From the NCBI RefSeq assembly GCF_007830055.1, contig NZ_VLLE01000003.1, positions 992,001 to 1,056,000 on the forward strand: a stretch of DNA of 64,000 nt, in the 5' to 3' direction. The translations under genes were made by a program, and so were the position numbers. This document shows positions 1-64,000 of this stretch, in pieces. The stretch comes from Lacibacter cauensis (GTDB taxonomy: Bacteria > Bacteroidota > Bacteroidia > Chitinophagales > Chitinophagaceae). Position 1 is the first letter of the stretch, and the number at the start of each line of letters is the position of its first letter. The notes under the pieces are model-generated. The model saw nothing but the letters and a program-made list of their open reading frames with translations, was not told where the DNA came from and did no database searches.

Positions 1-225
1 ATGTACCAGCGCCAGTTTATCAACTAACCATCCATAGCTGATGATGGCAATGCTTAAACCCAATACATCTTTCGTAACATTGGTAATACCGCTGCTGAGG
101 CTTGAGATCATATCCAGGTTGCGGACGGTTTGTTTTCCCTTCCACGCTCCATACAATGTTTCGCCAAGTACCAGCAATAAAAAAGCCGGCATGGCAATGA
201 GTAAAATCTTACCGTAAGTTTCCAT
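1..225 (-). CDS. sterol desaturase-like membrane protein, N-terminal part only
   Basis: The reverse strand from the ATG at 225 stays open to the window edge, giving 75 residues that begin METYGKILLIAMPAFLLLVL. The first 20 or so residues are a hydrophobic segment, and a second lies near residues 52-70. This start resembles the N-terminus of sterol desaturase / fatty acid hydroxylase family proteins of Bacteroidota, which are integral membrane di-iron enzymes. The histidine clusters that would prove the family lie outside the window, so the assignment rests on the N-terminus alone. It is transcribed in the same direction as the AraC gene upstream of it, with a palindromic repeat between them. 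Confidence 0.5.
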   Translation of the reverse strand, partial: METYGKILLIAMPAFLLLVLGETLYGAWKGKQTVRNLDMISSLSSGITNVTKDVLGLSIAIISYGWLVDKLALVH

Positions 226-283
226 GTGCAAACAATCTTTGATAAAGATAGGTATTCATCAGAAATCAATTTCTCAAAATGAT

Positions 284-342
284 CGTCATTGCGAGCCTGC
301 GAAGCAATCTTATAAGGAGACTGCTTCGTTCCTCGCAGTGAC
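284..342. repeat. intergenic palindromic repeat (CGTCATTGCGAG type)
   Basis: The arms CGTCATTGCGAG and CTCGCAGTGACG, with inner arms GAAGCAATCT and AGACTGCTTC, form a long imperfect hairpin. It lies between the desaturase start and the end of the AraC gene. This sequence type is a common dispersed intergenic palindrome in many bacterial genomes. It may also act as a terminator for the AraC gene, although no T-run follows. Confidence 0.7.
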
Positions 343-352
343 GGCCTGTACA

Positions 353-1231
353 TCAGTTTACCTGCTGCCGGTAATCGGCCATGTAACGGGAAGGCGAAAC
401 ACCGGTTACCTGTTTAAATACCCGGTTAAAACTCACCGCACTGCTAAAGCCGCATTCGTATGCAACGGATGAAATGGCAACGACTGAATTGCCCGTCATT
501 TTTTTGCAAGCTTCGTTGATGCGTATTTCATTGAGAAAGCGGATATAGGTTTTACGGGTATGCTTTTTAAAGTAACGGCAAAAAGCCTGTACGGTTAGAT
601 GCGCAACGGAAGCAATTTGTTCCAGACTAATGTGTTCGGTATAATGCTCCATGGTGTAACGGTACACATCATTCATCCGTAAACCTTCTGTATCGGAAAT
701 ACTGTACACATTGGATGCAGATGAAAGCACACGGTTGCCTTTGCTGTTGCTGAGTGTTTGCAACAATTGAAGAAAGGCTGAAAGCCGGTAACCTTGTTTA
801 GCCTGTTGTACAAATTGCATCTCAGTCAAAATTTTTTTACTTGCTGTTGCAGAAATTTTCAGGCCGGTTGTTGTCTGTTCAATAAAACGACGGATCGGTT
901 TTGTTTCGGGTAAGGCCAACACCGTTTCATAAAACTGTGCTGGATTGAAAAAAAGCGAAAGTGCTTCTACCGTTTTCTTCTTGCGCTTATCAAAGTAAAC
1001 AGGATCGCTTTTGAACAAGTGTGGCTGATTAGCTCCCAATACATAAATATCTCCCGGACGAAACGGCTGCATATAATTCCCGGCGATCAGTGTACCTGTT
1101 CCTTCTTTGATCCAGGTGATCTGGATTTCCTGATGCCTGTGCAGATGCACATAAAAATGCGGCAGTACATCTTCCTGCACCACAATGGAACTGTCGCCTG
1201 CAACCGGTATCGTAAACTGTACAACCTTCAT
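353..1231 (-). CDS. AraC-family transcriptional regulator
   Basis: 292 residues. The N-terminal 100 or so residues form a cupin-like sensor domain with a histidine-rich strand (HLHRHQEIQITWIKEGTGTL) and a FRPGDIYVLGANQPH turn. The C-terminal 100 residues carry two helix-turn-helix motifs typical of AraC/XylS proteins (HISLEQIASVAHLTVQAFCR, then SVAYECGFSSAVSFNRVFK). It is divergent from the hydroxyproline/arabinoside operon starting at 1359, with 127 bp between the starts, so it is the likely local regulator. The ligand is not visible from sequence; hydroxyproline, a pathway intermediate or L-arabinose are all reasonable guesses. Confidence 0.88.
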   Translation of the reverse strand: MKVVQFTIPVAGDSSIVVQEDVLPHFYVHLHRHQEIQITWIKEGTGTLIAGNYMQPFRPGDIYVLGANQPHLFKSDPVYFDKRKKKTVEALSLFFNPAQFYETVLALPETKPIRRFIEQTTTGLKISATASKKILTEMQFVQQAKQGYRLSAFLQLLQTLSNSKGNRVLSSASNVYSISDTEGLRMNDVYRYTMEHYTEHISLEQIASVAHLTVQAFCRYFKKHTRKTYIRFLNEIRINEACKKMTGNSVVAISSVAYECGFSSAVSFNRVFKQVTGVSPSRYMADYRQQVN

Positions 1232-1312
1232 ATTTTAGCCAATATGAACCTTTTTTGTAAAAGTAAACGTATTTCAGGTTAAAATCGGTTAAGCATCCGC
1301 TAAGAACGGCTT

Positions 1313-1342
1313 TTTGATTGTTTATCGTATCGGTTACTTTCG
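1313..1342 (+). promoter_or_regulatory. Bacteroidota-type promoter for the hydroxyproline operon
   Basis: TTTG at 1313-1316 is followed after 18 bp by TACTTTCG at 1335-1342, one mismatch from the Bacteroidota -7 consensus TANNTTTG with its -33 TTTG. The ATG lies 16 bp downstream. Position and spacing support the call; no transcription data. Confidence 0.45.
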
Positions 1343-1358
1343 TTAAAAATAATTTACT

Positions 1359-2255
1359 ATGTCATTTGAATGGAAAGGGGTGTTCCCCGCTTTGCTTACA
1401 CCGTTTACAGCGAACGAGGAAATCGATCTGCCGATGTTTGAAAAAAACTTACAGGCGCAACTGGATGCCGGTGTGCATGGCGTGATCATTGGTGGTTCCT
1501 TGGGTGAAGCCAGTACCATCACTGCTGCAGAAAAAGAACAACTCATCAAACATGCAATCAACTATCTCAACGGAAAAATTCCGGTGATCATGAATATTGC
1601 GGAGAGTACCACCAAAGATGCAGTGCAACAGGCAGCCAATGCAAAAGCATGGGGTGCAGCAGGACTGATGTTGTTACCGCCGATGCGTTATAAAAGTGAT
1701 GACAGGGAAACAGTGGAATATTTTAAAACAATTGCGAAGTCAACCGACTTGCCGATCATGATTTACAACAACCCGGTTGATTATAAAATTGATGTTACGC
1801 TCGATATGTTTGAAGAGCTGATCGAGTGCAGCAATATCACTGCTGTAAAAGAAAGTACCAGGGATGTAACGAATGTAACACGATTGATCAATCGTTTTGG
1901 CGGACGTTTAAAAATTCTTTGCGGTGTAGATACGCTGGCAATGGAGGAATTGTGTTTAGGTGCCGATGGTTGGGTAGCAGGATTGGTTTGTGCGTTCCCG
2001 AAAGAAACAGTAACGATTTACAACCTGGTGAAAGAAGGCAAAATTGCAGAAGCTGCAAAAATCTATCGCTGGTTCATGCCTTTGCTCGAACTCGATATTC
2101 ATCCGAAGCTGGTGCAGTATATTAAACTGGTGGCTACACAAACAGGCATCGGAAGTGAATATGTTCGTGGACCTCGTTTAACTTTACAGGGCAGTGAGCG
2201 GGATCGTATTTTGAAGATCATTAATGACGGTATCGCTGCACGACCTGTTTTGTAA
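1359..2255 (+). CDS. DHDPS-family protein, probable 1-pyrroline-4-hydroxy-2-carboxylate deaminase
   Basis: 298 residues, the usual length of class I aldolase/DHDPS family members. The Schiff-base lysine is K164 (AVKEST) and the conserved tyrosine is Y136 (IYNNP). The N-terminal GGSLGEAST loop matches the family. The family alone does not fix the substrate. The next gene encodes a 2,5-dioxovalerate (2-oxoglutarate semialdehyde) dehydrogenase type enzyme, and a hydroxyproline epimerase and D-amino-acid dehydrogenase follow. I therefore infer that it deaminates the pyrroline formed from cis-4-hydroxy-D-proline to 2-oxoglutarate semialdehyde. The related alternative is L-2-keto-3-deoxyarabonate dehydratase, same fold and same product. 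First gene of the operon, 17 bp before the dehydrogenase. Confidence 0.75.
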   Translation: MSFEWKGVFPALLTPFTANEEIDLPMFEKNLQAQLDAGVHGVIIGGSLGEASTITAAEKEQLIKHAINYLNGKIPVIMNIAESTTKDAVQQAANAKAWGAAGLMLLPPMRYKSDDRETVEYFKTIAKSTDLPIMIYNNPVDYKIDVTLDMFEELIECSNITAVKESTRDVTNVTRLINRFGGRLKILCGVDTLAMEELCLGADGWVAGLVCAFPKETVTIYNLVKEGKIAEAAKIYRWFMPLLELDIHPKLVQYIKLVATQTGIGSEYVRGPRLTLQGSERDRILKIINDGIAARPVL

Positions 2256-2272
2256 ACAACTAAAAACGAACA

Positions 2273-3757
2273 ATGAGTTATTCTGATACTTCAGTACAGG
2301 AAATTAATGCATGTATGCAGGAAGCATGGAATGCGTTTCATGTGTACCGCAAAAAAAGTTTAAAGGAAAGAGCCGCATTGATGCGTGCTATTGCAAAGGA
2401 ATTGGAAAGTTGCGGCGATCATTTAATTGCAGTCGCCATGCGTGAAACCAATTTACCCGAAGCAAGATTGCGTGGCGAACGTGGCCGTACGATTTTTCAA
2501 TTGAACAGTTATGCTGATGCATGCGAACGGGGTGATTGGTTGGAAGCAAGAATTGATACAGCGGTGCCTGATAAAGTTCCACCGAAACCAGACATTCGAA
2601 AAATGCTCGTACCTCTTGGTCCGGTGGTGGTGTATGGTGCAAGTAATTTTCCCTTTGCTTATTCAACGGCCGGTGGCGATACGGCTTGTGCATTAGCAGC
2701 AGGTTGCCCGGTAATTGTTAAAGCACATCCTGCGCATGAACATACATCGGAGATTGTTGCAGATGCTATTCACAAAGCAGTGGCTTATCTCAATTTACCG
2801 AAGGGTGTGTTTCAACATGTGTATGGAAAAAGTATTGAGGTTGGAAAAACGTTGATCCAGCATCCCCATACAAAAGCAGTTGGTTTTACCGGTTCGTACG
2901 GAGCAGGTATGCAATTGTTCAAGTGGGCCAATGAACGTAAAGAACCGATTCCTGTGTTTGCAGAAATGGGCAGTGTGAATCCGGTGTTTCTGTTGCCGGA
3001 AAAATTAGCTGCCTCTGCAACAGACATTGCAAATATGTATGCAGGCTCTATTACATTAGGTGTGGGACAGTTCTGCACCAATCCCGGTCTCATCATTGGT
3101 ATTGAAAGTGAGGCCTTGACAACTTTCACGCATGATCTGGGTAAGGCGATACAAAAAATACAACCTGCACCTATGTTGCATGCAGGTATTGTGAGTGCGT
3201 ACAAAGAGAAAAAAGGAAATGCGTTGCTGCAGGACGATGTGCATTTGGTTGCAGAAAGTGAAACTGCTGTAAAAGAAAACGAAGCATTACCTACTGTGGC
3301 TACTGCAAGTGCACAGGCGTTTTTAAACAATCCCGTGTTGCACCAGGAAGTGTTTGGTCCGTATTCACTTATTATCCGTTGCGCCAGCAAAGAAGAAATG
3401 CTGGCAGTGGCACAACATCTCGAAGGACAGCTTACAGCAACACTCATGGCAACAGAAAATGACATGTTGCAAAACGATGAACTGGTAGAAGCAGTAAAAA
3501 ATATCTGCGGTCGTTTTATTCTCAACAGTGTACCAACCGGTGTGGAAGTTTGTTTGAGTATGCAGCACGGTGGACCTTTTCCTGCAACAACCGACAGTCG
3601 TTTTACAAGTGTTGGTGCCGATGGCATTAAACGTTTTGCAAGGCCCATCGCTTTTCAAAACTGGAGCAACAGCTTGTTACCTGATGAATTAAAGAATGAA
3701 AACCCGTTGGGAATTATTCGTGCAGTGAATAATATCCCAACTGCTTCTGTACTATAA
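2273..3757 (+). CDS. aldehyde dehydrogenase, probable 2-oxoglutarate semialdehyde dehydrogenase
   Basis: 494 residues of the NAD(P)-dependent aldehyde dehydrogenase superfamily. The catalytic cysteine is C268 (GQFCTNPGL) and the general-base glutamate is E231 (AEMGSVNP). The AEMGSVNPVFLLP form and the FTGSYGAGM nucleotide-binding loop resemble the 2,5-dioxovalerate dehydrogenase subgroup, which oxidises 2-oxoglutarate semialdehyde to 2-oxoglutarate. That would be the final step of hydroxyproline breakdown, feeding the citric acid cycle. Cytoplasmic, with no signal peptide. The preceding DHDPS-family gene would supply the substrate. Confidence 0.8.
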   Translation: MSYSDTSVQEINACMQEAWNAFHVYRKKSLKERAALMRAIAKELESCGDHLIAVAMRETNLPEARLRGERGRTIFQLNSYADACERGDWLEARIDTAVPDKVPPKPDIRKMLVPLGPVVVYGASNFPFAYSTAGGDTACALAAGCPVIVKAHPAHEHTSEIVADAIHKAVAYLNLPKGVFQHVYGKSIEVGKTLIQHPHTKAVGFTGSYGAGMQLFKWANERKEPIPVFAEMGSVNPVFLLPEKLAASATDIANMYAGSITLGVGQFCTNPGLIIGIESEALTTFTHDLGKAIQKIQPAPMLHAGIVSAYKEKKGNALLQDDVHLVAESETAVKENEALPTVATASAQAFLNNPVLHQEVFGPYSLIIRCASKEEMLAVAQHLEGQLTATLMATENDMLQNDELVEAVKNICGRFILNSVPTGVEVCLSMQHGGPFPATTDSRFTSVGADGIKRFARPIAFQNWSNSLLPDELKNENPLGIIRAVNNIPTASVL

Positions 3758-3782
3758 AGCAATCGTAAAAAGCAAAACCAAC

Positions 3783-6092
3783 ATGCGAAAAATCTGTTTA
3801 TTGCTGATGCTGCCATTTGCTGTGGCAGCTCAGCAAAACAAAAGCACAACCGGTGCACAAAAGATGGCGGCTTTTCAACAGCAGCAAATGTTGTTGCAAC
3901 AATCGCCGTATAAAAATCTGCAATGGCGCTTAACGGGCCCCGATAACCGAAGCGGTCGCAGTACCGACGTGGTGGGTATTACCGGAAACCCGAATGTGTT
4001 TTATGCAGCTTTCGCAACAGGAGGTTTATGGAAAACAGAAGATGCAGGCGCAACCTGGAAACCCATCTTTGATCAAGAAGCAACGCAATCGATCGGCGAT
4101 ATTGCATTGGCTCCATCGGATCCGAATATTTTATACGTTGGCACAGGCGAAGCAAATATTTTCCGTGCATCACTGCCGGGCATAGGCATGTATAAATCAA
4201 CCGATGCAGGTAAAACATTTCAGCATATTGGTTTGGAAAATACAGGAACGATTGCCCGTGTCATCGTTCATCCAAAAAATGCAAACATTGTTTATGTAGC
4301 TGCAAGTGGTAACGAATGGACGTATAACAAAGACCGTGGCGTTTATCTCAGCACAGATGGCGGCAAAACATGGAAGAACGTGTTGTTCGAGAGTGAGCAA
4401 AGCGGTTGTATTGATTTGGTGATGGATCCATCTGATCCGAATACTTTGTATGCAAGTATGTGGAATCGTATCCGCAAACGCTGGAGCGATCCTGTACCGG
4501 AAGATGGTGATCATTTGTATAAAACAACCGATGGCGGCAAAACATGGAAAAAGATTACGAAAGGGTTACCCGATACAAAACTCACCGGCAGGATAGGCCT
4601 TGCCGTTAGTCATTATAACCCGAATGTATTGTATGCATTTGTGGATGATCATAACAAAAAGCGTGATCCCAATCCTGGCGAAACAGATAGTTATGAACGG
4701 AAAGTACAGAAGGTGGTAATTGGTGCAGCGATCTACCGCAGCACTAACAAAGGTGAGAGCTGGGAGAAGATGGGTGAAGTGCATGATTTCCTAAAACCAT
4801 TCTCCGGTACTTATGGCTGGGTGTTTAGCCAGATAAGAGTACATCCGAAAAATGAAAACAGAGTTTATGCTTTTGGGGTGGAGAAAGCCATCAGTGAAGA
4901 CGGTGGTAAAACATGGAAGGTTTGGGAGGCAACAGATAAAGAAAGCGAATGGACGCATGGCGATCATCATGCATTGTGGATCGATGAAGAAAATCCGGAT
5001 CGTATGATCATGGGTGATGATGGTGGTGTTTCCATTACGTATAATGGTGGAGCAAAATGGAAAAACTTCTTCGATGAAATTCCTACAACACAATTTTATA
5101 CGGTTGCATACGATATGCAAACACCCTTCAACATTTTTGGTGCAGTGCAGGATGAAGGCACCATGAGTGGTAATGTGAGCAATACATTTGGAAAAGCTGC
5201 TGATACAACACTTCGTCCGTGGCGTATGGCGCCGGGAGGTGAAGGAACACAGATTGCTGTTGATCCGGAGAACGCAAACATTGTTTATGCTTCATCCTAC
5301 TACGGACGTTTGATGCGCACCGATATGAGCAAAGGAAGAAGAGAAGGCACAAAACAGTTCAAACAATTTGATGTAGGCCGTATCGATTCGTTGCGTGGCG
5401 AATGGCTGGCTGCAACCATCATGAGCAAGTTTAACAACAAAGTGTTGTATCATGGTTTGCAGCATTTGTATAAAACTGAAGATGGCGGCGAAACATGGAA
5501 GATGATCAGCGGTGATCTTTCGTATAACACGAAAGAACGCAACGGAAATTATCCTTACTTAATTTATCACCAGGCCATCACCGCTGTTGCAGAAGCTGAT
5601 AAAGCTGGGGTGCTGTATGCAGGAACTGATGATGGTCGTGTTTGGTTTACAGCAAACGACGGCGGCAACTGGAAAGAAATTACCAAAGGACTTCCATACA
5701 ATAAGCACGTTGCAAAAATTGCTGCGTCGAAATTCAAATCATCACGGGTATATCTTGTGTTGAATGATCGTCGTGCAGATAATAACACGCCTTATTTATA
5801 TGTAAGTGATGATTATGGTACAAGCTGGAAGCCGATTGCTTCAAACTTACCTGCATCACCAGTGAATGTGATTGCAGAACATCCCGACAATGCAAACACT
5901 TTGTTCTGCGGAACAGACTTTGGTGTATACATGAGTAAAGATGGAGGCAAGAAGTGGATAGTGATCAACGGAACTATTCCTGCATCTGTTTCTGTGAATG
6001 ATTTATTCATTCATCCGAGAGATAAAAAATTAGTGATCGGTACATACGGCCGAGGCGTGTATGTGCTCGACGATTTAAACAGTTTACAATAA
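3783..6092 (+). CDS. secreted BNR/Asp-box beta-propeller protein (sortilin / GH74-like)
   Basis: 769 residues with a signal peptide (MRKICLLLMLPFAVAAQ). At least nine Asp-box motifs are visible, including TEDAGATW, STDAGKTF, STDGGKTW, TTDGGKTW, SEDGGKTW, TEDGGETW, SDDYGTSW and SKDGGKKW. They are spread along the whole chain, which suggests two beta-propellers as in the VPS10/sortilin-like and GH74-like proteins often labelled glycosyl hydrolase in Bacteroidota. I cannot identify catalytic residues, so enzyme activity is unproven. The stop codon overlaps the start of the epimerase gene (TAATG), so it belongs to the same operon and may bind or process the glycoprotein substrate outside the cytoplasm. 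Confidence 0.75.
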   Translation: MRKICLLLMLPFAVAAQQNKSTTGAQKMAAFQQQQMLLQQSPYKNLQWRLTGPDNRSGRSTDVVGITGNPNVFYAAFATGGLWKTEDAGATWKPIFDQEATQSIGDIALAPSDPNILYVGTGEANIFRASLPGIGMYKSTDAGKTFQHIGLENTGTIARVIVHPKNANIVYVAASGNEWTYNKDRGVYLSTDGGKTWKNVLFESEQSGCIDLVMDPSDPNTLYASMWNRIRKRWSDPVPEDGDHLYKTTDGGKTWKKITKGLPDTKLTGRIGLAVSHYNPNVLYAFVDDHNKKRDPNPGETDSYERKVQKVVIGAAIYRSTNKGESWEKMGEVHDFLKPFSGTYGWVFSQIRVHPKNENRVYAFGVEKAISEDGGKTWKVWEATDKESEWTHGDHHALWIDEENPDRMIMGDDGGVSITYNGGAKWKNFFDEIPTTQFYTVAYDMQTPFNIFGAVQDEGTMSGNVSNTFGKAADTTLRPWRMAPGGEGTQIAVDPENANIVYASSYYGRLMRTDMSKGRREGTKQFKQFDVGRIDSLRGEWLAATIMSKFNNKVLYHGLQHLYKTEDGGETWKMISGDLSYNTKERNGNYPYLIYHQAITAVAEADKAGVLYAGTDDGRVWFTANDGGNWKEITKGLPYNKHVAKIAASKFKSSRVYLVLNDRRADNNTPYLYVSDDYGTSWKPIASNLPASPVNVIAEHPDNANTLFCGTDFGVYMSKDGGKKWIVINGTIPASVSVNDLFIHPRDKKLVIGTYGRGVYVLDDLNSLQ

Positions 6093-7159
6093 TGGCAACA
6101 AGCCCGATCGTAAAAAAATATCCCAACAGTTCGCTCAATCGTTTTGGTGGGTGGGTGTTTCATTGTGTGGATGCACATACTTGTGGCAACCCTGTTCGTT
6201 TGGTTGCAGAAGGTGGTCCTGCATTGGAAGGCAACAACATGAGCGAAAAACGCCAACACTTTTTAAAAGAGTATGACTGGATACGCAAAGGATTAATGTT
6301 TGAGCCAAGAGGACATGACATGATGAGCGGAAGTATTTTGTATCCGCCGCATGATCCGCAGAACGATGTAGCGGTGTTGTTTATTGAAACGAGTGGCTGC
6401 TTGCCCATGTGCGGTCATGGTACGATTGGTACAATTACCATTGCTGTAGAAGAAGGATTGATTACTCCGAAAACACCAGGCATTATTCGGATGGAAGCGC
6501 CGGCGGGTTTAGTAATGATCGAGTACAACATGACTGGCCTTGGCCTTCAGGCCAAGGTTGAAAGTGTGAAGTTGACGAATGTTCCTGCATACTTGCACTC
6601 AACAGAATTAACCGTTGATTGTCCGGAGTTGGGTGAATTGGTGGTAGATGTTTCGTATGGTGGAAATTTTTATGCAATTGTTGATGTGCAGAAAAATTTT
6701 AAAGGGCTGGAACATTATGCAGCTGATAAACTCATTGCATGGGCAAGAGCGTTGCGGAAGAATATCAATGCAAAGTATGAGTTCGTTCATCCGCAGGATG
6801 CAACGATCAATGGCTGCAGTCATATTTTATGGACAGGTGCAGTGATCGATCCAACATCCACTGCACGCAATGCGGTGTTCTATGGCGACAAAGCAATTGA
6901 CCGCAGTCCTTGTGGTACCGGCACTTCTGCACGCATGGCGCAATGGTATGCAAAAGGTATGCTGCAGAAAGGCGATCAGTTTATTCATGAAAGCATTATC
7001 GGCAGTAAGTTCGTTGGCACCATTGAAGAAGAGTTGGAAGTGAATGGTGTCAAAGCAATTCGTCCGGGTATTGAAGGTTGGGCAAAGATCTATGGATATA
7101 ACACTATCAGCATTGATAAGGAAGATGACCCGTATGCGTATGGGTTCCAGGTTATCTGA
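6092..7159 (+). CDS. 4-hydroxyproline 2-epimerase (proline racemase family)
   Basis: 355 residues. Both catalytic cysteines of the two-base racemase mechanism are present: C107 in MCGHGTIG and C274 in DRSPCGTGTSA. Having both argues for an epimerase rather than a trans-3-hydroxyproline dehydratase, in which one cysteine is replaced. Expected reaction: trans-4-hydroxy-L-proline to cis-4-hydroxy-D-proline. The start overlaps the stop of the BNR gene. The stretch around residues 149-157 (TGLGLQAKV) is longer than I expect for the family and is encoded by a palindromic repeat at 6538-6557. Confidence 0.85.
   Translation: MATSPIVKKYPNSSLNRFGGWVFHCVDAHTCGNPVRLVAEGGPALEGNNMSEKRQHFLKEYDWIRKGLMFEPRGHDMMSGSILYPPHDPQNDVAVLFIETSGCLPMCGHGTIGTITIAVEEGLITPKTPGIIRMEAPAGLVMIEYNMTGLGLQAKVESVKLTNVPAYLHSTELTVDCPELGELVVDVSYGGNFYAIVDVQKNFKGLEHYAADKLIAWARALRKNINAKYEFVHPQDATINGCSHILWTGAVIDPTSTARNAVFYGDKAIDRSPCGTGTSARMAQWYAKGMLQKGDQFIHESIIGSKFVGTIEEELEVNGVKAIRPGIEGWAKIYGYNTISIDKEDDPYAYGFQVI
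6538..6557. repeat. palindromic repeat inside the epimerase gene
   Basis: CCTTGGCCT, loop TC, AGGCCAAGG: a perfect 9-bp stem read in frame as part of the epimerase. It sits in a variable loop and looks like an inserted small palindrome. Confidence 0.6.
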
Positions 7160-7259
7160 ACCATGATTTATAGGATTAGTGGGATGAGTTTGATAGAATC
7201 AAGAAGACAGCGTTTTCGTTTAACAATAATTTATTTACAAGTTTTCAATAGCTGGTTAC

Positions 7260-9230
7260 ATGAAAAAAGTATTTCTCTTTTTGCTTGTCTACATCTTTCA
7301 ATTAAACCTGTTTGCACAAACCAAGTTGCAGAAAATTGAGTTCATCAATTTTTCACAGGTGAATGTGACGGATGCATTCTGGAAACCGAAGATTGATAAG
7401 GTTGCTACCAAAACATTGGCTGCCTGTATCTATCAAACAGAAGTAGCTACGCCACGCATCCGCAATTTTGAACGTGTTGCAAGAAACAAGGGCGAACAGC
7501 ATGAGGGTATTTTTTATGATGACAGTGATGTGTTCAAAGCATTGGAAGCGATGGCGTATTCGTTAAAGACGCATCCGAATGCAGAGATGGAAAAGAAATG
7601 CGATGAATGGATTGATAAGATTGCTGCTGCTCAGCAACCCGATGGTTATCTCAACACCTGGTATACATTAAAAGGTTTACAGGATCGCTATACCGATATG
7701 AGCATGCATGAAGATTACAATGCAGGTCATATGATCGAAGCGGCGGTTGCATATTACAACGCCACCGGCAAGCGTAAATTTTTAGATGTGTGCATTAAGT
7801 GGGCCGATCATTTTGATGCATTGTTTGGCCCCGGTAAACGTCATTGGGTAACCGGTCACCAGGAATTAGAGTTAGCGTTGGTGAAATTGTACAAGACAAC
7901 CAAGAACGAAAGATATTTAAAGCTGGCCGATTGGTTATTGAGCGAACGTGGTAAACGTTTGGCAAAAGGTTATACCTGGACCGATTGGAAAGACACGGCT
8001 TATGCGCAGGATGTGTTGCCAGTGAAAGAACAAACGCAAATTACCGGTCATGCAGTGCGTGCCATGTACATGTACACGGGTGCAGCTGATGTGGCTGCAC
8101 AAACAGGCGATGTAGATTATATCCGTGCAATGAAAACAGTTTGGCAGGATGTGGTGTTTCGTAACATGTACATCACCGGTGGTATTGGTTCTGCAGGAAG
8201 CAACGAAGGTTTCAGCCAGGATTATGATTTGCCGAATGAACAGGCGTATTGCGAAACCTGTGCAAGTGTGGGCATGGTGTTCTGGAACCAACGGATGAAT
8301 GCATTAACAGGTGATGCCATGTATATGGATGTGCTGGAACGCAGTTTGTACAATGGTGCATTGGATGGTTTGAGTTTAACAGGTGATCGTTTCTTTTATG
8401 GTAATCCGCTGGCATCACGTGGACAGCATCAACGCAGGGAATGGTTTGGTACTGCATGTTGCCCGGCAAATATTGCTCGTATGGTTGCATCGCTCGGCGA
8501 TTATATTTATGCAAAAAGTGATGAAGGAATTTATGTGAATCTGTTTGTTGGCAGTAATACAAGTATCCAGTTGCCGAAAACAAAAGTGGATGTAAAGATG
8601 GAAACGAATTATCCGTGGGACGGGCAGGTGAAGATTGCAGTTGATCCGCAAATAAAAAAGCAGAAGTTTAAATTGTATGTACGTATTCCTGACTGGATGT
8701 ATAACCAGCTGAACACCGATGGACTGTATCGTATTACAAACACAGGTAGTAAACCTCTTCAGATCAGTTATAAAATCAACGGAAAATTATTGAGCGGCAC
8801 TTATGAAAACGGATACCTTGTTATTAACCAGGAATGGAAGAAAGGTGATGTTGTTGAACTGGAATTGCCAATGGATGTAAAGTTAATTGAAGCAAAAGCA
8901 GAGTTGAAGCAAAACAACAACCGCATCGCCATTCAGCGAGGACCGGTTGTTTATTGTGTAGAAGGTACGGATAACAATAACAAAGCATGGAATATTGTAC
9001 TGCCTGCCGATACAAAGTTTGAAACGATTGATTACAAAATAATGGATGAGCAGGTGAAGGCATTAACAGCAGAAGTGCCGGTTGTGATTGTTGCAGAAGA
9101 TGGTCTGTCAATCCGTACTGAAAAACGAAAGATTATTGCCATCCCGTACTACACATGGGCCAACCGTGGTAAAAATGAAATGCAGGTGTGGTTGCCTACA
9201 ACAATTAAGGATGTGAAAATTAATTACTGA
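7260..9230 (+). CDS. GH127 (DUF1680) beta-L-arabinofuranosidase-like enzyme
   Basis: 656 residues with an N-terminal signal peptide ending near LNLFAQ. The (alpha/alpha)6-barrel family motifs are clear. E332 and C334 in AYCETCASVGM and C400, C401 in GTACCPANIARM match the zinc-cysteine site of the Bifidobacterium enzyme HypBA1, whose nucleophile is a zinc-bound cysteine. E316 in SNEGF lies 16 residues before the ETC glutamate, the same spacing as the HypBA1 acid/base. The predicted reaction is release of beta-linked L-arabinofuranose, known in hydroxyproline-linked arabino-oligosaccharides. A 100-bp gap precedes the gene and could hold an internal promoter. Linkage specificity is inferred from the family and from the hydroxyproline neighbours. 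Confidence 0.85.
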   Translation: MKKVFLFLLVYIFQLNLFAQTKLQKIEFINFSQVNVTDAFWKPKIDKVATKTLAACIYQTEVATPRIRNFERVARNKGEQHEGIFYDDSDVFKALEAMAYSLKTHPNAEMEKKCDEWIDKIAAAQQPDGYLNTWYTLKGLQDRYTDMSMHEDYNAGHMIEAAVAYYNATGKRKFLDVCIKWADHFDALFGPGKRHWVTGHQELELALVKLYKTTKNERYLKLADWLLSERGKRLAKGYTWTDWKDTAYAQDVLPVKEQTQITGHAVRAMYMYTGAADVAAQTGDVDYIRAMKTVWQDVVFRNMYITGGIGSAGSNEGFSQDYDLPNEQAYCETCASVGMVFWNQRMNALTGDAMYMDVLERSLYNGALDGLSLTGDRFFYGNPLASRGQHQRREWFGTACCPANIARMVASLGDYIYAKSDEGIYVNLFVGSNTSIQLPKTKVDVKMETNYPWDGQVKIAVDPQIKKQKFKLYVRIPDWMYNQLNTDGLYRITNTGSKPLQISYKINGKLLSGTYENGYLVINQEWKKGDVVELELPMDVKLIEAKAELKQNNNRIAIQRGPVVYCVEGTDNNNKAWNIVLPADTKFETIDYKIMDEQVKALTAEVPVVIVAEDGLSIRTEKRKIIAIPYYTWANRGKNEMQVWLPTTIKDVKINY

Positions 9231-9243
9231 TCACACGCAACAA

Positions 9244-11595
9244 ATGAAAAGAATCCTTTGCACGCTTTTAGTTTTGTCTTCATTCCTGGTGAGTGTTGCA
9301 CAATCGTATGTTCCTGAGAAAAAGAATACAAAAGTAAAAGTGCAGCCCGTTGTACAAGTAAATGCATTTGCATTTCCATTGAGTGATGTAAAGCTTTTGG
9401 CAAGTCCGTTTACAAAAGCCATGCAGTTGGATAGCGCTTACCTGTTATCGTTAAGTGCCGATCGGTTGCTGTATCGTTTTTATAAAAATGCAGGACTACC
9501 GGTGAAGGATTCGATCTATGGCGGATGGGAGAGCGATGGCTTATCGGGACATACATTGGGCCATTATTTGTCGGCTGCATCAATGATGTATGTGTCAACA
9601 GGAAATGTGGAGTTTAAGAAACGTATTGATTACATCGTTGCTGAACTGGAGCGTTGTCAGCTTGCACGCAAGACCGGCTATATCGGCGCCATTCCAAAAG
9701 AAGATTCCATTTTTGGTAAAGTAGCAAAGGGAGAAATCAAATCATCCGGTTTTGATTTGAATGGTGGATGGAGTCCCTGGTACACCGTGCACAAAGTAAT
9801 GGCCGGTTTGTGCGATGCGTATTTGTATTGCAACAGCAACAAAGCATTGAAGATGGTGACAGGTATGGCCGACTGGACGTACAACACCGTGAATCATTTG
9901 CCCGATTCAACACGTTTAAAAATGTTGAACTGTGAATACGGCGGCATGAATGATGTGCTTGCGAATATTTATTCTTTCACCGGCAACAGAAAATATCTTG
10001 ATCTCTCGTATAGATTTTACGATGAGTTTGTCATGGGTAAACTGGCGCAACGTATCGATCCTTTGCCCGGCAAACATAGTAACACCAACGTGCCGAAAGC
10101 AATTGGCAGTGCACGGCAATATGAATTGACAGGCAATAAAAATGATCAAACCATAGCTTCTTTTTTTTGGGAAACCATGGTGCACAATCACAGCTATGTG
10201 ATTGGCGGTAACAGCAACTACGAGTATTGCGGTGAAGCAGGTAAACTCAACGACCGTTTGAGTGATAACACATGCGAAACATGTAACACCTACAATATGC
10301 TGAAGCTGACAAGGCATTTATTTGCCTGGCAACCTTCTGCACAGCTGATGGATTATTATGAACGTGCTTTGTACAATCATATTCTTGCTTCGCAGAATCC
10401 GGAGAACGGCATGATGACTTATTTTGTTCCGTTGCGGATGGGAACAAAGAAACAGTTCAGCGATCAATTCAATACGTTCACCTGTTGTGTGGGCAGCGGT
10501 ATCGAGAATCATGCGAAGTACGCAGAGCAGATCTATAGTTACGATGGGAAGAATAATTTGTTTGTTAATCTGTTCATTCCTTCTGTATTGAACTGGAAGG
10601 AAAAAAACATCCGCATTACACAGACCAATTATATTCCTGCAAGCAAACAGGTGAAGTTGATTGTTGCTGCTGCAAAACCAACTGCATTCACAGTTAAGAT
10701 CCGTAAGCCATCGTGGAGTAACTCAGCTCCGGTAATAAGGGTTAATAATGTTGTGGTAAAAGCGGAAACTGATGCGGCCGGTTATTTAACTACTACTCGT
10801 GTCTGGAAAAACGGTGATGTGATTACTGTTGATCTCGATATGAATCTTTATACCGAAGCAATGCCCGATAATCCCAATCGAATTGCATTCAAATACGGTC
10901 CGTTAGTATTGGCCGGATTGCTGGGTAAAGAAAAACCCGATCCGGTTATTGGAGTGCCGGTGTTGTTAACATCAAATCGTAATGTCAACGATTGGATGCA
11001 ATCAACTTCTTCGTTGCAGTTTGAAATGAAAGGAGTGGGTATGCCGTTTGATGTGCAATTGATTCCTTTCTATCAAACCTACGATCAGTATTACAGTGTG
11101 TACTGGGATTATTTTACACCGGATGAATTTGCCAGACTGCAGGCCGATTATGAAGCAGAGAAAAAACGTGTGCAGGAAATTGAAAACAGAACCATTGATC
11201 TCTTTCGTGTGGGTGAAATGCAACCCGAACGTGATCATAACCTCAAGGCAACAGAACGTTCTTACGTAAGCGATGCAATGGACAGAATGGGACGTGAAGC
11301 AAGAAGCAATCATAACTTTGAGTTTGAAATGAAAGTTGATCCTGCAGTGAACAACGCCTTGTTGTTTACTTACATTGGTGATGATAAAGACAGAGTATTT
11401 GATATTTTAGTGGATGGCGTAAAGCTTGTGACGGTTGAATGGAAAGGTGGTAAGACGGGTAAGTTTTATGATGTGGAATACAAACTGCCTGTAAGTATGC
11501 TCAGCGGTAAAACAAAGATCACTGTAAAGATCGATGCCAATCATGGCAAAACAGCAGGACGTGTATTTGGTGTACGAACAATAAAAGAGCAATAA
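9244..11595 (+). CDS. second DUF1680 enzyme, GH146-like beta-L-arabinofuranosidase
   Basis: 783 residues with a signal peptide (MKRILCTLLVLSSFLVSVAQ). It is only distantly like its neighbour, but keeps the zinc-cysteine signature: E345 and C347 in CETCNTYNML, and C414, C415 in FTCCVGSGIENH. These forms fit the GH146-type branch of the GH127/DUF1680 clan, which includes Bacteroides beta-L-arabinofuranosidases. After the barrel and beta domains a C-terminal region of roughly 170 residues remains, probably an accessory beta domain. It starts 13 bp after the GH127 gene and 5 bp before the oxidoreductase, so it is surely co-transcribed. Two different clan members together may split different arabinose linkages or chain lengths. 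Confidence 0.82.
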   Translation: MKRILCTLLVLSSFLVSVAQSYVPEKKNTKVKVQPVVQVNAFAFPLSDVKLLASPFTKAMQLDSAYLLSLSADRLLYRFYKNAGLPVKDSIYGGWESDGLSGHTLGHYLSAASMMYVSTGNVEFKKRIDYIVAELERCQLARKTGYIGAIPKEDSIFGKVAKGEIKSSGFDLNGGWSPWYTVHKVMAGLCDAYLYCNSNKALKMVTGMADWTYNTVNHLPDSTRLKMLNCEYGGMNDVLANIYSFTGNRKYLDLSYRFYDEFVMGKLAQRIDPLPGKHSNTNVPKAIGSARQYELTGNKNDQTIASFFWETMVHNHSYVIGGNSNYEYCGEAGKLNDRLSDNTCETCNTYNMLKLTRHLFAWQPSAQLMDYYERALYNHILASQNPENGMMTYFVPLRMGTKKQFSDQFNTFTCCVGSGIENHAKYAEQIYSYDGKNNLFVNLFIPSVLNWKEKNIRITQTNYIPASKQVKLIVAAAKPTAFTVKIRKPSWSNSAPVIRVNNVVVKAETDAAGYLTTTRVWKNGDVITVDLDMNLYTEAMPDNPNRIAFKYGPLVLAGLLGKEKPDPVIGVPVLLTSNRNVNDWMQSTSSLQFEMKGVGMPFDVQLIPFYQTYDQYYSVYWDYFTPDEFARLQADYEAEKKRVQEIENRTIDLFRVGEMQPERDHNLKATERSYVSDAMDRMGREARSNHNFEFEMKVDPAVNNALLFTYIGDDKDRVFDILVDGVKLVTVEWKGGKTGKFYDVEYKLPVSMLSGKTKITVKIDANHGKTAGRVFGVRTIKEQ

Positions 11596-11600
11596 CAGCA

Positions 11601-12845
11601 ATGGGCAAAGCAATTGTAATTGGTGGCGGCATTATCGGTTTAAGTTCGGCTTACTATCTGCAGCAAAGCGGATGGGATGTAACAGTGTTGGATAAAGATG
11701 ATTTCTCCAGTAACTGTTCGTATGGCAACGCCGGTTATGTTTGTCCGAGCCATTTTGTGCCATTGGCAACACCCGGTATTGTAACGCAGGGTTTGAAATG
11801 GATGTGGAATTCAAGAAGTCCGTTTTACGTGGAGCCTCGTTTAAATGCTGCGTTGATTTCATGGGGATTGAAGTTTATGAAAAGTGCCACAGCCAAACAT
11901 GTGGCAGAATCGGCTATTCCTCTCCGTGATATTGCCTTGTTCAGTCAGCAGTTGTACGAAGAGTGGGCAAAGCTTCCTGACTTTGATTTTGCGTATGAAA
12001 AGAAAGGCTTACTGGAAATGTTTCAAACAGAAGCAAACGAAGAACATGCACATCACACAGCGCATGAAGCAGCAAAGTTGGGTTTAGAAGCAGTGATGCT
12101 ATCAAAAGACGAAGTACAGGCCATGGAGCCACAGACAGAACTGAACATACGTGGTGCTTTGTATTTTAAATGCGACGCACATTTGTATCCGCAAAAATTA
12201 ATGAAAGGCTTGATTAATATACTCAAGCAAAAAGGCGTGCAGTTAATTTCAAAACAGGAAGTAACCGGTTTTGAAATGAAGAACGACCAGATCAAATCAG
12301 TTATTTGCAACAATCAACGATACGATGCAGATGTGGTAGTGATTGCAACAGGTTCCTGGTCGAGAGAAATGGCACAGAAGCTCGAACTTAATTTGCCACT
12401 CATGCCCGGCAGAGGCTATTCTGTTACATTGGAAGATTCGCCGTTTACATTCAATCATCCGGCTGTGTTGCAGGAAGGTCGTGTAGCCATCACACCCATG
12501 GATGGAAACAAGATTCGTTTTGGCGGTACCATGGAAATCACATCAACGAAAACAGCACCACGCTACAAACGAGTAGAAGGTATATTGAATGCTGTTGAGC
12601 GTTTTGTGCCCCAGTTTAAAATTCGCATGCCATCACCTGAAAACATCTGGTATGGTTATCGGCCCTGTTCGGCTGATGGCTTGCCTTACATCGGTAAAAT
12701 AAAATCGAATGCCATTATTGCTACCGGTCATGCCATGATCGGGTTAAGCGTTGGCGCAGGCACAGGCAAACTTGTTGCGGAGATTGCGAATGGCGAAACA
12801 CCCAGCGTGGATATCAATCCTTATAATCCAAAAAGGTTTTCCTAA
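11601..12845 (+). CDS. FAD-dependent D-amino-acid dehydrogenase, probable cis-4-hydroxy-D-proline dehydrogenase
   Basis: 414 residues of the DadA/glycine oxidase type. The N-terminal dinucleotide-binding motif is GGGIIGLSSAYYLQ, followed by the acidic residue that binds the ribose. A C-terminal GHAMIGLSVGAGTGKLVAE segment is the usual FAD-contacting end of the family. In this operon it would oxidise cis-4-hydroxy-D-proline to the 4-hydroxy-pyrroline carboxylate used by the deaminase encoded at 1359. No signal peptide; it probably passes electrons to the membrane quinone pool, as DadA-like enzymes do. The substrate is inferred from context. Confidence 0.82.
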   Translation: MGKAIVIGGGIIGLSSAYYLQQSGWDVTVLDKDDFSSNCSYGNAGYVCPSHFVPLATPGIVTQGLKWMWNSRSPFYVEPRLNAALISWGLKFMKSATAKHVAESAIPLRDIALFSQQLYEEWAKLPDFDFAYEKKGLLEMFQTEANEEHAHHTAHEAAKLGLEAVMLSKDEVQAMEPQTELNIRGALYFKCDAHLYPQKLMKGLINILKQKGVQLISKQEVTGFEMKNDQIKSVICNNQRYDADVVVIATGSWSREMAQKLELNLPLMPGRGYSVTLEDSPFTFNHPAVLQEGRVAITPMDGNKIRFGGTMEITSTKTAPRYKRVEGILNAVERFVPQFKIRMPSPENIWYGYRPCSADGLPYIGKIKSNAIIATGHAMIGLSVGAGTGKLVAEIANGETPSVDINPYNPKRFS

Positions 12846-12884
12846 TTTGCTGTGCATTTTGCACAACAATCTGCACAACGCAAT

Positions 12885-13715
12885 ATGAAACAGCTTGCAT
12901 TCATTCTTCTGTTCACTTCCATTCTTTTTACTGCAACTGCACAACATAAACTCGTGAAGTTGTGGGAAACAGATACCACGTTAAAAGTTCCTGAATCGGT
13001 TTTTATCGATCATAAAAACAATGTGCTGTATGTTTCCAATATCGATGGGCAGCCTTGGGCAAAAGATGGCAAAGGTTCAATTGGTAAAGTGGGTATGGAC
13101 GGAAAAGTTATTGCGGCTGAATGGGTAACCGGTTTGCAGGCACCCAAAGGCATGGGTCTGCACAAAAATAATTTGTACGTAGCCGATCTGAATGAAGTAG
13201 TCGTGATCGACATTACAAAAGGAGCCATTGTTGATCGCATTGTTGTTGATGGAGCTATTACGTTAAACGATATCAGCGTAGAAAAAAACGGAACAGTGTA
13301 TGTGTCCGATTCACGGGGAAGAAAAGTGTACAGCATCGAAAATAAAAAAGCAACCGTACTGCTCGATACAATGCAACTGAAAGGACCGAATGGGGTACTA
13401 AAGCATAAAGGAAGTTTGTACGTGCTGGATGCAGGCAGTATGTACCGCATGGAAAAAAACGGATCTCTAACCAAGTTGGCCGAAGGCATGGAAGCCAGTA
13501 CAGATGGTATTGAAAATATCAGCGGTGGCGATTATATTGTTTCAACCTGGATTGGTGTGGTTTATTATGTAAATGCTGATGGCAGCAAGCAGGTGTTACT
13601 CGATGGCAGGGAGCAAAAAATTAACTCGGCCGACATTGGCTTTGATGCTGTGAAACGCATCGTATACATTCCTACTTTCTGGCGAAATACGGTGGCAGCC
13701 TACGAGCTTCAATAA
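12885..13715 (+). CDS. secreted SMP-30/gluconolactonase-like protein
   Basis: 276 residues from the ATG at 12885; this start gives a clean signal peptide (MKQLAFILLFTSILFTATAQ), while an earlier in-frame codon at 12852 adds a non-signal extension. The body is a six-bladed propeller type. Possible SMP-30 metal ligands are the Glu of PESVF, the Asn of GPNGV and the Asp of NSADIGFD. Family members include sugar lactonases, among them L-arabinonolactonases, but many Bacteroidota members have no known activity. It lies 39 bp after the dehydrogenase and is probably the last gene of the hydroxyproline/arabinoside operon. Confidence 0.65.
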   Translation: MKQLAFILLFTSILFTATAQHKLVKLWETDTTLKVPESVFIDHKNNVLYVSNIDGQPWAKDGKGSIGKVGMDGKVIAAEWVTGLQAPKGMGLHKNNLYVADLNEVVVIDITKGAIVDRIVVDGAITLNDISVEKNGTVYVSDSRGRKVYSIENKKATVLLDTMQLKGPNGVLKHKGSLYVLDAGSMYRMEKNGSLTKLAEGMEASTDGIENISGGDYIVSTWIGVVYYVNADGSKQVLLDGREQKINSADIGFDAVKRIVYIPTFWRNTVAAYELQ

Positions 13716-13735
13716 AGGAATGTGAAAACTTGTCG

Positions 13736-13755
13736 GACGGTTGATTGTAACCGTC
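13736..13755. other. short perfect hairpin between operon end and bshC
   Basis: GACGGTT, loop GATTGT, AACCGTC. It has no clean T-run, but its place just after the operon suggests it may slow or end transcription. A weak -7 like TAATTTTA follows before the bshC start. Confidence 0.4.
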
Positions 13756-13781
13756 GGGATGTTCCTAATTTTACAAAACGT

Positions 13782-15380
13782 ATGGACTGTACATCGCAAC
13801 GGATCACTTACCGTAACACGGCTGCTTTTTCAAGTATTGTTTTGGATTACCTGGATGATGCTGCGGCATTAAGACCGTTTTATAAACATCGTCCAAACCT
13901 GGAGGGTATTAAGCATGCAATTGCAGAGCGTTCTGCATTTGCAACCAACCGTACAGTCTTGGTTAATCATCTCAAACAACAATACAGTGCAGTAAGCGAA
14001 TCGGCTGCAGTTAACCGTAATATCGATCTGCTGCTGCAGGAAAATACATTCACCATTACCACAGCACATCAGCCCAACTTATTTACAGGCCCGTTATACT
14101 TCATTTACAAAATTCTGCATGCCATTAAACTGGCCGATACCTTAAAGCAGGAATTAACACAATACAATTTTGTGCCTGTTTATTACATGGGTAGCGAGGA
14201 TGCCGATTTTGAAGAGTTGAGTTATGCAATAGTAAACGGCGTAAAATACCAATGGGCCACACAGCAGAACGGTGCGTTTGGCAGAATGGTCATTGATAAA
14301 AACATCACACAATTGATTCATGCCATCAGTGGACAGTTACTGGTGGAGCCGCATGGTAAAGAAATAGTGGATGCATTACTTGCTTCATACAAAGAGAAAA
14401 CAACTATACAGGATGCAACATTTGCCTTTGTGCATTTCCTGTTCGAACGTTTTGGTTTGATTGTGATCAATGCTGATGCGAAGGCACTGAAGCAACAGAT
14501 GATTCCGGTGTTTGAAGATGAATTGCTCAACCGTTCATCGGCCAAACTGGTAACACAAACCATTGCAGCACTCGATCAGCAACACTACAAAGTACAGGCA
14601 GGTGGCAGAGAGATCAATCTGTTTTATTTTGATGAAGACCTGCGTGAGCGTATCGAAGCAGATGGCGATGGTTTTACTGTTGCAAACACAACGATTAAGT
14701 TTACAAAAGAGGAGATGCTGAAAGAACTCAAAGAGCATCCGGAACGTTTCAGTCCGAATGTAATTCTGCGTGGTTTATACCAGGATACGATTTTGCCCAA
14801 CATTGCTTTTATTGGCGGCGGCGGAGAACTGGCGTATTGGCTGGAGCTGAAAAATGTGTTTGCACATCACCACGTACCTTATCCGGTATTGGTATTGCGG
14901 AATTCATTTCTTATAACCGAAAAGCAATGGATAGAGCGCATCACAAAGCTTGATTTTACACTTGAAGCATTCTTCCAAAGCAGTGAAACATTGCTGAACG
15001 AATATGTACACCGCACCACTGTTAATAAAATTCAACTCAACGGAAGTTTAGAACAGGCAGAAGCATTTTATGCTGCATTGAAACAACAGGCGGCAACGGT
15101 TGACCCCACTTTACAGCAACATGTAGATTCGTTGAAAGCAAAAGCCATTCATCGTTTACAGGAGCTGGAGAAAAAAATCATCCGTGCAGAAAAAAGAAAG
15201 TATGCCGATGAGCAACGGCAGATTCAAACCATCAAAGCACAACTATTTCCCGGCAACGGCTTGCAGGAACGTAAAGAAAGTTTCTTGAGCTTTTATGCAA
15301 AAAAAGGAAACAATCTCATTGATGCATTGTATCAACATTCTCTTTCTCTCGAACAGGAGTTTGTAGTTTTATCTTTCTAA
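13782..15380 (+). CDS. bshC: bacillithiol biosynthesis cysteine-adding enzyme BshC
   Basis: 532 residues from the ATG at 13782, the usual BshC length; an upstream in-frame codon at 13722 would add 20 residues unlike the family. The start MDCTSQRITYRNTAAFS, the internal TTAHQPNLFTGPLYFIYKI and YYMGSEDADFEEL segments and the C-terminal coiled coil fit BshC. The enzyme is thought to add cysteine to glucosaminyl-malate in the last step of bacillithiol synthesis. Bacillithiol genes are known in Bacteroidota. The gene ends 1 bp before the convergent lipoprotein gene, with no obvious terminator between. Confidence 0.92.
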   Translation: MDCTSQRITYRNTAAFSSIVLDYLDDAAALRPFYKHRPNLEGIKHAIAERSAFATNRTVLVNHLKQQYSAVSESAAVNRNIDLLLQENTFTITTAHQPNLFTGPLYFIYKILHAIKLADTLKQELTQYNFVPVYYMGSEDADFEELSYAIVNGVKYQWATQQNGAFGRMVIDKNITQLIHAISGQLLVEPHGKEIVDALLASYKEKTTIQDATFAFVHFLFERFGLIVINADAKALKQQMIPVFEDELLNRSSAKLVTQTIAALDQQHYKVQAGGREINLFYFDEDLRERIEADGDGFTVANTTIKFTKEEMLKELKEHPERFSPNVILRGLYQDTILPNIAFIGGGGELAYWLELKNVFAHHHVPYPVLVLRNSFLITEKQWIERITKLDFTLEAFFQSSETLLNEYVHRTTVNKIQLNGSLEQAEAFYAALKQQAATVDPTLQQHVDSLKAKAIHRLQELEKKIIRAEKRKYADEQRQIQTIKAQLFPGNGLQERKESFLSFYAKKGNNLIDALYQHSLSLEQEFVVLSF

Positions 15381-15381
15381 A

Positions 15382-16200
15382 CTATTTCGTCTTCAATGCT
15401 TTTACCGGATCGAACTGAAAGCCGAGGCTGAAATAATTACTGCGGTAATTGGTATTGCTGTTTCCTGTAAGTAAAGACGCATTCATTTGTGCCTGGACAC
15501 GAAACCAGGGTGCACTAGCAAATCCAAAACTGGTGACCAAGGCAGGCTCAACAAACAACAACCTGTTGCGTGTTAGCTGCAGCAGTTGGTACGATTCCAG
15601 TTCATTATTATCATAGCTTGTGCTGATGTTGCTATAGCCGATTGATGTAAACCGCAGCACAGTGCTCAATGTAAAATTTTCACCGGTATGAAAACTGAAG
15701 GATGGTTGAATATAATAACGGTTGGTTTTGCTGTTGTGAAAACCCAATGCTCCACTATTGGTTGTGCTGTTATCGGAGATATTGTTTTTACCGAAACCGT
15801 AGCCACCATACAGTTCAAAAAACACTTTCTTATCTCTTGATATGGGATAAAAAACGCCTGCGCCAAATTCGGCTGCGCTGCGTTTGTATTTTACAATGTC
15901 TGTTCCGGTATTGCCACTGCCATCGGAGTAGGTGAGTTCATCCTGGCTGCGTAAAGAACCATACCATGCTGCAGTTACTGCAAAGTGATTGGTTATTGCA
16001 TACGCCCCCTGCAAACTGTAACTGTTTTCTGTACCAACCAATGTACTGGCTGCCACAGCAGTAACTCTCGATTCATTTTTTTCTTTGAATGCAGGTACTT
16101 GTTGTATCGAAGGTGCATAGGCAAAACGCAGTAGTGTACAGGAGCTTAGCAGGCAGCTCACTAGAAATACGGTTGCTGTTAGTTTCAGGTATGTGCTCAT
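15382..16200 (-). CDS. outer-membrane beta-barrel-like lipoprotein, function unknown
   Basis: 272 residues. The signal peptide ends in a lipobox (VSCLLSSC, lipidated Cys at residue 21). The rest alternates polar and aromatic residues in beta-strand fashion, with repeated YGGYGFG, FSFHTG and YFSLGFQFDP segments, ending in a hydrophobic-aromatic strand typical of outer-membrane barrels. I do not recognise a specific family. It follows purE on the same strand with 24 bp between them. Confidence 0.6.
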   Translation of the reverse strand: MSTYLKLTATVFLVSCLLSSCTLLRFAYAPSIQQVPAFKEKNESRVTAVAASTLVGTENSYSLQGAYAITNHFAVTAAWYGSLRSQDELTYSDGSGNTGTDIVKYKRSAAEFGAGVFYPISRDKKVFFELYGGYGFGKNNISDNSTTNSGALGFHNSKTNRYYIQPSFSFHTGENFTLSTVLRFTSIGYSNISTSYDNNELESYQLLQLTRNRLLFVEPALVTSFGFASAPWFRVQAQMNASLLTGNSNTNYRSNYFSLGFQFDPVKALKTK

Positions 16201-16224
16201 AAGTTTGGTTTTAGCAGTTACAGG

Positions 16225-16740
16225 TTAATCAAATTTATTATCCCAACCCTGTTGTTTCAGTTTGTCAACTTTGGTCAATACTTCATCGTTGAGGTTGGTT
16301 TTGTAAGCAGCAATTTTTGCAGCTACTGCTTCATCGGCAGTACCAATGATCTGTGCGGCCAGAATACCTGCGTTTTTTGCTGCATTCAATGCCACTGTTG
16401 CCACAGGTACGCCGTTGGGCATTTGCAGAATCGATAAAACAGAATCCCAGCCATCAATAGAGTTAGACGATTTAACAGGTACGCCAATAACAGGTAATGT
16501 TGTAACACTGGCTACCATGCCCGGCAAATGAGCAGCGCCACCTGCACCGGCAATAATCACTTTCAATCCTCTCTCTTTTGCTTTTTGTGCATACTCCACC
16601 ATACGTAAGGGTGTGCGGTGTGCAGATACAACCGTTAACTCGTAATCGATACCAAATTCTTTGAGGATATCTGCAGCGGGTTGCATAACTGGTAAGTCGC
16701 TGTCGCTGCCCATGATAATACCAATGATTGGAGTAGCCAT
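16225..16740 (-). CDS. purE: N5-carboxyaminoimidazole ribonucleotide mutase PurE
   Basis: 171 residues from the ATG at 16740, which gives the standard start [19 protein letters not shown]; a longer in-frame start at 16806 adds a 22-residue extension foreign to the family. [29 protein letters not shown] and GVPV are the class I PurE signatures for binding the ribonucleotide. It works with PurK, encoded 5.7 kb away at 22419-23558, in de novo purine synthesis; the efflux operon separates the two. Confidence 0.95.
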
Positions 16741-16818
16741 AAAAAGATTTGCTGCAAAGAAACAAAACAACGGGCAGTAAAAAAAGAAAGCTGCTGATGT
16801 TATCATCAGCGGCTTATT

Positions 16819-16876
16819 GTCAGACGTCCTCGTCGGACAATAAATTTTTTTAACTCGTCCGACGAGGGCGTCTGAC
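16819..16876. repeat. long inverted repeat downstream of the efflux operon
   Basis: A 20-nt left arm at 16819-16838 (GTCAGACGTCCTCGTCGGAC) pairs with the right arm at 16857-16876 with one mismatch, around an AT-rich 18-nt loop. It ends 9 bp from the tolC stop codon. It may be a REP-type mobile repeat recruited as the transcription end of the efflux operon. Confidence 0.75.
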
Positions 16877-16885
16877 GAAGATGGG

Positions 16886-18199
16886 TTACAACTTACTCAA
16901 ATCACCGGCCAGTAACTTCATCTCCGCTTCGGCAAGCTTCGCCATGTAGAGCGAATTGATGTAACGGGTTTGTCCGTTGATGTAATCAATTTGTACCTGT
17001 CGTAATTCCAGGGAAGTGATTGCCAGTTTGCGGAAACGTTCAGTGGAGATCAGATTGTTTTCTTCAATCAATGCCAATGTATTTTTCTCCAGTTTCACTA
17101 AGTTGAGTGCATTCTGAAAATTAGAATACGCATTCAGCAGATTGGTGTATACCTGATTTTTCAAACGGTCAATAATCACTTGTTGATTTTTGATATTGAT
17201 ATCTGCTACCTGTTCCTGACGTTTGATATTACCGCCCTGAAAAATGGGAATAGCAATGCCAATATTACCGCTGGGACCAAGGTTACGGTTAAACAACGTA
17301 AAACCTGCATCGTTGCGGCTTTGTGCTAAATTGAAGTTGCCGTTTAATGTAACAGATGGCAGACGTTGTGATATGATCTCCCGCTTTTGCTGAACAAGCA
17401 CCGAAAGATTGCTTTGTGCAAGCAACAGATCATAGTTGTCGCTTTGCGATTTGGTAACCAATGCAGCAAAGGTTAATGCAGCATCCGGTTCAATTACATC
17501 CAGCACTTCGAAAACAGTTTCGGGTTTGCGTGCAAGCAGATTATTAAAATCGGCTTTGGCAATGCGGATGCTGTTTTCAACTGTTAACAGATTTCCTTTT
17601 TGTTGATTCAGATCTACTTCAGCTTGCAGAAAATCGGTTTTCGGTGCAGTACCGATTGTAAAACGACTTTCAGCAATTTGTTTCCGTTCTTCAAAAAACT
17701 TAATGGTTGCCTGTAATGCTTTCTTTTGTTGATTGAGTTGTACAATCTGATAATAAGCAGCAATTACATTAAACACCGTTGTATTTACCTGACTGCGGAA
17801 ACTGAGTTCTCCAATTTTCTCCAGTTCTTCCAAACGACGTTTGGTGGCAAACATCCGCATACCATCAAAAACACGCCAGCTAACGGCTAAACCTGCATTT
17901 TGATTGCGCAAAATAGCACCGTTCCGTTTAATGGTAGTCCCATTGGTTAAACGTTGCTCAAGATTATTCGATGCAATACCAACCGTTGATGTTGCACTGA
18001 TGGTTGGCAATAAACCTGCAGTGCCCCAGTTGTTATTGATAGCGCCGATCTGTTGTGCATTACGTTCGATTTCCACATCAAAGTTTTTTTCAACAGCAAT
18101 GCGGATGGCTTCATCTATAGTAAGTTTCGATGCGTCCTGTGCCAGCGCAATGCTGCTAATCAGCCAGCTTGCTAATAACAGTTTCAGTTTCTTCTTCAT
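16886..18199 (-). CDS. TolC-family outer membrane efflux protein
   Basis: 437 residues, with a signal peptide ([21 protein letters not shown]) and two related halves with long amphipathic helices, as in outer membrane efflux proteins. [11 protein letters not shown]-type and [20 protein letters not shown] segments fit the family. It is the third gene of an adaptor-pump-TolC operon. Its start lies 44 nt inside the end of the RND pump gene in another frame; both frames are intact, so the overlap looks genuine and implies translational coupling. Confidence 0.92.
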
Positions 18200-21100
18200 G
18201 CACTTTAATTTTTTTGGATGAGAGGTACGAATACATGGCCGGGATCACAAACAATGTAAGGATCAACGAGAACATGATACCTCCCACAATTACAATACCT
18301 AAGGGAATACGGCTGGTGGAAGCTGCACCCAATGATAAGGCCAGCGGTAATGCGCCCAATGCCATGGCCAGACTCGTCATTAAGATGGGTCGCAAACGCA
18401 TGGTAGCTGCTTCAATTACTGCAGGCTTCTTCAACATACCTGCATGTTTCTTTTGGTTGGCAAATTCCACAATAAGGATACCGTTCTTAGTTACAAGACC
18501 AATCAGCATAATCATACCAATCTGCGAAAAGATATTAATGGTTTGATCGAATAGCCACAAGGAGAACAAGGCACCTGCTATCGCTAATGGTACGGTTACC
18601 ATGATAACGATGGGATCGATAAAACTTTCGAACTGTGCAGCCAATACAAGGAAGATGAGAATTAGTGCCAATCCAAATGCGAAGAAGGTATTGCCACTAC
18701 TTTCTGCAAAGTCACGTGAGTTGCCGGAGAGGGCCGTGTTAAACGATTCGTCTAACAACTTATCTGCAATGGCCTGCATTTCTTTAATGCCATCGCCAAT
18801 TGTTTTTCCGGGAGCAAGACCCGCACTGATGGTTGCCGATTTGTAACGGTTGAAGTGATACAGTGTTGGTGGCGTTGTTTCTTCTTCAAAAGAAACGAAC
18901 TGATCAACCGAAATCATTTGTCCTGCAGCGTTACGCACAAACAAATTCTTCAGATCTGTTGGGTCGTCACGATCATCACGCAAAACCTGGCCGATTACCT
19001 GGTATTGTTTACCTTCTTTAATAAAATAGCCGAGACGACGGTTACTGAGCGATAACTGCATTAACTCAGATATGTCTGTAACGCTTACTCCCAGTTCACT
19101 TGCTCGCAAACGATCGATATTTAAACGTAATTCCGGCTTATTGAATTTCAGATCAACATCCACACTGTTGAAGGTTGGATTTTTTTGTGCTTCTTCCAGA
19201 AACTTCGGCAGTATAGCTTTCAGTTTATCGAAGTTGTTATTCTGAATAACAAAGGCAACCGGCAAACCACCACGACGGTTGACCGATATGGTTTGTTCCT
19301 GGATGGCAAAGGCACGGCCTTCGTTATATTTTGGAAGATTACGGTTAATCACATCCACAATCTGTTGTTGCGAACGTTGACGCTGATCGGGATCAACCAA
19401 GAGCGAACGCACAAAACCACTGTTAACAGAACCTGCTCCTGTAAACCCCGGTGCAGTAACGGAAATGAGTACTTTGTTTTCAGGTACACTATCCATGATC
19501 AACTGGTTCAGTTTATCGATGTAGGCATCCATTGCATCGAAGCTGGTACCTTCCGGCGCAGTTACCTGTAAACGGAATTGACTGCGGTCTTCCAACGGAG
19601 CCAGTTCGCTTTGCAACTTACCGCCAATAAAATAAATCATTACACCGCATGCTACAATCAATACCCATGCAATCCAACGTACACGCATAAACGCAACCAG
19701 CGCTTTGTGGTAGCCATTTTCCATTGAACGAAAAAATGGTTCGGTTACACGGTAGAACCAGCCATGTTTTAAGCCGCCCTTTCGTGTTAGGTATACGTTG
19801 AGTACAGGTGTAAGTGTAAGTGATACGAAAGCGGAGATCAATACCGCACCGGCTACCACAATACCAAATTCACGGAACAAACGACCAACGAAACCCTGTA
19901 AGAAGATGATGGGAAGAAATACTACGGCCAGTGTAATAGACGTAGCAATAACAGCGAAATAAATCTCATTCGAACCTTCACGTGCAGCACGGTATTTATC
20001 CATGCCCTGTTCCATCTTTTTAAAGATGTTTTCTGTTACCACAATACCATCATCCACCACAAGCCCTGTTGCCAGTACGATAGCCAACAGCGTTAATACG
20101 TTAATGGTAAAACCACTGAGGTACATGATGAAGAATGCACCAATCAATGAAACGGGAATATCAATCAACGGACGGATAGCTACAATCCAATCACGGAAGA
20201 AGAGGAAGATGATGAGTACCACCAATGCAAACGAAAGCACCAACGTTTCTTCTACTTCGGCAATGGACTTACGAACAAATTTTGTCTGGTCCAAACCAAC
20301 ATCCAGTTTGATGTCGGATGGAACTTCTTTTTTAATCTGTTCGTAACGCTTGTAAAATTCGTCGGCAATGGCTACATAGTTACTTCCCGGTTGCGGTACA
20401 ATAGCCAGCGCAATCATGGGTATACCACTTTCCTTCAATACACTTTCTTCGTTCTCCGGTCCAAGGATAGCTTGCCCAACATCTTTTAATTTAATATCAC
20501 GGCCATCAACGTTTTTTATAATGAGGTTATTAAAATCTTCTTCTGTATTTAAACGGCCGAATGTACGCACCGTTAACTCCATGGTATTGCCTGAAATTTT
20601 ACCGGAGGGCAACTCGAGGTTTTCACGTTGCAATGCTGCCTGCACATCTTTAGCCGTTAAATTATAGGCCAATAATTTTTCCGGTTCAAACCACACACGC
20701 ATGGCATAACGTTTCTCTCCCCAGATATTAACAGTACTAACACCGGGAATGGTTTGTATACGCTCCAGCAAATTGTTGGTGGCATATTCGGTAACCTGTA
20801 ACGGATTTCTGCTTTCGCTCTGGATCGTCATGGAAAGAATCGGATCGCTGCTGGCGTCGGCTTTTGTAACAACAGGTGGTGCATCTAAATCGGAGGGAAG
20901 CGAACGAACCGTTTGCGATACTTTATCACGTACATCATTTGCTGCTTCTTCCAGGTTAAAGCCCAGCTCAAATTCTACATTGATGTTGCTGTTACCCTGG
21001 CTGCTGCTGCTGGTAATATTTTTTACACCTGCAATACCGTTGATTGATTTTTCCAGTGGCTCGGTAATCTGCGATTCAATTACATCGGCATTGGCACCGG

Positions 21101-21254
21101 GGTATGAAGTACGTACGCTGATATTGGGAGGATCGATAGCCGGATAATCCCGGATACCTAAGAAACGAAACCCGATTACACCAAACAACACAATCATGAT
21201 GTTCATCACGATGGCCAGCACGGGTCGTTTCAAACTCAGTTCTGAAATCGTCAT
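18156..21254 (-). CDS. RND efflux pump inner membrane subunit (AcrB/MexB type)
   Basis: 1032 residues, the full length of HAE-1/AcrB-type pumps. The N-terminal segment SELSLKRPVLAIVMNIMIVL is the first membrane helix. TM4 holds the paired aspartates (TGLVVDDGIVVTENIF) of the proton relay. Two large periplasmic domains and 12 helices follow the usual order, ending in LILTLFVIPAMYSYL. It starts 2 bp after the adaptor gene. The substrate cannot be told from sequence. Confidence 0.95.
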   Translation of the reverse strand: MTISELSLKRPVLAIVMNIMIVLFGVIGFRFLGIRDYPAIDPPNISVRTSYPGANADVIESQITEPLEKSINGIAGVKNITSSSSQGNSNINVEFELGFNLEEAANDVRDKVSQTVRSLPSDLDAPPVVTKADASSDPILSMTIQSESRNPLQVTEYATNNLLERIQTIPGVSTVNIWGEKRYAMRVWFEPEKLLAYNLTAKDVQAALQRENLELPSGKISGNTMELTVRTFGRLNTEEDFNNLIIKNVDGRDIKLKDVGQAILGPENEESVLKESGIPMIALAIVPQPGSNYVAIADEFYKRYEQIKKEVPSDIKLDVGLDQTKFVRKSIAEVEETLVLSFALVVLIIFLFFRDWIVAIRPLIDIPVSLIGAFFIMYLSGFTINVLTLLAIVLATGLVVDDGIVVTENIFKKMEQGMDKYRAAREGSNEIYFAVIATSITLAVVFLPIIFLQGFVGRLFREFGIVVAGAVLISAFVSLTLTPVLNVYLTRKGGLKHGWFYRVTEPFFRSMENGYHKALVAFMRVRWIAWVLIVACGVMIYFIGGKLQSELAPLEDRSQFRLQVTAPEGTSFDAMDAYIDKLNQLIMDSVPENKVLISVTAPGFTGAGSVNSGFVRSLLVDPDQRQRSQQQIVDVINRNLPKYNEGRAFAIQEQTISVNRRGGLPVAFVIQNNNFDKLKAILPKFLEEAQKNPTFNSVDVDLKFNKPELRLNIDRLRASELGVSVTDISELMQLSLSNRRLGYFIKEGKQYQVIGQVLRDDRDDPTDLKNLFVRNAAGQMISVDQFVSFEEETTPPTLYHFNRYKSATISAGLAPGKTIGDGIKEMQAIADKLLDESFNTALSGNSRDFAESSGNTFFAFGLALILIFLVLAAQFESFIDPIVIMVTVPLAIAGALFSLWLFDQTINIFSQIGMIMLIGLVTKNGILIVEFANQKKHAGMLKKPAVIEAATMRLRPILMTSLAMALGALPLALSLGAASTSRIPLGIVIVGGIMFSLILTLFVIPAMYSYLSSKKIKVHEEETETVISKLAD

Positions 21255-21256
21255 GT

Positions 21257-22297
21257 TTATTGAACTTTAGAGAGTTTAACTTTTGCATCGGGTTTTAAGC
21301 CGAGTAAGCCGGTTGTAATAATGGTATCGCCGGGTACAACGCCGCTTGTAATTTCAATGTTGGCAGAATCACGGATACCGGTTTGTACATCTACAAACTT
21401 TGCAATACCATCTCTGTACAGAATTAATTTTTTACCTCTTGCCTGTGGCAGAATAGCCTGCGAAGGAACAAGGATGGCATTACTGTTTTTAGCAAAGTCC
21501 ATATCTACTTTAGCAAAAGCACCCGATACCAGTGATGCATCACTTTGTTGTACAATGCAACGAACATTCATACCACGTGATGTTGCACTTACAGTTGCTT
21601 CATTAGCATATACTTTAGCAAGATATTTTTTACTGTTGCCTTCAACTGAAAAGCTGATGGTTTGTCCGTTGCTGATTTTTGAAGTGTACTTTTCAGGCAC
21701 ACTGAACTGCAACTTCATTTGGTTCAGCTGGCGGATGTTGGTGATGACAGTGGCCGGTGTTACGTATGCGCCTGTTGAAATATTGCGGAAACCAATACGT
21801 CCGCTGAACGGTGCACGGATTTCTGTTTTTGCGATGTTTGTTTTCAGCAAATCAATATCGGCTTTAATATTACTCACCTGCAAAAAGCTGAGGTCGTAAT
21901 CCTGCTGACTGATACCGCTGATCTTGAGTAACTCTTTGTTACGCTCTTCTGTTTTTTCGGCAATCTGTAATTGCACCTGTAACTTTTTCAGTTGCGCCTG
22001 TAAATCGCCGTCAAATAATTTTACCAGTAAGGCACCTTGTGTTACATAGGCTCCTTCGTTGATGGCATGTGAAACTACACGACCGTTTACTTCGGTATGT
22101 ATTTCTGTTTCTTCCATAGGTAATAAAGTACCCGGCAATTGTAAGGGCTCGCTTACAGCACCGGTTTTTACAATATAACCAACCACTGTCATGGGGCCTT
22201 GCTGCCGGCCGGCCGGTGGTGCTGCCTGTTTCTTTTCGTCTTTGCAACTAACAGCCAAAAGTGCGGCTGCAGTTGCCATAATAATTGTTCTTCTCAT
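21257..22297 (-). CDS. RND efflux periplasmic adaptor (membrane fusion protein)
   Basis: 346 residues. MRRTIIMATAAALLAVSC is a lipoprotein signal peptide with Cys at residue 18, followed by a short Pro/Gln linker. Then come a barrel-sandwich/lipoyl half (VNGRVVSHAINEGAYVTQGALLVKL), a coiled-coil hairpin (about 105-150), the second lipoyl half (IRAPFSGRIGFRNISTGAYVTP) and beta-barrel domains. First gene of the efflux operon, linking pump and TolC in the periplasm. The upstream gap to purK is about 120 bp and must hold the promoter. Confidence 0.93.
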   Translation of the reverse strand: MRRTIIMATAAALLAVSCKDEKKQAAPPAGRQQGPMTVVGYIVKTGAVSEPLQLPGTLLPMEETEIHTEVNGRVVSHAINEGAYVTQGALLVKLFDGDLQAQLKKLQVQLQIAEKTEERNKELLKISGISQQDYDLSFLQVSNIKADIDLLKTNIAKTEIRAPFSGRIGFRNISTGAYVTPATVITNIRQLNQMKLQFSVPEKYTSKISNGQTISFSVEGNSKKYLAKVYANEATVSATSRGMNVRCIVQQSDASLVSGAFAKVDMDFAKNSNAILVPSQAILPQARGKKLILYRDGIAKFVDVQTGIRDSANIEITSGVVPGDTIITTGLLGLKPDAKVKLSKVQ

Positions 22298-22418
22298 GTG
22301 AATATCAATTGGCTAAAGGTAAGCAGAGAACCTCGTTTCCACCCCCTCATTGGATGAGTGGTAAACGTAATTCTATAACTGTTACAATAGGTGGATGTTT
22401 GCGGGGGCGGTAAACTGC

Positions 22419-23558
22419 TTACTTCGATTTTACCTTGAGTAGATGTTTAATGCGGTTGGCCTTGTACGTAAGTTCGGTCCGGTCTTTACCGATAACGGTT
22501 ACGTGTCCCATTTTTCGGCCAGGTTTTGTTTGTGCTTTACCGTACAGGTGCACAAACGCATTCTCCATTTTCAGTACATCTTCAAGACCTTCGTAGTGTA
22601 CGGGGCCACTAAAACCATCTTCGCCCAAAACATTTAAAATAACCGACGGCATAATCGGGTCGGTGCAACCTAAGGGGTAACCCAACATAATACGCCACAG
22701 CATATCGAACTGCGAAGAGAAATTTCCTTCGATACTGTGATGTCCACTGTTGTGCACACGGGGTGCAGTTTCGTTTACCAGCACTTCACCGTTTTTATCT
22801 ACAAATAATTCTACTGCAAACAAACCCGGCGATTGGAGGTTACGGACTACGGCCATAGCAATAGCTTCTACTTTCCACAATATTTTTTCGGGAAGTTCTG
22901 ATGGCGATATCTGGTAGTCGAGCAGGTTGAGCAGCGGATCAAACACCATTTCTGCAGGCGGGTACATGGTGGTATCACCATCTTGTCCAACAGCTACAAT
23001 CATGGCAATTTCTTTATCTACCTGTACCAGTTTTTCCAGTACCGATGGTGCATCGAAACCACGTTCAAGATCGGCTTCGGTTTTCAACAGTTCAACACCC
23101 TTACCATCGTAACCACCCATGCCTATTTTATGTGCCGCAGGAAGAAACGAAGCCTGTGCTTTCAGCTCTTCTTTGTTTTCGGTAATTACAAATTCGGATG
23201 TAGGTATCTGGTGTTGCTGATAGAATTTCTTTTGATCGATTTTGTTTTTAATGATGCGCAGGGCTGCCGGTTTGGGAAAAACCTTTACACCTTCTGCTTC
23301 TAGTTTTTCCAACGCTTCCACGTTCACCGCTTCAATTTCTATTGTTATGGCATCGAGGCCTTTGCCGAAATTGTAAACAGTTTCAAAATCTTTGATATCG
23401 CCTTTGGTAAAATGATGACAGAGATGAGCCGAAGGGCAATGCTCATCGTTTTCGAGAATATATGTTTCAACAGGATAGTTTGCTGCTGCCTGTAATAACA
23501 TACGGCCAAGCTGGCCGCCACCAAGGATACCAATTCTGAGCGTAGTCGAAGAGTTCAT
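22419..23558 (-). CDS. purK: N5-carboxyaminoimidazole ribonucleotide synthetase PurK
   Basis: 379 residues from the ATG at 23558. ATP-grasp enzyme: RIGILGGGQLGRMLLQAA N-terminal loop, HKIGMGGYDGKGVELL and ETAPRVHNSGHHS metal/ATP site. It uses ATP and bicarbonate to make N5-CAIR, the PurE substrate. The chosen start lies 5 bp from a perfect -7 box (TATCTTTG), and a longer in-frame start at 23696 would read through two hairpin repeats. Codons 2-9 (NSSTTLRI) are themselves made by a third copy of that repeat. Confidence 0.94.
   Translation of the reverse strand: MNSSTTLRIGILGGGQLGRMLLQAAANYPVETYILENDEHCPSAHLCHHFTKGDIKDFETVYNFGKGLDAITIEIEAVNVEALEKLEAEGVKVFPKPAALRIIKNKIDQKKFYQQHQIPTSEFVITENKEELKAQASFLPAAHKIGMGGYDGKGVELLKTEADLERGFDAPSVLEKLVQVDKEIAMIVAVGQDGDTTMYPPAEMVFDPLLNLLDYQISPSELPEKILWKVEAIAMAVVRNLQSPGLFAVELFVDKNGEVLVNETAPRVHNSGHHSIEGNFSSQFDMLWRIMLGYPLGCTDPIMPSVILNVLGEDGFSGPVHYEGLEDVLKMENAFVHLYGKAQTKPGRKMGHVTVIGKDRTELTYKANRIKHLLKVKSK
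23532..23555 (-). repeat. 12-nt-loop hairpin repeat, copy A (inside purK start)
   Basis: Core TCGACTACGCTC (minus strand) at 23538-23549 with arms AATTCT / AGAGTT on the plus strand, five Watson-Crick pairs and one G-T pair. It encodes codons 2-9 of purK. Confidence 0.7.
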
Positions 23559-23563
23559 GGCGG

Positions 23564-23571
23564 CAAAGATA
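23564..23571 (-). promoter_or_regulatory. -7 promoter box for purK
   Basis: TATCTTTG on the minus strand is a perfect TANNTTTG box, only 5 bp before the purK ATG, so the transcript would be almost leaderless. No clear -33 TTTG at the expected distance. Confidence 0.5.
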
Positions 23572-23601
23572 AGGGAGGGAGTTGATGCGGAGAGGGAGGA
23601 T

Positions 23602-23623
23602 GCCCTGAGCGTAGTCGAAGGGC
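23602..23623 (-). repeat. 12-nt-loop hairpin repeat, copy B
   Basis: Arms GCCCT / AGGGC around the core GAGCGTAGTCGA (plus strand reading). Perfect 5-bp stem. Confidence 0.75.
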
Positions 23624-23629
23624 GGTGTA

Positions 23630-23655
23630 AAAGTTCGAGCGTAGTCGAGAACTTT
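23630..23655 (-). repeat. 12-nt-loop hairpin repeat, copy C (overlaps GIY-YIG stop)
   Basis: Arms AAAGTTC / GAACTTT around the same core. Perfect 7-bp stem. The right arm contains part of the stop codon of the GIY-YIG gene. Confidence 0.75.
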
Positions 23656-23992
23656 AGTGATGGCTTCTGAACTTCGAATGCGAAAGATTCTGACACTCAG
23701 AAAGCAATGAAAGCTTGTGCAGATTGCCATTCATCAATGCTAGTTTTTTACTTCTTGACCAGCCTTTTAATTGTTTTTCTCTTTGTGCAGCTTCAAGTGA
23801 AAAAGGGATTGTTTCATAATAACGTAAAATCAACGGTCTTCGCTTAAAAGTGTAACAAGCAGGATAAACTCCTTCACAGTGTTCTGAAAATCGTTTCAAT
23901 AAATCATAGGTTAAGCCGGTGTAAAAAGAGCCGTCGTTGCACTCAATGATGTACACATAGTAAAGTTCTTGGGAGGTGTCTTTGTAGATCAT
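23654..23992 (-). CDS. GIY-YIG nuclease family protein
   Basis: 112 residues. The YYVYIIECNDGSFYTGLT segment (residues 11-28) is the GIY-YIG core, followed by the conserved arginine (LLKRFSEH) and the EAAQREKQLKGWSRSKK helix typical of single-domain UPF0213-like members. No DNA-binding domain is attached. The role of these small proteins is not established. The gene is tightly bracketed by hairpin repeats: two copies begin 28 bp upstream of the start, three lie downstream, and the nearest overlaps the stop codon. This resembles the way some repeat families travel with a linked nuclease, though no such link is proven here. Confidence 0.85.
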   Translation of the reverse strand: MIYKDTSQELYYVYIIECNDGSFYTGLTYDLLKRFSEHCEGVYPACYTFKRRPLILRYYETIPFSLEAAQREKQLKGWSRSKKLALMNGNLHKLSLLSECQNLSHSKFRSHH

Positions 23993-24019
23993 ATAAGTAA
24001 AATAATAAAATTTACCGGT

Positions 24020-24039
24020 AATCTCGACTGCGCTCGATT
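24020..24039 (+). repeat. 12-nt-loop hairpin repeat, copy D
   Basis: Arms AATC / GATT around TCGACTGCGCTC, a one-base variant of the core. Opposite orientation to copies A-C. Confidence 0.65.
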
Positions 24040-24048
24040 CCCTCCACC

Positions 24049-24070
24049 GTCCTTCGACTACGCTCAGGAC
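24049..24070 (+). repeat. 12-nt-loop hairpin repeat, copy E
   Basis: Arms GTCCT / AGGAC around TCGACTACGCTC. Perfect 5-bp stem, same orientation as copy D. Confidence 0.75.
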
Positions 24071-24090
24071 TCCTTTCCGAAAGTTTTTTT

Positions 24091-24098
24091 TACTTTTG
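24091..24098 (+). promoter_or_regulatory. -7 promoter box upstream of a small ORF and hpd
   Basis: TACTTTTG matches TANNTTTG perfectly and ends 4 bp before the ATG of a 29-codon ORF. No good -33 partner. Confidence 0.4.
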
Positions 24099-24102
24099 CC
24101 CC

Positions 24103-24192
24103 ATGCACCCCGATTATGCCAATAAACGCTTCCACGATAAACGCAGCAACTATTGTTTGCTGATGGAAGTATTGGCGACTGATTCTAACTGA
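24103..24192 (+). CDS. possible 29-residue small ORF upstream of hpd
   Basis: The ATG at 24103 opens a reading frame to a TGA at 24192, beginning MHPDYANKRFHDKRSNYCLL. It sits right after a perfect -7 box, so it would be the first codon of a near-leaderless transcript that continues into hpd 70 bp later. It is charged and soluble, with no membrane segment and no run of one amino acid, so an attenuator role is not obvious. It could be a real small protein, an upstream ORF tuning hpd, or chance. Confidence 0.3.
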   Translation: MHPDYANKRFHDKRSNYCLLMEVLATDSN

Positions 24193-24261
24193 TTGTTTGA
24201 GTAAGGTTCTTCTCCTGAACCGATGGTTTATCGTACTTCTTCACAGAAAAAATCAACAATC

Positions 24262-25392
24262 ATGTCAACTATTGCTGTTAACAAAAAACAAGCTGTGCAA
24301 CAGGATTTTCTTCCGCTGCATGGTACCGATTACGTAGAATTTTATGTGGGCAATGCCAAGCAGGCAGCTCATTTTTATATCACCGCATTTGGTTTTCAAC
24401 CGCTGGCTTATGCTGGTCCTGAAACCGGTATGAAAGATATTGCGAGTTATGTTGTGCGTCAGAACAAACTCACTTTTGTATTAACCACACCGCTTCGTTC
24501 GGGTAACGAAATAGCCGATCATATTTACAAACACGGCGATGGTGTAAAAGTATTGGCGCTGAAGGTAGATGATGCAACCTCTACTCTGCATGAAACAACT
24601 GTACGTGGTGCCAGACAGTACAAAGCTGTAACGAAATTGACCGATGCAGAAGGCGAAGTAGTTGTCAGCGGTATCCATACCTACGGCGATACTGTACATT
24701 TATTTATCGAACGTAATAACTACAATGGTGTGTTTATGCCGGGCTATCGTGCATGGAGCAATCCTTATTTCAAAACAGAACAAACCGGGTTGCAGTATGT
24801 GGACCATTGTGTGGGAAATGTTGGCTGGAACCAGATGAATCCTTGGGTGGGCTTTTACGAAAATGTAATGGGCTTCCGCAATATCCTTAGCTTCGATGAC
24901 AATGATATTTCTACCGAATACTCAGCCCTCATGAGTAAGGTAATGAGTAATGGCAACGGGTATGTTAAGTTCCCCATCAATGAACCTGCCGAAGGAAAGA
25001 AAAAATCGCAGGTAGAAGAATACCTCGATTATTATGCAGGCGAAGGTGTGCAGCATGTGGCACTCGCAACCAATAACATTGTTGAAACCGTTACAGCTTT
25101 ACGCAGCAGAGGTGTGGAGTTTTTAAAAGTGCCAACAACGTATTACGACGATTTGCTCGATCGTGTTGGGCATATTGATGAAGACCTGGAGCCATTGAAA
25201 GAACTGGGCATATTGGTAGACAGGGACGATGAAGGATACTTACTGCAGATATTTACCAAGCCGGTAGAAGACCGTCCAACCTTGTTCTTCGAAATCATTC
25301 AGCGAAAAGGAGCGCAAAGCTTTGGTAAGGGTAACTTTAAAGCGCTGTTCGAAGCAATTGAGCGGGAACAGGAAGCAAGAGGAAACCTCTAA
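24262..25392 (+). CDS. hpd: 4-hydroxyphenylpyruvate dioxygenase
   Basis: 376 residues from the ATG at 24262, chosen over an in-frame codon at 24223 that adds an atypical extension. Two VOC-type domains. The iron ligands are H182 (YVDHCVGNV), H265 (GVQHVALATNNI) and E344 (FFEIIQRKG), in the order and spacing of known HPPDs. It converts 4-hydroxyphenylpyruvate to homogentisate in tyrosine breakdown. The other homogentisate genes are not in the window. A strong terminator follows, so the gene is the end of its transcript. Confidence 0.95.
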   Translation: MSTIAVNKKQAVQQDFLPLHGTDYVEFYVGNAKQAAHFYITAFGFQPLAYAGPETGMKDIASYVVRQNKLTFVLTTPLRSGNEIADHIYKHGDGVKVLALKVDDATSTLHETTVRGARQYKAVTKLTDAEGEVVVSGIHTYGDTVHLFIERNNYNGVFMPGYRAWSNPYFKTEQTGLQYVDHCVGNVGWNQMNPWVGFYENVMGFRNILSFDDNDISTEYSALMSKVMSNGNGYVKFPINEPAEGKKKSQVEEYLDYYAGEGVQHVALATNNIVETVTALRSRGVEFLKVPTTYYDDLLDRVGHIDEDLEPLKELGILVDRDDEGYLLQIFTKPVEDRPTLFFEIIQRKGAQSFGKGNFKALFEAIEREQEARGNL

Positions 25393-25429
25393 AAAAGAAA
25401 GGAGCAGTTCTACTGCTCCTTTCTTTTTT
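25391..25429 (+). terminator. rho-independent terminator after hpd
   Basis: GGAGCAGT, loop TCT, ACTGCTCC, extended by A-rich/T-rich arms and ending in TTTCTTTTTT. It overlaps the last base pairs of the hpd stop. Confidence 0.92.
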
Positions 25430-25516
25430 GCTGATGCGCTGAAATACCGTTGCCTGCTCGTTGATTTCACGAACAGCTATTTGTTTTCTACGCACAGTTT
25501 TTAACAAGTGATTTCG

Positions 25517-25548
25517 TTTCAATTTATGCACATTTTCAAATATTTTTG
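25517..25548 (+). promoter_or_regulatory. promoter for the YafK-like transpeptidase gene
   Basis: TTTC at 25517-25520, 20 bp, then TATTTTTG at 25541-25548 (perfect -7 box); start codon 28 bp downstream. Confidence 0.45.
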
Positions 25549-25576
25549 TGCTACGGACGTTCAATAAAAATCCAGT

Positions 25577-26749
25577 ATGCTCAACAAAGGCCTTTTTTTA
25601 ATTGTAAGTTTATCGGCGGTAATAGCAACCACTTTTGCTCAGTCTCCGTACGAGGGTAGCAACGCTACTTTTTCAGCAGCCCGCAACTTTAAGGAAGCCG
25701 GTGTCTTCTCCCGTGTGGAAGATTCTTTACGCAAAGAGTTGAGAGAAAAAGGGTTTCAATGGCCTGCCAAGTACATGTACATCCGCACATTTAAGCACGA
25801 AAAGCAACTGGAGGTTTGGCTGAAGAATGACTGGAGTGAAACCTTTGAGCTGTTTAAAGTGTACAAGGTTTGCGCAACTTCCGGCACCTACGGTCCAAAG
25901 CGGAAAGAAGGCGATAAACAAATACCCGAAGGTTTTTATTACATCAATGAGTTTAAGCCGAACAGTAATTATCACCTCGCTTTGGGTTTAAATTATCCCA
26001 ATGCATCCGATGCAATCCTCAGCGATCAGAATAAACCCGGTGGCGATATTTATATTCACGGCAACTGTGTAACCATTGGCTGTTTACCATTGACAGATTC
26101 GTTGATTGAGCAGGTGTATTACATGGCATCGGTGGTAAAAGACCAGGGCCAGGATTTTATTCCTGTGCATATTTATCCTGCACGTTACGACAGCAAAAAG
26201 TCGATGGAGCAGGTAATGTTGAAAGCAAAGAACAAACCCGAAGTGCAAAAATTCGCCACACAAATACAGGATGCATACGAGTATTTTGAAGATACACATC
26301 AGTTGCCTGCAGTAATGATTGCAAAAAATGGCAGCTATGTGGTAGCTACGAATCCCGAAACACCGAAAGTAAAACGGATAAAAGTAATTGAGACCAATAA
26401 TCCTGTTGATCCTTATGCTGCGTGGGCATTGGAAGAAAAAGTAGACCGTGTTCCGTTTTATAAAGAGGGCAATGCTGCTCTGCAACGCTGGTTGTTTAAT
26501 CTCAGTCAATCGCTTGTACCTATGCTGAATGGTAATGCATCCATGTCGCTGCAGGTAGAATTTATTGTTGACAAAAACGGTAACACTGCACTGGCAACAG
26601 TTGTTCGTGGTGGCTATGCCGAATTGAACAAGGTGATCAAACAAAAGTTTGAAAAGGAACTCAAATGGCAACCGGCGTTAAAAGGCGATCAACCGGTTAA
26701 TACCAAACTAATTCAGAACCTGAATATTGTAGCTCCGGAAGATTTATAA
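25577..26749 (+). CDS. L,D-transpeptidase family protein (YafK-like)
   Basis: 390 residues with a signal peptide (MLNKGLFLIVSLSAVIATTFAQ). The YkuD-type catalytic segment is IYIHGNCVTIGCLPLTDSLI with H161 and the nucleophile C169, in the HG(6)GC arrangement of YafK rather than the classic SHGC form. The catalytic region ends by about residue 215; the remaining 175 residues hold a possible TonB-C-like ending (VEFIVDKNGNTALATVVRGG). YafK-type enzymes act on peptidoglycan crosslinks or on its protein anchors. Periplasmic. Confidence 0.85.
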   Translation: MLNKGLFLIVSLSAVIATTFAQSPYEGSNATFSAARNFKEAGVFSRVEDSLRKELREKGFQWPAKYMYIRTFKHEKQLEVWLKNDWSETFELFKVYKVCATSGTYGPKRKEGDKQIPEGFYYINEFKPNSNYHLALGLNYPNASDAILSDQNKPGGDIYIHGNCVTIGCLPLTDSLIEQVYYMASVVKDQGQDFIPVHIYPARYDSKKSMEQVMLKAKNKPEVQKFATQIQDAYEYFEDTHQLPAVMIAKNGSYVVATNPETPKVKRIKVIETNNPVDPYAAWALEEKVDRVPFYKEGNAALQRWLFNLSQSLVPMLNGNASMSLQVEFIVDKNGNTALATVVRGGYAELNKVIKQKFEKELKWQPALKGDQPVNTKLIQNLNIVAPEDL

Positions 26750-26797
26750 TATCTTACGTATCCATTACCTCCAATTATTGTAAAGCCTCGGTACCCT

Positions 26798-28750
26798 GTG
26801 GATAACAGAAACCACTTGAAACCATTTTGGCTTATATCATTTTGCTTATCTCTAACTGCTTTTTTTCATCCATTTAAAAGCAGGGGGCAAACTATATCCG
26901 GAATAATCAACAGCTATTACAAAGCAACTGCTATTATTGATAATGGAACCTTTAACAGTGCCAGCTACGACGGTATTACTTTGCAAAGTATTGCCGGACT
27001 ATCTACCGGCGACAGGGTGCTCATTATTCAAATGAAAGGGGCAACTATTTCATCAACAGACAACTCTTCTTTTGGAAATATTTCCGCTATTGGAAATGCA
27101 GGTAATTATGAATTTTCATCCATCTGTGGATTTTTAAACAATACGATTGTATTGAGCAATCATCTGTTAAATACTTATGACGTAGCGAATGTGCAGGTGA
27201 TTCGGGTTCCAGTGTATACGGACGTTACAATATCTGGAACGTTATTGGCACAAGAATGGGATCCGGTAACTGAAACCGGAGGGGTTATTGCCTTCGAAGC
27301 GTCGGGAACGGTTACCATGAATGCTAATATCAGGGCCGATAGTGCCGGTTTTAAAGGAGGACCATTGTTTCGAAATACGTCATTTCATTGCGGTCCTCAA
27401 TCTTCCTGGTATTATGGATTATCAGGAAACCAGGGGGCTCCGAAAGGCGAGGGCATAGCAACATTTATTGCGAATAAGGAATACGGGAGGGGGAGACAGT
27501 CAAATGGCGGAGGCGGCGGTAATGAAGATAATACGGGTGGTGGCGGTGGCGCAAATTATGCAACAGGTGGTAATGGGGGAAATAAAATAGGCACTTGTAG
27601 TGCTACAGTTCATGGCGAAGCTGGACTGGCATTAAACGGTTATGGGTATTCAAATTTAAACAATCGTGTTTTTTTAGGTGGGGCTGGCGGTAACGGAGAA
27701 AGCAATAACGATTACGGTGGTGCTTCTGTTTCTGAAGGTACACCTGGTGGCGATGGCGGCGGGTTGATTTTTATTAAAGCAAATGAAATAATTGGTAATG
27801 GATTTACTGTTTCAGCAAATGGAATGCAGGGAGTAAACCCCGGACTGCCTGTTGCTACCGAAGCAGCAGGCGACGGTGGCGGCGGTGGCGGTGGCGCTGG
27901 GGCAGTGATGCTTGAAATTACTACTTATACCGGTAATTTGATCTTAGAAGCCAGAGGAGCAAATGGCTCCAATGCAGGATTTCAAACACAATGTCCGGGA
28001 CCTGGTGGCGGAGGAGGTGGCGGAGTTATTTGGACGACTTCAACTCTGCCTGCAAACGTTACAACTTCAGTAGCTGGAGGTGCCGCCGGAATTATTAAAT
28101 CAACATCATACGACCCGCCTTGCGAGGGTTCGTCAAATGGAGCTACAGCTGGTGCTAATGGTGTTGTTCAAACAGGCTTTGTTGCACCGCAAGGAACAAA
28201 CACAATCAGCTGTGCCATTCTTCCGCTTGATTTGTTGAAACAATTTACTGGCAAAAGAAACAGTCAACATATTCAATTGAACTGGTCGTTAATAAATGCC
28301 GATCAGGTAAAAAAAGTTGTGCTGGAAAAGAAAACCGGAAGTACGGCATTTGTTCCAGTTACAGAAAAGCTTCAACCGGCATTAAATGGTTTTTATGATG
28401 ATGAAAGAAATACGACGCCGGTTACGTACCGATTATTACTTTTTGCATTGGATGGTACTGTTCAGCATTCTAAACATTTATTTTTTAATGCGGATAAGCA
28501 AACATCTTTCAATCTTTATCCAAATCCTGCTCAAGATAAAGTAACAGTTCAGTTACCGGTAAATACGAAAGGGAAAACATTTGTTGCAATTACAGATGTA
28601 AACGGAAAGCTATTACTGCAAAAAGAATTACTAATTCAACCTGCACAAACAACTTTTGAACTTTCGGTGAAACATTTGCCAATTGGCATTTATCAGGTGC
28701 GTTTGGTAAACAATGCAGTGCAGTTTACGACCAAACTATTAAAACAATAA
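26798..28750 (+). CDS. glycine-rich secreted protein with type IX secretion C-terminal domain
   Basis: 650 residues. The start is a GTG; a hydrophobic stretch follows (FWLISFCLSLTAFF), ending near SRGQ. Residues about 180-430 are very rich in glycine, with GGGG runs that suggest a flexible, coat-like structure. The last 80 residues, from FNLYPNPAQDKVTVQL to the end with PIGIYQVRLV, are a type A sorting domain of the type IX secretion system, so the protein should be exported and attached outside. The middle has no domain I can name. It ends 2 bp from the convergent aspartate kinase gene. Confidence 0.8.
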   Translation: MDNRNHLKPFWLISFCLSLTAFFHPFKSRGQTISGIINSYYKATAIIDNGTFNSASYDGITLQSIAGLSTGDRVLIIQMKGATISSTDNSSFGNISAIGNAGNYEFSSICGFLNNTIVLSNHLLNTYDVANVQVIRVPVYTDVTISGTLLAQEWDPVTETGGVIAFEASGTVTMNANIRADSAGFKGGPLFRNTSFHCGPQSSWYYGLSGNQGAPKGEGIATFIANKEYGRGRQSNGGGGGNEDNTGGGGGANYATGGNGGNKIGTCSATVHGEAGLALNGYGYSNLNNRVFLGGAGGNGESNNDYGGASVSEGTPGGDGGGLIFIKANEIIGNGFTVSANGMQGVNPGLPVATEAAGDGGGGGGGAGAVMLEITTYTGNLILEARGANGSNAGFQTQCPGPGGGGGGGVIWTTSTLPANVTTSVAGGAAGIIKSTSYDPPCEGSSNGATAGANGVVQTGFVAPQGTNTISCAILPLDLLKQFTGKRNSQHIQLNWSLINADQVKKVVLEKKTGSTAFVPVTEKLQPALNGFYDDERNTTPVTYRLLLFALDGTVQHSKHLFFNADKQTSFNLYPNPAQDKVTVQLPVNTKGKTFVAITDVNGKLLLQKELLIQPAQTTFELSVKHLPIGIYQVRLVNNAVQFTTKLLKQ

Positions 28751-28752
28751 TT

Positions 28753-30015
28753 TTACTCTAACAGCATCTGTATTGTATCTAAGCTTTGCTGCTTTAATTC
28801 AATCGATTTTCCTGCAGTTAATTTTTCAACGATCTCTGTATTATAGTGGCGTATGCTTAGCAGCGTTAAACCTTTCTCCACCTGTACATCAAACTCAGCA
28901 GATGCAGCCAGCGCAAGCTTCTCCACTTTGTCCGGACGATCATCGATACACAACTGAAGGTTTACTGCATGTGTTTGAATAAGGTTGGGCTTAATGTGCA
29001 GCTTCGCCATCATCTCATATAAATCACTCATCGGTTGTTCGCCCACAAACGAAAAATCTCTTGTGTGCAGTTCCAGTAGCACCTGGTTATGTTTTATAAC
29101 AATAATCGGCGGCAGATTCTTTACCGGATTGTTATGAATAACCGTGCCTGGTAAACTTGCATCGGCAAAGCATTTTACATGCAGCGGTATGTTTTTATTC
29201 TGCAGTGGCTTGATGGTTTTTGGATGAATGACCTGTGCGCCATAAAACGCCATTTCAATCACTTCATCGTAATTCAGTTCGCTGATGTATTGTGCGTCAG
29301 CAAATAATTTCGGGTCGGCATTCATTACACCTTTTACATCTTTCCAGATGGCTACATTTTCTGCATCAAGCATGTAAGCAAATACAGCCGCTGTATAATC
29401 ACTGCCTTCACGGCCAAGCGTGGTGCTTTCGTTTTCATCAGTACAACCAATAAAGCCTTGTGTTATAACGATGCGGTTTTTATTGAATAAAGGTTTGATC
29501 TGCGAATCCACTTGTTGTTGCGTAAATGCAAAATCAATGGCTGCATCACGGAAGTTATCATCGGTGCGGAAAATATCCCGCACATCGATCCATTGGTTGC
29601 TGATGCCGATTTCGTTCAGGTATGCACTTACAATGGCTGTGCTCAACAGCTCTCCCACGCAAACGATCTGATCGTAATAGTAATCGTATTCACGTACAGG
29701 TTTGTCGTGCAGCAACCACTCCACTTCGGTAAAGAAATCGTTCAGTTGTTCCATCAACGGATTGAAATGTGTTACCAGCAAATACTTTGCTTCATCGAGG
29801 TGCTGCAGTTTTACCGCACGGAACAAGTGCAATGCTTCGTCTTTTTTTCCGGCAAAGAATGCTTCAGCTACTTTTTCCAATGCGTTGGTGGTTTTACCCA
29901 TAGCCGAAATAACGATCATCAATTGTTCATCGGGAAACTGTTTGACGATGTTACCGAGGTTCTGCACTTTTTCATAGTTGCTTACGCTTGCTCCGCCGAA
30001 TTTGAAAACACGCAT
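28753..30015 (-). CDS. aspartate kinase
   Basis: 420 residues, monofunctional. The kinase N-terminus MRVFKFGGASV and the TLGREGSDYTAAVFAYML, WKDVKGVMNADPK and MAFYGAQVIHPKT segments are diagnostic. A C-terminal ACT-like regulatory part is present (residues about 310-410). It makes aspartyl phosphate, the entry to lysine, threonine and methionine synthesis. It stands alone here. A perfect -7 box lies 62 bp upstream of the start. Confidence 0.94.
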   Translation of the reverse strand: MRVFKFGGASVSNYEKVQNLGNIVKQFPDEQLMIVISAMGKTTNALEKVAEAFFAGKKDEALHLFRAVKLQHLDEAKYLLVTHFNPLMEQLNDFFTEVEWLLHDKPVREYDYYYDQIVCVGELLSTAIVSAYLNEIGISNQWIDVRDIFRTDDNFRDAAIDFAFTQQQVDSQIKPLFNKNRIVITQGFIGCTDENESTTLGREGSDYTAAVFAYMLDAENVAIWKDVKGVMNADPKLFADAQYISELNYDEVIEMAFYGAQVIHPKTIKPLQNKNIPLHVKCFADASLPGTVIHNNPVKNLPPIIVIKHNQVLLELHTRDFSFVGEQPMSDLYEMMAKLHIKPNLIQTHAVNLQLCIDDRPDKVEKLALAASAEFDVQVEKGLTLLSIRHYNTEIVEKLTAGKSIELKQQSLDTIQMLLE

Positions 30016-30076
30016 GGAAGATGTATGATTTAAGATGTCTGATTTCGGATTTGTTAAACCCGTTACTAAAGTGTTG

Positions 30077-30084
30077 CAAAGATA
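30077..30084 (-). promoter_or_regulatory. -7 promoter box for aspartate kinase
   Basis: TATCTTTG on the minus strand, a perfect TANNTTTG match; predicted 5' leader of about 55-60 nt. The -33 region is weak. Confidence 0.45.
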
Positions 30085-30226
30085 AGGTGTAGCTCAACCC
30101 CATCAGCAGTTGTTATCCTGACGGCGGTTCATCAAAAAACTGATCTAAAAAGGACGTTGCTTTTTCACCACAGAGAAAAAAAGATGATCGTGTAAGAAAA
30201 ACAGTCACCCGTTGGGTTAGTCATCA

Positions 30227-30886
30227 TCAAAGATTTCTCGGATTTTTCCACTGCTTGCCCAAACGTTCAATGGTACCTTCTACACGTTCGGTTCTTGTTT
30301 TTTCCTGTTTGGCTGTAACAATCCATTCAATGTATTCTTTCTTGTTGGTAAATGAAAGTGCTTGAAAGAATTCGTTGGCCTTTTTATTTTTCTTCAAAGC
30401 CCCTGCAAGATCATCGGGCAGTTTTACTTCTTTGGTAGTTGGGTTTACCCAGTTAAAAATCTCTCTTACTTTGGGCGTAGCTTCTTTCTTTTTATCGGCT
30501 GCTGTTTTTGGCCGGAAACCAAATACACTCCACATAGCATCAAATGAGATCAAACTGATCCACGTGAGCTTGTCACCTTCAGCCAATAAACAATCCCAAC
30601 CCTTATCACGTGTAAGATCGGTTTGTATACCCGATGTGCCTTTAGGATAATACATCCACACCGTCACTTCCGGTTTCAACAGCTTCAGCACCTTATTGAT
30701 TTGTTTTTCCATTTGTGCCCGGTTCAATACAAACCAATGTACCTGGTTAAATTGCTTGCCTGTAGTGGTTATCTCCACATCGGCAGGAAGGTTACCTAAA
30801 CTCTTTTCGAAGTTTTTGGGCGCATTCAATGTAAGCAAAACAGAACCTTCTTTGATGCGTAGTTTTTGAGCGAGTGTAGAGGGCAT
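30227..30886 (-). CDS. YdeI/OmpD-associated family protein
   Basis: 219 residues from the ATG at 30886 (an upstream TTG at 30895 would add three residues). An N-terminal DUF-type half (residues 1-110) with VTVWMYYPKGTSGIQTD is followed by a half ending in LPDDLAGALKKNKKANEFFQALSFTNKKEYIEWIVTAKQEKTR, the YdeI/OmpD-associated C-terminal motif. Function is not well established; members have been linked to resistance to bacteriocins or polymyxin. Single gene. Confidence 0.75.
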   Translation of the reverse strand: MPSTLAQKLRIKEGSVLLTLNAPKNFEKSLGNLPADVEITTTGKQFNQVHWFVLNRAQMEKQINKVLKLLKPEVTVWMYYPKGTSGIQTDLTRDKGWDCLLAEGDKLTWISLISFDAMWSVFGFRPKTAADKKKEATPKVREIFNWVNPTTKEVKLPDDLAGALKKNKKANEFFQALSFTNKKEYIEWIVTAKQEKTRTERVEGTIERLGKQWKNPRNL

Positions 30887-30918
30887 ACAAAACAAATTTC
30901 TTAAAGATAAGCAGCTAT

Positions 30919-32841
30919 TTATTCTGCTGTTGCAGGAACTGTAACTGCAATTGTACTGCCCTTGCCCTGTTCGCTGTTAATATTGATTTTGCCTTTATTA
31001 AGTTGTACAAACTCCTGCATAAGTATTAAACCGAGGCCGGTACCTTTTTCGCCTGCAGTGCCGTTTTTACTTTTCAGTTTTCCAACACGGAAAATAGAAT
31101 CGCTTACATCTTTACTCATGCCAATACCTGTATCGGTAACCAATACGGTTGTGCTGTTGTTGTTCGATGTGCCTGAAATAGTTACCGAGCCACCTGCCGG
31201 CGTAAATTTTATAGCGTTGTTGATGAGGTTGCGGATAATGAATGTGTATTGATTTTTATCGGCATACAATTGCAGTTTGTGATCAATTGTATGGCCGATG
31301 GTTATTTGCTTTTGCGCAGCAGGTTCTTTAAATAAAGCAATTACATCATTTACCACTTCTGCTGCGGTAAATAACGAAGGGTGTGCCTCTTCTTTCTTCA
31401 TCTGCAGCTGAGCCCATGTTATCAGGTCGTCGGTTAATTTGCGTGCGTTGTCAATAAGGCTTTTCGATTCGGTTACCAGTTCATTCATTTGGTCTTCGGG
31501 TAAATTTTTCAATTGCCCGCCAAGTAACAAATCTGTAAACGACGAAACTGCACTCAATGGTGCCCGCAGATCATGCGATACAATGCCAAAGAACTTATCT
31601 TTTGTTTCGTTTAACTCTTCCAGTTTTTCATTCTGGCTTTCAATAATCATGTTCTTTTGCTCCAGCTGTTCGTTGGTGCTGCGAATTTTGTTGATGTTCC
31701 GCACAAGCAACACCAACAGGATAATGGTGACGATTGAAAAGCTTCCGATAAAATAGATGATTACATTTTTACGTTTTGCACGTTCGTCTTTGAGTTTGTT
31801 TTCTATTTCGAGTATGCTGTTTTCTTTTTCAACCTGGTAGAGTTTTGTAAAAGACGCCACCAGCTGGTTTTTATCCTGCGATTCAATTTTAGCAAGGCTA
31901 TCCGAAACCTGTCGGTATTTAGTGGTATACGCAAGCGCTTTATTTTTCCTGTTGGTTTGTGTATACAATTCAATAAGGTCCAGATAAATCTGCCGGGTAT
32001 AATTGGTAAGCTTGTATTTAGCCACAAATTCTGCTGCGTCGTGTAAATACCGTTCTTCTTCAGCTATATTGTTACGTTGCTTATAAATATTCGCAAGTTG
32101 AATGTACGCTTCGATCGTTGCAATTTTTTGCGAATTGTCTTTCAGCGAGTCGTGGATATGCAGGATTTTCTTAAAGTAAACTTCGGCTTCTGTATCATTC
32201 TTTTCTGCCATCAGTATTTTACCCATTACTTTATAGCAGGACGACAGCACTTGTACATTGCCGATAGAGCTGTTAATGCCAATTGCCTTTACCGTAAGCT
32301 CCTTAGCTTTATCCAGTTCTTTATTGTTATAATAACTTTCGCCTAAGTTATGCGAAGTAACCCCGATGCGCTCTGCATTGCCCAGCCGGGAATGCATATC
32401 GTACGAAAGTTTATGATAGGTTATTTCCTGCGGAATATTATGCAGGTAACGGTACATATGCCCCATGGAAATATAACAGTTTGCCAGTCCAATCGAGTCG
32501 TTCAGTTCCTTGTAGCCATCGATGGCTTTTTGCAGGTTAAATACCGTTAAGTAATAACTGCCATAATAGGCATAAATGCTGCCGAGGTTCCGGTACGATT
32601 CGGCAGTGCCTCTTTTGTAATTGATTTTTTGCGAAAGCTCCATGGCCTTCTGTGTATAATTGAGCGCTTCAATTGGCTTTATAAATGAGAGTTGCCGGCT
32701 AATGGAGTTGTTCGTATTGATGCGAACAGTATCGGGCAGATCCGGATTATTGAGCAGCTGCAATAACGAATCGATCTGTTGACTTTTTCCTTTACAAAAA
32801 GGGCAAAGGGCAATTAATAATGAGAGAAAAAAGCGGTACAA
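30919..32841 (-). CDS. TPR-containing membrane histidine kinase
   Basis: 640 residues. A signal peptide (FFLSLLIALCPFCKGKSQ), then about 300 residues of TPR repeats outside the membrane, one transmembrane helix (VIIYFIGSFSIVTIILLVLLV), a coiled coil, a HisKA domain (FGIVSHDLRAPLSAVSSF, phosphoacceptor H) and a HATPase domain (NLINNAIKFTPAGG, VTDTGIGM, GEKGTGLGLILMQEF). No receiver domain or partner regulator is next to it. The start must be a TTG at 32841: a stop codon lies three codons upstream, and using a later ATG would remove the signal peptide. Confidence 0.9.
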   Translation of the reverse strand: MYRFFLSLLIALCPFCKGKSQQIDSLLQLLNNPDLPDTVRINTNNSISRQLSFIKPIEALNYTQKAMELSQKINYKRGTAESYRNLGSIYAYYGSYYLTVFNLQKAIDGYKELNDSIGLANCYISMGHMYRYLHNIPQEITYHKLSYDMHSRLGNAERIGVTSHNLGESYYNNKELDKAKELTVKAIGINSSIGNVQVLSSCYKVMGKILMAEKNDTEAEVYFKKILHIHDSLKDNSQKIATIEAYIQLANIYKQRNNIAEEERYLHDAAEFVAKYKLTNYTRQIYLDLIELYTQTNRKNKALAYTTKYRQVSDSLAKIESQDKNQLVASFTKLYQVEKENSILEIENKLKDERAKRKNVIIYFIGSFSIVTIILLVLLVRNINKIRSTNEQLEQKNMIIESQNEKLEELNETKDKFFGIVSHDLRAPLSAVSSFTDLLLGGQLKNLPEDQMNELVTESKSLIDNARKLTDDLITWAQLQMKKEEAHPSLFTAAEVVNDVIALFKEPAAQKQITIGHTIDHKLQLYADKNQYTFIIRNLINNAIKFTPAGGSVTISGTSNNNSTTVLVTDTGIGMSKDVSDSIFRVGKLKSKNGTAGEKGTGLGLILMQEFVQLNKGKININSEQGKGSTIAVTVPATAE

Positions 32842-33110
32842 TGTTGTTTAGTCGGTTTTGGCTACTGTTATGCAGTGCTTGCAAGATAAAATAATTAAAC
32901 CATGCGATAAGTAAAATGTGGCGGCATTAGGGGTAAACAAGTAAGCTTTAGACCCATAAAAAAACCGAGTTCTTTTTTTAAAAAAAGCCGGCACAGGGTG
33001 AAAAAGACAAGAATTGCAAGCTGCTTTCTGTCCTTCTGCCATTTTTTCACTTTTCTACCGCATGGCATCATCATTGAGTACTGTAATTGAACTTAAAAAC
33101 AATCCATATC

Positions 33111-35015
33111 ATGGGCAAGATTATAGGAATCGACTTAGGAACTACAAACAGCTGCGTTTCGGTAATGGAAGGAAACGAGCCTGTTGTAATTGCAAACGAC
33201 GAGGGACGCCGTACAACCCCGTCGGTAGTGGCTTTTTTGAAAAACGGCGAGCGTAAAGTGGGCGATCCTGCAAAACGTCAGGCGATCACTAACCCTATCA
33301 ATACCATCAACTCTGTGAAGCGTTTCATGGGTCGTCGGTTCGACGAAGTGGGCGAAGAAATTAAACACTGGAGCTACAAAGTATCACAAGGTGACAATAA
33401 TACCGTTCGTATTGACATAGATGGCAGACTTTATACACCACAGGAAATTTCGGCAATGGTGCTTCAGAAAATGAAGAAAACTGCTGAAGATTACCTGGGC
33501 CAGGAAGTAACAGAAGCGGTGATTACCGTACCTGCTTACTTTAACGATGCACAGCGTCAGGCTACAAAAGAGGCCGGAGAAATTGCCGGTTTAAATGTTC
33601 GCCGTATTGTAAACGAACCAACGGCTGCTGCGTTAGCTTATGGTTTGGATAAAAAACATAAAGATCAGAAGATCGCTGTGTTCGACCTTGGTGGTGGTAC
33701 ATTCGATATTTCAATCCTCGAATTGGGCGATGGTGTATTTGAAGTAAAATCTACGAACGGTGATACACACCTTGGTGGTGATGACTTTGATAAAGTAATC
33801 ATCGACTGGTTAGCCGATGAGTTCAAATCACAGGAAAATATCGATCTCCGTAAAGACCCGATGGCTTTACAACGTTTGAAAGAAGCAGCTGAAAAAGCAA
33901 AAGTGGAGCTTTCTTCTTCCAGCGAAACAGAGATCAATCTCCCATACATTACAGCAGTGGATGGTGTACCTAAACACCTTGTACTGAAATTGAGCCGTGC
34001 CAAATTTGAGCAACTGGCCGATAATTTATTTACCCGTTGCTTAGTGCCTTGCGAAGCTGCTTTGAAAGATGCAGGCTTAGGTATCGGCGATATTGATGAA
34101 GTGATTCTGGTGGGTGGTAGTACACGTATCCCTAAAGTGCAGGAAATTGTAGAGAAGTTCTTTGGTAAAAAGCCCAACCGTGGTGTAAACCCCGATGAGG
34201 TAGTTGCAGTAGGTGCAGCCATCCAGGGTGCGGTATTAACAGGTGAAGTGAAAGATGTACTGTTGCTCGACGTTACACCTTTGAGCCTCGGTATTGAAAC
34301 AATGGGTGGTGTAATGACAACGCTCATTGCCAGCAACACAACCATTCCTTCTAAGAAGAGTGAAGTGTTCTCTACAGCATCCGACAATCAGCCGGGTGTA
34401 CAGATTCATGTACTGCAAGGTGAGCGCCCAATGGCAAAGGACAATAAGAGCCTGGGTATGTTTAACCTCGATGGTATTCCGCCGGCTCCACGTGGTGTTC
34501 CGCAAATTGAAGTAACCTTCGATATTGATGCCAACGGTTTGTTGCATGTTAGTGCAAAAGACAAAGGCACCGGTAAGGAACAAAAGATCCGCATTGAAGC
34601 AGGTAGTGGTTTAAGCAAGGAAGAAATTGAAAAGATGAAGAACGAAGCGAAAGCCAACGAAGCAGCCGATAAAGCAGAAAAAGAAAAGGTGGAGAAAATT
34701 AATCAGGCCGACAGCTTGATTTTCCAAACAGAAAAGCAACTGAAAGAATATGGTGATAAAATTGGTGCCGACAAAAAAGCGCCGATTGAAGCTGCTCTTA
34801 CCAAACTGAAGGATGCACACAAAGCACAGGACCTCGCAGCTATTGATGCAGCTATGACTGAAATGAACACAGCATGGACAGCAGCCAGCGAAGAAATGTA
34901 CAAAGCAACGCAGGATGCACAAGCTGCACAACCAGGAGCTGATGCGGGCGCTGGAGCAAGTGCCGGTGCAGCAGGTGATAATGTGGAAGATGCACAGTTT
35001 GAAGAAGTGAAGTAG
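33111..35015 (+). CDS. dnaK: molecular chaperone DnaK (Hsp70)
   Basis: 634 residues from the ATG at 33111, which gives the standard [20 protein letters not shown]; an upstream TTG at 33087 is in frame but not needed. ATPase signatures [12 protein letters not shown] and [16 protein letters not shown] are intact, the substrate-binding domain follows, and the tail is a low-complexity Ala/Gly stretch ending in EDAQFEEVK. No dnaJ or grpE adjoins it. A clear terminator follows. A long antisense ORF opposite the gene is a known artefact of hsp70 codon use. Confidence 0.97.
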
Positions 35016-35050
35016 TGACAGGTGTGTTGTGAATAGTGAATTATAATTTT

Positions 35051-35079
35051 AAAGCCCCAGCAAAAGTTGGGGCTTTTTT
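35051..35079 (+). terminator. rho-independent terminator after dnaK
   Basis: AAAGCCCCA, 8-nt loop, TGGGGCTTT, then a T-run. Confidence 0.92.
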
Positions 35080-35104
35080 ATAGTACATAGTAAGATAGGT
35101 ATAC

Positions 35105-35135
35105 AAAAAAGCCCGTCGCAGTTCCGCAACGGGCT
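35105..35135 (-). terminator. terminator for the small membrane protein gene
   Basis: Read on the minus strand, AGCCCGT and ACGGGCT pair around a 12-nt loop and are followed by TTTTTT. It lies 26 bp after the stop of the 51-residue gene and supports that gene being real. Confidence 0.8.
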
Positions 35136-35160
35136 ATCTATATAAAATGTAAGCTTCAGC

Positions 35161-35316
35161 TTAAATTAAATCCAGCGCCTTTACAAAGTAGTAACAGATA
35201 AACGGAAAAGTAGCGGTAATATAGTTGGCAAACATGGGCGACAGGTACATAGCCACACATACAACTACAGAAACAAAAAACAGGATCCAGTTTAATGCAG
35301 ATGATTTCTTTTCCAT
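35161..35316 (-). CDS. small membrane protein, 51 residues, function unknown
   Basis: The minus strand from the ATG at 35316 to the TAA at 35161 encodes a 51-residue protein beginning MEKKSSALNWILFFVSVVVC. It has two hydrophobic helices, about residues 9-26 and 33-50, a charged N-terminus, and an in-between Pro. A proper terminator sits directly downstream. It is too short for usual gene calls. I do not know a function; it is transcribed alone between dnaK and the TM2 gene. Confidence 0.65.
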   Translation of the reverse strand: MEKKSSALNWILFFVSVVVCVAMYLSPMFANYITATFPFICYYFVKALDLI

Positions 35317-35496
35317 TTCGTTGAAATTTTTGCGAAGATAAGGGAAGCAAGCTAAATAGAAAAGTACAAGCTTGAGCCAAATGTATACAGTAAAATCAGC
35401 GGTTGATCCATCTTTTTACACAACATATTTATGTGGTTGTTTTTATTTCAATCTTTTCCCTATTTTGCCGCCCATTAGTAACATTAAACCTTTTCT

Positions 35497-36015
35497 ATGC
35501 GCAAATTTACCCTTCTCTTCCTGGTAATGTTTGTTACCCTCATTACCAATTCTGCATTTGTTTCTGTTCCGGAAACACTCACTGCCCCCGAAGCTGCTGC
35601 AGCAACAAATGTTGTTGTAACCAAGAAAGCTTCAAAAGGCAAGCTCTTCATGAAAATTCTGAAGAACAAATTTGAAAAAGTTGCTCAAAAAGCAAAACGT
35701 GCCGGCGATAAAAGCAAAATCGTAGCCGCATTGCTCGCCTTCTTCCTTGGAGGTTTTGGTGTACACGATTTTTATCTTGGCAACAAACGCAATGGTATTA
35801 TTAAATTGTTAGGAACAATACTGGGTATTGTTTTAATGGTTGCAGGTATTGCAGCTGCGGCAACTACTACTACAGCTACAGGTTTGGCCGCATTGCCTGT
35901 ACTGGCTATCATTGGCTACATCATTATTTTAGGTGTAAGCATCTGGGCGTTTGTTGATTTCATCCGCATCCTTACAGGAAGTTATCAACCGGTAGATGGT
36001 TCTTATACCGACTAA
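35497..36015 (+). CDS. TM2 domain-containing membrane protein
   Basis: 172 residues. Signal peptide (MRKFTLLFLVMFVTLITNSAF), an Ala/Lys-rich linker with FEKVAQKAKRAGDKSKI, then a TM2 domain (ALLAFFLGGFGVHDFYLGNKRNGIIKLLG), a second hydrophobic pair up to residue 155 and a polar tail. TM2 proteins are widespread and poorly understood. It is followed 44 bp later by the YqaE-type gene, whose linker carries a similar KAKRAG motif, so the pair probably forms one transcription unit. Confidence 0.85.
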   Translation: MRKFTLLFLVMFVTLITNSAFVSVPETLTAPEAAAATNVVVTKKASKGKLFMKILKNKFEKVAQKAKRAGDKSKIVAALLAFFLGGFGVHDFYLGNKRNGIIKLLGTILGIVLMVAGIAAAATTTTATGLAALPVLAIIGYIIILGVSIWAFVDFIRILTGSYQPVDGSYTD

Positions 36016-36059
36016 TTACCTATTTTTATAACATCTATTAACCAAAAATTAAGCTCACT

Positions 36060-36497
36060 ATGAGAAAGTTAATCATCGTTCTCTTGGCTGTTGTGTACAG
36101 CATCTCTTCTAATGCAGCAGGAATTATTACTGTACCTGTTGATGCCACCGACAATGCGAAAGCAGGTGTTGAAGCAACAATTGCAAACGTAAAAGCTTCT
36201 AATATGGAAGCATTCCTGTCGCTTACTCCTGAAAAAGTAAAAGCAATGACAGGTAAGAAGATGAACTTTGCACAAAAAATGGCCCTGAAAATGGCACAAA
36301 AGAAAGCAAAGCGTGCCGGCGGAGAAATTCCAAAAGGCTTGTACATTGTTTTGGCTATTTTCGGTTTAGCATGGATCGCAATGGGCGTTATGGATAACTG
36401 GAGCGGCAGTACATGGATCATTAACCTGGTTCTTACTTTCCTCTTCTGGTTACCTGGTTTTATTCATGCATTGGTAGTAATGAAGAATTATTATTAA
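36060..36497 (+). CDS. YqaE/Pmp3 family membrane protein with signal peptide
   Basis: 145 residues. Signal peptide (MRKLIIVLLAVVYSISSNAA), a linker of about 70 residues ending in AQKKAKRAGGEIPKG, then the Pmp3-like pair of helices (LYIVLAIFGLAWIAMGVMD and WIINLVLTFLFWLPGFIHAL). Bacteroidota versions of this family commonly carry such N-terminal extensions. Pmp3 proteins are linked to membrane potential and stress in other organisms; the role here is unknown. A strong terminator follows. Confidence 0.82.
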   Translation: MRKLIIVLLAVVYSISSNAAGIITVPVDATDNAKAGVEATIANVKASNMEAFLSLTPEKVKAMTGKKMNFAQKMALKMAQKKAKRAGGEIPKGLYIVLAIFGLAWIAMGVMDNWSGSTWIINLVLTFLFWLPGFIHALVVMKNYY

Positions 36498-36514
36498 TAA
36501 AAGAATAATCTGAA

Positions 36515-36548
36515 CAAAAAAAGGCTCTCAATTTGAGAGCCTTTTTTT
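36515..36548 (+). terminator. rho-independent terminator after the YqaE-type gene
   Basis: GGCTCTCA, loop ATT, TGAGAGCC, flanked by A7 and T7; probably works in both directions. Confidence 0.93.
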
Positions 36549-36593
36549 GTTAGCAGCGTGTCCTGTTATACTTTTATCATCAATTTTAAAACA

Positions 36594-37088
36594 ATGAGCG
36601 ACAAACTATCGATTTTAGAACAACAGAAACAATTGATCGAAGCCAACGGTTTTCGTATTAATACATTCGACTTTACACGACCCTGGGGTGGTTTTTTTGT
36701 ACTGGACGAAAGCCAGGCCGATAAATTCATTGAAGAATATTTTCCTACATACAAGAAAGAAGAGTTGATGTTGGGAAATAAATTAAGTCCGAAAATTTTA
36801 TGTGTTGCACCGGGGCAACGTCTTTCGTGGCAATATCATCACCGTCGTGCAGAAATCTGGCGAGTGGTAGAAGGCGAAGTAGGCGTGGTGATGAGCGATA
36901 CCGATGAGCAAACAGAAGTAAGTCATTTTGAACCGGGCGATATTATTGTTTTAAGCAAAGGCCAACGTCATCGTTTGGTTGGTTTGAATGGCTGGGGCAT
37001 TATTGCCGAAATATGGCAACATACCGATCCATCCAACCCATCAGACGAAGAGGATATTGTTCGTCTGCAGGATGATTTCGGCCGTTAA
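36594..37088 (+). CDS. cupin-type mannose-6-phosphate isomerase-like protein
   Basis: 164 residues from the ATG at 36594 (the longer in-frame start at 36558 is in the upstream promoter region). The single cupin barrel resembles the C-terminal isomerase domain of type II mannose-6-phosphate isomerases: PWGGFFVLDE, LSPKILCVAPGQRLSWQYHHRRAEIWRVVEGE, and FEPGDIIVLSKGQRHRL. The histidines and glutamate of the metal site are visible. Related Bacteroidota proteins are often named phosphoheptose isomerase, without proof that I know of. Terminators on both sides make it a single-gene unit. Confidence 0.75.
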   Translation: MSDKLSILEQQKQLIEANGFRINTFDFTRPWGGFFVLDESQADKFIEEYFPTYKKEELMLGNKLSPKILCVAPGQRLSWQYHHRRAEIWRVVEGEVGVVMSDTDEQTEVSHFEPGDIIVLSKGQRHRLVGLNGWGIIAEIWQHTDPSNPSDEEDIVRLQDDFGR

Positions 37089-37110
37089 TTATTTTTTCAG
37101 CTCTTATCAT

Positions 37111-37146
37111 AAAAAAGATGTGCGACAATAACGCACATCTTTTTTA
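37111..37146 (+). terminator. rho-independent terminator after the cupin gene
   Basis: GATGTGCG, 7-nt loop, CGCACATC with A6/T6 flanks. Confidence 0.92.
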
Positions 37147-37181
37147 TTTCATTAACTTAAGGCAACAAAAAAACCGGGACT

Positions 37182-37610
37182 ATGAGAAAAGTAGCACACT
37201 TACTTCAACGCAAAGGCGCAAACATTATTTCTGTTGAACCCGGCTTACCGGTATTACAGGCATTGCAATTAATGGCCGATAAAAATATTGGTTCGGTAAT
37301 GGTAATGGAAAACGGCGAATACTTAGGTGTAATGACGGAACGTGATTATGCCCGCAAAGTAATTCTTAAAGGAAAAGCTTCGGCAGAAACACTGGTGAAG
37401 GATATTATGAGTACAGGATTGCCACGCATTACTCCCGATAACTCCATTGAAACCTGCATGCACATTATGAGCGAAAGCAATATCCGTTATTTGCCTGTGT
37501 TCGATAACGATCATGTTTGCGGCATTATTTCTATTACCGATGTGGTAACAGAAACGATTCTGTCGCAAAAGGAAACGATTGAGCAGTTGCAGAATTATAT
37601 CCAGTCGTAA
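37182..37610 (+). CDS. CBS-domain protein
   Basis: 142 residues containing a pair of CBS domains and nothing else (ISVEPGLPVLQALQLMADKNIGSVMVMENGEYLGVMTERD, then TPDNSIETCMHIMSESNIRYLPVFDNDHVCGIISITDV). CBS pairs bind adenosine nucleotides and regulate partner proteins. No partner is fused. A 110-bp gap separates it from the ABC exporter. Confidence 0.88.
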   Translation: MRKVAHLLQRKGANIISVEPGLPVLQALQLMADKNIGSVMVMENGEYLGVMTERDYARKVILKGKASAETLVKDIMSTGLPRITPDNSIETCMHIMSESNIRYLPVFDNDHVCGIISITDVVTETILSQKETIEQLQNYIQS

Positions 37611-37707
37611 CTTTAGTAACTTTTAGGGGGCAAACTACTACTTAGGTTGCAGGTTGTTAATCTCGTCTTTCATTTGATGAACGGCTATGCAGTACCTGTT
37701 CCCTTTG

Positions 37708-37715
37708 TACCTTTG
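37708..37715 (+). promoter_or_regulatory. -7 promoter box for the ABC exporter gene
   Basis: TACCTTTG is a perfect TANNTTTG box ending 7 bp before the ATG at 37723, predicting a transcript with almost no leader. No TTTG at the -33 position. Confidence 0.45.
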
Positions 37716-37722
37716 CAAACGC

Positions 37723-39543
37723 ATGAAGCAACTCTCGCATCTCAACAAATACTTCTGGAAATACAGGTGGCGGTTAATACTGGGCATAGTTTTCATTTTC
37801 ATATCCAACTACTTTGCTGTGCTTGCACCGCAGGTTACCGGCTATATCATTGATAAGGTACAGGCCTATTTAACAGGCGCTGCAAAAGAAAAAATTGTAC
37901 AACAAAACGACTGGCTTGTTACAATTACCATTGGCTGGATTGAGCAGTTAAAATTTTCGTTTACCGGTATTGTAGCCTTATTTGGTTTGGTATTGTTGCT
38001 GTTTGCCATTCTCCGTGGCTTCTTTATGTTTTTGATGCGGCAGACGATTATTGTAATGAGCCGCCATATTGAGTACGATCAGAAGAGTGAAGTATTTCAA
38101 CATTACCTGCAGCTCGATACCAATTTTTACAAAACACACGAAACCGGCGATCTGATGAGCCGGATGGCCGAAGATGTAAGCCGTGTGCGGATGTATACCG
38201 GTCCGGCGATCATGTATCTCATCAACCTCATCGCATTGATTTGGCTGAGTGTGTACTACATGGTAAAGAAGAATCCTGAGCTCTCGTTGTATGTATTGGC
38301 ACCACTGCCCATACTTGCTATTGCTATTTATTATGTAAACAACATCATCAACAAAAAAAGCGAAGAGGTACAGGCCAAACTTTCCGACCTTACTACCAAT
38401 GCCCAGCAATCGTATTCCGGCATACGTGTAATTAAATCGTTTGTGCAGGAAAAAGCCATGCTTCGCTTCTTCGAAAAAAACAGCGAAGATTACCGTACGA
38501 GTGCCACCGCTTTGTACAAGGTGGAAGCAATCTATTTCCCCATCATGGGTTTAATCATCAGCATCAGTACGATCCTGGTGGTATTGATTGGTGGCTTAAA
38601 ATATATGAATGGCCAGATCAACTTTGGCGATATGGCGGCCTTCATCATGTACCTTACCATGCTGGCGTTTCCGGTAAGCGCCATTGGTTGGGTAGCAAGC
38701 ACCATCCAGCGTGCAGCAGCCTCACAGCGCCGGTTAAACGAATTTTTATTAACCACCTCTACCATACCTGTTACCGAAGCAGGCGTGGAAATAAAGTTGC
38801 AGGGAAATATTGAATTTGAAAATGTAAGCTTTACCTATCCGCACACCGGTATCAGGGCTTTAAATAACTTCAACTTAACGATTAAGAAAGGAGAGAAAAT
38901 TGCTTTGATTGGCCGTACCGGTTCAGGTAAATCTACCATTGCACAATTACTGTTGCGCTTTTATGACCCATCGACCGGCGTTGTTCGCATTGATGGTACA
39001 GACATCAAAGACCTAGCTTTACAAGCGTATCGCCGGCAGGTGAGTTATGTGCCCCAGGAAGTATTTCTGTTTAGCGATTCTATTGCTAACAATATTGCTT
39101 TTGGTGGTGGCAATGAAAACGAAGAGGCAATAAAAACTGCAGCAACATCTGCATCGGTACATCGGGATATTCAAACTTTTCCCGAGCAATACCAAACAAT
39201 AGTTGGCGAACGTGGAGTAACATTAAGCGGCGGACAAAAGCAACGCATCTCCATTGCCCGTGCGTTAATTAAAAATCCCGGTTTAATTATTCTCGATGAT
39301 TGTTTGAATGCGGTTGATGCCCGCACCGAAAAAGAAATTCTCACACACTTGTCTACATACCTGGAAGATAAAACGGCCATTGTAATTACACACCGCATTT
39401 TCTCACTCCTGCAATTCGACAGAATATTGGTGATGGACGATGGTGTCATTGCCGAGCAGGGAACCCACGAAGAACTGTTGCAAAAACAGGGCTTGTATGC
39501 CGATTTATACAGCCGCCAGCAACTCGAAGAAACCGTTTCTTAG
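37723..39543 (+). CDS. ABC transporter, fused permease and ATPase (exporter type)
   Basis: 606 residues from the ATG at 37723; the upstream in-frame codon at 37687 would start before the -7 box. Six transmembrane helices (about 20-320) and a nucleotide-binding domain with Walker A (IGRTGSGKSTIAQLL), Q-loop (YVPQEVFLFS), signature (LSGGQKQRISIARAL), Walker B (LIILDDCLNAVD) and the switch histidine (VITHRIFSL). MsbA/lipid or multidrug exporter-like half-transporter, which would work as a dimer. Walker B ends in D-D instead of the common D-E, so the catalytic glutamate is replaced. Confidence 0.92.
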   Translation: MKQLSHLNKYFWKYRWRLILGIVFIFISNYFAVLAPQVTGYIIDKVQAYLTGAAKEKIVQQNDWLVTITIGWIEQLKFSFTGIVALFGLVLLLFAILRGFFMFLMRQTIIVMSRHIEYDQKSEVFQHYLQLDTNFYKTHETGDLMSRMAEDVSRVRMYTGPAIMYLINLIALIWLSVYYMVKKNPELSLYVLAPLPILAIAIYYVNNIINKKSEEVQAKLSDLTTNAQQSYSGIRVIKSFVQEKAMLRFFEKNSEDYRTSATALYKVEAIYFPIMGLIISISTILVVLIGGLKYMNGQINFGDMAAFIMYLTMLAFPVSAIGWVASTIQRAAASQRRLNEFLLTTSTIPVTEAGVEIKLQGNIEFENVSFTYPHTGIRALNNFNLTIKKGEKIALIGRTGSGKSTIAQLLLRFYDPSTGVVRIDGTDIKDLALQAYRRQVSYVPQEVFLFSDSIANNIAFGGGNENEEAIKTAATSASVHRDIQTFPEQYQTIVGERGVTLSGGQKQRISIARALIKNPGLIILDDCLNAVDARTEKEILTHLSTYLEDKTAIVITHRIFSLLQFDRILVMDDGVIAEQGTHEELLQKQGLYADLYSRQQLEETVS

Positions 39544-39580
39544 CAGTGAAAATCAACAGTTTCAGGGCTTTTTGGAAAAT

Positions 39581-39610
39581 TTTGCCAAATCGAAAAGAAA
39601 TATATCTTTG
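39581..39610 (+). promoter_or_regulatory. promoter for the DUF3276 gene
   Basis: TTTG at 39581-39584, 18 bp, TATCTTTG at 39603-39610: both elements of the Bacteroidota promoter match perfectly. Start codon 43 bp downstream. Confidence 0.65.
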
Positions 39611-39653
39611 TCGCTGTTTGAAAATAAGCATTGACAACTAAAACCTAAAAACT

Positions 39654-40112
39654 GTGGCGTACGAAAACAATGACAAACGCATGGAGAGTATTTACAGCAA
39701 ACGTATCCGTGCCGGAAAGAGAAGAACGTATTTCTTTGACGTAAGATCAACACGTGGCAATGATTATTACCTCACAATTACGGAGAGCCGTAAGCGCTTT
39801 ACCGGTGAAGGTTACGACCGTCACAAAATTTTTCTGTACAAAGAAGATTTCAACAAGTTTATTAAAGGATTGAATGAGGCGGTTGATTATGTAAAAACTG
39901 AGTTAATGCCTGATTTCGATTTCGACGCATTCAACCACGAAGATGCCCCGTCAAGTGGTGATGGTGATTATAACGATGTACAGGAAACGGTGGTAGTAGC
40001 AGCACCTGTGGTTGCAGCAGCTCCGGCTCCAGCTCCTTCTGCAGCAGTAGAAGAAGAAGTACCTGCGGCAAGCGGCGACAACCTTGCCAACGAAGAAGTT
40101 GATAAATGGTAA
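39654..40112 (+). CDS. DUF3276 (PUR-alpha-like) protein
   Basis: 152 residues from a GTG start. MESIYSKRIRAGKRRTYFFDVRSTRGNDYYLTITESRKRF and the HKIFLYKEDFNKFIKGL segment are characteristic of the DUF3276 family, which has a PUR-alpha-like fold that can bind single-stranded nucleic acid. The C-terminal 50 residues are an Ala/Pro/Glu/Asp-rich disordered tail ending in NEEVDKW. An in-frame ATG at 39681 would drop the conserved start, so I prefer GTG. Its own promoter and terminator make it a single unit. Cellular role unknown. Confidence 0.85.
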   Translation: MAYENNDKRMESIYSKRIRAGKRRTYFFDVRSTRGNDYYLTITESRKRFTGEGYDRHKIFLYKEDFNKFIKGLNEAVDYVKTELMPDFDFDAFNHEDAPSSGDGDYNDVQETVVVAAPVVAAAPAPAPSAAVEEEVPAASGDNLANEEVDKW

Positions 40113-40140
40113 GCCAAATCAAAACCAACTGATAAAAAGT

Positions 40141-40170
40141 AAGCCCCGCATTTGCGGGGCTTCTTTATTT
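40141..40170 (+). terminator. rho-independent terminator after the DUF3276 gene
   Basis: AAGCCCCGCA, loop TT, TGCGGGGCTT, followed by a T-rich tail. It also faces the convergent protease gene. Confidence 0.92.
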
Positions 40171-40193
40171 TTTAGCATCAAAGGGAAAAACGA

Positions 40194-41291
40194 TTAGTAC
40201 ACTTTTACCATGTACACATACTCCAGCACTTTATTCGCTTGCTGTGTACGATCCATTCCTTTTAAAGATGACTTAGAAGTAAGCTTCAAATCAACAGACG
40301 AATCAGATTTCTTCAATTCGTTCACTGCATCAATGATGTATTTCGACTGGATGGCAAAAACAACACCATCAGCTTTTGTTTCTTTGGTGCTGAGGATACC
40401 GATCACTTCGCCAAAGCGGTTAAATACAGGACCACCGCTGTTTCCGGGGTTTGCTGCAACTGCAATCTGGCAGCTGAGCGTATCGCCGTTGAAACCGGTT
40501 TTTGCACTGAGATAACCTTCGCCATAAACAATTTCGTTACGTGGGTAACCCAGCGTAAAAATAGGTTCTGCTATTGCTGTAGAAGATTTGCGGATGCTGT
40601 ACGGCAATGTTGCTGTTGCTTTATAATCTTTGTCTTCTATTTTTAAAATTGCAATATCCCGTTCTTCATCAACCTTTACAATCTGCGCTTTAAATTCTGC
40701 TCCTTTGTTGTTCGATACAAAAGCTCCTTTGGCATTTTTAACCACATGTGCATTGGTTACCAGGTAACCTTTGCCATCAACCAAAAAGGCAGAACCAATA
40801 CCGGTAATAACAATGTCGGGATTTATTTTGCTGATAACCGTATTCAGTTTACTATCGGTTGCTTTCAGGCGGCTTTCAAACTGGTTTACTTTTTTACCCA
40901 GCTCGGTAAGCGCTTTATCGTTGCCTTTGGGGGCAACTAAGAGTGTCATGCTGCTGATAGAAAGAGCTGTAACACCGGCAATAGACGCTGCAATGGTAAT
41001 GGTGCGTTTGTAACGCTTCCATAAGTTGACCACTTTGGCACTGCCAGATAATACTTCTTCTTTTATTTCACCATCCTGCATCAGCTGGTTGTGTACATCG
41101 TGCAGCGTATGCTTCATTTCACGTAACCCACCATAGCGCTCAAACTGCTGCAAAAAGAACGTATGCTCCACCACCAGTTGATCAACCTCCTGGTTGGTCT
41201 GGCGGAGTTGCTCGAACATCGCTTTCTCTTCGGCGTTAATTTCGCCGTTGAGGTAACGTTCTGTTGCATCTAAGAGTAAAATCTCATCCAT
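40194..41291 (-). CDS. membrane protein fusing an anti-sigma-like N-terminus to a trypsin-like protease
   Basis: 365 residues from the ATG at 41291. Residues 1-95 are a soluble, charged region (LLLDATERYLNGEINAEEKAMFEQL) of the kind found at the N-terminus of anti-sigma factors, without a zinc motif. Residues about 97-120 form the only transmembrane helix. After a short coiled coil, a DegP/HtrA-like protease domain carries the triad H182 (TNAHVVK), D212 (ERDIAIL) and S285 (PGNSGGPVF). No PDZ domain is seen. It begins 1 bp after the stop of the ECF sigma gene (TGA-G-ATG), so the two are translationally linked. I infer an envelope sensor that controls the sigma factor. Confidence 0.78.
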   Translation of the reverse strand: MDEILLLDATERYLNGEINAEEKAMFEQLRQTNQEVDQLVVEHTFFLQQFERYGGLREMKHTLHDVHNQLMQDGEIKEEVLSGSAKVVNLWKRYKRTITIAASIAGVTALSISSMTLLVAPKGNDKALTELGKKVNQFESRLKATDSKLNTVISKINPDIVITGIGSAFLVDGKGYLVTNAHVVKNAKGAFVSNNKGAEFKAQIVKVDEERDIAILKIEDKDYKATATLPYSIRKSSTAIAEPIFTLGYPRNEIVYGEGYLSAKTGFNGDTLSCQIAVAANPGNSGGPVFNRFGEVIGILSTKETKADGVVFAIQSKYIIDAVNELKKSDSSVDLKLTSKSSLKGMDRTQQANKVLEYVYMVKVY

Positions 41292-41292
41292 C

Positions 41293-41859
41293 TCAATCCA
41301 CTTTTTTGTATTGTGCAAAGAATAATTTCTTTAACCGCATCAGGCATTTATACTTCTGGTTCTTTGCATTGTCGGCATTGGTATAACCAAACTCGGCAGC
41401 AATATCCAGCATTTGCTTTTTCTGGATATAGTAAGATTCCAGCAGGCTTTTGCAGGGCTCGCCCAAATGGGAGAGTGCCTTTTCCATTACCCCGAAAGCC
41501 TCATTCTTGCGTTCATGCTCTTCCAGTTCCTCTTCCACCGGTACCACCTCTTCCATGCTTTCTACTGGGGTTCCAAATCGTTGGAGCTGTTGCAACCGCT
41601 TCAGCCAAAGTCGCCGGCAAACCGAATAAACATAGGTTTTAATCTGACAGTTCAGCTCAAGTGATCCATCTCTTGCCTTCTCGTAAAGAACAATCATCGC
41701 TTCCTGAAAAACATCTCTTGCATCGTCGGTAGAGCCATTATTGTTCACTATAAACGCCTGTACCATGCTGTAATTCAGCTTGTAAAGGGTTTCCACCGCC
41801 TTCCTGTCGTTACGGGCTAAGCCTTCCAGTAATTCCGATTCGTTGATGTCAGGTTTCAC
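41293..41859 (-). CDS. ECF-type RNA polymerase sigma factor
   Basis: 188 residues. Region 2 (LYKLNYSMVQAFIVNNNGSTDDARDVFQEAMIVLYEKARDG) and region 4 (SHLGEPCKSLLESYYIQKKQMLDIAAEFGYTNADNAKNQKYKCL) are present, with a variable acidic linker between. The start appears to be GTG at 41859, since the next in-frame ATG would remove part of region 2. It is followed immediately by the protease/anti-sigma-like gene. Target promoters unknown; autoregulation is usual for such pairs. Confidence 0.88.
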   Translation of the reverse strand: MKPDINESELLEGLARNDRKAVETLYKLNYSMVQAFIVNNNGSTDDARDVFQEAMIVLYEKARDGSLELNCQIKTYVYSVCRRLWLKRLQQLQRFGTPVESMEEVVPVEEELEEHERKNEAFGVMEKALSHLGEPCKSLLESYYIQKKQMLDIAAEFGYTNADNAKNQKYKCLMRLKKLFFAQYKKVD

Positions 41860-42002
41860 TATATCTCAGTTTTAATACCCAAAAGGGCAAATTGTAACCC
41901 AAAGAACGGCTAAAAAAAAAATTTAAAAAAGTCGGGTTACCTTTTTTCGGTGCCGGTATTAATCCTCGATAATTATCTTAAACTTTTAAAAAATCAAAAA
42001 GA

Positions 42003-42188
42003 ATGAAAAAGGTTTTATTAGCGTTCGCTATCCTCGGTTTTGTAGCTTGTAACAATGAAGGTGAAAAAGCTGCTACTACAGACACTACTGCTGTAGCTCC
42101 TGCTGCTGACACTACTGCTGCTCCTGCTGCTGATACTACAGCTGCTCCTGCTGCAGATACAACTAAAGCTGACACAACTAAGAAGTAA
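42003..42188 (+). CDS. small Ala/Pro/Thr/Asp-repeat lipoprotein
   Basis: 61 residues. MKKVLLAFAILGFVAC is a lipoprotein signal with Cys at residue 16. After a short charged stretch the mature part is three near-perfect copies of an APAADTTA unit and a lysine-rich end. The repeat at DNA level (about 24 bp per unit) could change number by slippage. Probably an exported, unstructured surface or periplasmic lipoprotein; no function known. Confidence 0.75.
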   Translation: MKKVLLAFAILGFVACNNEGEKAATTDTTAVAPAADTTAAPAADTTAAPAADTTKADTTKK

Positions 42189-42227
42189 TTTCAGCGTTCG
42201 GCTCACCGTGAAGAGTGAACAGTCCCA

Positions 42228-42276
42228 GCTTGCCGGGGAGTGATGAGACCGAAATAAAAATTTTCATATGGCAAGC
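42228..42276 (+). other. possible structured RNA helix downstream of the lipoprotein gene
   Basis: GCTTGCC at 42228-42234 pairs with GGCAAGC at 42270-42276, enclosing a 35-nt A-rich loop. Together with the hairpin at 42294 it could fold as a small 3' UTR-derived RNA. Nothing here matches an RNA family I can name. Confidence 0.35.
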
Positions 42277-42293
42277 AATCGTTAACGGCCGTT

Positions 42294-42315
42294 CCATTCC
42301 TGGAATGGCTTTTTT
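42294..42315 (+). terminator. rho-independent terminator after the small lipoprotein gene
   Basis: CCATTC, loop CTG, GAATGG, then C and T6. The lipoprotein stop is about 105 bp upstream. Confidence 0.75.
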
Positions 42316-42316
42316 C

Positions 42317-42343
42317 GTTTCAGGGAATGATTTCCCCTGAAAC
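42317..42343. other. second hairpin in tandem
   Basis: GTTTCAGGG and CCCTGAAAC form a 9-bp stem around a 9-nt loop, right after the terminator. No T-run. Purpose unclear. Confidence 0.5.
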
Positions 42344-42401
42344 AGCGTTTGTTAGCTATACAATGAATAACGTTTGCACAGATTTTTTCTTCGGCTAACG
42401 C

Positions 42402-42431
42402 TTGTTTTATTGAAAAGCCTGTCTACATTTG
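42402..42431 (+). promoter_or_regulatory. promoter of the aromatic amino acid operon
   Basis: TTG at 42402-42404, 19 bp, TACATTTG at 42424-42431, a perfect TANNTTTG box. The leader-peptide ATG follows after 6 bp, so the transcript should start at or within a few bases of that ATG. Confidence 0.65.
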
Positions 42432-42437
42432 AACTCG

Positions 42438-42527
42438 ATGACAACAAACAAAGGATACCGTTTCTTTTATTTTAGCTTCTTCTACTTTAGAACGAGGCCG
42501 GGACTCCTTTTGTTGAAAGCGAACTAA
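42438..42527 (+). CDS. Phe/Tyr-rich leader peptide of a transcription attenuator
   Basis: The ATG at 42438 opens a 29-codon frame (TAA at 42525-42527) whose product starts MTTNKGYRFFYFSFFYF. Residues 7-17 hold six Phe and three Tyr in 11 positions. This is the arrangement of pheL-type leader peptides: when charged tRNA-Phe or tRNA-Tyr runs short, the ribosome stalls on these codons. The frame ends 97 bp before pheA, and the codons just after the aromatic run (20-23) form one strand of an antiterminator helix. The operon makes both phenylalanine and tyrosine, which fits the mixture of codons. Not detected by length-based gene finding. Confidence 0.85.
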   Translation: MTTNKGYRFFYFSFFYFRTRPGLLLLKAN

Positions 42528-42562
42528 ACGAACAAACGAAATCAACATAAAGAATCCCGGCC
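42496..42562 (+). promoter_or_regulatory. antiterminator helix of the aromatic attenuator
   Basis: GGCCGGGACTC at 42496-42506, inside the leader peptide frame, can pair with GAATCCCGGCC at 42552-42562 at 10 of 11 positions. The second strand is the left arm of the terminator, so the two structures exclude each other. A ribosome stalled on the Phe/Tyr codons leaves the first strand free; one that finishes translation covers it. Confidence 0.75.
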
Positions 42563-42585
42563 AAAAGGTCGGGATTCTTCATTTT
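42552..42585 (+). terminator. attenuator terminator upstream of pheA
   Basis: GAATCCCGGCC, loop AAAA, GGTCGGGATTC: an 11-bp stem with one G-U pair, followed by TTCATTTT. It lies before the operon, not after a gene, as expected for attenuation. Confidence 0.82.
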
Positions 42586-42592
42586 ACCCCCA

Positions 42593-42606
42593 TCCCCTGA
42601 AGGGGA
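42593..42606. repeat. CCCC..GGGG-type palindrome
   Basis: TCCCCTGAAGGGGA, an imperfect palindrome with a 6-bp stem and 2-nt loop. Similar C/G palindromes occur at 42692-42705 and 46013-46028. Confidence 0.5.
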
Positions 42607-42624
42607 GTAAAACAAAAAACTAAA

Positions 42625-43536
42625 ATGAGTTTAGAGATGACAAGCAAAAAAACAGAGAGTGTAACAAGCGAGGTAAGTGCGGATGCAAGTTCCCCCTTGA
42701 GGGGGCGGAGGGGGCCAAAAGTTACAATTCAAGGTTACGAAGGCAGTTTTCACCAGGAAGCGGCAAGACAATTCTTTGGAAAGGATGTGGAAGTGATTCC
42801 CTGTGCCACATTCAGGGAAGTGGTGAAGATCGGTGCCAACAAAAAAGAAAGCGATGGAGCCGTAATGGCCATTGAGAATTCCATTGCCGGCAGCATTTTG
42901 CCCAATTATAATTTATTGCAAAAAAGTAACCTCACCATTGTTGGTGAAGTGTACCTGCACATCAAACAAAACCTCATCGTCAACCAGGGGGTGAAACTCG
43001 AAGACATTAAAGAAGTGCACTCCCACACAATGGCTCTGCAGCAGTGCTACGACTATTTAGATAAATACAAATGGAAGTTGGTTGAAACAGAAGATACGGC
43101 GTTGAGCGCAAAACATATTTACCAGCATAAGAGCAAGCATGTTGCTGCCATTGCCAGCAAACTTGCTGCCGAATTATATGGACTGAACGTGATTGCCCCC
43201 GGTATTCAAACCATGAAAAACAATTACACACGTTTCTTGATTTTACAACGTGAGCAAAACGGTTCGATTGAACAAGCCAATAAAGCATCGGTGAATTTTG
43301 TAACCGATCATTCGAAAGGAAGCCTGGCAAGAGTGCTTGGACAAATTGCTGATGGTGGCATTAATTTAAGTAAGCTGCAAAGCTTTCCTATTCCCGGTAG
43401 CGATTTTAAATACAGCTTCCATGCCGATATGGAATTTGAAACCATTGAGCAGTTTCATAAAGTGATCGAAGCAATTAAACCTTCAACTGTTGAGTTGAAG
43501 ATCTATGGTGTTTACAAAAACGGAAAGACAGTTTAA
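42625..43536 (+). CDS. pheA: prephenate dehydratase
   Basis: 303 residues. Catalytic domain from about residue 33: VTIQGYEGSFHQEAA, GAVMAIENSIAGSILPNYNLL, and NYTRFLIL, then a C-terminal ACT domain (SLARVLGQIADGGINLSKLQSFPIPG) that binds phenylalanine for feedback control. It converts prephenate to phenylpyruvate. No chorismate mutase domain is fused; that activity is on the DAHP synthase encoded at 46194. The first 30 residues are atypical, partly encoded by a C/G-rich palindromic repeat (residues SSPLRGRRGP). First structural gene after the attenuator. Confidence 0.95.
   Translation: MSLEMTSKKTESVTSEVSADASSPLRGRRGPKVTIQGYEGSFHQEAARQFFGKDVEVIPCATFREVVKIGANKKESDGAVMAIENSIAGSILPNYNLLQKSNLTIVGEVYLHIKQNLIVNQGVKLEDIKEVHSHTMALQQCYDYLDKYKWKLVETEDTALSAKHIYQHKSKHVAAIASKLAAELYGLNVIAPGIQTMKNNYTRFLILQREQNGSIEQANKASVNFVTDHSKGSLARVLGQIADGGINLSKLQSFPIPGSDFKYSFHADMEFETIEQFHKVIEAIKPSTVELKIYGVYKNGKTV
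42691..42716. repeat. C/G-rich palindromic repeat inside the pheA N-terminus
   Basis: CCCCC, loop TTGA, GGGGG at 42692-42705, followed by GGAGGGGG. It is read in frame as SSPLRGRRGP, before the catalytic domain begins. Confidence 0.6.
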
Positions 43537-43537
43537 T

Positions 43538-44689
43538 ATGATACAGACAGCAAAACGATTGGAGAGCATTGGTGAATATTATTTCTCTCAAAAGCTGAGA
43601 GAGATAGAGGAGTTGAATAAGCAAGGCAAGCAGATCATTAATCTTGGTATTGGAAGTCCTGATTTACCCCCGCATCCTGATGTAATTAAAGTATTGCAGG
43701 AAGAAAGTGTAAAGCCAAATGTACATGGTTACCAATCGTACAAAGGATCGATTGTGTTGCGCAAGGCCATGAGTGATTGGTACAAACGCTGGTACAACGT
43801 GGAGCTGAATGCCGATACCGAAATTCTTCCGTTGATTGGAAGTAAGGAAGGTATCATGCATATCTGTATGACGTATTTGAACGAAGGCGATGAAGTACTG
43901 GTGCCCAACCCCGGTTACCCAACATACAGAAGCGCTGTGAAATTGGCAGGTGGCATTTGCGTGGATTATGATCTAACCGAGGCAAATAATTACGCTCCTG
44001 ATTTTGCAGCATTGGAAGCAAGCGATCTTTCAAAAGTGAAGTTGCTATTTGTGAACTATCCGCAAATGCCAACAGGACAGGCAGCTGATAAAAAACTGTT
44101 TGAACAACTCGTTGCATTTGGAAAGAAAACAGGTATCCTCATCATTCATGATAATCCGTATAGTTTTATTTTGAATGACAATCCGATGAGTTTGTTGAGC
44201 GTTGATGGTGCCAAAGATTGTGTACTGGAATTAAACTCACTGAGCAAATCGAGCAATATGGCCGGCTGGAGAGTGGGCATGTTAAGCGGTGCAAAAGAAC
44301 GTATTGATGAAGTGCTGCGTTTTAAAAGCAATATGGACAGTGGTATGTTTTTGCCTTTACAATTAGCTGCAGCAAAAGCATTGAATTTGGGTAAAGATTG
44401 GTACGATAGCGTCAATGCAATTTACCGTGAACGCAGAGAGAAAGTATTTGAATTACTCGATCTGTTGAACTGTAACTATTCAAAGGAACAAGTGGGCATG
44501 TTTGTGTGGGCAAAGATTCCTGCGAACTATAAAACAGGTTACGAAGTGAGTGATGAAGTGTTGTACGGTAGTAATGTATTTATTACACCGGGCGGTATTT
44601 TTGGTAATGCGGGTGATGGATATATCCGCATCAGCTTGTGTGCACCGGTTGAACGGTTTGAAGAAGCAATCAGCAGAATTAAAAAATGA
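43538..44689 (+). CDS. PLP-dependent aminotransferase, probably aromatic/prephenate
   Basis: 383 residues from the ATG at 43538, one base after the pheA stop; a longer frame overlaps pheA. Fold-type I class I/II aminotransferase: NLGIGSPDLPPHP, LIIHDNPYSFI and the PLP lysine in ELNSLSKSSNMAGWRVGM. Being placed between pheA and tyrA, it most likely transaminates phenylpyruvate, 4-hydroxyphenylpyruvate or prephenate. The substrate is inferred from the neighbourhood only. Confidence 0.85.
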   Translation: MIQTAKRLESIGEYYFSQKLREIEELNKQGKQIINLGIGSPDLPPHPDVIKVLQEESVKPNVHGYQSYKGSIVLRKAMSDWYKRWYNVELNADTEILPLIGSKEGIMHICMTYLNEGDEVLVPNPGYPTYRSAVKLAGGICVDYDLTEANNYAPDFAALEASDLSKVKLLFVNYPQMPTGQAADKKLFEQLVAFGKKTGILIIHDNPYSFILNDNPMSLLSVDGAKDCVLELNSLSKSSNMAGWRVGMLSGAKERIDEVLRFKSNMDSGMFLPLQLAAAKALNLGKDWYDSVNAIYRERREKVFELLDLLNCNYSKEQVGMFVWAKIPANYKTGYEVSDEVLYGSNVFITPGGIFGNAGDGYIRISLCAPVERFEEAISRIKK

Positions 44690-44706
44690 TAATTGAATAA
44701 TTGATC

Positions 44707-45555
44707 ATGGAACGTAAACGTATTGCAATCATTGGAGTGGGTTTAATTGGTGGTTCACTCGCCATTCGTCTGCATGAGAAAAAAATCTCATCACGATTGA
44801 TTGGTGTGGATGCCAGCAAAGAAAACGAAGCAAAGGCACTGGAGCTGGAACTGGTAGATGAAATTTTGCCATTGGATGAAGCGATTGCACAAAGCGATGT
44901 AATTGTGTTGGCTTTCCCGGTTGATAAAATGGTGAGCCTGTTGCCATCGATCCTTGATAAAATTGAAAATCAAATTGTAATTGATCTTGGTTCAACCAAA
45001 TCGCAATTGACAGAAGCAGTTGGCAATCATCCAAAACGTGGACGATATGTTGCAACGCACCCGATGTGGGGTACGGAATATAGCGGTCCGGCTGCAGCAG
45101 TACGGAACGCTTATGAAAATAAAGCAGTAATCATTTGTGATGAAGGTGACAGCGACCTGGATGCGTTGGAATGGACCAAAGCGATGTATAAGAAAATTGG
45201 CATGCACCTGTTGAACATGGAAGCGAAAGCACATGATCTGCATGCGGCGTATGTGAGTCATATTTCACACATCACTTCCTTTGCATTAGCAAATACGGTA
45301 TTGCAAAAAGAGAAAGAAGACAATGCCATTTTTGAAATGGCGAGTGCAGGTTTTGAAAGCACGGTGCGTTTGGCAAAGAGTAATCCTGCTATGTGGGTGC
45401 CCATCTTTATCCAGAACAAAGAAAATGTGCTGGATGTATTGAACGAGCACATTGAACAGCTGAAAAAATTCAGAGATAAAATTGAAGAGAGTAACGAACA
45501 GGAGTTGAGAGGGTTGATTGAACATGCAAACAATATCAAACGCATTATTAAATGA
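44707..45555 (+). CDS. tyrA: prephenate dehydrogenase
   Basis: 282 residues from the ATG at 44707 (a TTG at 44701 is in frame). NAD-binding motif IAIIGVGLIGGSLAIRL, then DLGSTKSQ and THPMWGTEYSGP, where the histidine belongs to the conserved substrate site, and a helical C-terminal dimerisation domain (HISHITSFALAN). It oxidatively decarboxylates prephenate to 4-hydroxyphenylpyruvate for tyrosine. No ACT domain is attached, so feedback control by tyrosine is not obvious at the protein; the attenuator may supply it. Overlaps the next gene by 4 bp (ATGA). Confidence 0.93.
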   Translation: MERKRIAIIGVGLIGGSLAIRLHEKKISSRLIGVDASKENEAKALELELVDEILPLDEAIAQSDVIVLAFPVDKMVSLLPSILDKIENQIVIDLGSTKSQLTEAVGNHPKRGRYVATHPMWGTEYSGPAAAVRNAYENKAVIICDEGDSDLDALEWTKAMYKKIGMHLLNMEAKAHDLHAAYVSHISHITSFALANTVLQKEKEDNAIFEMASAGFESTVRLAKSNPAMWVPIFIQNKENVLDVLNEHIEQLKKFRDKIEESNEQELRGLIEHANNIKRIIK

Positions 45556-45998
45556 TCTTTCGTGAAGCGACCATACAGGATATTCATCAAATGCAGATTG
45601 TACGCAATGCTGTAAAGGAAAACACATTGAGTGATCCTGCATTGGTAAGCGATTCTGATGTGGAAGCATATATTACGAAACGTGGAAAAGGATGGGTGTG
45701 CACCATCGGTGATGCAGTTGTTGGATTTGCGATTGCTGATTTAGTGGATCACAATATCTGGGCTTTGTTTGTGAATCCTGATGTGGAGGCAAGAGGCATC
45801 GGTAAACAATTACACGACCTGATGATGAACTGGTACTTTGAACAGACAAATGAAGCGGTTTGGTTGAGTACAAGTCCGGGAACAAGAGCAGAAACATTTT
45901 ATCGCAAGCAGGGATGGATTGAAACGGGTTTGCATGGAAAAGGAGAGATCAAATTTGAAATGACGGAAGAAAGATTTAGAGAGATGAATGATGAGTGA
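45552..45998 (+). CDS. GNAT-family acetyltransferase
   Basis: 148 residues. The acetyl-CoA binding motif A is WALFVNPDVEARGIGKQLHDLMMNW (Q/RxxGxG/A type) and a final strand FYRKQGWIETG follows, as in GNAT proteins. It shares the ATGA overlap with tyrA and so is translated with the aromatic operon, but there is no known role for it in that pathway. Substrate unknown. Confidence 0.85.
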   Translation: MIFREATIQDIHQMQIVRNAVKENTLSDPALVSDSDVEAYITKRGKGWVCTIGDAVVGFAIADLVDHNIWALFVNPDVEARGIGKQLHDLMMNWYFEQTNEAVWLSTSPGTRAETFYRKQGWIETGLHGKGEIKFEMTEERFREMNDE

Positions 45999-46012
45999 GC
46001 AAGAGTGTTCAT

Positions 46013-46028
46013 CCCCTCCTTGGAGGGG
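46013..46028. repeat. C/G palindrome in the tyrA-aroF gap
   Basis: CCCCTCC, loop TT, GGAGGGG: a perfect 7-bp stem. Related in style to the palindromes around pheA. Confidence 0.5.
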
Positions 46029-46102
46029 TGGCAGAAAGTAAAACATGAAGAGTGATTGAAAGGGGTGGGTTTGTATAATAGAATTAAGAACGCTGAAGTG
46101 AG

Positions 46103-46125
46103 CGAATCATTCACTGGATGATTCG
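46103..46125. other. 8-bp hairpin upstream of the DAHP synthase gene
   Basis: CGAATCAT, 7-nt loop, ATGATTCG. No T-run follows. It lies in a 195-bp gap inside the aromatic gene cluster and may mark an RNA processing site or a second promoter region; no leader peptide is visible here. Confidence 0.4.
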
Positions 46126-46193
46126 AAGACAACAGCAGCCAAATAGCAGAACAAGTGTTCGCAACATAAAACTTAACTTTACAACCAATAACA

Positions 46194-47282
46194 ATGCAAA
46201 CATTAGAAGCAAACATGAAAGAAAAAGTGCAGGCAGCATGGAATAAACGTCCGCTGGTGATCAGTGGTCCTTGCAGTGCCGAAACAGAAGAGCAACTGGT
46301 TGCCACAGCGCAACAGTTAGCCGCAACAGGTAAAGTAGATATTCTGCGTGCAGGTATCTGGAAACCTCGTACCAAACCCGGTATGTTCGAAGGGATTGGC
46401 GCAAAAGGTTTACCCTGGTTACAAAAAGCAAAACAGTTAACAGGCTTACCAACCGCAGCAGAAGTAGCAACTGCTAAACAAGTAGAAGATGCGTTGACGT
46501 TTGATGTTGATGTATTATGGATCGGTGCACGTACAACGGTGAACCCTTTTAGCGTACAGGAAGTAGCTGATGCGTTACGTGGTGTGGATGTGCCTGTGTT
46601 GATCAAAAACCCGATCAATCCTGATTTGGAGTTGTGGAGTGGTGCAGTAGAGCGTGTTGCACGTGCAGGTATTAAACAAATTGGTTTGATCCATCGTGGT
46701 TTTTCCTCGTATGGTAATACCGAATACCGCAATGCACCGATGTGGCATTTAGCGATTGAAATGAAACGTCGCAATCCTGAGATGATGATCATTAATGATC
46801 CTTCGCATATTTGCGGACGCAGAGATATTTTGCAGGAAACTGCACAACGTGCAATTGATCTCGACTTTGATGGTGTGATGATCGAAAGTCATATTGATCC
46901 AGACAATGCATGGAGCGATGCGAAACAACAGGTTACTCCTGAGCGTTTGGGTGAAATGATCGGTAACATCATCTGGCGTAAAGAAGATGTGGCATCGGAA
47001 GAATATCATGCTGCATTGGAAAAATTGCGTCAGCAGATCAATCATTTGGACGACGAGTTGATGCAGATCATTGGTCAGCGTATGAAAATTGCTGAAAGCA
47101 TTGGTCAGTACAAAAAAGATAACAATATCACCATCTTGCAAACAAACCGCTGGAACGAAATTCTGGAGCGTGCTTACAGAGAAGGCGAACGTAAAGGTTT
47201 GAGCAAAGAGTTTATCACCAAGTATTTTGATGCGGTGCACATGGAAAGCATTAACCATCAGAAGAAGGTGTTGGATTCGTAA
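46194..47282 (+). CDS. DAHP synthase fused to chorismate mutase
   Basis: 362 residues. Residues 1-260 are a type I-beta/KDO8P-like DAHP synthase (LVISGPCSAETEEQL, AGIWKPRTKPGMFEGIG, NDPSHICGRRD). The last 90 residues are an AroQ-type chorismate mutase (LEKLRQQINHLDDELMQIIGQRMKIAESIGQYKK). It therefore performs the first committed step of the shikimate pathway and the branch step to prephenate. Such fusions are known in Bacteroidota and usually allow feedback control by prephenate or chorismate. First gene after a 195-bp gap, so it may have its own promoter. Confidence 0.93.
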   Translation: MQTLEANMKEKVQAAWNKRPLVISGPCSAETEEQLVATAQQLAATGKVDILRAGIWKPRTKPGMFEGIGAKGLPWLQKAKQLTGLPTAAEVATAKQVEDALTFDVDVLWIGARTTVNPFSVQEVADALRGVDVPVLIKNPINPDLELWSGAVERVARAGIKQIGLIHRGFSSYGNTEYRNAPMWHLAIEMKRRNPEMMIINDPSHICGRRDILQETAQRAIDLDFDGVMIESHIDPDNAWSDAKQQVTPERLGEMIGNIIWRKEDVASEEYHAALEKLRQQINHLDDELMQIIGQRMKIAESIGQYKKDNNITILQTNRWNEILERAYREGERKGLSKEFITKYFDAVHMESINHQKKVLDS

Positions 47283-47363
47283 GTGGTGAATGATGAGTTG
47301 TGAGTGGGCTGCAGTAATGCTATGTTGCTGCAGTTGCGTCGCACACTTGTACGTTTTATTCAA

Positions 47364-47383
47364 TCCTGAGCGAAGTCGAAGGA
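47364..47383 (-). repeat. 12-nt-loop hairpin repeat, copy F
   Basis: Arms TCCT / AGGA around GAGCGAAGTCGA, one base from the core in copies A-C. Confidence 0.65.
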
Positions 47384-47397
47384 CAGTTCATCTTTTT

Positions 47398-47422
47398 TCT
47401 TTGTGCCTTAGTGCCTTTGTGG
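47398..47422. repeat. CTTTGTGCC-type dispersed repeat
   Basis: The stretch TCTTTGTGCCTTAGTGCC continuing with TTTGTGGC just before aroB is a widespread intergenic repeat form in bacteria. A related fragment (ACCACAGAG plus an A-rich stretch) occurs near 30169 in the other orientation. It may be carrying a transcription start for aroB. Confidence 0.45.
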
Positions 47423-47432
47423 CAATCATATT

Positions 47433-48458
47433 ATGGTAAAACAGACCTACCAATTTTCTACCGCATCGGTTGATTATTATTTCAACGGCAGTATGGAGCA
47501 ACTGTCTGCAATTGCAGATAGCCACAGCACTGTGCTCATTACCGATGAAAATGTTTTTGCTGCACACCCTGCAAAATTCAATGGCTGGAAAACCATTGTA
47601 ATGAAAGCAGGTGAGGCGCATAAAATACAAGCAACAGTTGATGATGTTATTCGGCAGTTGATCGAATTGGGTGCCGATCGTAAATCAACACTTGTGGGTG
47701 TTGGTGGTGGTGTGGTAACCGATATGGTTGGCTACATTGCTGCGGTGTACATGCGTGGTATTGCCTGCGGCTTTATTCCTACAACTATTCTTGCCATGGT
47801 TGATGCAAGCATTGGTGGTAAGAATGGAATTGATGTAGGAGTTTACAAGAACATGGTGGGTACTATCCGTCAGCCTTCGTTTTTATTGTATGATGTTTCG
47901 TTGCTGGAATCGTTGCCCTTAAAAGAATGGGAAAACGGTTTTGCAGAAGTCATTAAGCATGCTGCTATTAAAGATGCAGCGATGTTTGATGAGCTGGAGC
48001 AACATTCAATCGTATACTACCAGAGCAACAAAGAAGCATTGCAGCAGTTAATTGAACGTAACTGTTTAATTAAAACCAAAGTGGTGCAGGAAGATGAGTT
48101 TGAAAAAGCTGATCGCAAGTTGTTGAATCTTGGACATACGCTTGGACATGCAATTGAGAATAAATATTTGCTGATGCATGGTCATGCAGTAACAATCGGA
48201 ATGATTGCAGCAGCAAAAATTTCGGAAACGATCAACAATTTTTCTTCTGCCGAAACGCAACGCCTCACCAGGCTTATTGAACAATACGGACTCACTTCTT
48301 CTTTTTTGTTTGATAAGGCAGAAGCTTTTGAAACATTGAAGAAAGACAAAAAGAAAGCACAGGATGTAATGCAATATGTTGTGCTCAATAAAATAGGCGA
48401 AGCCAAAGTGATGAATATTCCTTTGGTGCAGCTGAAAGAATTAATTGAAAATTTATAA
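47433..48458 (+). CDS. aroB: 3-dehydroquinate synthase
   Basis: 341 residues. NAD-binding and metal-site segments are in place: GVGGGVVTDMVGYIAAVYMRGI, DASIGGKNGIDV, NGFAEVIKHA, and the zinc ligands in NLGHTLGHAIE and HGHAVTIGM. It cyclises DAHP to 3-dehydroquinate, second step of the shikimate pathway. Follows the DAHP synthase by about 150 bp containing two repeats. Confidence 0.95.
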   Translation: MVKQTYQFSTASVDYYFNGSMEQLSAIADSHSTVLITDENVFAAHPAKFNGWKTIVMKAGEAHKIQATVDDVIRQLIELGADRKSTLVGVGGGVVTDMVGYIAAVYMRGIACGFIPTTILAMVDASIGGKNGIDVGVYKNMVGTIRQPSFLLYDVSLLESLPLKEWENGFAEVIKHAAIKDAAMFDELEQHSIVYYQSNKEALQQLIERNCLIKTKVVQEDEFEKADRKLLNLGHTLGHAIENKYLLMHGHAVTIGMIAAAKISETINNFSSAETQRLTRLIEQYGLTSSFLFDKAEAFETLKKDKKKAQDVMQYVVLNKIGEAKVMNIPLVQLKELIENL

Positions 48459-48504
48459 GTAAAGACGGCGCATCATTTTTAAAGTGATTCGCTGCACTTG
48501 AATC

Positions 48505-49791
48505 ATGAAGGTTACAATACATCCATCAACTATTACGGGAACCATTCAGTCGAACGCATCAAAAAGTTCGATGCAGCGTGCATGCGCTGCTGCATTGGTG
48601 GCGAAAGGAAAAAGTATCATTAAAAATCCAGGTCATAGTAACGATGATAAAGCAGCGATGGATATTACCCAACGCCTGGGTGGTACTGTTGCCAACAATG
48701 GGAATGAACTCATTATTGAAAGCAATGGTGTGCAACCCGTAAGCAGCGAGATCAATTGCGGCGAAAGTGGATTAAGCATCCGCATGTTTACACCACTGGT
48801 GGCATTGAGCAATCATGCACTAACGGTGAACGGCAGCGGCAGTTTGGTGACAAGGCCAATGGATTTCTTTGATGAGATATTGCCACAGCTGGGTGTGCAG
48901 GTGAAAAGTAATGAAGGTAAGTTGCCGTTGAATATCCAAGGGCCGATCGTTCCGGAAAATATTACCATTGATGGTTCACTCAGCTCACAGTTCTTAACGG
49001 GCTTGTTGCTGGCGTATGCAGCCAGCAATGCAAGTGATGTTTCGATCACTGTGACCAATCTTAAAAGCAAACCATACATCGATCTTACGCTCGATGTAAT
49101 GAAACAGTTTGGTTTGAAAGTGCCGGAGAATAAAAATTACGAATCGTTTTATTTTGCTCCGTCCACTCACGACTCACTCCCGATAGCTATCGGGATCACG
49201 ACTCACCACTACACCGTAGAAGGCGATTGGAGTGGTGCTGCTTTCTTACTTGTTGCAGGTGCAATTGCCGGAAACATTGTCGTGAAAGGATTGGATGTGT
49301 TTTCTCCACAGGCCGACAAAGCCGTGTTACAGGCGTTGATGGATTGCGGTTGCATTATTTCTATTCAGCCCGAACAGATTGAAATTGGTCCGGCACCATT
49401 AAAGCCTTTCCATTTTAATGCAACCGAATGTCCCGATCTGTTTCCGCCGTTGGTTGCTTTGGCATCTTACTGCAAAGGCAAATCGGTGATTGAAGGCACC
49501 ACACGTTTAACACATAAAGAAAGTAACCGTGCATTAACACTGCAGGAAGAATTTGCAAAGCTGGGTGTAACAATTGAGTTGCAGGATGATCTCATGATCG
49601 TTCATGGCGGCGGCAGATTAAAAGGTGCTACTGTGCATTCCCGTCACGATCATCGTATTGCAATGGCTTGTGCAGTTGCTGGTTTAAAAGCTGCAGGTGA
49701 TGTAATAATTGAAGAAGCAGAAGCAATCAATAAATCGTATCCTGATTTTTATGAGCATCTTAAGTTATTAAAAGCTTCCGTATCTTACTGA
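48505..49791 (+). CDS. aroA: 3-phosphoshikimate 1-carboxyvinyltransferase (EPSP synthase)
   Basis: 428 residues. SNASKSSMQRACAAALVAKGKS, GESGLSIRMFTPL, TIDGSLSSQFLTGLL and VHSRHDHRIAMACAVAGL are the family signatures with the phosphate-binding lysine and the catalytic residues near LDVMKQFG. At residues 218-234 a stretch THDSLPIAIGITTHH interrupts the region just before YTVEGDWSGAA; it is encoded by a palindrome flanked by a direct repeat and looks like an in-frame insertion. The enzyme should still be active, because the active-site motifs are intact. Confidence 0.94.
   Translation: MKVTIHPSTITGTIQSNASKSSMQRACAAALVAKGKSIIKNPGHSNDDKAAMDITQRLGGTVANNGNELIIESNGVQPVSSEINCGESGLSIRMFTPLVALSNHALTVNGSGSLVTRPMDFFDEILPQLGVQVKSNEGKLPLNIQGPIVPENITIDGSLSSQFLTGLLLAYAASNASDVSITVTNLKSKPYIDLTLDVMKQFGLKVPENKNYESFYFAPSTHDSLPIAIGITTHHYTVEGDWSGAAFLLVAGAIAGNIVVKGLDVFSPQADKAVLQALMDCGCIISIQPEQIEIGPAPLKPFHFNATECPDLFPPLVALASYCKGKSVIEGTTRLTHKESNRALTLQEEFAKLGVTIELQDDLMIVHGGGRLKGATVHSRHDHRIAMACAVAGLKAAGDVIIEEAEAINKSYPDFYEHLKLLKASVSY
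49165..49210. repeat. 18-bp palindrome with flanking direct repeats inside aroA
   Basis: TCCCGATAGCTATCGGGA at 49178-49195 is a perfect palindrome. It is bordered by CTCACGACTCAC at 49166-49177 and ATCACGACTCAC at 49195-49206. The element keeps the aroA frame open. Confidence 0.75.
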
Positions 49792-49810
49792 TTCAATAAA
49801 TCAGTAGCAG

Positions 49811-50146
49811 TTGAAGTTAGTTCGGTTTTTATTTAAAGGGTTTAATATACCTATTGTTGTAAGCACAACAGTTTTATTATTTCCTTTTTTTGTCTGGACT
49901 TTGTTAGTTGCTGTTGGTTCTAAAAACAGCCCAGTATTAAGCAGTTCTGAGATTTTCTTAAGAAAAGTATTTGACTTGTTTCTTTCTGGGTTACTTTATT
50001 TTTTTTGGCAGTTTGAAGTAGGTGGTTTTTTCGAAATGTTTATGAATTTCTGGCTACCTATATTTATTTGTTCTTTTGTGAGTGCCCTTATCTTAGATAG
50101 AATTGTTTATTTAATAATACTTTTAATTAAGAAAGTTCGACCATAA
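49811..50146 (+). CDS. small membrane protein inside the shikimate cluster, unknown
   Basis: About 111 residues from a TTG start at 49811, directly between aroA and aroC (19 bp and 5 bp gaps). Three hydrophobic stretches are visible: VVSTTVLLFPFFVWTLLVAV, VFDLFLSGLLYFFWQF and FWLPIFICSFVSALIL. The base composition is clearly more A+T rich than its neighbours, suggesting later arrival in the cluster. I recognise no family. A real protein is likely because the frame fills the gap, but the start is uncertain. Confidence 0.5.
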   Translation: MKLVRFLFKGFNIPIVVSTTVLLFPFFVWTLLVAVGSKNSPVLSSSEIFLRKVFDLFLSGLLYFFWQFEVGGFFEMFMNFWLPIFICSFVSALILDRIVYLIILLIKKVRP

Positions 50147-50151
50147 TTTTT

Positions 50152-51147
50152 ATGAACTCATTTGGTAAATTATTTCGTGTATCCATCTTTGGCGAATCGC
50201 ATGGCGAAAGTGTAGGTATTGTGGTTGATGGTTGTCCGGCAGGATTGGCTTTAACAGCCGATGATCTCTTGCCCGATCTCGAACGAAGAAAAGGCGGCAA
50301 ACAAAAAGGAACAACGCCCCGCCAGGAAGCGGATTATCCGTTTTTCAAAAGCGGAACCTTTAATGATAAAACTACCGGTTTCCCGATTGCGATTTTCTTT
50401 GAAAATAATAATACCCGTAGCGAAGATTATGCAAAGCAACGCAGCATTCCACGCCCGGGTCATGCCGATTGGGTAGCGCATCAAAAGTTTGGTGGTCATG
50501 AAGATTACCGTGGTGGCGGGCATTTCAGTGCACGACTTACAACAGGTTTAGTGGCAGCAGGCGCCATTGCAAAAAAGCTGATGCCTGGTATTACAATTCA
50601 TGCTGAGGTAACAGAAATAGGTGGTGAAAAAGATTTAGAAAAAGGATTGCAGAATGCTATTGATGCAAAAGATTCTGTTGGTGGTTTGGTTGAATGCAGA
50701 GTGACAGGTTTACCTGTTGGTTTGGGTGAACCTTATTTTGATTCTGTAGAATCAGTATTGGCGCAGATGATGTTTGCTATACCTGCGGTACGTGGTGTGG
50801 AATTCGGAACAGGTTTCGCTGCGGCAAAAATGTTCGGCAGCGAACACAACGATGCGATTGAAGATATGAGTGGTAAAACAAGAACCAACCATGCAGGTGG
50901 CGTAGTAGGCGGCATCAGCAATGGAAATGAACTGCTGTTTCGTTTGGCCATCAAACCAACTTCTTCTACGCCTAAAGAACAAAACAGTTTGAACTGGGAT
51001 ACAGCGCAGACAGAAAATTTTTCTATTAAAGGTCGTCACGATCTTTGTGTTGCGTTGCGTGCCCCTGTAATTGTTGAAGCTGCAACAGCGATTGTATTAG
51101 CCGATCTCATGTTGCAGGAGCAACGGATCAAACGAATCGTCTCTTAA
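50152..51147 (+). CDS. aroC: chorismate synthase
   Basis: 331 residues, slightly shorter than the usual 350-390. SIFGESHGESVGIVVDGCPAG, GHADWVAHQKFGGHEDYRGGGHFSARLT and NHAGGVVGGISNG are the FMN and substrate binding signatures. It makes chorismate from EPSP. Last gene of the aromatic cluster, ending 9 bp before a VOC gene that may still be in the same transcript. Confidence 0.95.
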   Translation: MNSFGKLFRVSIFGESHGESVGIVVDGCPAGLALTADDLLPDLERRKGGKQKGTTPRQEADYPFFKSGTFNDKTTGFPIAIFFENNNTRSEDYAKQRSIPRPGHADWVAHQKFGGHEDYRGGGHFSARLTTGLVAAGAIAKKLMPGITIHAEVTEIGGEKDLEKGLQNAIDAKDSVGGLVECRVTGLPVGLGEPYFDSVESVLAQMMFAIPAVRGVEFGTGFAAAKMFGSEHNDAIEDMSGKTRTNHAGGVVGGISNGNELLFRLAIKPTSSTPKEQNSLNWDTAQTENFSIKGRHDLCVALRAPVIVEAATAIVLADLMLQEQRIKRIVS

Positions 51148-51156
51148 CTTTATATC

Positions 51157-51600
51157 ATGTTTCAAAAAATATCGATTGCTTTTTTTGCCTTGCTTCTTAC
51201 CGGCTCCGCTTTTGCACAAACCGATGCAAAAATTGAAGTGGTGAAACATAATCATGTAGCCCTGCATGTAAAAGATATTGCAGCGAGTACAAAATTTTAT
51301 AGAGACGTTATGGGTTTAGAACCTGTTGCTGTGCCTGATTCTTTAAAAGCTATCCGTTCGTGGTTCAAGTTGGGAGCAGATCAACAGATTCATTTACTGG
51401 CCGGAAGAGATTTTGAAGTAAAGAACGATCGCAATGGCAGTCACTTTGCGTTGTTTGTTACATCCATTGCTGCTGTTGAAAAATATTTAACGCAACACAA
51501 GATGAGCTTTCACAAGCAGGTTCGTTTTGATGGTGCAGTACAGATTTATGTTGCCGATCCTGATGGTTACCTTATTGAACTGAACGAAGTAAAACGTTAA
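51157..51600 (+). CDS. secreted VOC (glyoxalase-like) family protein
   Basis: 147 residues. Signal peptide (MFQKISIAFFALLLTGSAFAQ), then one VOC module (VVKHNHVALHVKDIAASTKFYRDVMGLEPV to YVADPDGYLIELNEVKR) with the metal-type His and terminal Glu. Export of a glyoxalase-fold protein is unusual but seen in Bacteroidota. Substrate unknown. Probably follows aroC in the same operon. Confidence 0.78.
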   Translation: MFQKISIAFFALLLTGSAFAQTDAKIEVVKHNHVALHVKDIAASTKFYRDVMGLEPVAVPDSLKAIRSWFKLGADQQIHLLAGRDFEVKNDRNGSHFALFVTSIAAVEKYLTQHKMSFHKQVRFDGAVQIYVADPDGYLIELNEVKR

Positions 51601-51602
51601 CG

Positions 51603-51905
51603 ATGCCTATTATTTATCATGTTACTACAGCTGCCGAATGGAATGCGGCAAAGCAAGTTGGTGCTTACGAATCTCCCTCTTTAAAAGCCGAAGGTTTTAT
51701 CCATTGTTCACAAGAAAACCAGGTGGCAGGTGTGCTTGAACGTTATTTTGCAGGCAAAACTAATCTTGTAAAACTGGTGATCGATACCGATAAGTTGACG
51801 AGTCGTTTTGTATTCGAATGGAGTCCATCAACAGAAGATACTTTTCCGCATGTGTACGGAATGATCAATATAGATGCGGTGGTAGATGTGGTTGAACTTA
51901 ATTAG
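51603..51905 (+). CDS. DUF952 family protein
   Basis: 100 residues. IYHVTTAAEWNAAKQVGAYESPSLKAEGFIHCSQENQV is the DUF952 signature, and the protein ends VYGMINIDAVVDVVEL as family members do. Function unknown; the fold is thought to relate to ADP-ribosyltransferase-like proteins. It overlaps the convergent dipeptidase gene by 8 bp at the 3' ends, without a terminator between. Confidence 0.82.
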   Translation: MPIIYHVTTAAEWNAAKQVGAYESPSLKAEGFIHCSQENQVAGVLERYFAGKTNLVKLVIDTDKLTSRFVFEWSPSTEDTFPHVYGMINIDAVVDVVELN

Positions 51906-52644
51906 CAAGCTTTTTCAGTTTCTTGAAGTCAAGATCCAGCACTTCATAGTTCCTGTCGTTGGGCCAGTAGTAATGCCACCATTCTGTTTCCAATGCAGAA
52001 AAACCATGTTTCAGCATTATGTCTTTTAACAATTTCCTGTTTTGTAATACAGTTGTGTTTAATTGTGTAAACGAATGATGTGCTGTATCACTAAAATTAT
52101 CAAAGTCTGTTCCCATATTTAATTCAATACCTGTTTTCAAATCAATGATGGTTAAATCAACTGCCAGCCCACGGTTGTGCCCGCTTCCCTTTGAAGGATT
52201 TGCAACATAGCGTTCGTCTTTGATCAACTCCCAGAATTTTACGGTAACAGAATAAGGACGGTAGGCATCAAAAATTTTCAGACCATATCCTTTTTGTTTC
52301 AATTCTTCCTGCACCTGTTGCAAGGCGTTGGCAGCAGGCAAGCGCAAAAAGGTATATGTGGTTGTTACCGGGTACAGCGGTAGTTTTACGAAATTGTTTA
52401 CAGTAGCATAACGTAAATCGTAAACTAAACCCGGCATTTTTGTTTTTAATTCAACCATTTGTTTATGGTTGTCTTTTTTTAACGTATGCTTGTAACTTTT
52501 TTCCGATGCAATGTAGCGAACACCATACGAACTTGTTACAGTTGTCTGTGCTTCAGCTTTCGTTGTGCTGCTTAAAAAAAAGCAGATCAGTCCGATTGCT
52601 ATGTGCAACCGTTTTGTTATTTTAATTATCTGAAAAACAACCAT
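51898..52644 (-). CDS. D-alanyl-D-alanine dipeptidase (VanX/DdpX, M15D)
   Basis: 248 residues with a hydrophobic N-terminal export signal (IAIGLICFFLSSTTKAEAQ). The zinc site of the M15D family is in SKGSGHNRGLAVDLTI (H and D ligands) and ETEWWHYYW (Glu base and His ligand). The family splits D-Ala-D-Ala; with a signal peptide it would act on released cell-wall dipeptide outside the cytoplasm. Divergent from the L,D-transpeptidase gene, 42 bp apart. Confidence 0.88.
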   Translation of the reverse strand: MVVFQIIKITKRLHIAIGLICFFLSSTTKAEAQTTVTSSYGVRYIASEKSYKHTLKKDNHKQMVELKTKMPGLVYDLRYATVNNFVKLPLYPVTTTYTFLRLPAANALQQVQEELKQKGYGLKIFDAYRPYSVTVKFWELIKDERYVANPSKGSGHNRGLAVDLTIIDLKTGIELNMGTDFDNFSDTAHHSFTQLNTTVLQNRKLLKDIMLKHGFSALETEWWHYYWPNDRNYEVLDLDFKKLKKLAN

Positions 52645-52686
52645 TGCTTAACCGATTGGTAATGGAAGAATAAATGTAATAAATAC

Positions 52687-54384
52687 ATGAGAAAAGCATT
52701 CGATCCCTGGTTTTATTGTTTAGGCATCTGTCTACTCGTTTTCTGTTATTCCTGTACGGAGGGGAAGCCGGGAGAGATAAAAGATATTGTTGAGGAGCCG
52801 GCACAAATGAACCAGCGGGTTGAAACAAATATCAACGAATATCTTTCTGCAATCGGGGATAAAGGTGAGCTTGACGATACGACGACGTTTGTCTTAATTG
52901 CTGATGTTAAAAAGTATTATTCCGAAACAGATTATAAAGCTTTATGGTGCAGCAATGAAGCTTTTTTACCGGCAGCCGATTCGTTGATGTTGTTTATTAA
53001 AGAATCGAAGCGGTATGGTTTATTTCCCAATCAATACCACAATGGGGTAATGCAAACTTTGGCTGATCGTTTTGCTGCCGATACTGCTTCAACAGGCGAT
53101 CGGAGAGATGCTGGCTTATGGTCGAAAGCGGATGTGTTGTTAACAGATGCTTTTTTTGCTATAGCTAAGCACTTATACATCGGACGTTTAAAGCCTGATA
53201 GTTTGTCGGCCAGAACCGATTCGTTAATAACAGATGGTTTTTATACATCGCTTATTCAACAGGTAAAAGAAGGCAAACAGCTTTCGGGCATATTGCAGGC
53301 TCTAGAACCAAAGCATAAAGGTTATGTGGATTTGAAAAATGGTCTTCAATCGTTTCTTGATAGTGCCGATTTCCAGCATAAGTTTACTTATGTTTCTTAT
53401 CCTTACAAAGATTCATTAGAGTTTGTACAATCACTTACCAAACGTTTACAGGAAGAGGGTATGCTGAGCTGGCAGATAAAAGAAGTTGACAGTATTCAGT
53501 TAAAAGATGCATTGATCAAACTGCAGAAAAATAAAAAGCTTACTGTAGATGGCAGGTTTGGTGCGCAGGTAGTACGCTATCTGAACAATACCGATGAGGA
53601 AAAATTCAAACGCATTGCCATTAACCTCGACCGTTATAAATTGTTACCTGCAGAAATGCCCGAACGTTACATTTGGGTAAACCTGCCTGCTTATCAATTA
53701 CAGTTGTGGGATCAGGACACACTTCGTCTTGAAAGCAGAGTGGTGGTAGGTAAACCAATCACCCGTACACCTTTGCTTACAAGCCGCATTAGCGATATGG
53801 TTGTTTATCCGCAATGGACGATTCCCAACAGCATCATCATGAAAGAAATTGTGCCGGCTTTGCGTAAGAATCCCGGTTACCTTGCAAAGAAAGGTTACTC
53901 GTTGATGACCTGGGAGGGTGAGGAGGTTGATCCGTATACAATTGATTGGACGAAGTACAAAAAAGGAATACCGTTTCGTATTGTGCAGGGTAGTGGCGAT
54001 GATAATGCTTTAGGAATTATGAAGTTTAATTTTCCGAATAAGTATTCGGTTTACCTGCACGACACCAATCAACGCTATTTATTTAAAAACGATAAGCGGG
54101 CATTAAGTCATGGTTGTGTGCGTGTACAGGAGTGGGAGAAGCTCACTTATTATATTTCCGGTTTAGACAGTATGAATTACGAGTTCGATGCGTCAAGAGT
54201 TGAGAGCGATTCGATTCGTGTGTGGCTCGACAGAAAAGAAAAACATGTGGTAAAAGTAAAAAGTAAACTGCCGGTTTATTTCCGTTATTTTACCGTAGCA
54301 GTTAAACATGGCAGACTTGTTTTTTTTGAAGACATCTATAACGAAGACAAAATAGCTCGTGAAGCTTATTTCTCAACAAAATAA
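52687..54384 (+). CDS. L,D-transpeptidase lipoprotein (YcbB-like)
   Basis: 565 residues. Lipoprotein-type signal (CLGICLLVFCYSC). A long N-terminal scaffold holds a peptidoglycan-binding-like helix region (VDGRFGAQVVRYLNNTDEEKFKRIAINLDRYKLLP) before the YkuD catalytic domain (IWVNLPAYQLQLWDQD) with the nucleophile C477 in ALSHGCVRVQEW. This layout is that of E. coli YcbB/LdtD. It would form 3-3 crosslinks in the periplasm. Next gene starts 6 bp later. Confidence 0.92.
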   Translation: MRKAFDPWFYCLGICLLVFCYSCTEGKPGEIKDIVEEPAQMNQRVETNINEYLSAIGDKGELDDTTTFVLIADVKKYYSETDYKALWCSNEAFLPAADSLMLFIKESKRYGLFPNQYHNGVMQTLADRFAADTASTGDRRDAGLWSKADVLLTDAFFAIAKHLYIGRLKPDSLSARTDSLITDGFYTSLIQQVKEGKQLSGILQALEPKHKGYVDLKNGLQSFLDSADFQHKFTYVSYPYKDSLEFVQSLTKRLQEEGMLSWQIKEVDSIQLKDALIKLQKNKKLTVDGRFGAQVVRYLNNTDEEKFKRIAINLDRYKLLPAEMPERYIWVNLPAYQLQLWDQDTLRLESRVVVGKPITRTPLLTSRISDMVVYPQWTIPNSIIMKEIVPALRKNPGYLAKKGYSLMTWEGEEVDPYTIDWTKYKKGIPFRIVQGSGDDNALGIMKFNFPNKYSVYLHDTNQRYLFKNDKRALSHGCVRVQEWEKLTYYISGLDSMNYEFDASRVESDSIRVWLDRKEKHVVKVKSKLPVYFRYFTVAVKHGRLVFFEDIYNEDKIAREAYFSTK

Positions 54385-54390
54385 CGATTG

Positions 54391-54807
54391 ATGCCAAAAT
54401 CTCTTTTACTGTCGGGTTTGTTGTTCTTGTTTATACAGGTGGCAGCAATTGCACAGCAAGACAGCTCCAAGCCCACCAAAAAAGCGACAGGTAAGTCAAA
54501 AATTCAATACGGTCTTGCCAGCTTTTACTCCAATAAATTTAATGGGCGTAAAACCTCAAGCGGCGAAATTTTCAGTCAACAGAAGCTCACGGCTGCGCAT
54601 AATACTCTTGCCCTGGGAACCTATGTACGGGTAACCAATTTGCGCAACGGTAAAACTGTTGTTGTCAAAATCAACGACCGCCTGCATCATCGCAATAAAC
54701 GGGTTATTGATCTGTCAAGGGCTGCTGCTACCAAGCTTGGGTTTATTAAAAGCGGGCTTACACGGGTTAAAATTGAAGTGCTGGGTAAAAAGCCTGTTTC
54801 CCGTTAA
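54391..54807 (+). CDS. RlpA-family septal ring lytic transglycosylase-like protein
   Basis: 138 residues from the ATG at 54391. Signal peptide (MPKSLLLSGLLFLFIQVAAIAQ), a lysine-rich linker, and a double-psi beta-barrel RlpA domain (YGLASFYSNKFNGRKTSSGEIFSQQKLTAAHNTLALGTYV, then VVKINDRLHHRNKRVIDLSRAAATKLG, with the catalytic Asp). No SPOR domain. RlpA cleaves denuded glycan strands in some bacteria. Directly behind the L,D-transpeptidase, so a wall-remodelling pair. Confidence 0.88.
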   Translation: MPKSLLLSGLLFLFIQVAAIAQQDSSKPTKKATGKSKIQYGLASFYSNKFNGRKTSSGEIFSQQKLTAAHNTLALGTYVRVTNLRNGKTVVVKINDRLHHRNKRVIDLSRAAATKLGFIKSGLTRVKIEVLGKKPVSR

Positions 54808-54897
54808 GTTTTTAAGAAGACACACTTTTGTGAGTTAATTTATTTTATCGGTATGCTACCTACCGTTATTTTTGCTCAATCCAAAACAATTGATATT

Positions 54898-56229
54898 ATG
54901 AAAAAATTGCTTTTATTGCTTTTTGTCATCGGCGGTTGTTCAGCTGCTTTTGCACAAAAAACGGATCTTAAGAAACAGCCTTCTATCGGGTTTCAGTTTA
55001 CTCTTTTTGATTTTAAAACAGGTGTAGATATTCAAAACAGGGGGCTTGCTCCGGTTTTAAGAGACAAACAATACAGTAAAGTTAATAGGATGAGCCCTGG
55101 TGTAACGCTTAACTACATGCAAGGGATTACCAATCAAATTGATTTCATGGGCCGTTTAGGTACTTCTTTTTTTCCCTATCCTACCCGGAGCGTACAGCCT
55201 GGATCTGGAGATAATTTGTATTTGGAACTCGATGCAAATCTTAACGTGAAACTTTTGCCAGATAACTATGTTGTAGTTCCATATGTACAAGCCGGCATTG
55301 GTGCTGCAAAAGAAAGAACAAACTTTATGGCATACATGCCACTGGGTCTTGGCTTACAGTTTCGTTTTGCAGATTTTGCTTTTTTACAATTAAACACAGG
55401 TTATCGTATACCTGTAACTTCAAAAGGAAACTATGGCCTTGTTCATTCATTTGGTTTTAGTGTGCCATTGAAGGAGCGCCAGGTAGCTCCGCCTCCGCCA
55501 CCTCCTGCCCCGGAACCACCAAAAGATAAAGATGGTGATGGCGTGTTAGATGTGGATGATGCTTGTCCTGATGTGGCTGGTGTAGCTGCTTTACGTGGTT
55601 GCCCCGATACTGATAAAGATGGTATTGCAGATAAAGATGATAAGTGCGTAGATGTTGCAGGTGTAGCCCGTTATAATGGTTGTCCTGTTCCTGATAGCGA
55701 CAAAGACGGCATCAACGATGAAGAAGACAAATGTCCGCAGCAGGCAGGTGTAGCCCGCTACAATGGTTGCCCTGTTCCTGATAGCGATAAGGATGGTGTA
55801 AATGATGAGGAAGATAAATGTCCTTCTGTTGCAGGTATTGCTGCAAACGCAGGTTGCCCCGAAGTAAAAGAAGAAATTAAAACAAAGGTTGAATTTGCAG
55901 CCCGTAATATTTTCTTTACAACAGGTAACTATCAGTTAGCGAAGAAATCATATGCTCCGTTAAACGAAGTAGCGAAGATTTTGAAAGAAAACCCTACTCT
56001 TCAGTTAGATGTGGAAGGGCATACCGATAACACCGGTGACGCTGCTAAAAACCAAACATTGTCTGAAAACCGTGCTGCTGCCGTAAAAGCTTACCTGGTA
56101 GCACAAGGTATTGATAAAAGCCGTTTAACATCGGCAGGTTATGGTCAGGATCGTCCGGTTGCTGATAATAAAACAGCAGCAGGCAAAGCTCAAAACCGCC
56201 GTGTAGAACTGAAACTGAGAAGCTATTAA
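54898..56229 (+). CDS. OmpA-family protein with thrombospondin type 3 repeats
   Basis: 443 residues from the ATG at 54898 (clean signal peptide MKKLLLLLFVIGGCSAAFAQ; an earlier in-frame codon at 54853 gives an extra stretch). An N-terminal eight-stranded-like barrel (20-200), a Pro-rich hinge, three calcium-binding TSP type 3 repeats (DKDGDGVLDVDDACP, DKDGIADKDDKC, DSDKDGINDEEDKCP and DSDKDGVNDEEDKC), then an OmpA C-terminal domain that binds peptidoglycan (VEGHTDNTGDAAKNQTLSENRAAAVKAYL). Anchors the outer membrane to the wall. A strong terminator follows. Confidence 0.92.
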   Translation: MKKLLLLLFVIGGCSAAFAQKTDLKKQPSIGFQFTLFDFKTGVDIQNRGLAPVLRDKQYSKVNRMSPGVTLNYMQGITNQIDFMGRLGTSFFPYPTRSVQPGSGDNLYLELDANLNVKLLPDNYVVVPYVQAGIGAAKERTNFMAYMPLGLGLQFRFADFAFLQLNTGYRIPVTSKGNYGLVHSFGFSVPLKERQVAPPPPPPAPEPPKDKDGDGVLDVDDACPDVAGVAALRGCPDTDKDGIADKDDKCVDVAGVARYNGCPVPDSDKDGINDEEDKCPQQAGVARYNGCPVPDSDKDGVNDEEDKCPSVAGIAANAGCPEVKEEIKTKVEFAARNIFFTTGNYQLAKKSYAPLNEVAKILKENPTLQLDVEGHTDNTGDAAKNQTLSENRAAAVKAYLVAQGIDKSRLTSAGYGQDRPVADNKTAAGKAQNRRVELKLRSY

Positions 56230-56248
56230 TTGCAATAGAATCAATCGA

Positions 56249-56278
56249 AAAAATCTCCCGTACAACGGGAGATTTTTT
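56249..56278 (+). terminator. rho-independent terminator after the OmpA gene
   Basis: ATCTCCCGT, loop ACA, ACGGGAGAT with A and T7 flanks. Confidence 0.92.
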
Positions 56279-56339
56279 TATGCCCTGCCGTTAACAAGTT
56301 TTATCTTCGCCCACTTACAAAACAAGCGCAACTACATAT

Positions 56340-57344
56340 ATGAGTACTACAAAAGAGATAGTGATGAGTGGCCTCCGGCCCACCGGTTATCTGCATTTGG
56401 GCAACTATTTCGGAGCAATGAGGAATTATGTAAAAATGCAGAACGAGTATGAGTGTTATTTCATGGTTGCTGATTGGCATTCACTCACCACGCATCCCGA
56501 TACCAAAGAATTGAAGGAAAACGTACGACGTGTATTTGCTGAAAACATAGCATGTGGATTAGATCCGGAAAAAGTAGCGTTCTATTGTCAGAGTCATGTG
56601 TATGAAACGGCAGAATTGTATTTGTATTTAAACATGCTGGCCTATAAAGGTGAGCTGGAAAAAACCACAACGTTTAAAGATAAGGTTCGTCAGCACCCCG
56701 AAAACGTAAACGCTGGCTTGTTAACCTATCCTGTATTACAAGCCGCAGACATTATTCTGCATCGTGCAAAGTATGTACCTGTTGGTAAAGATCAGGAGCA
56801 ACATTTGGAAATGGCCCGCAATTTCGCCAACCGTTTCAATCATCGTTATGGCGATGTGTTTCCCGAACCATTGGCTTTTAATTTCGGTGGTGAGTTGGTG
56901 AAAGTGCCAAGCCTTGATGGTACAGGCAAAATGAGTAAGAGCGAAAACCAGAATGCCACGATTTATCTGGCAGATGATGATGACCTCATCCGCAAAAAAA
57001 TTATGAAGGCGAAAACAGATGCGGGGCCAACAGAACCCAACTCTGTAAAGCCGGATTACATTGAAAATATCTTTCAGCTCATGCGCCTGGTAAGTACGCC
57101 CGATACAGTACAGAAGTTTGAGGATGATTTCAACAATTGCGTTATCCGCTATGGCGATATGAAAAAGCAGTTAGGGGAGGATATGGCAAAGTTTGTGGCA
57201 CCTATTCGTGAAAAAGCAGCTGCCATTCAGGCCGATGATGCGTACCTGAAGAACGTGATGTTGCAGGGTGCTGAAAAAGCCCGGATCAGTGCACACAAAA
57301 CCATTGAATTGGTAAGGGATGCAATGGGATTGAATTATTACTAA
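56340..57344 (+). CDS. trpS: tryptophanyl-tRNA synthetase
   Basis: 334 residues, the usual bacterial TrpRS length. Class I motifs: the HIGH-like TGYLHLGNYFGAM and GKMSKSENQ (KMSKS). LSGLRPT at the start, LQAADIILH and PVGKDQEQHLEMARNFA are family landmarks. It charges tRNA-Trp in the cytoplasm. Upstream a TATCTTCG (-7-like) sequence lies about 30 bp before the start. Confidence 0.96.
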   Translation: MSTTKEIVMSGLRPTGYLHLGNYFGAMRNYVKMQNEYECYFMVADWHSLTTHPDTKELKENVRRVFAENIACGLDPEKVAFYCQSHVYETAELYLYLNMLAYKGELEKTTTFKDKVRQHPENVNAGLLTYPVLQAADIILHRAKYVPVGKDQEQHLEMARNFANRFNHRYGDVFPEPLAFNFGGELVKVPSLDGTGKMSKSENQNATIYLADDDDLIRKKIMKAKTDAGPTEPNSVKPDYIENIFQLMRLVSTPDTVQKFEDDFNNCVIRYGDMKKQLGEDMAKFVAPIREKAAAIQADDAYLKNVMLQGAEKARISAHKTIELVRDAMGLNYY

Positions 57345-57439
57345 AAAACCCAAATTCCGAAAACCAAAATCCAAAAAGATTATCTACATTGAACATTCTT
57401 GGATTTTGTTGATTGTTTTTTTGGCATTTAAAAAAGTTT

Positions 57440-58075
57440 ATGGCGAAAAGTAAAAAACCAAAGCACGTGGCAATTGCCGGCAACATTGGAGCCGGTAAAA
57501 CAACTTTAACGGAAATGCTGGCAAAGCATTACAAATGGATTCCGCAGTTTGAAGATGTGGACCATAATCCTTACCTCAACGATTTCTATGAGGATATGCC
57601 AAGGTGGAGTTTTAATCTGCAGATCTACTTTTTGAATAACCGTTTGAACCAGGTGCTGGAAATTCAGCGTGGTACAGAAACCGTGATTCAGGATCGTACC
57701 ATTTTTGAAGATGCCAATATTTTTGCACCGAATCTGCACGACATGGGTTTAATGGGCAAACGTGATTTTGATAATTACTATTCGTTTTTCTCTACACTTA
57801 AAACAATGGTATCGCCACCCGACCTGTTAATTTATCTGAAAGCATCGGTACCAACACTGGTAGCTCAAATACAAAAGCGTGGTCGTGAATATGAAGAAAA
57901 TATCCGTCTCGATTACTTGAAAAAGTTAAACGAGTATTACAACAAGTGGATTGATAATTACAAAGAAGGAGGGTTGCTGGTGATTGATGTAGACCATAAT
58001 AAGTTTGCTGAAAATGAAGAGCATTTTGGCGAGATCATTAATAAAATTGATTCGCAGTTGTACGGCTTATTCTAA
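57440..58075 (+). CDS. deoxynucleoside kinase
   Basis: 211 residues from the ATG at 57440 (an earlier TTG at 57413 is less likely). P-loop IAGNIGAGKTTL, then the DRTIFEDANIF motif with the catalytic Glu/Arg and the LID region RGREYEENI. Resembles bacterial deoxyadenosine/deoxyguanosine kinase family members, which salvage deoxynucleosides. Base specificity is not clear from sequence. Confidence 0.88.
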   Translation: MAKSKKPKHVAIAGNIGAGKTTLTEMLAKHYKWIPQFEDVDHNPYLNDFYEDMPRWSFNLQIYFLNNRLNQVLEIQRGTETVIQDRTIFEDANIFAPNLHDMGLMGKRDFDNYYSFFSTLKTMVSPPDLLIYLKASVPTLVAQIQKRGREYEENIRLDYLKKLNEYYNKWIDNYKEGGLLVIDVDHNKFAENEEHFGEIINKIDSQLYGLF

Positions 58076-58096
58076 CACAAAAAAATCAGTTGCACA

Positions 58097-58504
58097 TTGC
58101 ATAACATCGAACAGGAAAGTAAAAACAGCTTTTGTTTTTATGCCGGTTTATTTGGCGTACTGATGTCGGCTGTTTCTTTGTTTCAGATGTTTGCAGTAGG
58201 TTCTGAAAACTGGCTGGCTTTTGCAGTAATGTTTGTGGAACTGATCAGTATCACAGCCTTCTCTTTTTTAATGGCGAAAAGCCGCTTTACATTACCCCTG
58301 TTGTTCAGTAGCACTGTATTGGTGTTGTTGATGAACATCCTGTTTATTCTTACACTTTCCTTTTCGTTAATCATCGTTTTCCTGTTAATTTATTCCATCG
58401 TCATTCTTTCCATCTTTTGGGCAAATGGGTATACAACATACCTGAAGCAGCGGTATGCGTATAAAAAGAAAGAAGAACTTGAGTGGCAAAATAAATTCTC
58501 TTAA
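58097..58504 (+). CDS. small integral membrane protein, unknown
   Basis: 135 residues from a TTG at 58097; no ATG gives a complete first helix. About four transmembrane helices (FYAGLFGVLMSAVSLFQMFAV, WLAFAVMFVELISITAFSFLM, LPLLFSSTVLVLLMNILFIL, LSFSLIIVFLLIYSIVILS), and a basic C-terminal tail. No family recognised. Follows the kinase by 21 bp and is closed by a bidirectional terminator. Confidence 0.55.
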   Translation: MHNIEQESKNSFCFYAGLFGVLMSAVSLFQMFAVGSENWLAFAVMFVELISITAFSFLMAKSRFTLPLLFSSTVLVLLMNILFILTLSFSLIIVFLLIYSIVILSIFWANGYTTYLKQRYAYKKKEELEWQNKFS

Positions 58505-58511
58505 TAAAAAT

Positions 58512-58538
58512 AAACCCCGCCAGGAATAGCGGGGTTTG
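58512..58538. terminator. bidirectional terminator between the membrane gene and pckA
   Basis: AAACCCCGC, 8-nt loop, GCGGGGTTT. The genes on both sides converge on it. Confidence 0.85.
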
Positions 58539-58566
58539 TTCTTAGCAAACAATCGATTACGACCAC

Positions 58567-60171
58567 TTACACTTGCGGTGATGCAGCAAGAATATCTGCA
58601 CTGCAGCCGGAAGCATATTTTTTAAAATTCGTTGTAAACTGCTCTGCCAATGCAATGGCTTTTGCATCGTAGGCAGCCTTATCGTTCCAGGTATTACGTG
58701 GGTTCAAAATTTCAGCAGGTATGCCTTCACAAGCTGTTGGTATAGCCAGGTTAAACACCGGCATCGTTTCATACGCAACATCATTCAGCTTGCCGTTTAA
58801 TGCAGCTGTAATTAATGCACGTGTGTACGAAAGTTTAATACGGTTACCAACGCCATAACAACCGCCTGTCCAGCCGGTGTTAACCAGCCACACATGTACA
58901 TTGTGCGCATTCATTTTTTTGCCCAACAGCTCTGCATATTTTGCAGGATGCAATGGTAAAAACGGAGCACCAAAACATGCACTGAAAGTAGACTTTGGTT
59001 CAGTAACACCTGCCTCCGTACCCGCTACTTTAGCAGTATAACCGCTGATGAACTGGTACATCGCCTGTTCTTTTGTAAGCCTGGCAATAGGAGGCAGTAC
59101 ACCTGTAGCATCGCAGGTAAGGAAGAAGATATTTTTGGGTAAACCACCAACGGCTGGTTCCAGTGCATTGCTGATGTAATGCAGCGGATAACTTACCCTT
59201 GTGTTTTCAGTAATGGAACTGTTGGTGAAATCAATTTCATTGCTTCCATCAAAGAAACCAACATTTTCTACCAATGCACCGGGCTTAATGGCATGGAAAA
59301 TTTCTGGCTCTTTTTCTTCTGTAAGATCAATGCACTTTGCATAACATCCACCTTCGAAGTTGAAAACAGCATCATGATCCCATCCATGTTCATCATCGCC
59401 AATTAATTTACGTGCAGGATCAGCACTCAATGTTGTTTTACCGGTACCGCTTAATCCAAAGAAAACCGCTACATCGCCTGCTGCACCAACATTGGCACTG
59501 CAGTGCATACTCAGCACATTCTTTTGTTGCGGCAACAAATAATTCAATACGGTAAAAATGCCTTTCTTCATTTCGCCGGTATAACCCGTTCCTCCAATCA
59601 AAATCATTTTGTGCGTAAAACTCACAACGGCAAAATTGCTGTTGCGCACGCCATCGGTTTCCGGGTTGGCAAAAAAGGAAGGAGCCTGTATAATATGCCA
59701 ATCGGGTTCAAAGCTTTCCAGTTCTTCATCGGTTGGGCGTAAAAACAAATTATAAGCAAACAGATTACTCCAGGCATTTTCGTTTACTACACGAATGTTC
59801 AAGCGATAATTTTTATCGGCACACACATACGAATCACGCACCCATATTTCCTCTTTCGTACCTAAATAATCCATCATCTTTTTGTAGAGGATATGGAAAT
59901 ATTTTTCGTCGATAGGGTTGTTGAAATCGTTCCAATGCACCGTGTCTTTTGTAAGGGCATCCTGTACAATGAATTTGTCTTTAGGGGAGCGACCTGTAAA
60001 TTTTCCCGTATGAATACAAAGAGCCCCGGTGTTGTTTAATTGTCCCTGGCCTCTGTTTACGGTTTGCTCGGTCAGTTCATCAGCGCTAAGCTGGTAATGG
60101 ATATTGCTGGATAATGTAAGCCCGAGCTTCAGCAATTTTTGCTCAGGTAAGAATACACTTGGTATCGACAT
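58567..60171 (-). CDS. pckA: phosphoenolpyruvate carboxykinase (ATP)
   Basis: 534 residues from the ATG at 60171. The P-loop kinase-1a motif is FFGLSGTGKTTLSADP, the kinase-2/metal site GDDEHGWDHDAVFNFEGGCYAK, and RVSYPLHYISNA plus TGWTGG are family signatures. It makes phosphoenolpyruvate from oxaloacetate in gluconeogenesis. Growth on amino acids such as hydroxyproline (which ends at 2-oxoglutarate) would need this step. Divergent from pepP across 291 bp of AT-rich DNA. Confidence 0.96.
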   Translation of the reverse strand: MSIPSVFLPEQKLLKLGLTLSSNIHYQLSADELTEQTVNRGQGQLNNTGALCIHTGKFTGRSPKDKFIVQDALTKDTVHWNDFNNPIDEKYFHILYKKMMDYLGTKEEIWVRDSYVCADKNYRLNIRVVNENAWSNLFAYNLFLRPTDEELESFEPDWHIIQAPSFFANPETDGVRNSNFAVVSFTHKMILIGGTGYTGEMKKGIFTVLNYLLPQQKNVLSMHCSANVGAAGDVAVFFGLSGTGKTTLSADPARKLIGDDEHGWDHDAVFNFEGGCYAKCIDLTEEKEPEIFHAIKPGALVENVGFFDGSNEIDFTNSSITENTRVSYPLHYISNALEPAVGGLPKNIFFLTCDATGVLPPIARLTKEQAMYQFISGYTAKVAGTEAGVTEPKSTFSACFGAPFLPLHPAKYAELLGKKMNAHNVHVWLVNTGWTGGCYGVGNRIKLSYTRALITAALNGKLNDVAYETMPVFNLAIPTACEGIPAEILNPRNTWNDKAAYDAKAIALAEQFTTNFKKYASGCSADILAASPQV

Positions 60172-60462
60172 AATCAATAGTTAACGTTATATGGCAGAGC
60201 CAAAATTAAAGGCTTCGAACCTCACAGAAAAATTCCGCAATCGATTCCGTGTTTATTATTTCTAACGATTAGGTGGTTTAGTTAGATAAAATCTAATTAC
60301 TAAATTTTAAAGTGGAGGATATTAAAATATTTCTAACAGGGAATAGAGGATTTATAAATATTCGCCAAACGTGTGTTAGTTTTTAACTTCCTGTGTATTA
60401 ATGACCATTAGAATTGGGCGGCCAAGGCCGATACCTTATTTTGCAGCCCTAATATTTGTTGT

Positions 60463-61752
60463 ATGAAATTTCAACCCGTTAAACCTCAACTCTTCACAAA
60501 AAACCGTGAACGATTTATAAAAGCAATGCTGCCGAACTCAATTGCCATTTTTGTTAGTAACGACGAGTGGCCAATGAATGGTGATGCGTTGCATGCATAC
60601 AAACAAAACAGTGATCTGTACTGGCTTACCGGTGTTATGCAGGAAGATAGTATGGTGATTTTATTTCCTGATAATCCGGATCCGAAATTCAGACAGGTGT
60701 TGGTGCTTGTTCGTCCGAATGAGTTAAAAGAAAAGTGGGATGGTAAACGCCTGCGTGCAAATGAAGCAAGAGAAATTTCGGGTATTCAAACCATTGTTTG
60801 GTTAGATAGTATTGAAGCTTTGCTACAAACATGGGTTCATCTTTCCGATCATATTTATTTAAGCAGCAACGAAAACGACCGTAAAGCTTCGGCTATCCGC
60901 AGCCGTGATTATCGTTTCATTGATGAAATGAAAGAGAAATATCCGCTGCACAGTTTTCAACGTGCTGCAAAAATTATGCGGGAGCTGCGTGCCATTAAAA
61001 CAGCCGATGAAGTGGAGCTGATGAAAAAGGCGATGGATATAACCGATGTTACATTCCGTCGTTTGCTGAAGTTTATTAAGCCGGGTGTATTGGAGAACGA
61101 AATTGAAGCGGAAATCTACCATTCATTTTTATCGCAAGGTTCAACGGGGCCAGCATACGGCAGCATTATTGCCAGCGGCGACAGTGCAAGAACATTACAC
61201 TATGTAAGCAATAACCAAGAGTGTAAAGATGGAGAGTTGGTATTAATGGATTTTGGTGCTGAGTACGGTGGCTACTGTGCCGATCTTACACGTACTGTGC
61301 CTGTAAGCGGTAAGTTTACCAAGCGCCAGAAAGAAGTGTACAATGCCTGTTTGCATTTGCATAAATATGCTGCCGGCATTTTAAAGCCGGGCATTACCAT
61401 TGTTGATTATACCAACAAAGTAGGCGATGAGGCAACCAAACAATTCATCAAAATTGGGTTGATTTCAAAAGCTGATGTGAAGAATGAAGATGCAGAGAAC
61501 AGAGCTTACCGTAAATATCTGTATCATGGTATTTCGCACCATCTTGGTATTGATGTACATGATTTGGGTACAAAAACCCAACCCATTAAAGCAGGTATGG
61601 TATTTACCATTGAACCGGGTATTTATATTGAAGAAGAGCAAATGGGTGTGCGTATTGAAAATAATTTCTGGATCACGAAGAATGGTAACAAAGATCTGAT
61701 GAAGAATATTCCTATTACCGTTGAAGAAATAGAAGCATTGATGACGAAATAA
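60463..61752 (+). CDS. Xaa-Pro aminopeptidase (M24B, aminopeptidase P-like)
   Basis: 429 residues. N-terminal domain (FQPVKPQLFTKNRERFIKAM) and a pita-bread domain with the dinuclear metal ligands: the two aspartates in LMDFGAEYGGYCADLTRTVP, the histidine in GISHHLGIDVHDLG, and the glutamates in FTIEPGIYIEEE and GVRIENNFWIT. It removes the first residue from peptides with proline at position 2, useful for proline- and hydroxyproline-rich peptides. Upstream region 60172-60462 holds no gene. Confidence 0.92.
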   Translation: MKFQPVKPQLFTKNRERFIKAMLPNSIAIFVSNDEWPMNGDALHAYKQNSDLYWLTGVMQEDSMVILFPDNPDPKFRQVLVLVRPNELKEKWDGKRLRANEAREISGIQTIVWLDSIEALLQTWVHLSDHIYLSSNENDRKASAIRSRDYRFIDEMKEKYPLHSFQRAAKIMRELRAIKTADEVELMKKAMDITDVTFRRLLKFIKPGVLENEIEAEIYHSFLSQGSTGPAYGSIIASGDSARTLHYVSNNQECKDGELVLMDFGAEYGGYCADLTRTVPVSGKFTKRQKEVYNACLHLHKYAAGILKPGITIVDYTNKVGDEATKQFIKIGLISKADVKNEDAENRAYRKYLYHGISHHLGIDVHDLGTKTQPIKAGMVFTIEPGIYIEEEQMGVRIENNFWITKNGNKDLMKNIPITVEEIEALMTK

Positions 61753-61819
61753 ATCGGACGATGGTTGACAGTCGACAGACGATAGCTGGTTCTGATTTTT
61801 TAAGTTCTTAAAGAATAGT

Positions 61820-62176
61820 ATGGCGTTTAAGTTTGAAAATCTGAAAGTGTGGCAATTGTCATTGGAACTTACTGATGAAATTGATTTATTGGTGAAGGAT
61901 TTTCCTGCATACGAATTGTATTCGTTATCAAGCCAGATGCGAAGAGCGGGTAATTCGGTGTCACTTAACATCGTTGAAGGTTCAACAGGCTTATCAAATG
62001 CAGAGTTCAAACGGTTTCTTTCGATTGCAAACAGATCGGCTTTAGAAGTAGTTGGATGTTTGTATTTAGCAAAACGTAGAGGTTATGTAAAAGATGAACT
62101 GTTTTCAAAATTGTATAGCCAGATAGAAAGCTTAGTAAAAATGATTCAGGCCCTTATTAATTCATTGAATGATTAA
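61820..62176 (+). CDS. four-helix bundle protein (23S rRNA intervening-sequence type)
   Basis: 118 residues. FENLKVWQLSLELTDEIDLLVKDFPAYELYSLSSQMRRAGNSVSLNIVEGS is characteristic of the four-helix bundle family first found in 23S rRNA intervening sequences, also related to the bAvd proteins of diversity-generating retroelements. No reverse transcriptase is nearby. Function of the stand-alone form is unknown. The gene is flanked by copies of ACAGTCGAC, the right one as a perfect palindrome, as if it travels with these sequences. Confidence 0.85.
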   Translation: MAFKFENLKVWQLSLELTDEIDLLVKDFPAYELYSLSSQMRRAGNSVSLNIVEGSTGLSNAEFKRFLSIANRSALEVVGCLYLAKRRGYVKDELFSKLYSQIESLVKMIQALINSLND

Positions 62177-62203
62177 TTTAAAACGTTCGGCTGTGGTCCG
62201 TAA

Positions 62204-62215
62204 ACAGTCGACTGT
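62204..62215. repeat. perfect 12-bp palindrome ACAGTCGACTGT
   Basis: Lies between the four-helix bundle gene and pssA. Nine of its bases (ACAGTCGAC) recur at 61768-61776 on the other side of that gene. Confidence 0.6.
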
Positions 62216-62224
62216 AGACTAAAC

Positions 62225-62986
62225 ATGAAACAAATTCCCAATCTCTTTACATTACTCAACCTCGTTTGTGGTTGTATCGCCATCATACTTATTCTGCAGC
62301 CGGGAGAGTCGATCATTGCAACAGAAGCTGGTAGCTTTCAAATAAATATGCCAGAGAAATTGGCCTATGCTTCCTTCTTCATTTTTGCAGCAGGCATCAT
62401 CGATTTTCTCGATGGCTTTCTTGCACGACTGATGAAGGCCTCTTCCGAAATGGGCAAGCAGCTCGATTCGTTGAGCGATGCGGTAACCTTTGGTGTGGCT
62501 CCTGCCATGATTATGTACCAGCTTTTGCGCATGAGTTATTTAAAGGAAGAGTCGGCTTTAGATACTTCTATCTGGATGCTGTTACCTGCGTTGCTCATAG
62601 CCTGCTGTGCTGTTTGGCGGTTGGCCAAATTTAATATCGACGAGCGCCAGAGCATTTCTTTCCGGGGGGTGCCAACGCCGATAACCGGTTTTGCAGTGGC
62701 AGCATTGCCGCTGGTCATATGGTATAACAGCTGGAACCTTACAGATGTTATCCTTAACCGCTGGGTATTGTACAGTTTTACAGTTTTGATCAGCTACCTG
62801 ATGGTAAGCGATTTACCCATCATGAGCCTGAAGTTTAAAGATTACAGCTTCAAAAACAATCAGCCGAAAGTAATTCTGTTGGTTCTGGCTGTTGTGCTGG
62901 CAATTGTTTTTCAATGGGCGGCTATTCCACTCATTTATTTAACCTACGTTGTTTTATCTTTGCTGCTTCGTAAACAAATCTCATAA
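62225..62986 (+). CDS. pssA: CDP-diacylglycerol-serine O-phosphatidyltransferase
   Basis: 253 residues. The CDP-alcohol phosphotransferase motif DG(x2)AR(x8)G(x3)D(x3)D is present in DFLDGFLARLMKASSEMG and QLDSLSDAVTFG. Eight or so hydrophobic helices. It makes phosphatidylserine, the precursor of phosphatidylethanolamine. Followed by purS 15 bp later. Confidence 0.93.
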   Translation: MKQIPNLFTLLNLVCGCIAIILILQPGESIIATEAGSFQINMPEKLAYASFFIFAAGIIDFLDGFLARLMKASSEMGKQLDSLSDAVTFGVAPAMIMYQLLRMSYLKEESALDTSIWMLLPALLIACCAVWRLAKFNIDERQSISFRGVPTPITGFAVAALPLVIWYNSWNLTDVILNRWVLYSFTVLISYLMVSDLPIMSLKFKDYSFKNNQPKVILLVLAVVLAIVFQWAAIPLIYLTYVVLSLLLRKQIS

Positions 62987-63001
62987 TTTAATTATACTAC
63001 A

Positions 63002-63247
63002 ATGACGTACACAGTTCAGGTAAAAGTAATGCCGCTGAAAGATTTATTAGATCCTCAAGGGAAAGCCGTTATGGGCGGATTGAGCAATTTAGGCTTACAA
63101 GGTGTGGCAGATGTACGCATTGGTAAAAACATCAGCATGCAGATTGATGCTGCTACTGCAGATGAAGCAAAAGCCATTGCTGAAGAAGCGGCTAAAAAAC
63201 TCCTTGCCAATCCGGTAATGGAGCAATACGAAATTTCTGTGAACTAA
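63002..63247 (+). CDS. purS: phosphoribosylformylglycinamidine synthase subunit PurS
   Basis: 81 residues, the family length. VKVMPLKDLLDPQGKAVMGGLSNLG and VADVRIGKNISMQIDA are PurS signatures. It forms a complex with PurL and PurQ in purine synthesis; neither is in the window. Third separated purine gene here, with purE and purK. Confidence 0.92.
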   Translation: MTYTVQVKVMPLKDLLDPQGKAVMGGLSNLGLQGVADVRIGKNISMQIDAATADEAKAIAEEAAKKLLANPVMEQYEISVN

Positions 63248-63258
63248 ACACGATACAA

Positions 63259-63314
63259 GAGGTAAGAAGCAGCAAGTAGAACCTGAACACTTCGTACCTC
63301 GTACTTCTTACCTC
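63259..63314. repeat. inverted repeat between purS and rsmI
   Basis: GAGGTAAGAAG at 63259-63269 pairs perfectly with CTTCTTACCTC at 63304-63314 across a 34-nt loop. No T-run; possibly a dispersed repeat. Confidence 0.55.
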
Positions 63315-63325
63315 ATACTTGTTTC

Positions 63326-63991
63326 ATGTTGATTCTTGTTCCAACTCCCATCGGTAACCTCAAGGATATTACACTTCGTGCATTGGAAGTATTGCAGGAG
63401 GTGGATGTTATTCTTGCAGAAGATACACGTACCAGTTCGGTTTTACTGAATCACTACAATATACAAAAGCCACTTTCGCCTTACCACCAGCACAACGAAC
63501 ATAAAATTGTGCAACACCTCATCGATCAGTTAAAGGAAGGGAAGAAGATTGCTTTAATAACCGATGCCGGAACGCCGGGCATCAGCGATCCCGCTTTTTT
63601 ATTAGTACGTGCGTGTGTACAAAACGAAATACCGGTAGAGACCTTACCGGGTGCAACAGCATTTGTTCCTGCGCTGGTTAACAGCGGCCTGCCCACCAAC
63701 CGTTTTGTATTTGAAGGATTTCTTCCGCAAAAGAAAGGACGCATGACGGCCCTGAAACAATTAGCCGAAGAAGAACGCACGATGATTTTTTACGAATCGC
63801 CTTATCGTCTTGTAAAAACATTAGCCGACCTGATGCAGTATTTTGGCGAAGAGCGTTTGTGTTCAGTAAGTCGTGAACTCACCAAAAAGTTCGAAGAAAA
63901 CAAACGTGGTACATTAAAAGAAGTACACGATTATTTCGCAGCAAAAACGGTGAAAGGCGAAATTGTTATGGTTGTTGCCGGCAAAGAATAG
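63326..63991 (+). CDS. rsmI: 16S rRNA (cytidine-1402-2'-O)-methyltransferase
   Basis: 221 residues, a short form. LVPTPIGNLKDITLRALEVL, EDTRTS, ITDAGTPGISDPAFLLV and LPGATAFVPALVNSGLPTNRF are clear tetrapyrrole-methylase-fold RsmI signatures. It methylates C1402 of 16S rRNA with S-adenosylmethionine. The C-terminal tail common in longer homologues is missing, but the frame closes naturally at 63991. Confidence 0.93.
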   Translation: MLILVPTPIGNLKDITLRALEVLQEVDVILAEDTRTSSVLLNHYNIQKPLSPYHQHNEHKIVQHLIDQLKEGKKIALITDAGTPGISDPAFLLVRACVQNEIPVETLPGATAFVPALVNSGLPTNRFVFEGFLPQKKGRMTALKQLAEEERTMIFYESPYRLVKTLADLMQYFGEERLCSVSRELTKKFEENKRGTLKEVHDYFAAKTVKGEIVMVVAGKE

Positions 63992-64000
63992 CCGTCTTTA

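Follow-up and report, generated by a model that had tools for sequence, protein, structure and literature searches.

A predicted ribosome-mediated attenuator with Phe and Tyr codons upstream of the pheA-tyrA genes in Lacibacter cauensis and its relatives

The region upstream of pheA was analyzed in a 64,000-nt stretch of the Lacibacter cauensis genome (contig NZ_VLLE01000003.1, positions 992,001 to 1,056,000), which is referred to below as the window. As listed in Table 1, pheA is preceded by a putative promoter, a short leader ORF rich in aromatic codons and an intrinsic terminator. The gene order suggests that the DAHP synthase/chorismate mutase fusion gene, which lies behind a gap of 195 nt, and aroB and aroA belong to the same operon as pheA. 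Both Phe and Tyr are products of this operon because the genes downstream of the leader encode a dehydratase, an aminotransferase, a dehydrogenase, a GNAT protein, the fusion protein, AroB and AroA, and the mixed Phe and Tyr codons suit such an operon, as the initial annotation of this DNA had suggested. Further upstream, positions 42003-42188 encode a small Ala/Thr-rich protein whose match to the PG1828 lipoprotein family is weak (34.2 bits versus a cut-off of 50), and a terminator-like site found by a terminator scan (42287-42310) lies between this gene and the candidate attenuator.

Table 1. Features of the pheA upstream region and the genes behind it, in window coordinates.
Feature	Position	Strand	Basis
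-33 element TTG, Bacteroidota-type promoter	42402..42404	+	read from sequence; putative function
-7 box TACATTTG (TAnnTTTG)	42424..42431	+	sequence; 19 bp 3' of TTG
predicted transcript start	42436	+	from position of the -7 box
leader ORF, ATG 42438 to TAA, 29 codons, peptide MTTNKGYRFFYFSFFYFRTRPGLLLLKAN	42438..42527	+	read directly
regulatory run of 11 codons (codons 7-17) with 6 Phe and 3 Tyr	42456..42488	+	sequence
candidate strand 1 (partner: strand 2)	42442..42460	+	folding, shuffle tests
strand 2, within leader ORF, 7 nt past aromatic run	42496..42516	+	folding, covariation
strand 3 of antiterminator; 3' half is left arm of terminator	42542..42562	+	folding, covariation
intrinsic terminator 3:4 with T-rich tail	42550..42586	+	folding, covariation; stem 42550-42562/42567-42579, core 42552-42577
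pheA, prephenate dehydratase, first controlled gene (predicted)	42625..43536	+	PF00800
class I/II aminotransferase	43505..44689	+	PF00155
tyrA, prephenate dehydrogenase	44701..45555	+	NF006307 above cut-off, PF02153
GNAT acetyltransferase	45552..45998	+	PF00583
DAHP synthase/chorismate mutase fusion	46194..47282	+	PF00793 and PF01817
aroB, 3-dehydroquinate synthase	47433..48458	+	TIGR01357 above cut-off
aroA, 3-phosphoshikimate 1-carboxyvinyltransferase	48505..49791	+	TIGR01356 above cut-off

Reading of the sequence confirmed the promoter elements that had been proposed earlier (TTG, 19 bp, TACATTTG) and the leader, with its six Phe and three Tyr codons in a run of 11. This promoter was not listed by a simple sigma-70 promoter scan of the window, which looks for E. 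coli-type sites and has TAnnTTTG outside its scope. The terminator proposed at 42552-42577 also stood, and the 13-pair stem of strands 3 and 4 (3:4) folds alone with -22.2 kcal/mol (z -7.7). Its T-rich tail is present but interrupted (TTCATTTTA), and the hairpin was not listed by a simple terminator scan of the window. The antiterminator had been described as an 11-nt segment (42496-42506) that pairs with the left arm of the terminator at 10 of 11 positions, and a count by eye gave the same number. The mutually exclusive helix was upheld but its extent was not: the segment is only part of a helix in which strand 2 (42496-42516) forms 18 pairs with strand 3 (42542-42562). The fold of 42490-42566 that contains this 2:3 helix has -26.0 kcal/mol and a z of -6.3, and none of 200 shuffled sequences equaled it. 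RNA that stops short of strand 4 (42438-42566) folds as 2:3, and for RNA that includes strand 4 (42438-42586) the minimum combines 3:4 with a small hairpin and a hairpin resembling 1:2. Taken by itself, the leader ORF (1:2) has a fold only modestly better than that of shuffled sequences (z -1.9, 9 of 200 as good). Strand 1 precedes the aromatic run and extends into its start, and the greater part of the run falls within the loop of 1:2.

Of 117 entries collected, six were repeat hits; the other 111 pheA loci of family relatives, the window's own included, served for comparison, and 98 were left once identical copies had been removed. The best short upstream ORF had 7 to 11 Phe or Tyr codons per 11 codons in 110 of the 111 loci, the exception (L074) being a sequence that ends 92 nt 5' of the gene. 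A run of at least seven F, Y or W per 12 codons was present in 98 of the 98 distinct loci versus 12 of 490 shuffled sequences. Phe and Tyr codons occurred together in all 98 leaders, and Trp codons were also found in 19. A terminator-like hairpin with a T-rich tail was found in 97 of the 98, and in 94 of these 97 the 2:3 pairing was better than 95% of shuffles (median z -5.0). In terms of geometry, for which 10 listed loci were dropped and 88 remained, strand 2 starts a median of 7 nt after the aromatic run (5-95%: 6 to 11 nt). Part of this closeness is built in, since strand 2 was sought from the run's end onward. In 87 of these 88 loci, the leader stop falls within the interval from the start of strand 2 to 20 nt beyond its end. 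Strand 2 varies together with strand 3, as in L052, L060 and L086 (GCGGGG with CCCCCG) and in L069 (AGAGGAT with ATCCTCC). Two records with an aromatic leader and a Chitinophagaceae-like pheA are labelled Beijerinckiaceae (L087) and Ignavibacteriales (L101), and these are perhaps mislabelled bins.

Covariation was analyzed on two alignments. The first (A1) held 81 of the 98 loci, after the exclusion of 13 Chitinophaga loci and of L009, L013, L017 and L019, for which the hairpin finder gave no hairpin or, judged by eye, the wrong one (17 in all). Because A1 shifted one group of loci (subtype B) by one column at strand 2, pairs were counted on a second alignment (A2) of 52 of the 81 loci, thus 52 of the 98, that were selected for alignability. 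The remaining 29, which comprised subtype B, loci with indels near strand 2, one near-duplicate and outliers, entered the per-sequence tests only, and the 12 subtype B loci were aligned apart. On A2, nine pairs of 2:3 changed on both sides (5.4 in shuffles), with 42 such cells (13.8 in shuffles) and a covariation score of 0.152 versus 0.078. For 3:4, eight pairs changed on both sides (2.7 in shuffles), with a score of 0.293 versus 0.179. A slide by one column lowered the pairing from 86.9% to 50.8 and 46.1% for 2:3, and from 94.8% to 61.2 and 60.5% for 3:4. When 2:3 was slid by +1, nine pairs again changed on both sides, yet in 13 cells versus 42. Among the 18 pairs of the 2:3 model, two are mostly unpaired (in 28 and 42 of the 52 sequences). 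The conservation that the initial annotation had proposed to look for upstream of related pheA genes was found: relatives retain the terminator, the aromatic run and the alternative helix, and compensatory changes are seen.

In the shuffle test for 1:2, 47 of 81 loci passed at the 5% level, and 80.8% of the 1:2 cells in A2 were paired. Within A2, no excess of 1:2 covariation over shuffles was seen. Strands 1 and 2 differ together between the subtypes: strand 1 AAAAGCAT stands opposite strand 2 ATGCTTTT in subtype A, and GCAAATACA opposite TGTATTTGC in subtype B. A hybrid of the A-type strand 1 and the B-type strand 2 cost a mean of 4.3 kcal/mol, and the reverse combination cost 2.5 kcal/mol (43 A and 12 B loci). 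Within subtype A, the cognate 1:2 combination was no better than the swapped one (-15.87 versus -15.91). A 1:2 helix is likely and may oppose the antiterminator, with weaker support than that for 2:3 and 3:4.

The promoter box TAnnTTTG was found 4-10 nt 5' of the leader ATG in 73 of the 98 family loci, with the leader start taken as the last in-frame ATG 5' of the aromatic run. A box lying wholly within 20 nt of the ATG was observed 73 times, compared to a mean of 2.6 and a maximum of 8 in 100 shuffles. Since the box is placed at -12 to -5 in passages of a Flavobacterium psychrophilum study (PMC9723704), the predicted 5' UTR is 0 to 6 nt in length, and about 2 nt in the window. The leader ORF thus looks nearly leaderless in these 73 loci, because the box from which the transcript start is predicted sits so close to the ATG. 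According to the same passages, leaderless mRNAs make up 5.5% in F. psychrophilum (PMC9723704), and an excerpt of another report gives about 3.7% for 5' UTRs shorter than 10 nt in B. thetaiotaomicron (PMC7366714). In the window, the box was found at 4-10 nt for 1 of 51 large ORFs, with a crude choice of start codons. Outside the family, it was found at 7-10 nt in three of the five loci of family f18, and in other distant loci the gap was larger or no exact box was found. The short distance from the predicted transcript start to the start codon, and a candidate strand 1 with which the classical scheme would be complete, are additions to the first reading of this DNA.

Ribosome-mediated attenuation is a textbook mechanism, and the locus has an upstream ORF rich in codons for the products, an intrinsic terminator, and a mutually exclusive antiterminator on a strand that a ribosome could cover. 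We propose, with a probability of roughly 0.93, that a ribosome-mediated transcription attenuator sensing charged tRNA-Phe and tRNA-Tyr controls the pheA-tyrA genes. The comparison of sequences demonstrates the parts, their conservation, the covariation of 2:3 and 3:4 and the conserved spacing, and from these we infer where the transcript starts, that the leader is translated, that the ribosome stalls, what 1:2 does and when read-through occurs, as follows. Transcription would begin at about 42436, and a ribosome would load at once on the nearly leaderless AUG. When Phe or Tyr is scarce, the ribosome would stall within codons 7-17, and an early stall would cover strand 1 and free strand 2 for pairing with strand 3. 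Because strand 2 would then be paired with strand 3, the terminator could not form and pheA-tyrA would be transcribed. When Phe and Tyr are plentiful, the ribosome would continue to the stop codon (42525), which places it on the 3' part of strand 2 or slightly beyond, and with the ribosome at this position 1:2 and 3:4 would form and transcription would end at about 42580. The coverage of strands 1 and 2 by an early stalled ribosome and by a ribosome at the stop codon is estimated from ribosome footprint sizes.

The retention of the short ORF in all 98 family loci would also fit a conserved functional peptide, with the RNA structure being incidental, and an attenuator leader peptide that acts in trans has a precedent in peTrpL of Sinorhizobium meliloti, as described in part of a published report (PMC7298713). 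However, the family leaders keep their composition and not the order of their residues, as F and Y interchange. The tail of the peptide tracks the RNA instead: the CCGGG of strand 2 is read in frame 0 in 62, in frame 2 in 10 and in frame 1 in 6 of the 98 leaders (it was not found by the script in 20), and the peptide ends vary because CCGGG falls in different frames (PGMLLL, SRVVFAK, PGCFC). In addition, neither Pfam nor NCBIfam gave a match (E 0.001) for the peptide of the window. A functional peptide is therefore very improbable as the reason for this conservation.

A 2:3/3:4 switch alone would fit any sensor, and the ORF could be a passenger if an RNA-binding protein, a riboswitch or a T-box drove the switch. 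However, no Rfam 15 family was reached at the gathering threshold in the window, riboswitches and T-boxes included, and all 98 leaders combine Phe and Tyr codons with a narrow spacing of the run, strand 2 and the stop, which makes such a sensor a shade less credible than even a functional peptide. An ordinary terminator next to a chance ORF, without regulation, can be practically dismissed, since AT-rich regions do sometimes yield Phe/Tyr-rich ORFs (the 12 of 490 shuffles) but the conservation, the covariation and the linkage to pheA argue against it, and both the run and the pairing proved to be conserved.

The distribution of the proposed Phe/Tyr attenuator was analyzed using a covariance model of the leader. 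In this search, which applies stricter filters above 40 genomes, 27 of 59 genomes had a single match each at E 0.01, located at pheA or shortly before it. The matches were found in 27 of the 29 family genomes with pheA (own included), in none of the 7 family genomes that lack pheA, and in none of 23 other genomes of the order. A distant set of 79 pheA loci was hand-picked among the places listed by the genome searches; pheA matches are also present in the class families f24 and f30, which are outside this sample. An aromatic leader preceded pheA in 50 of the 79 distant loci versus 6 of 395 shuffled sequences. Such a leader was present in 43 of 43 loci of seven families, two of the order (f18 and f19) and five of the class, which we take to be Bacteroidia (f23, f25, f29, f31 and f32), as well as in 3 of 6 loci of f28, in 0 of 10 loci of five other families of the order, and in 4 of 20 loci outside the class. 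The 2:3 pairing passed the 5% level in 46 of the 50 loci with an aromatic leader, and this count includes loci for which the hairpin finder picked poor hairpins (e.g. L162, L171, L172 and L174).

Two tandem aromatic leaders were found in 13 of the 14 records named Chitinophaga (L104-L106 and L108-L117), where they start about 340 and 190 nt 5' of the conserved part of pheA, and the first leader contained a Trp codon in 13 of 13. Two leaders before pheA were also found in family f29 (3 of 3, L162-L164). A terminator-like hairpin lies behind each leader in the tandem loci, and both switches passed the 2:3 test in 14 of 16 (12 of 13 in Chitinophaga and 2 of 3 in f29). The second aromatic clusters present in L118 and L171 were not counted as tandem.

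In enterobacteria, the pheL-pheA attenuator (Phe_leader) consists of a Phe-rich leader ORF before pheA, a terminator and a competing antiterminator. The window element is similar to pheL-pheA (RF01859) in these parts, and it differs in having mixed Phe and Tyr codons, a pheA-aminotransferase-tyrA gene order and a start codon that follows the predicted transcript start by about 2 nt. The two have no recognizable sequence relation, as the Rfam Phe_leader model scored 21.2 bits on the + strand of the window versus a gathering threshold of 55, which leaves the window outside this family. This match, from a search at E up to 10, was rejected as evidence because the opposite strand scored higher (26.8 bits). 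The window element, as proposed here, works like a Phe attenuator yet falls outside Rfam Phe_leader.

A 2004 survey of attenuators by Vitreschak reportedly mentions Bacteroidetes/Chlorobi in its abstract. In 2010, as stated in a passage of another paper, leader-peptide systems were unproven outside the Proteobacteria and Actinobacteria, except for the atypical ermC leader (PMC2965389). The initial annotation knew of no described example for this operon in Bacteroidota, and this view has to be narrowed, as passages of the F. psychrophilum study present strong indications that amino-acid operons are under leader-peptide attenuation and report separately a conserved structured 5' element before pheA, without Rfam hits, that is also present in other Flavobacteriaceae genera (PMC9723704). 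That element concerns the same gene in the same phylum, and the main-text passages give no leader sequence or strands for it (PMC9723704). The attenuator RNA of trpL, a Trp leader from the alphaproteobacterium S. meliloti, begins at the leader ATG according to part of the report (PMC7298713), which resembles the start predicted for the window element. The tandem attenuators of mgtCBR have two serial leader ORFs on one operon as in Chitinophaga, but they read two different signals (ATP and proline), whereas the Chitinophaga leaders are both aromatic (PMC3641672). The mechanism, clues for attenuation in Bacteroidota, leaderless attenuator RNA and tandem attenuators elsewhere are thus known already, as far as these passages describe them (PMC9723704, PMC7298713, PMC3641672). 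A search of the openly licensed literature found no pheA leader peptide of Chitinophagaceae in print, and the Chitinophagaceae element, its strands, the near-leaderless start and the doubled aromatic form appear to be unprinted in that literature.

To our knowledge, the absence of Shine-Dalgarno sequences is valid across the phylum. In F. psychrophilum, these sequences are absent according to passages of the study (PMC9723704). Attenuation by a stalled ribosome requires the leader ribosome to follow the RNA polymerase closely, and a conserved, covarying pheA attenuator is indirect evidence for the coupling of transcription and translation in a phylum without Shine-Dalgarno sequences. The pheA leader offers a simple reporter for this coupling, and it represents a regulatory RNA beyond the Rfam 15 families searched in the window that occurs in a natural series of two attenuators. 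There is about an even chance, in our estimate, that much of the Bacteroidia runs aromatic synthesis by attenuation without Shine-Dalgarno sequences, that many Chitinophagaceae load the ribosome promptly via a leaderless leader, and that Chitinophaga has two serial gates, the first of which also reads Trp.

Four other leaders were observed in the same genome (L224, L225, L227 and L229). These are a His-rich leader (MISNTHTHHHHTCPTR) 5' of hisG, a Trp-rich leader (MNKTFVNTQWWWHTTLKGL) 5' of trpE, an Ile/Val-rich leader that lies 1.25 kb 5' of ilvD and directly before a gene resembling, by eye, a branched-chain aminotransferase, and a Thr-rich leader 5' of an aspartokinase gene whose frame spans 817 aa. 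Judged by eye, hairpins with T runs come after three of these leaders (his, trp and ilv), and no clear T run comes after the Thr leader. A TAnnTTTG box lies 4 nt from the ATG of the his leader, so that this leader is possibly leaderless, and no exact box was found near the other three leaders.

The gap between the leader and the conserved part of pheA is 190 nt in the window versus about 65-75 nt in many relatives. A C/G palindromic repeat (CCCCTGAAGGGG type) is present twice in this region, once after the terminator (42587-42613) and once within the 5' portion of the pheA ORF (42688-42718), where it is read as SSPLRGRRGP. The window has six matches to the repeat with at most two mismatches versus 1.8 expected, and 3 of 100 shuffles reached six. 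Similar copies were observed on contigs C1, C2, C3, C5 and C6 and, on inspection by eye, also behind the trp terminator (L225).
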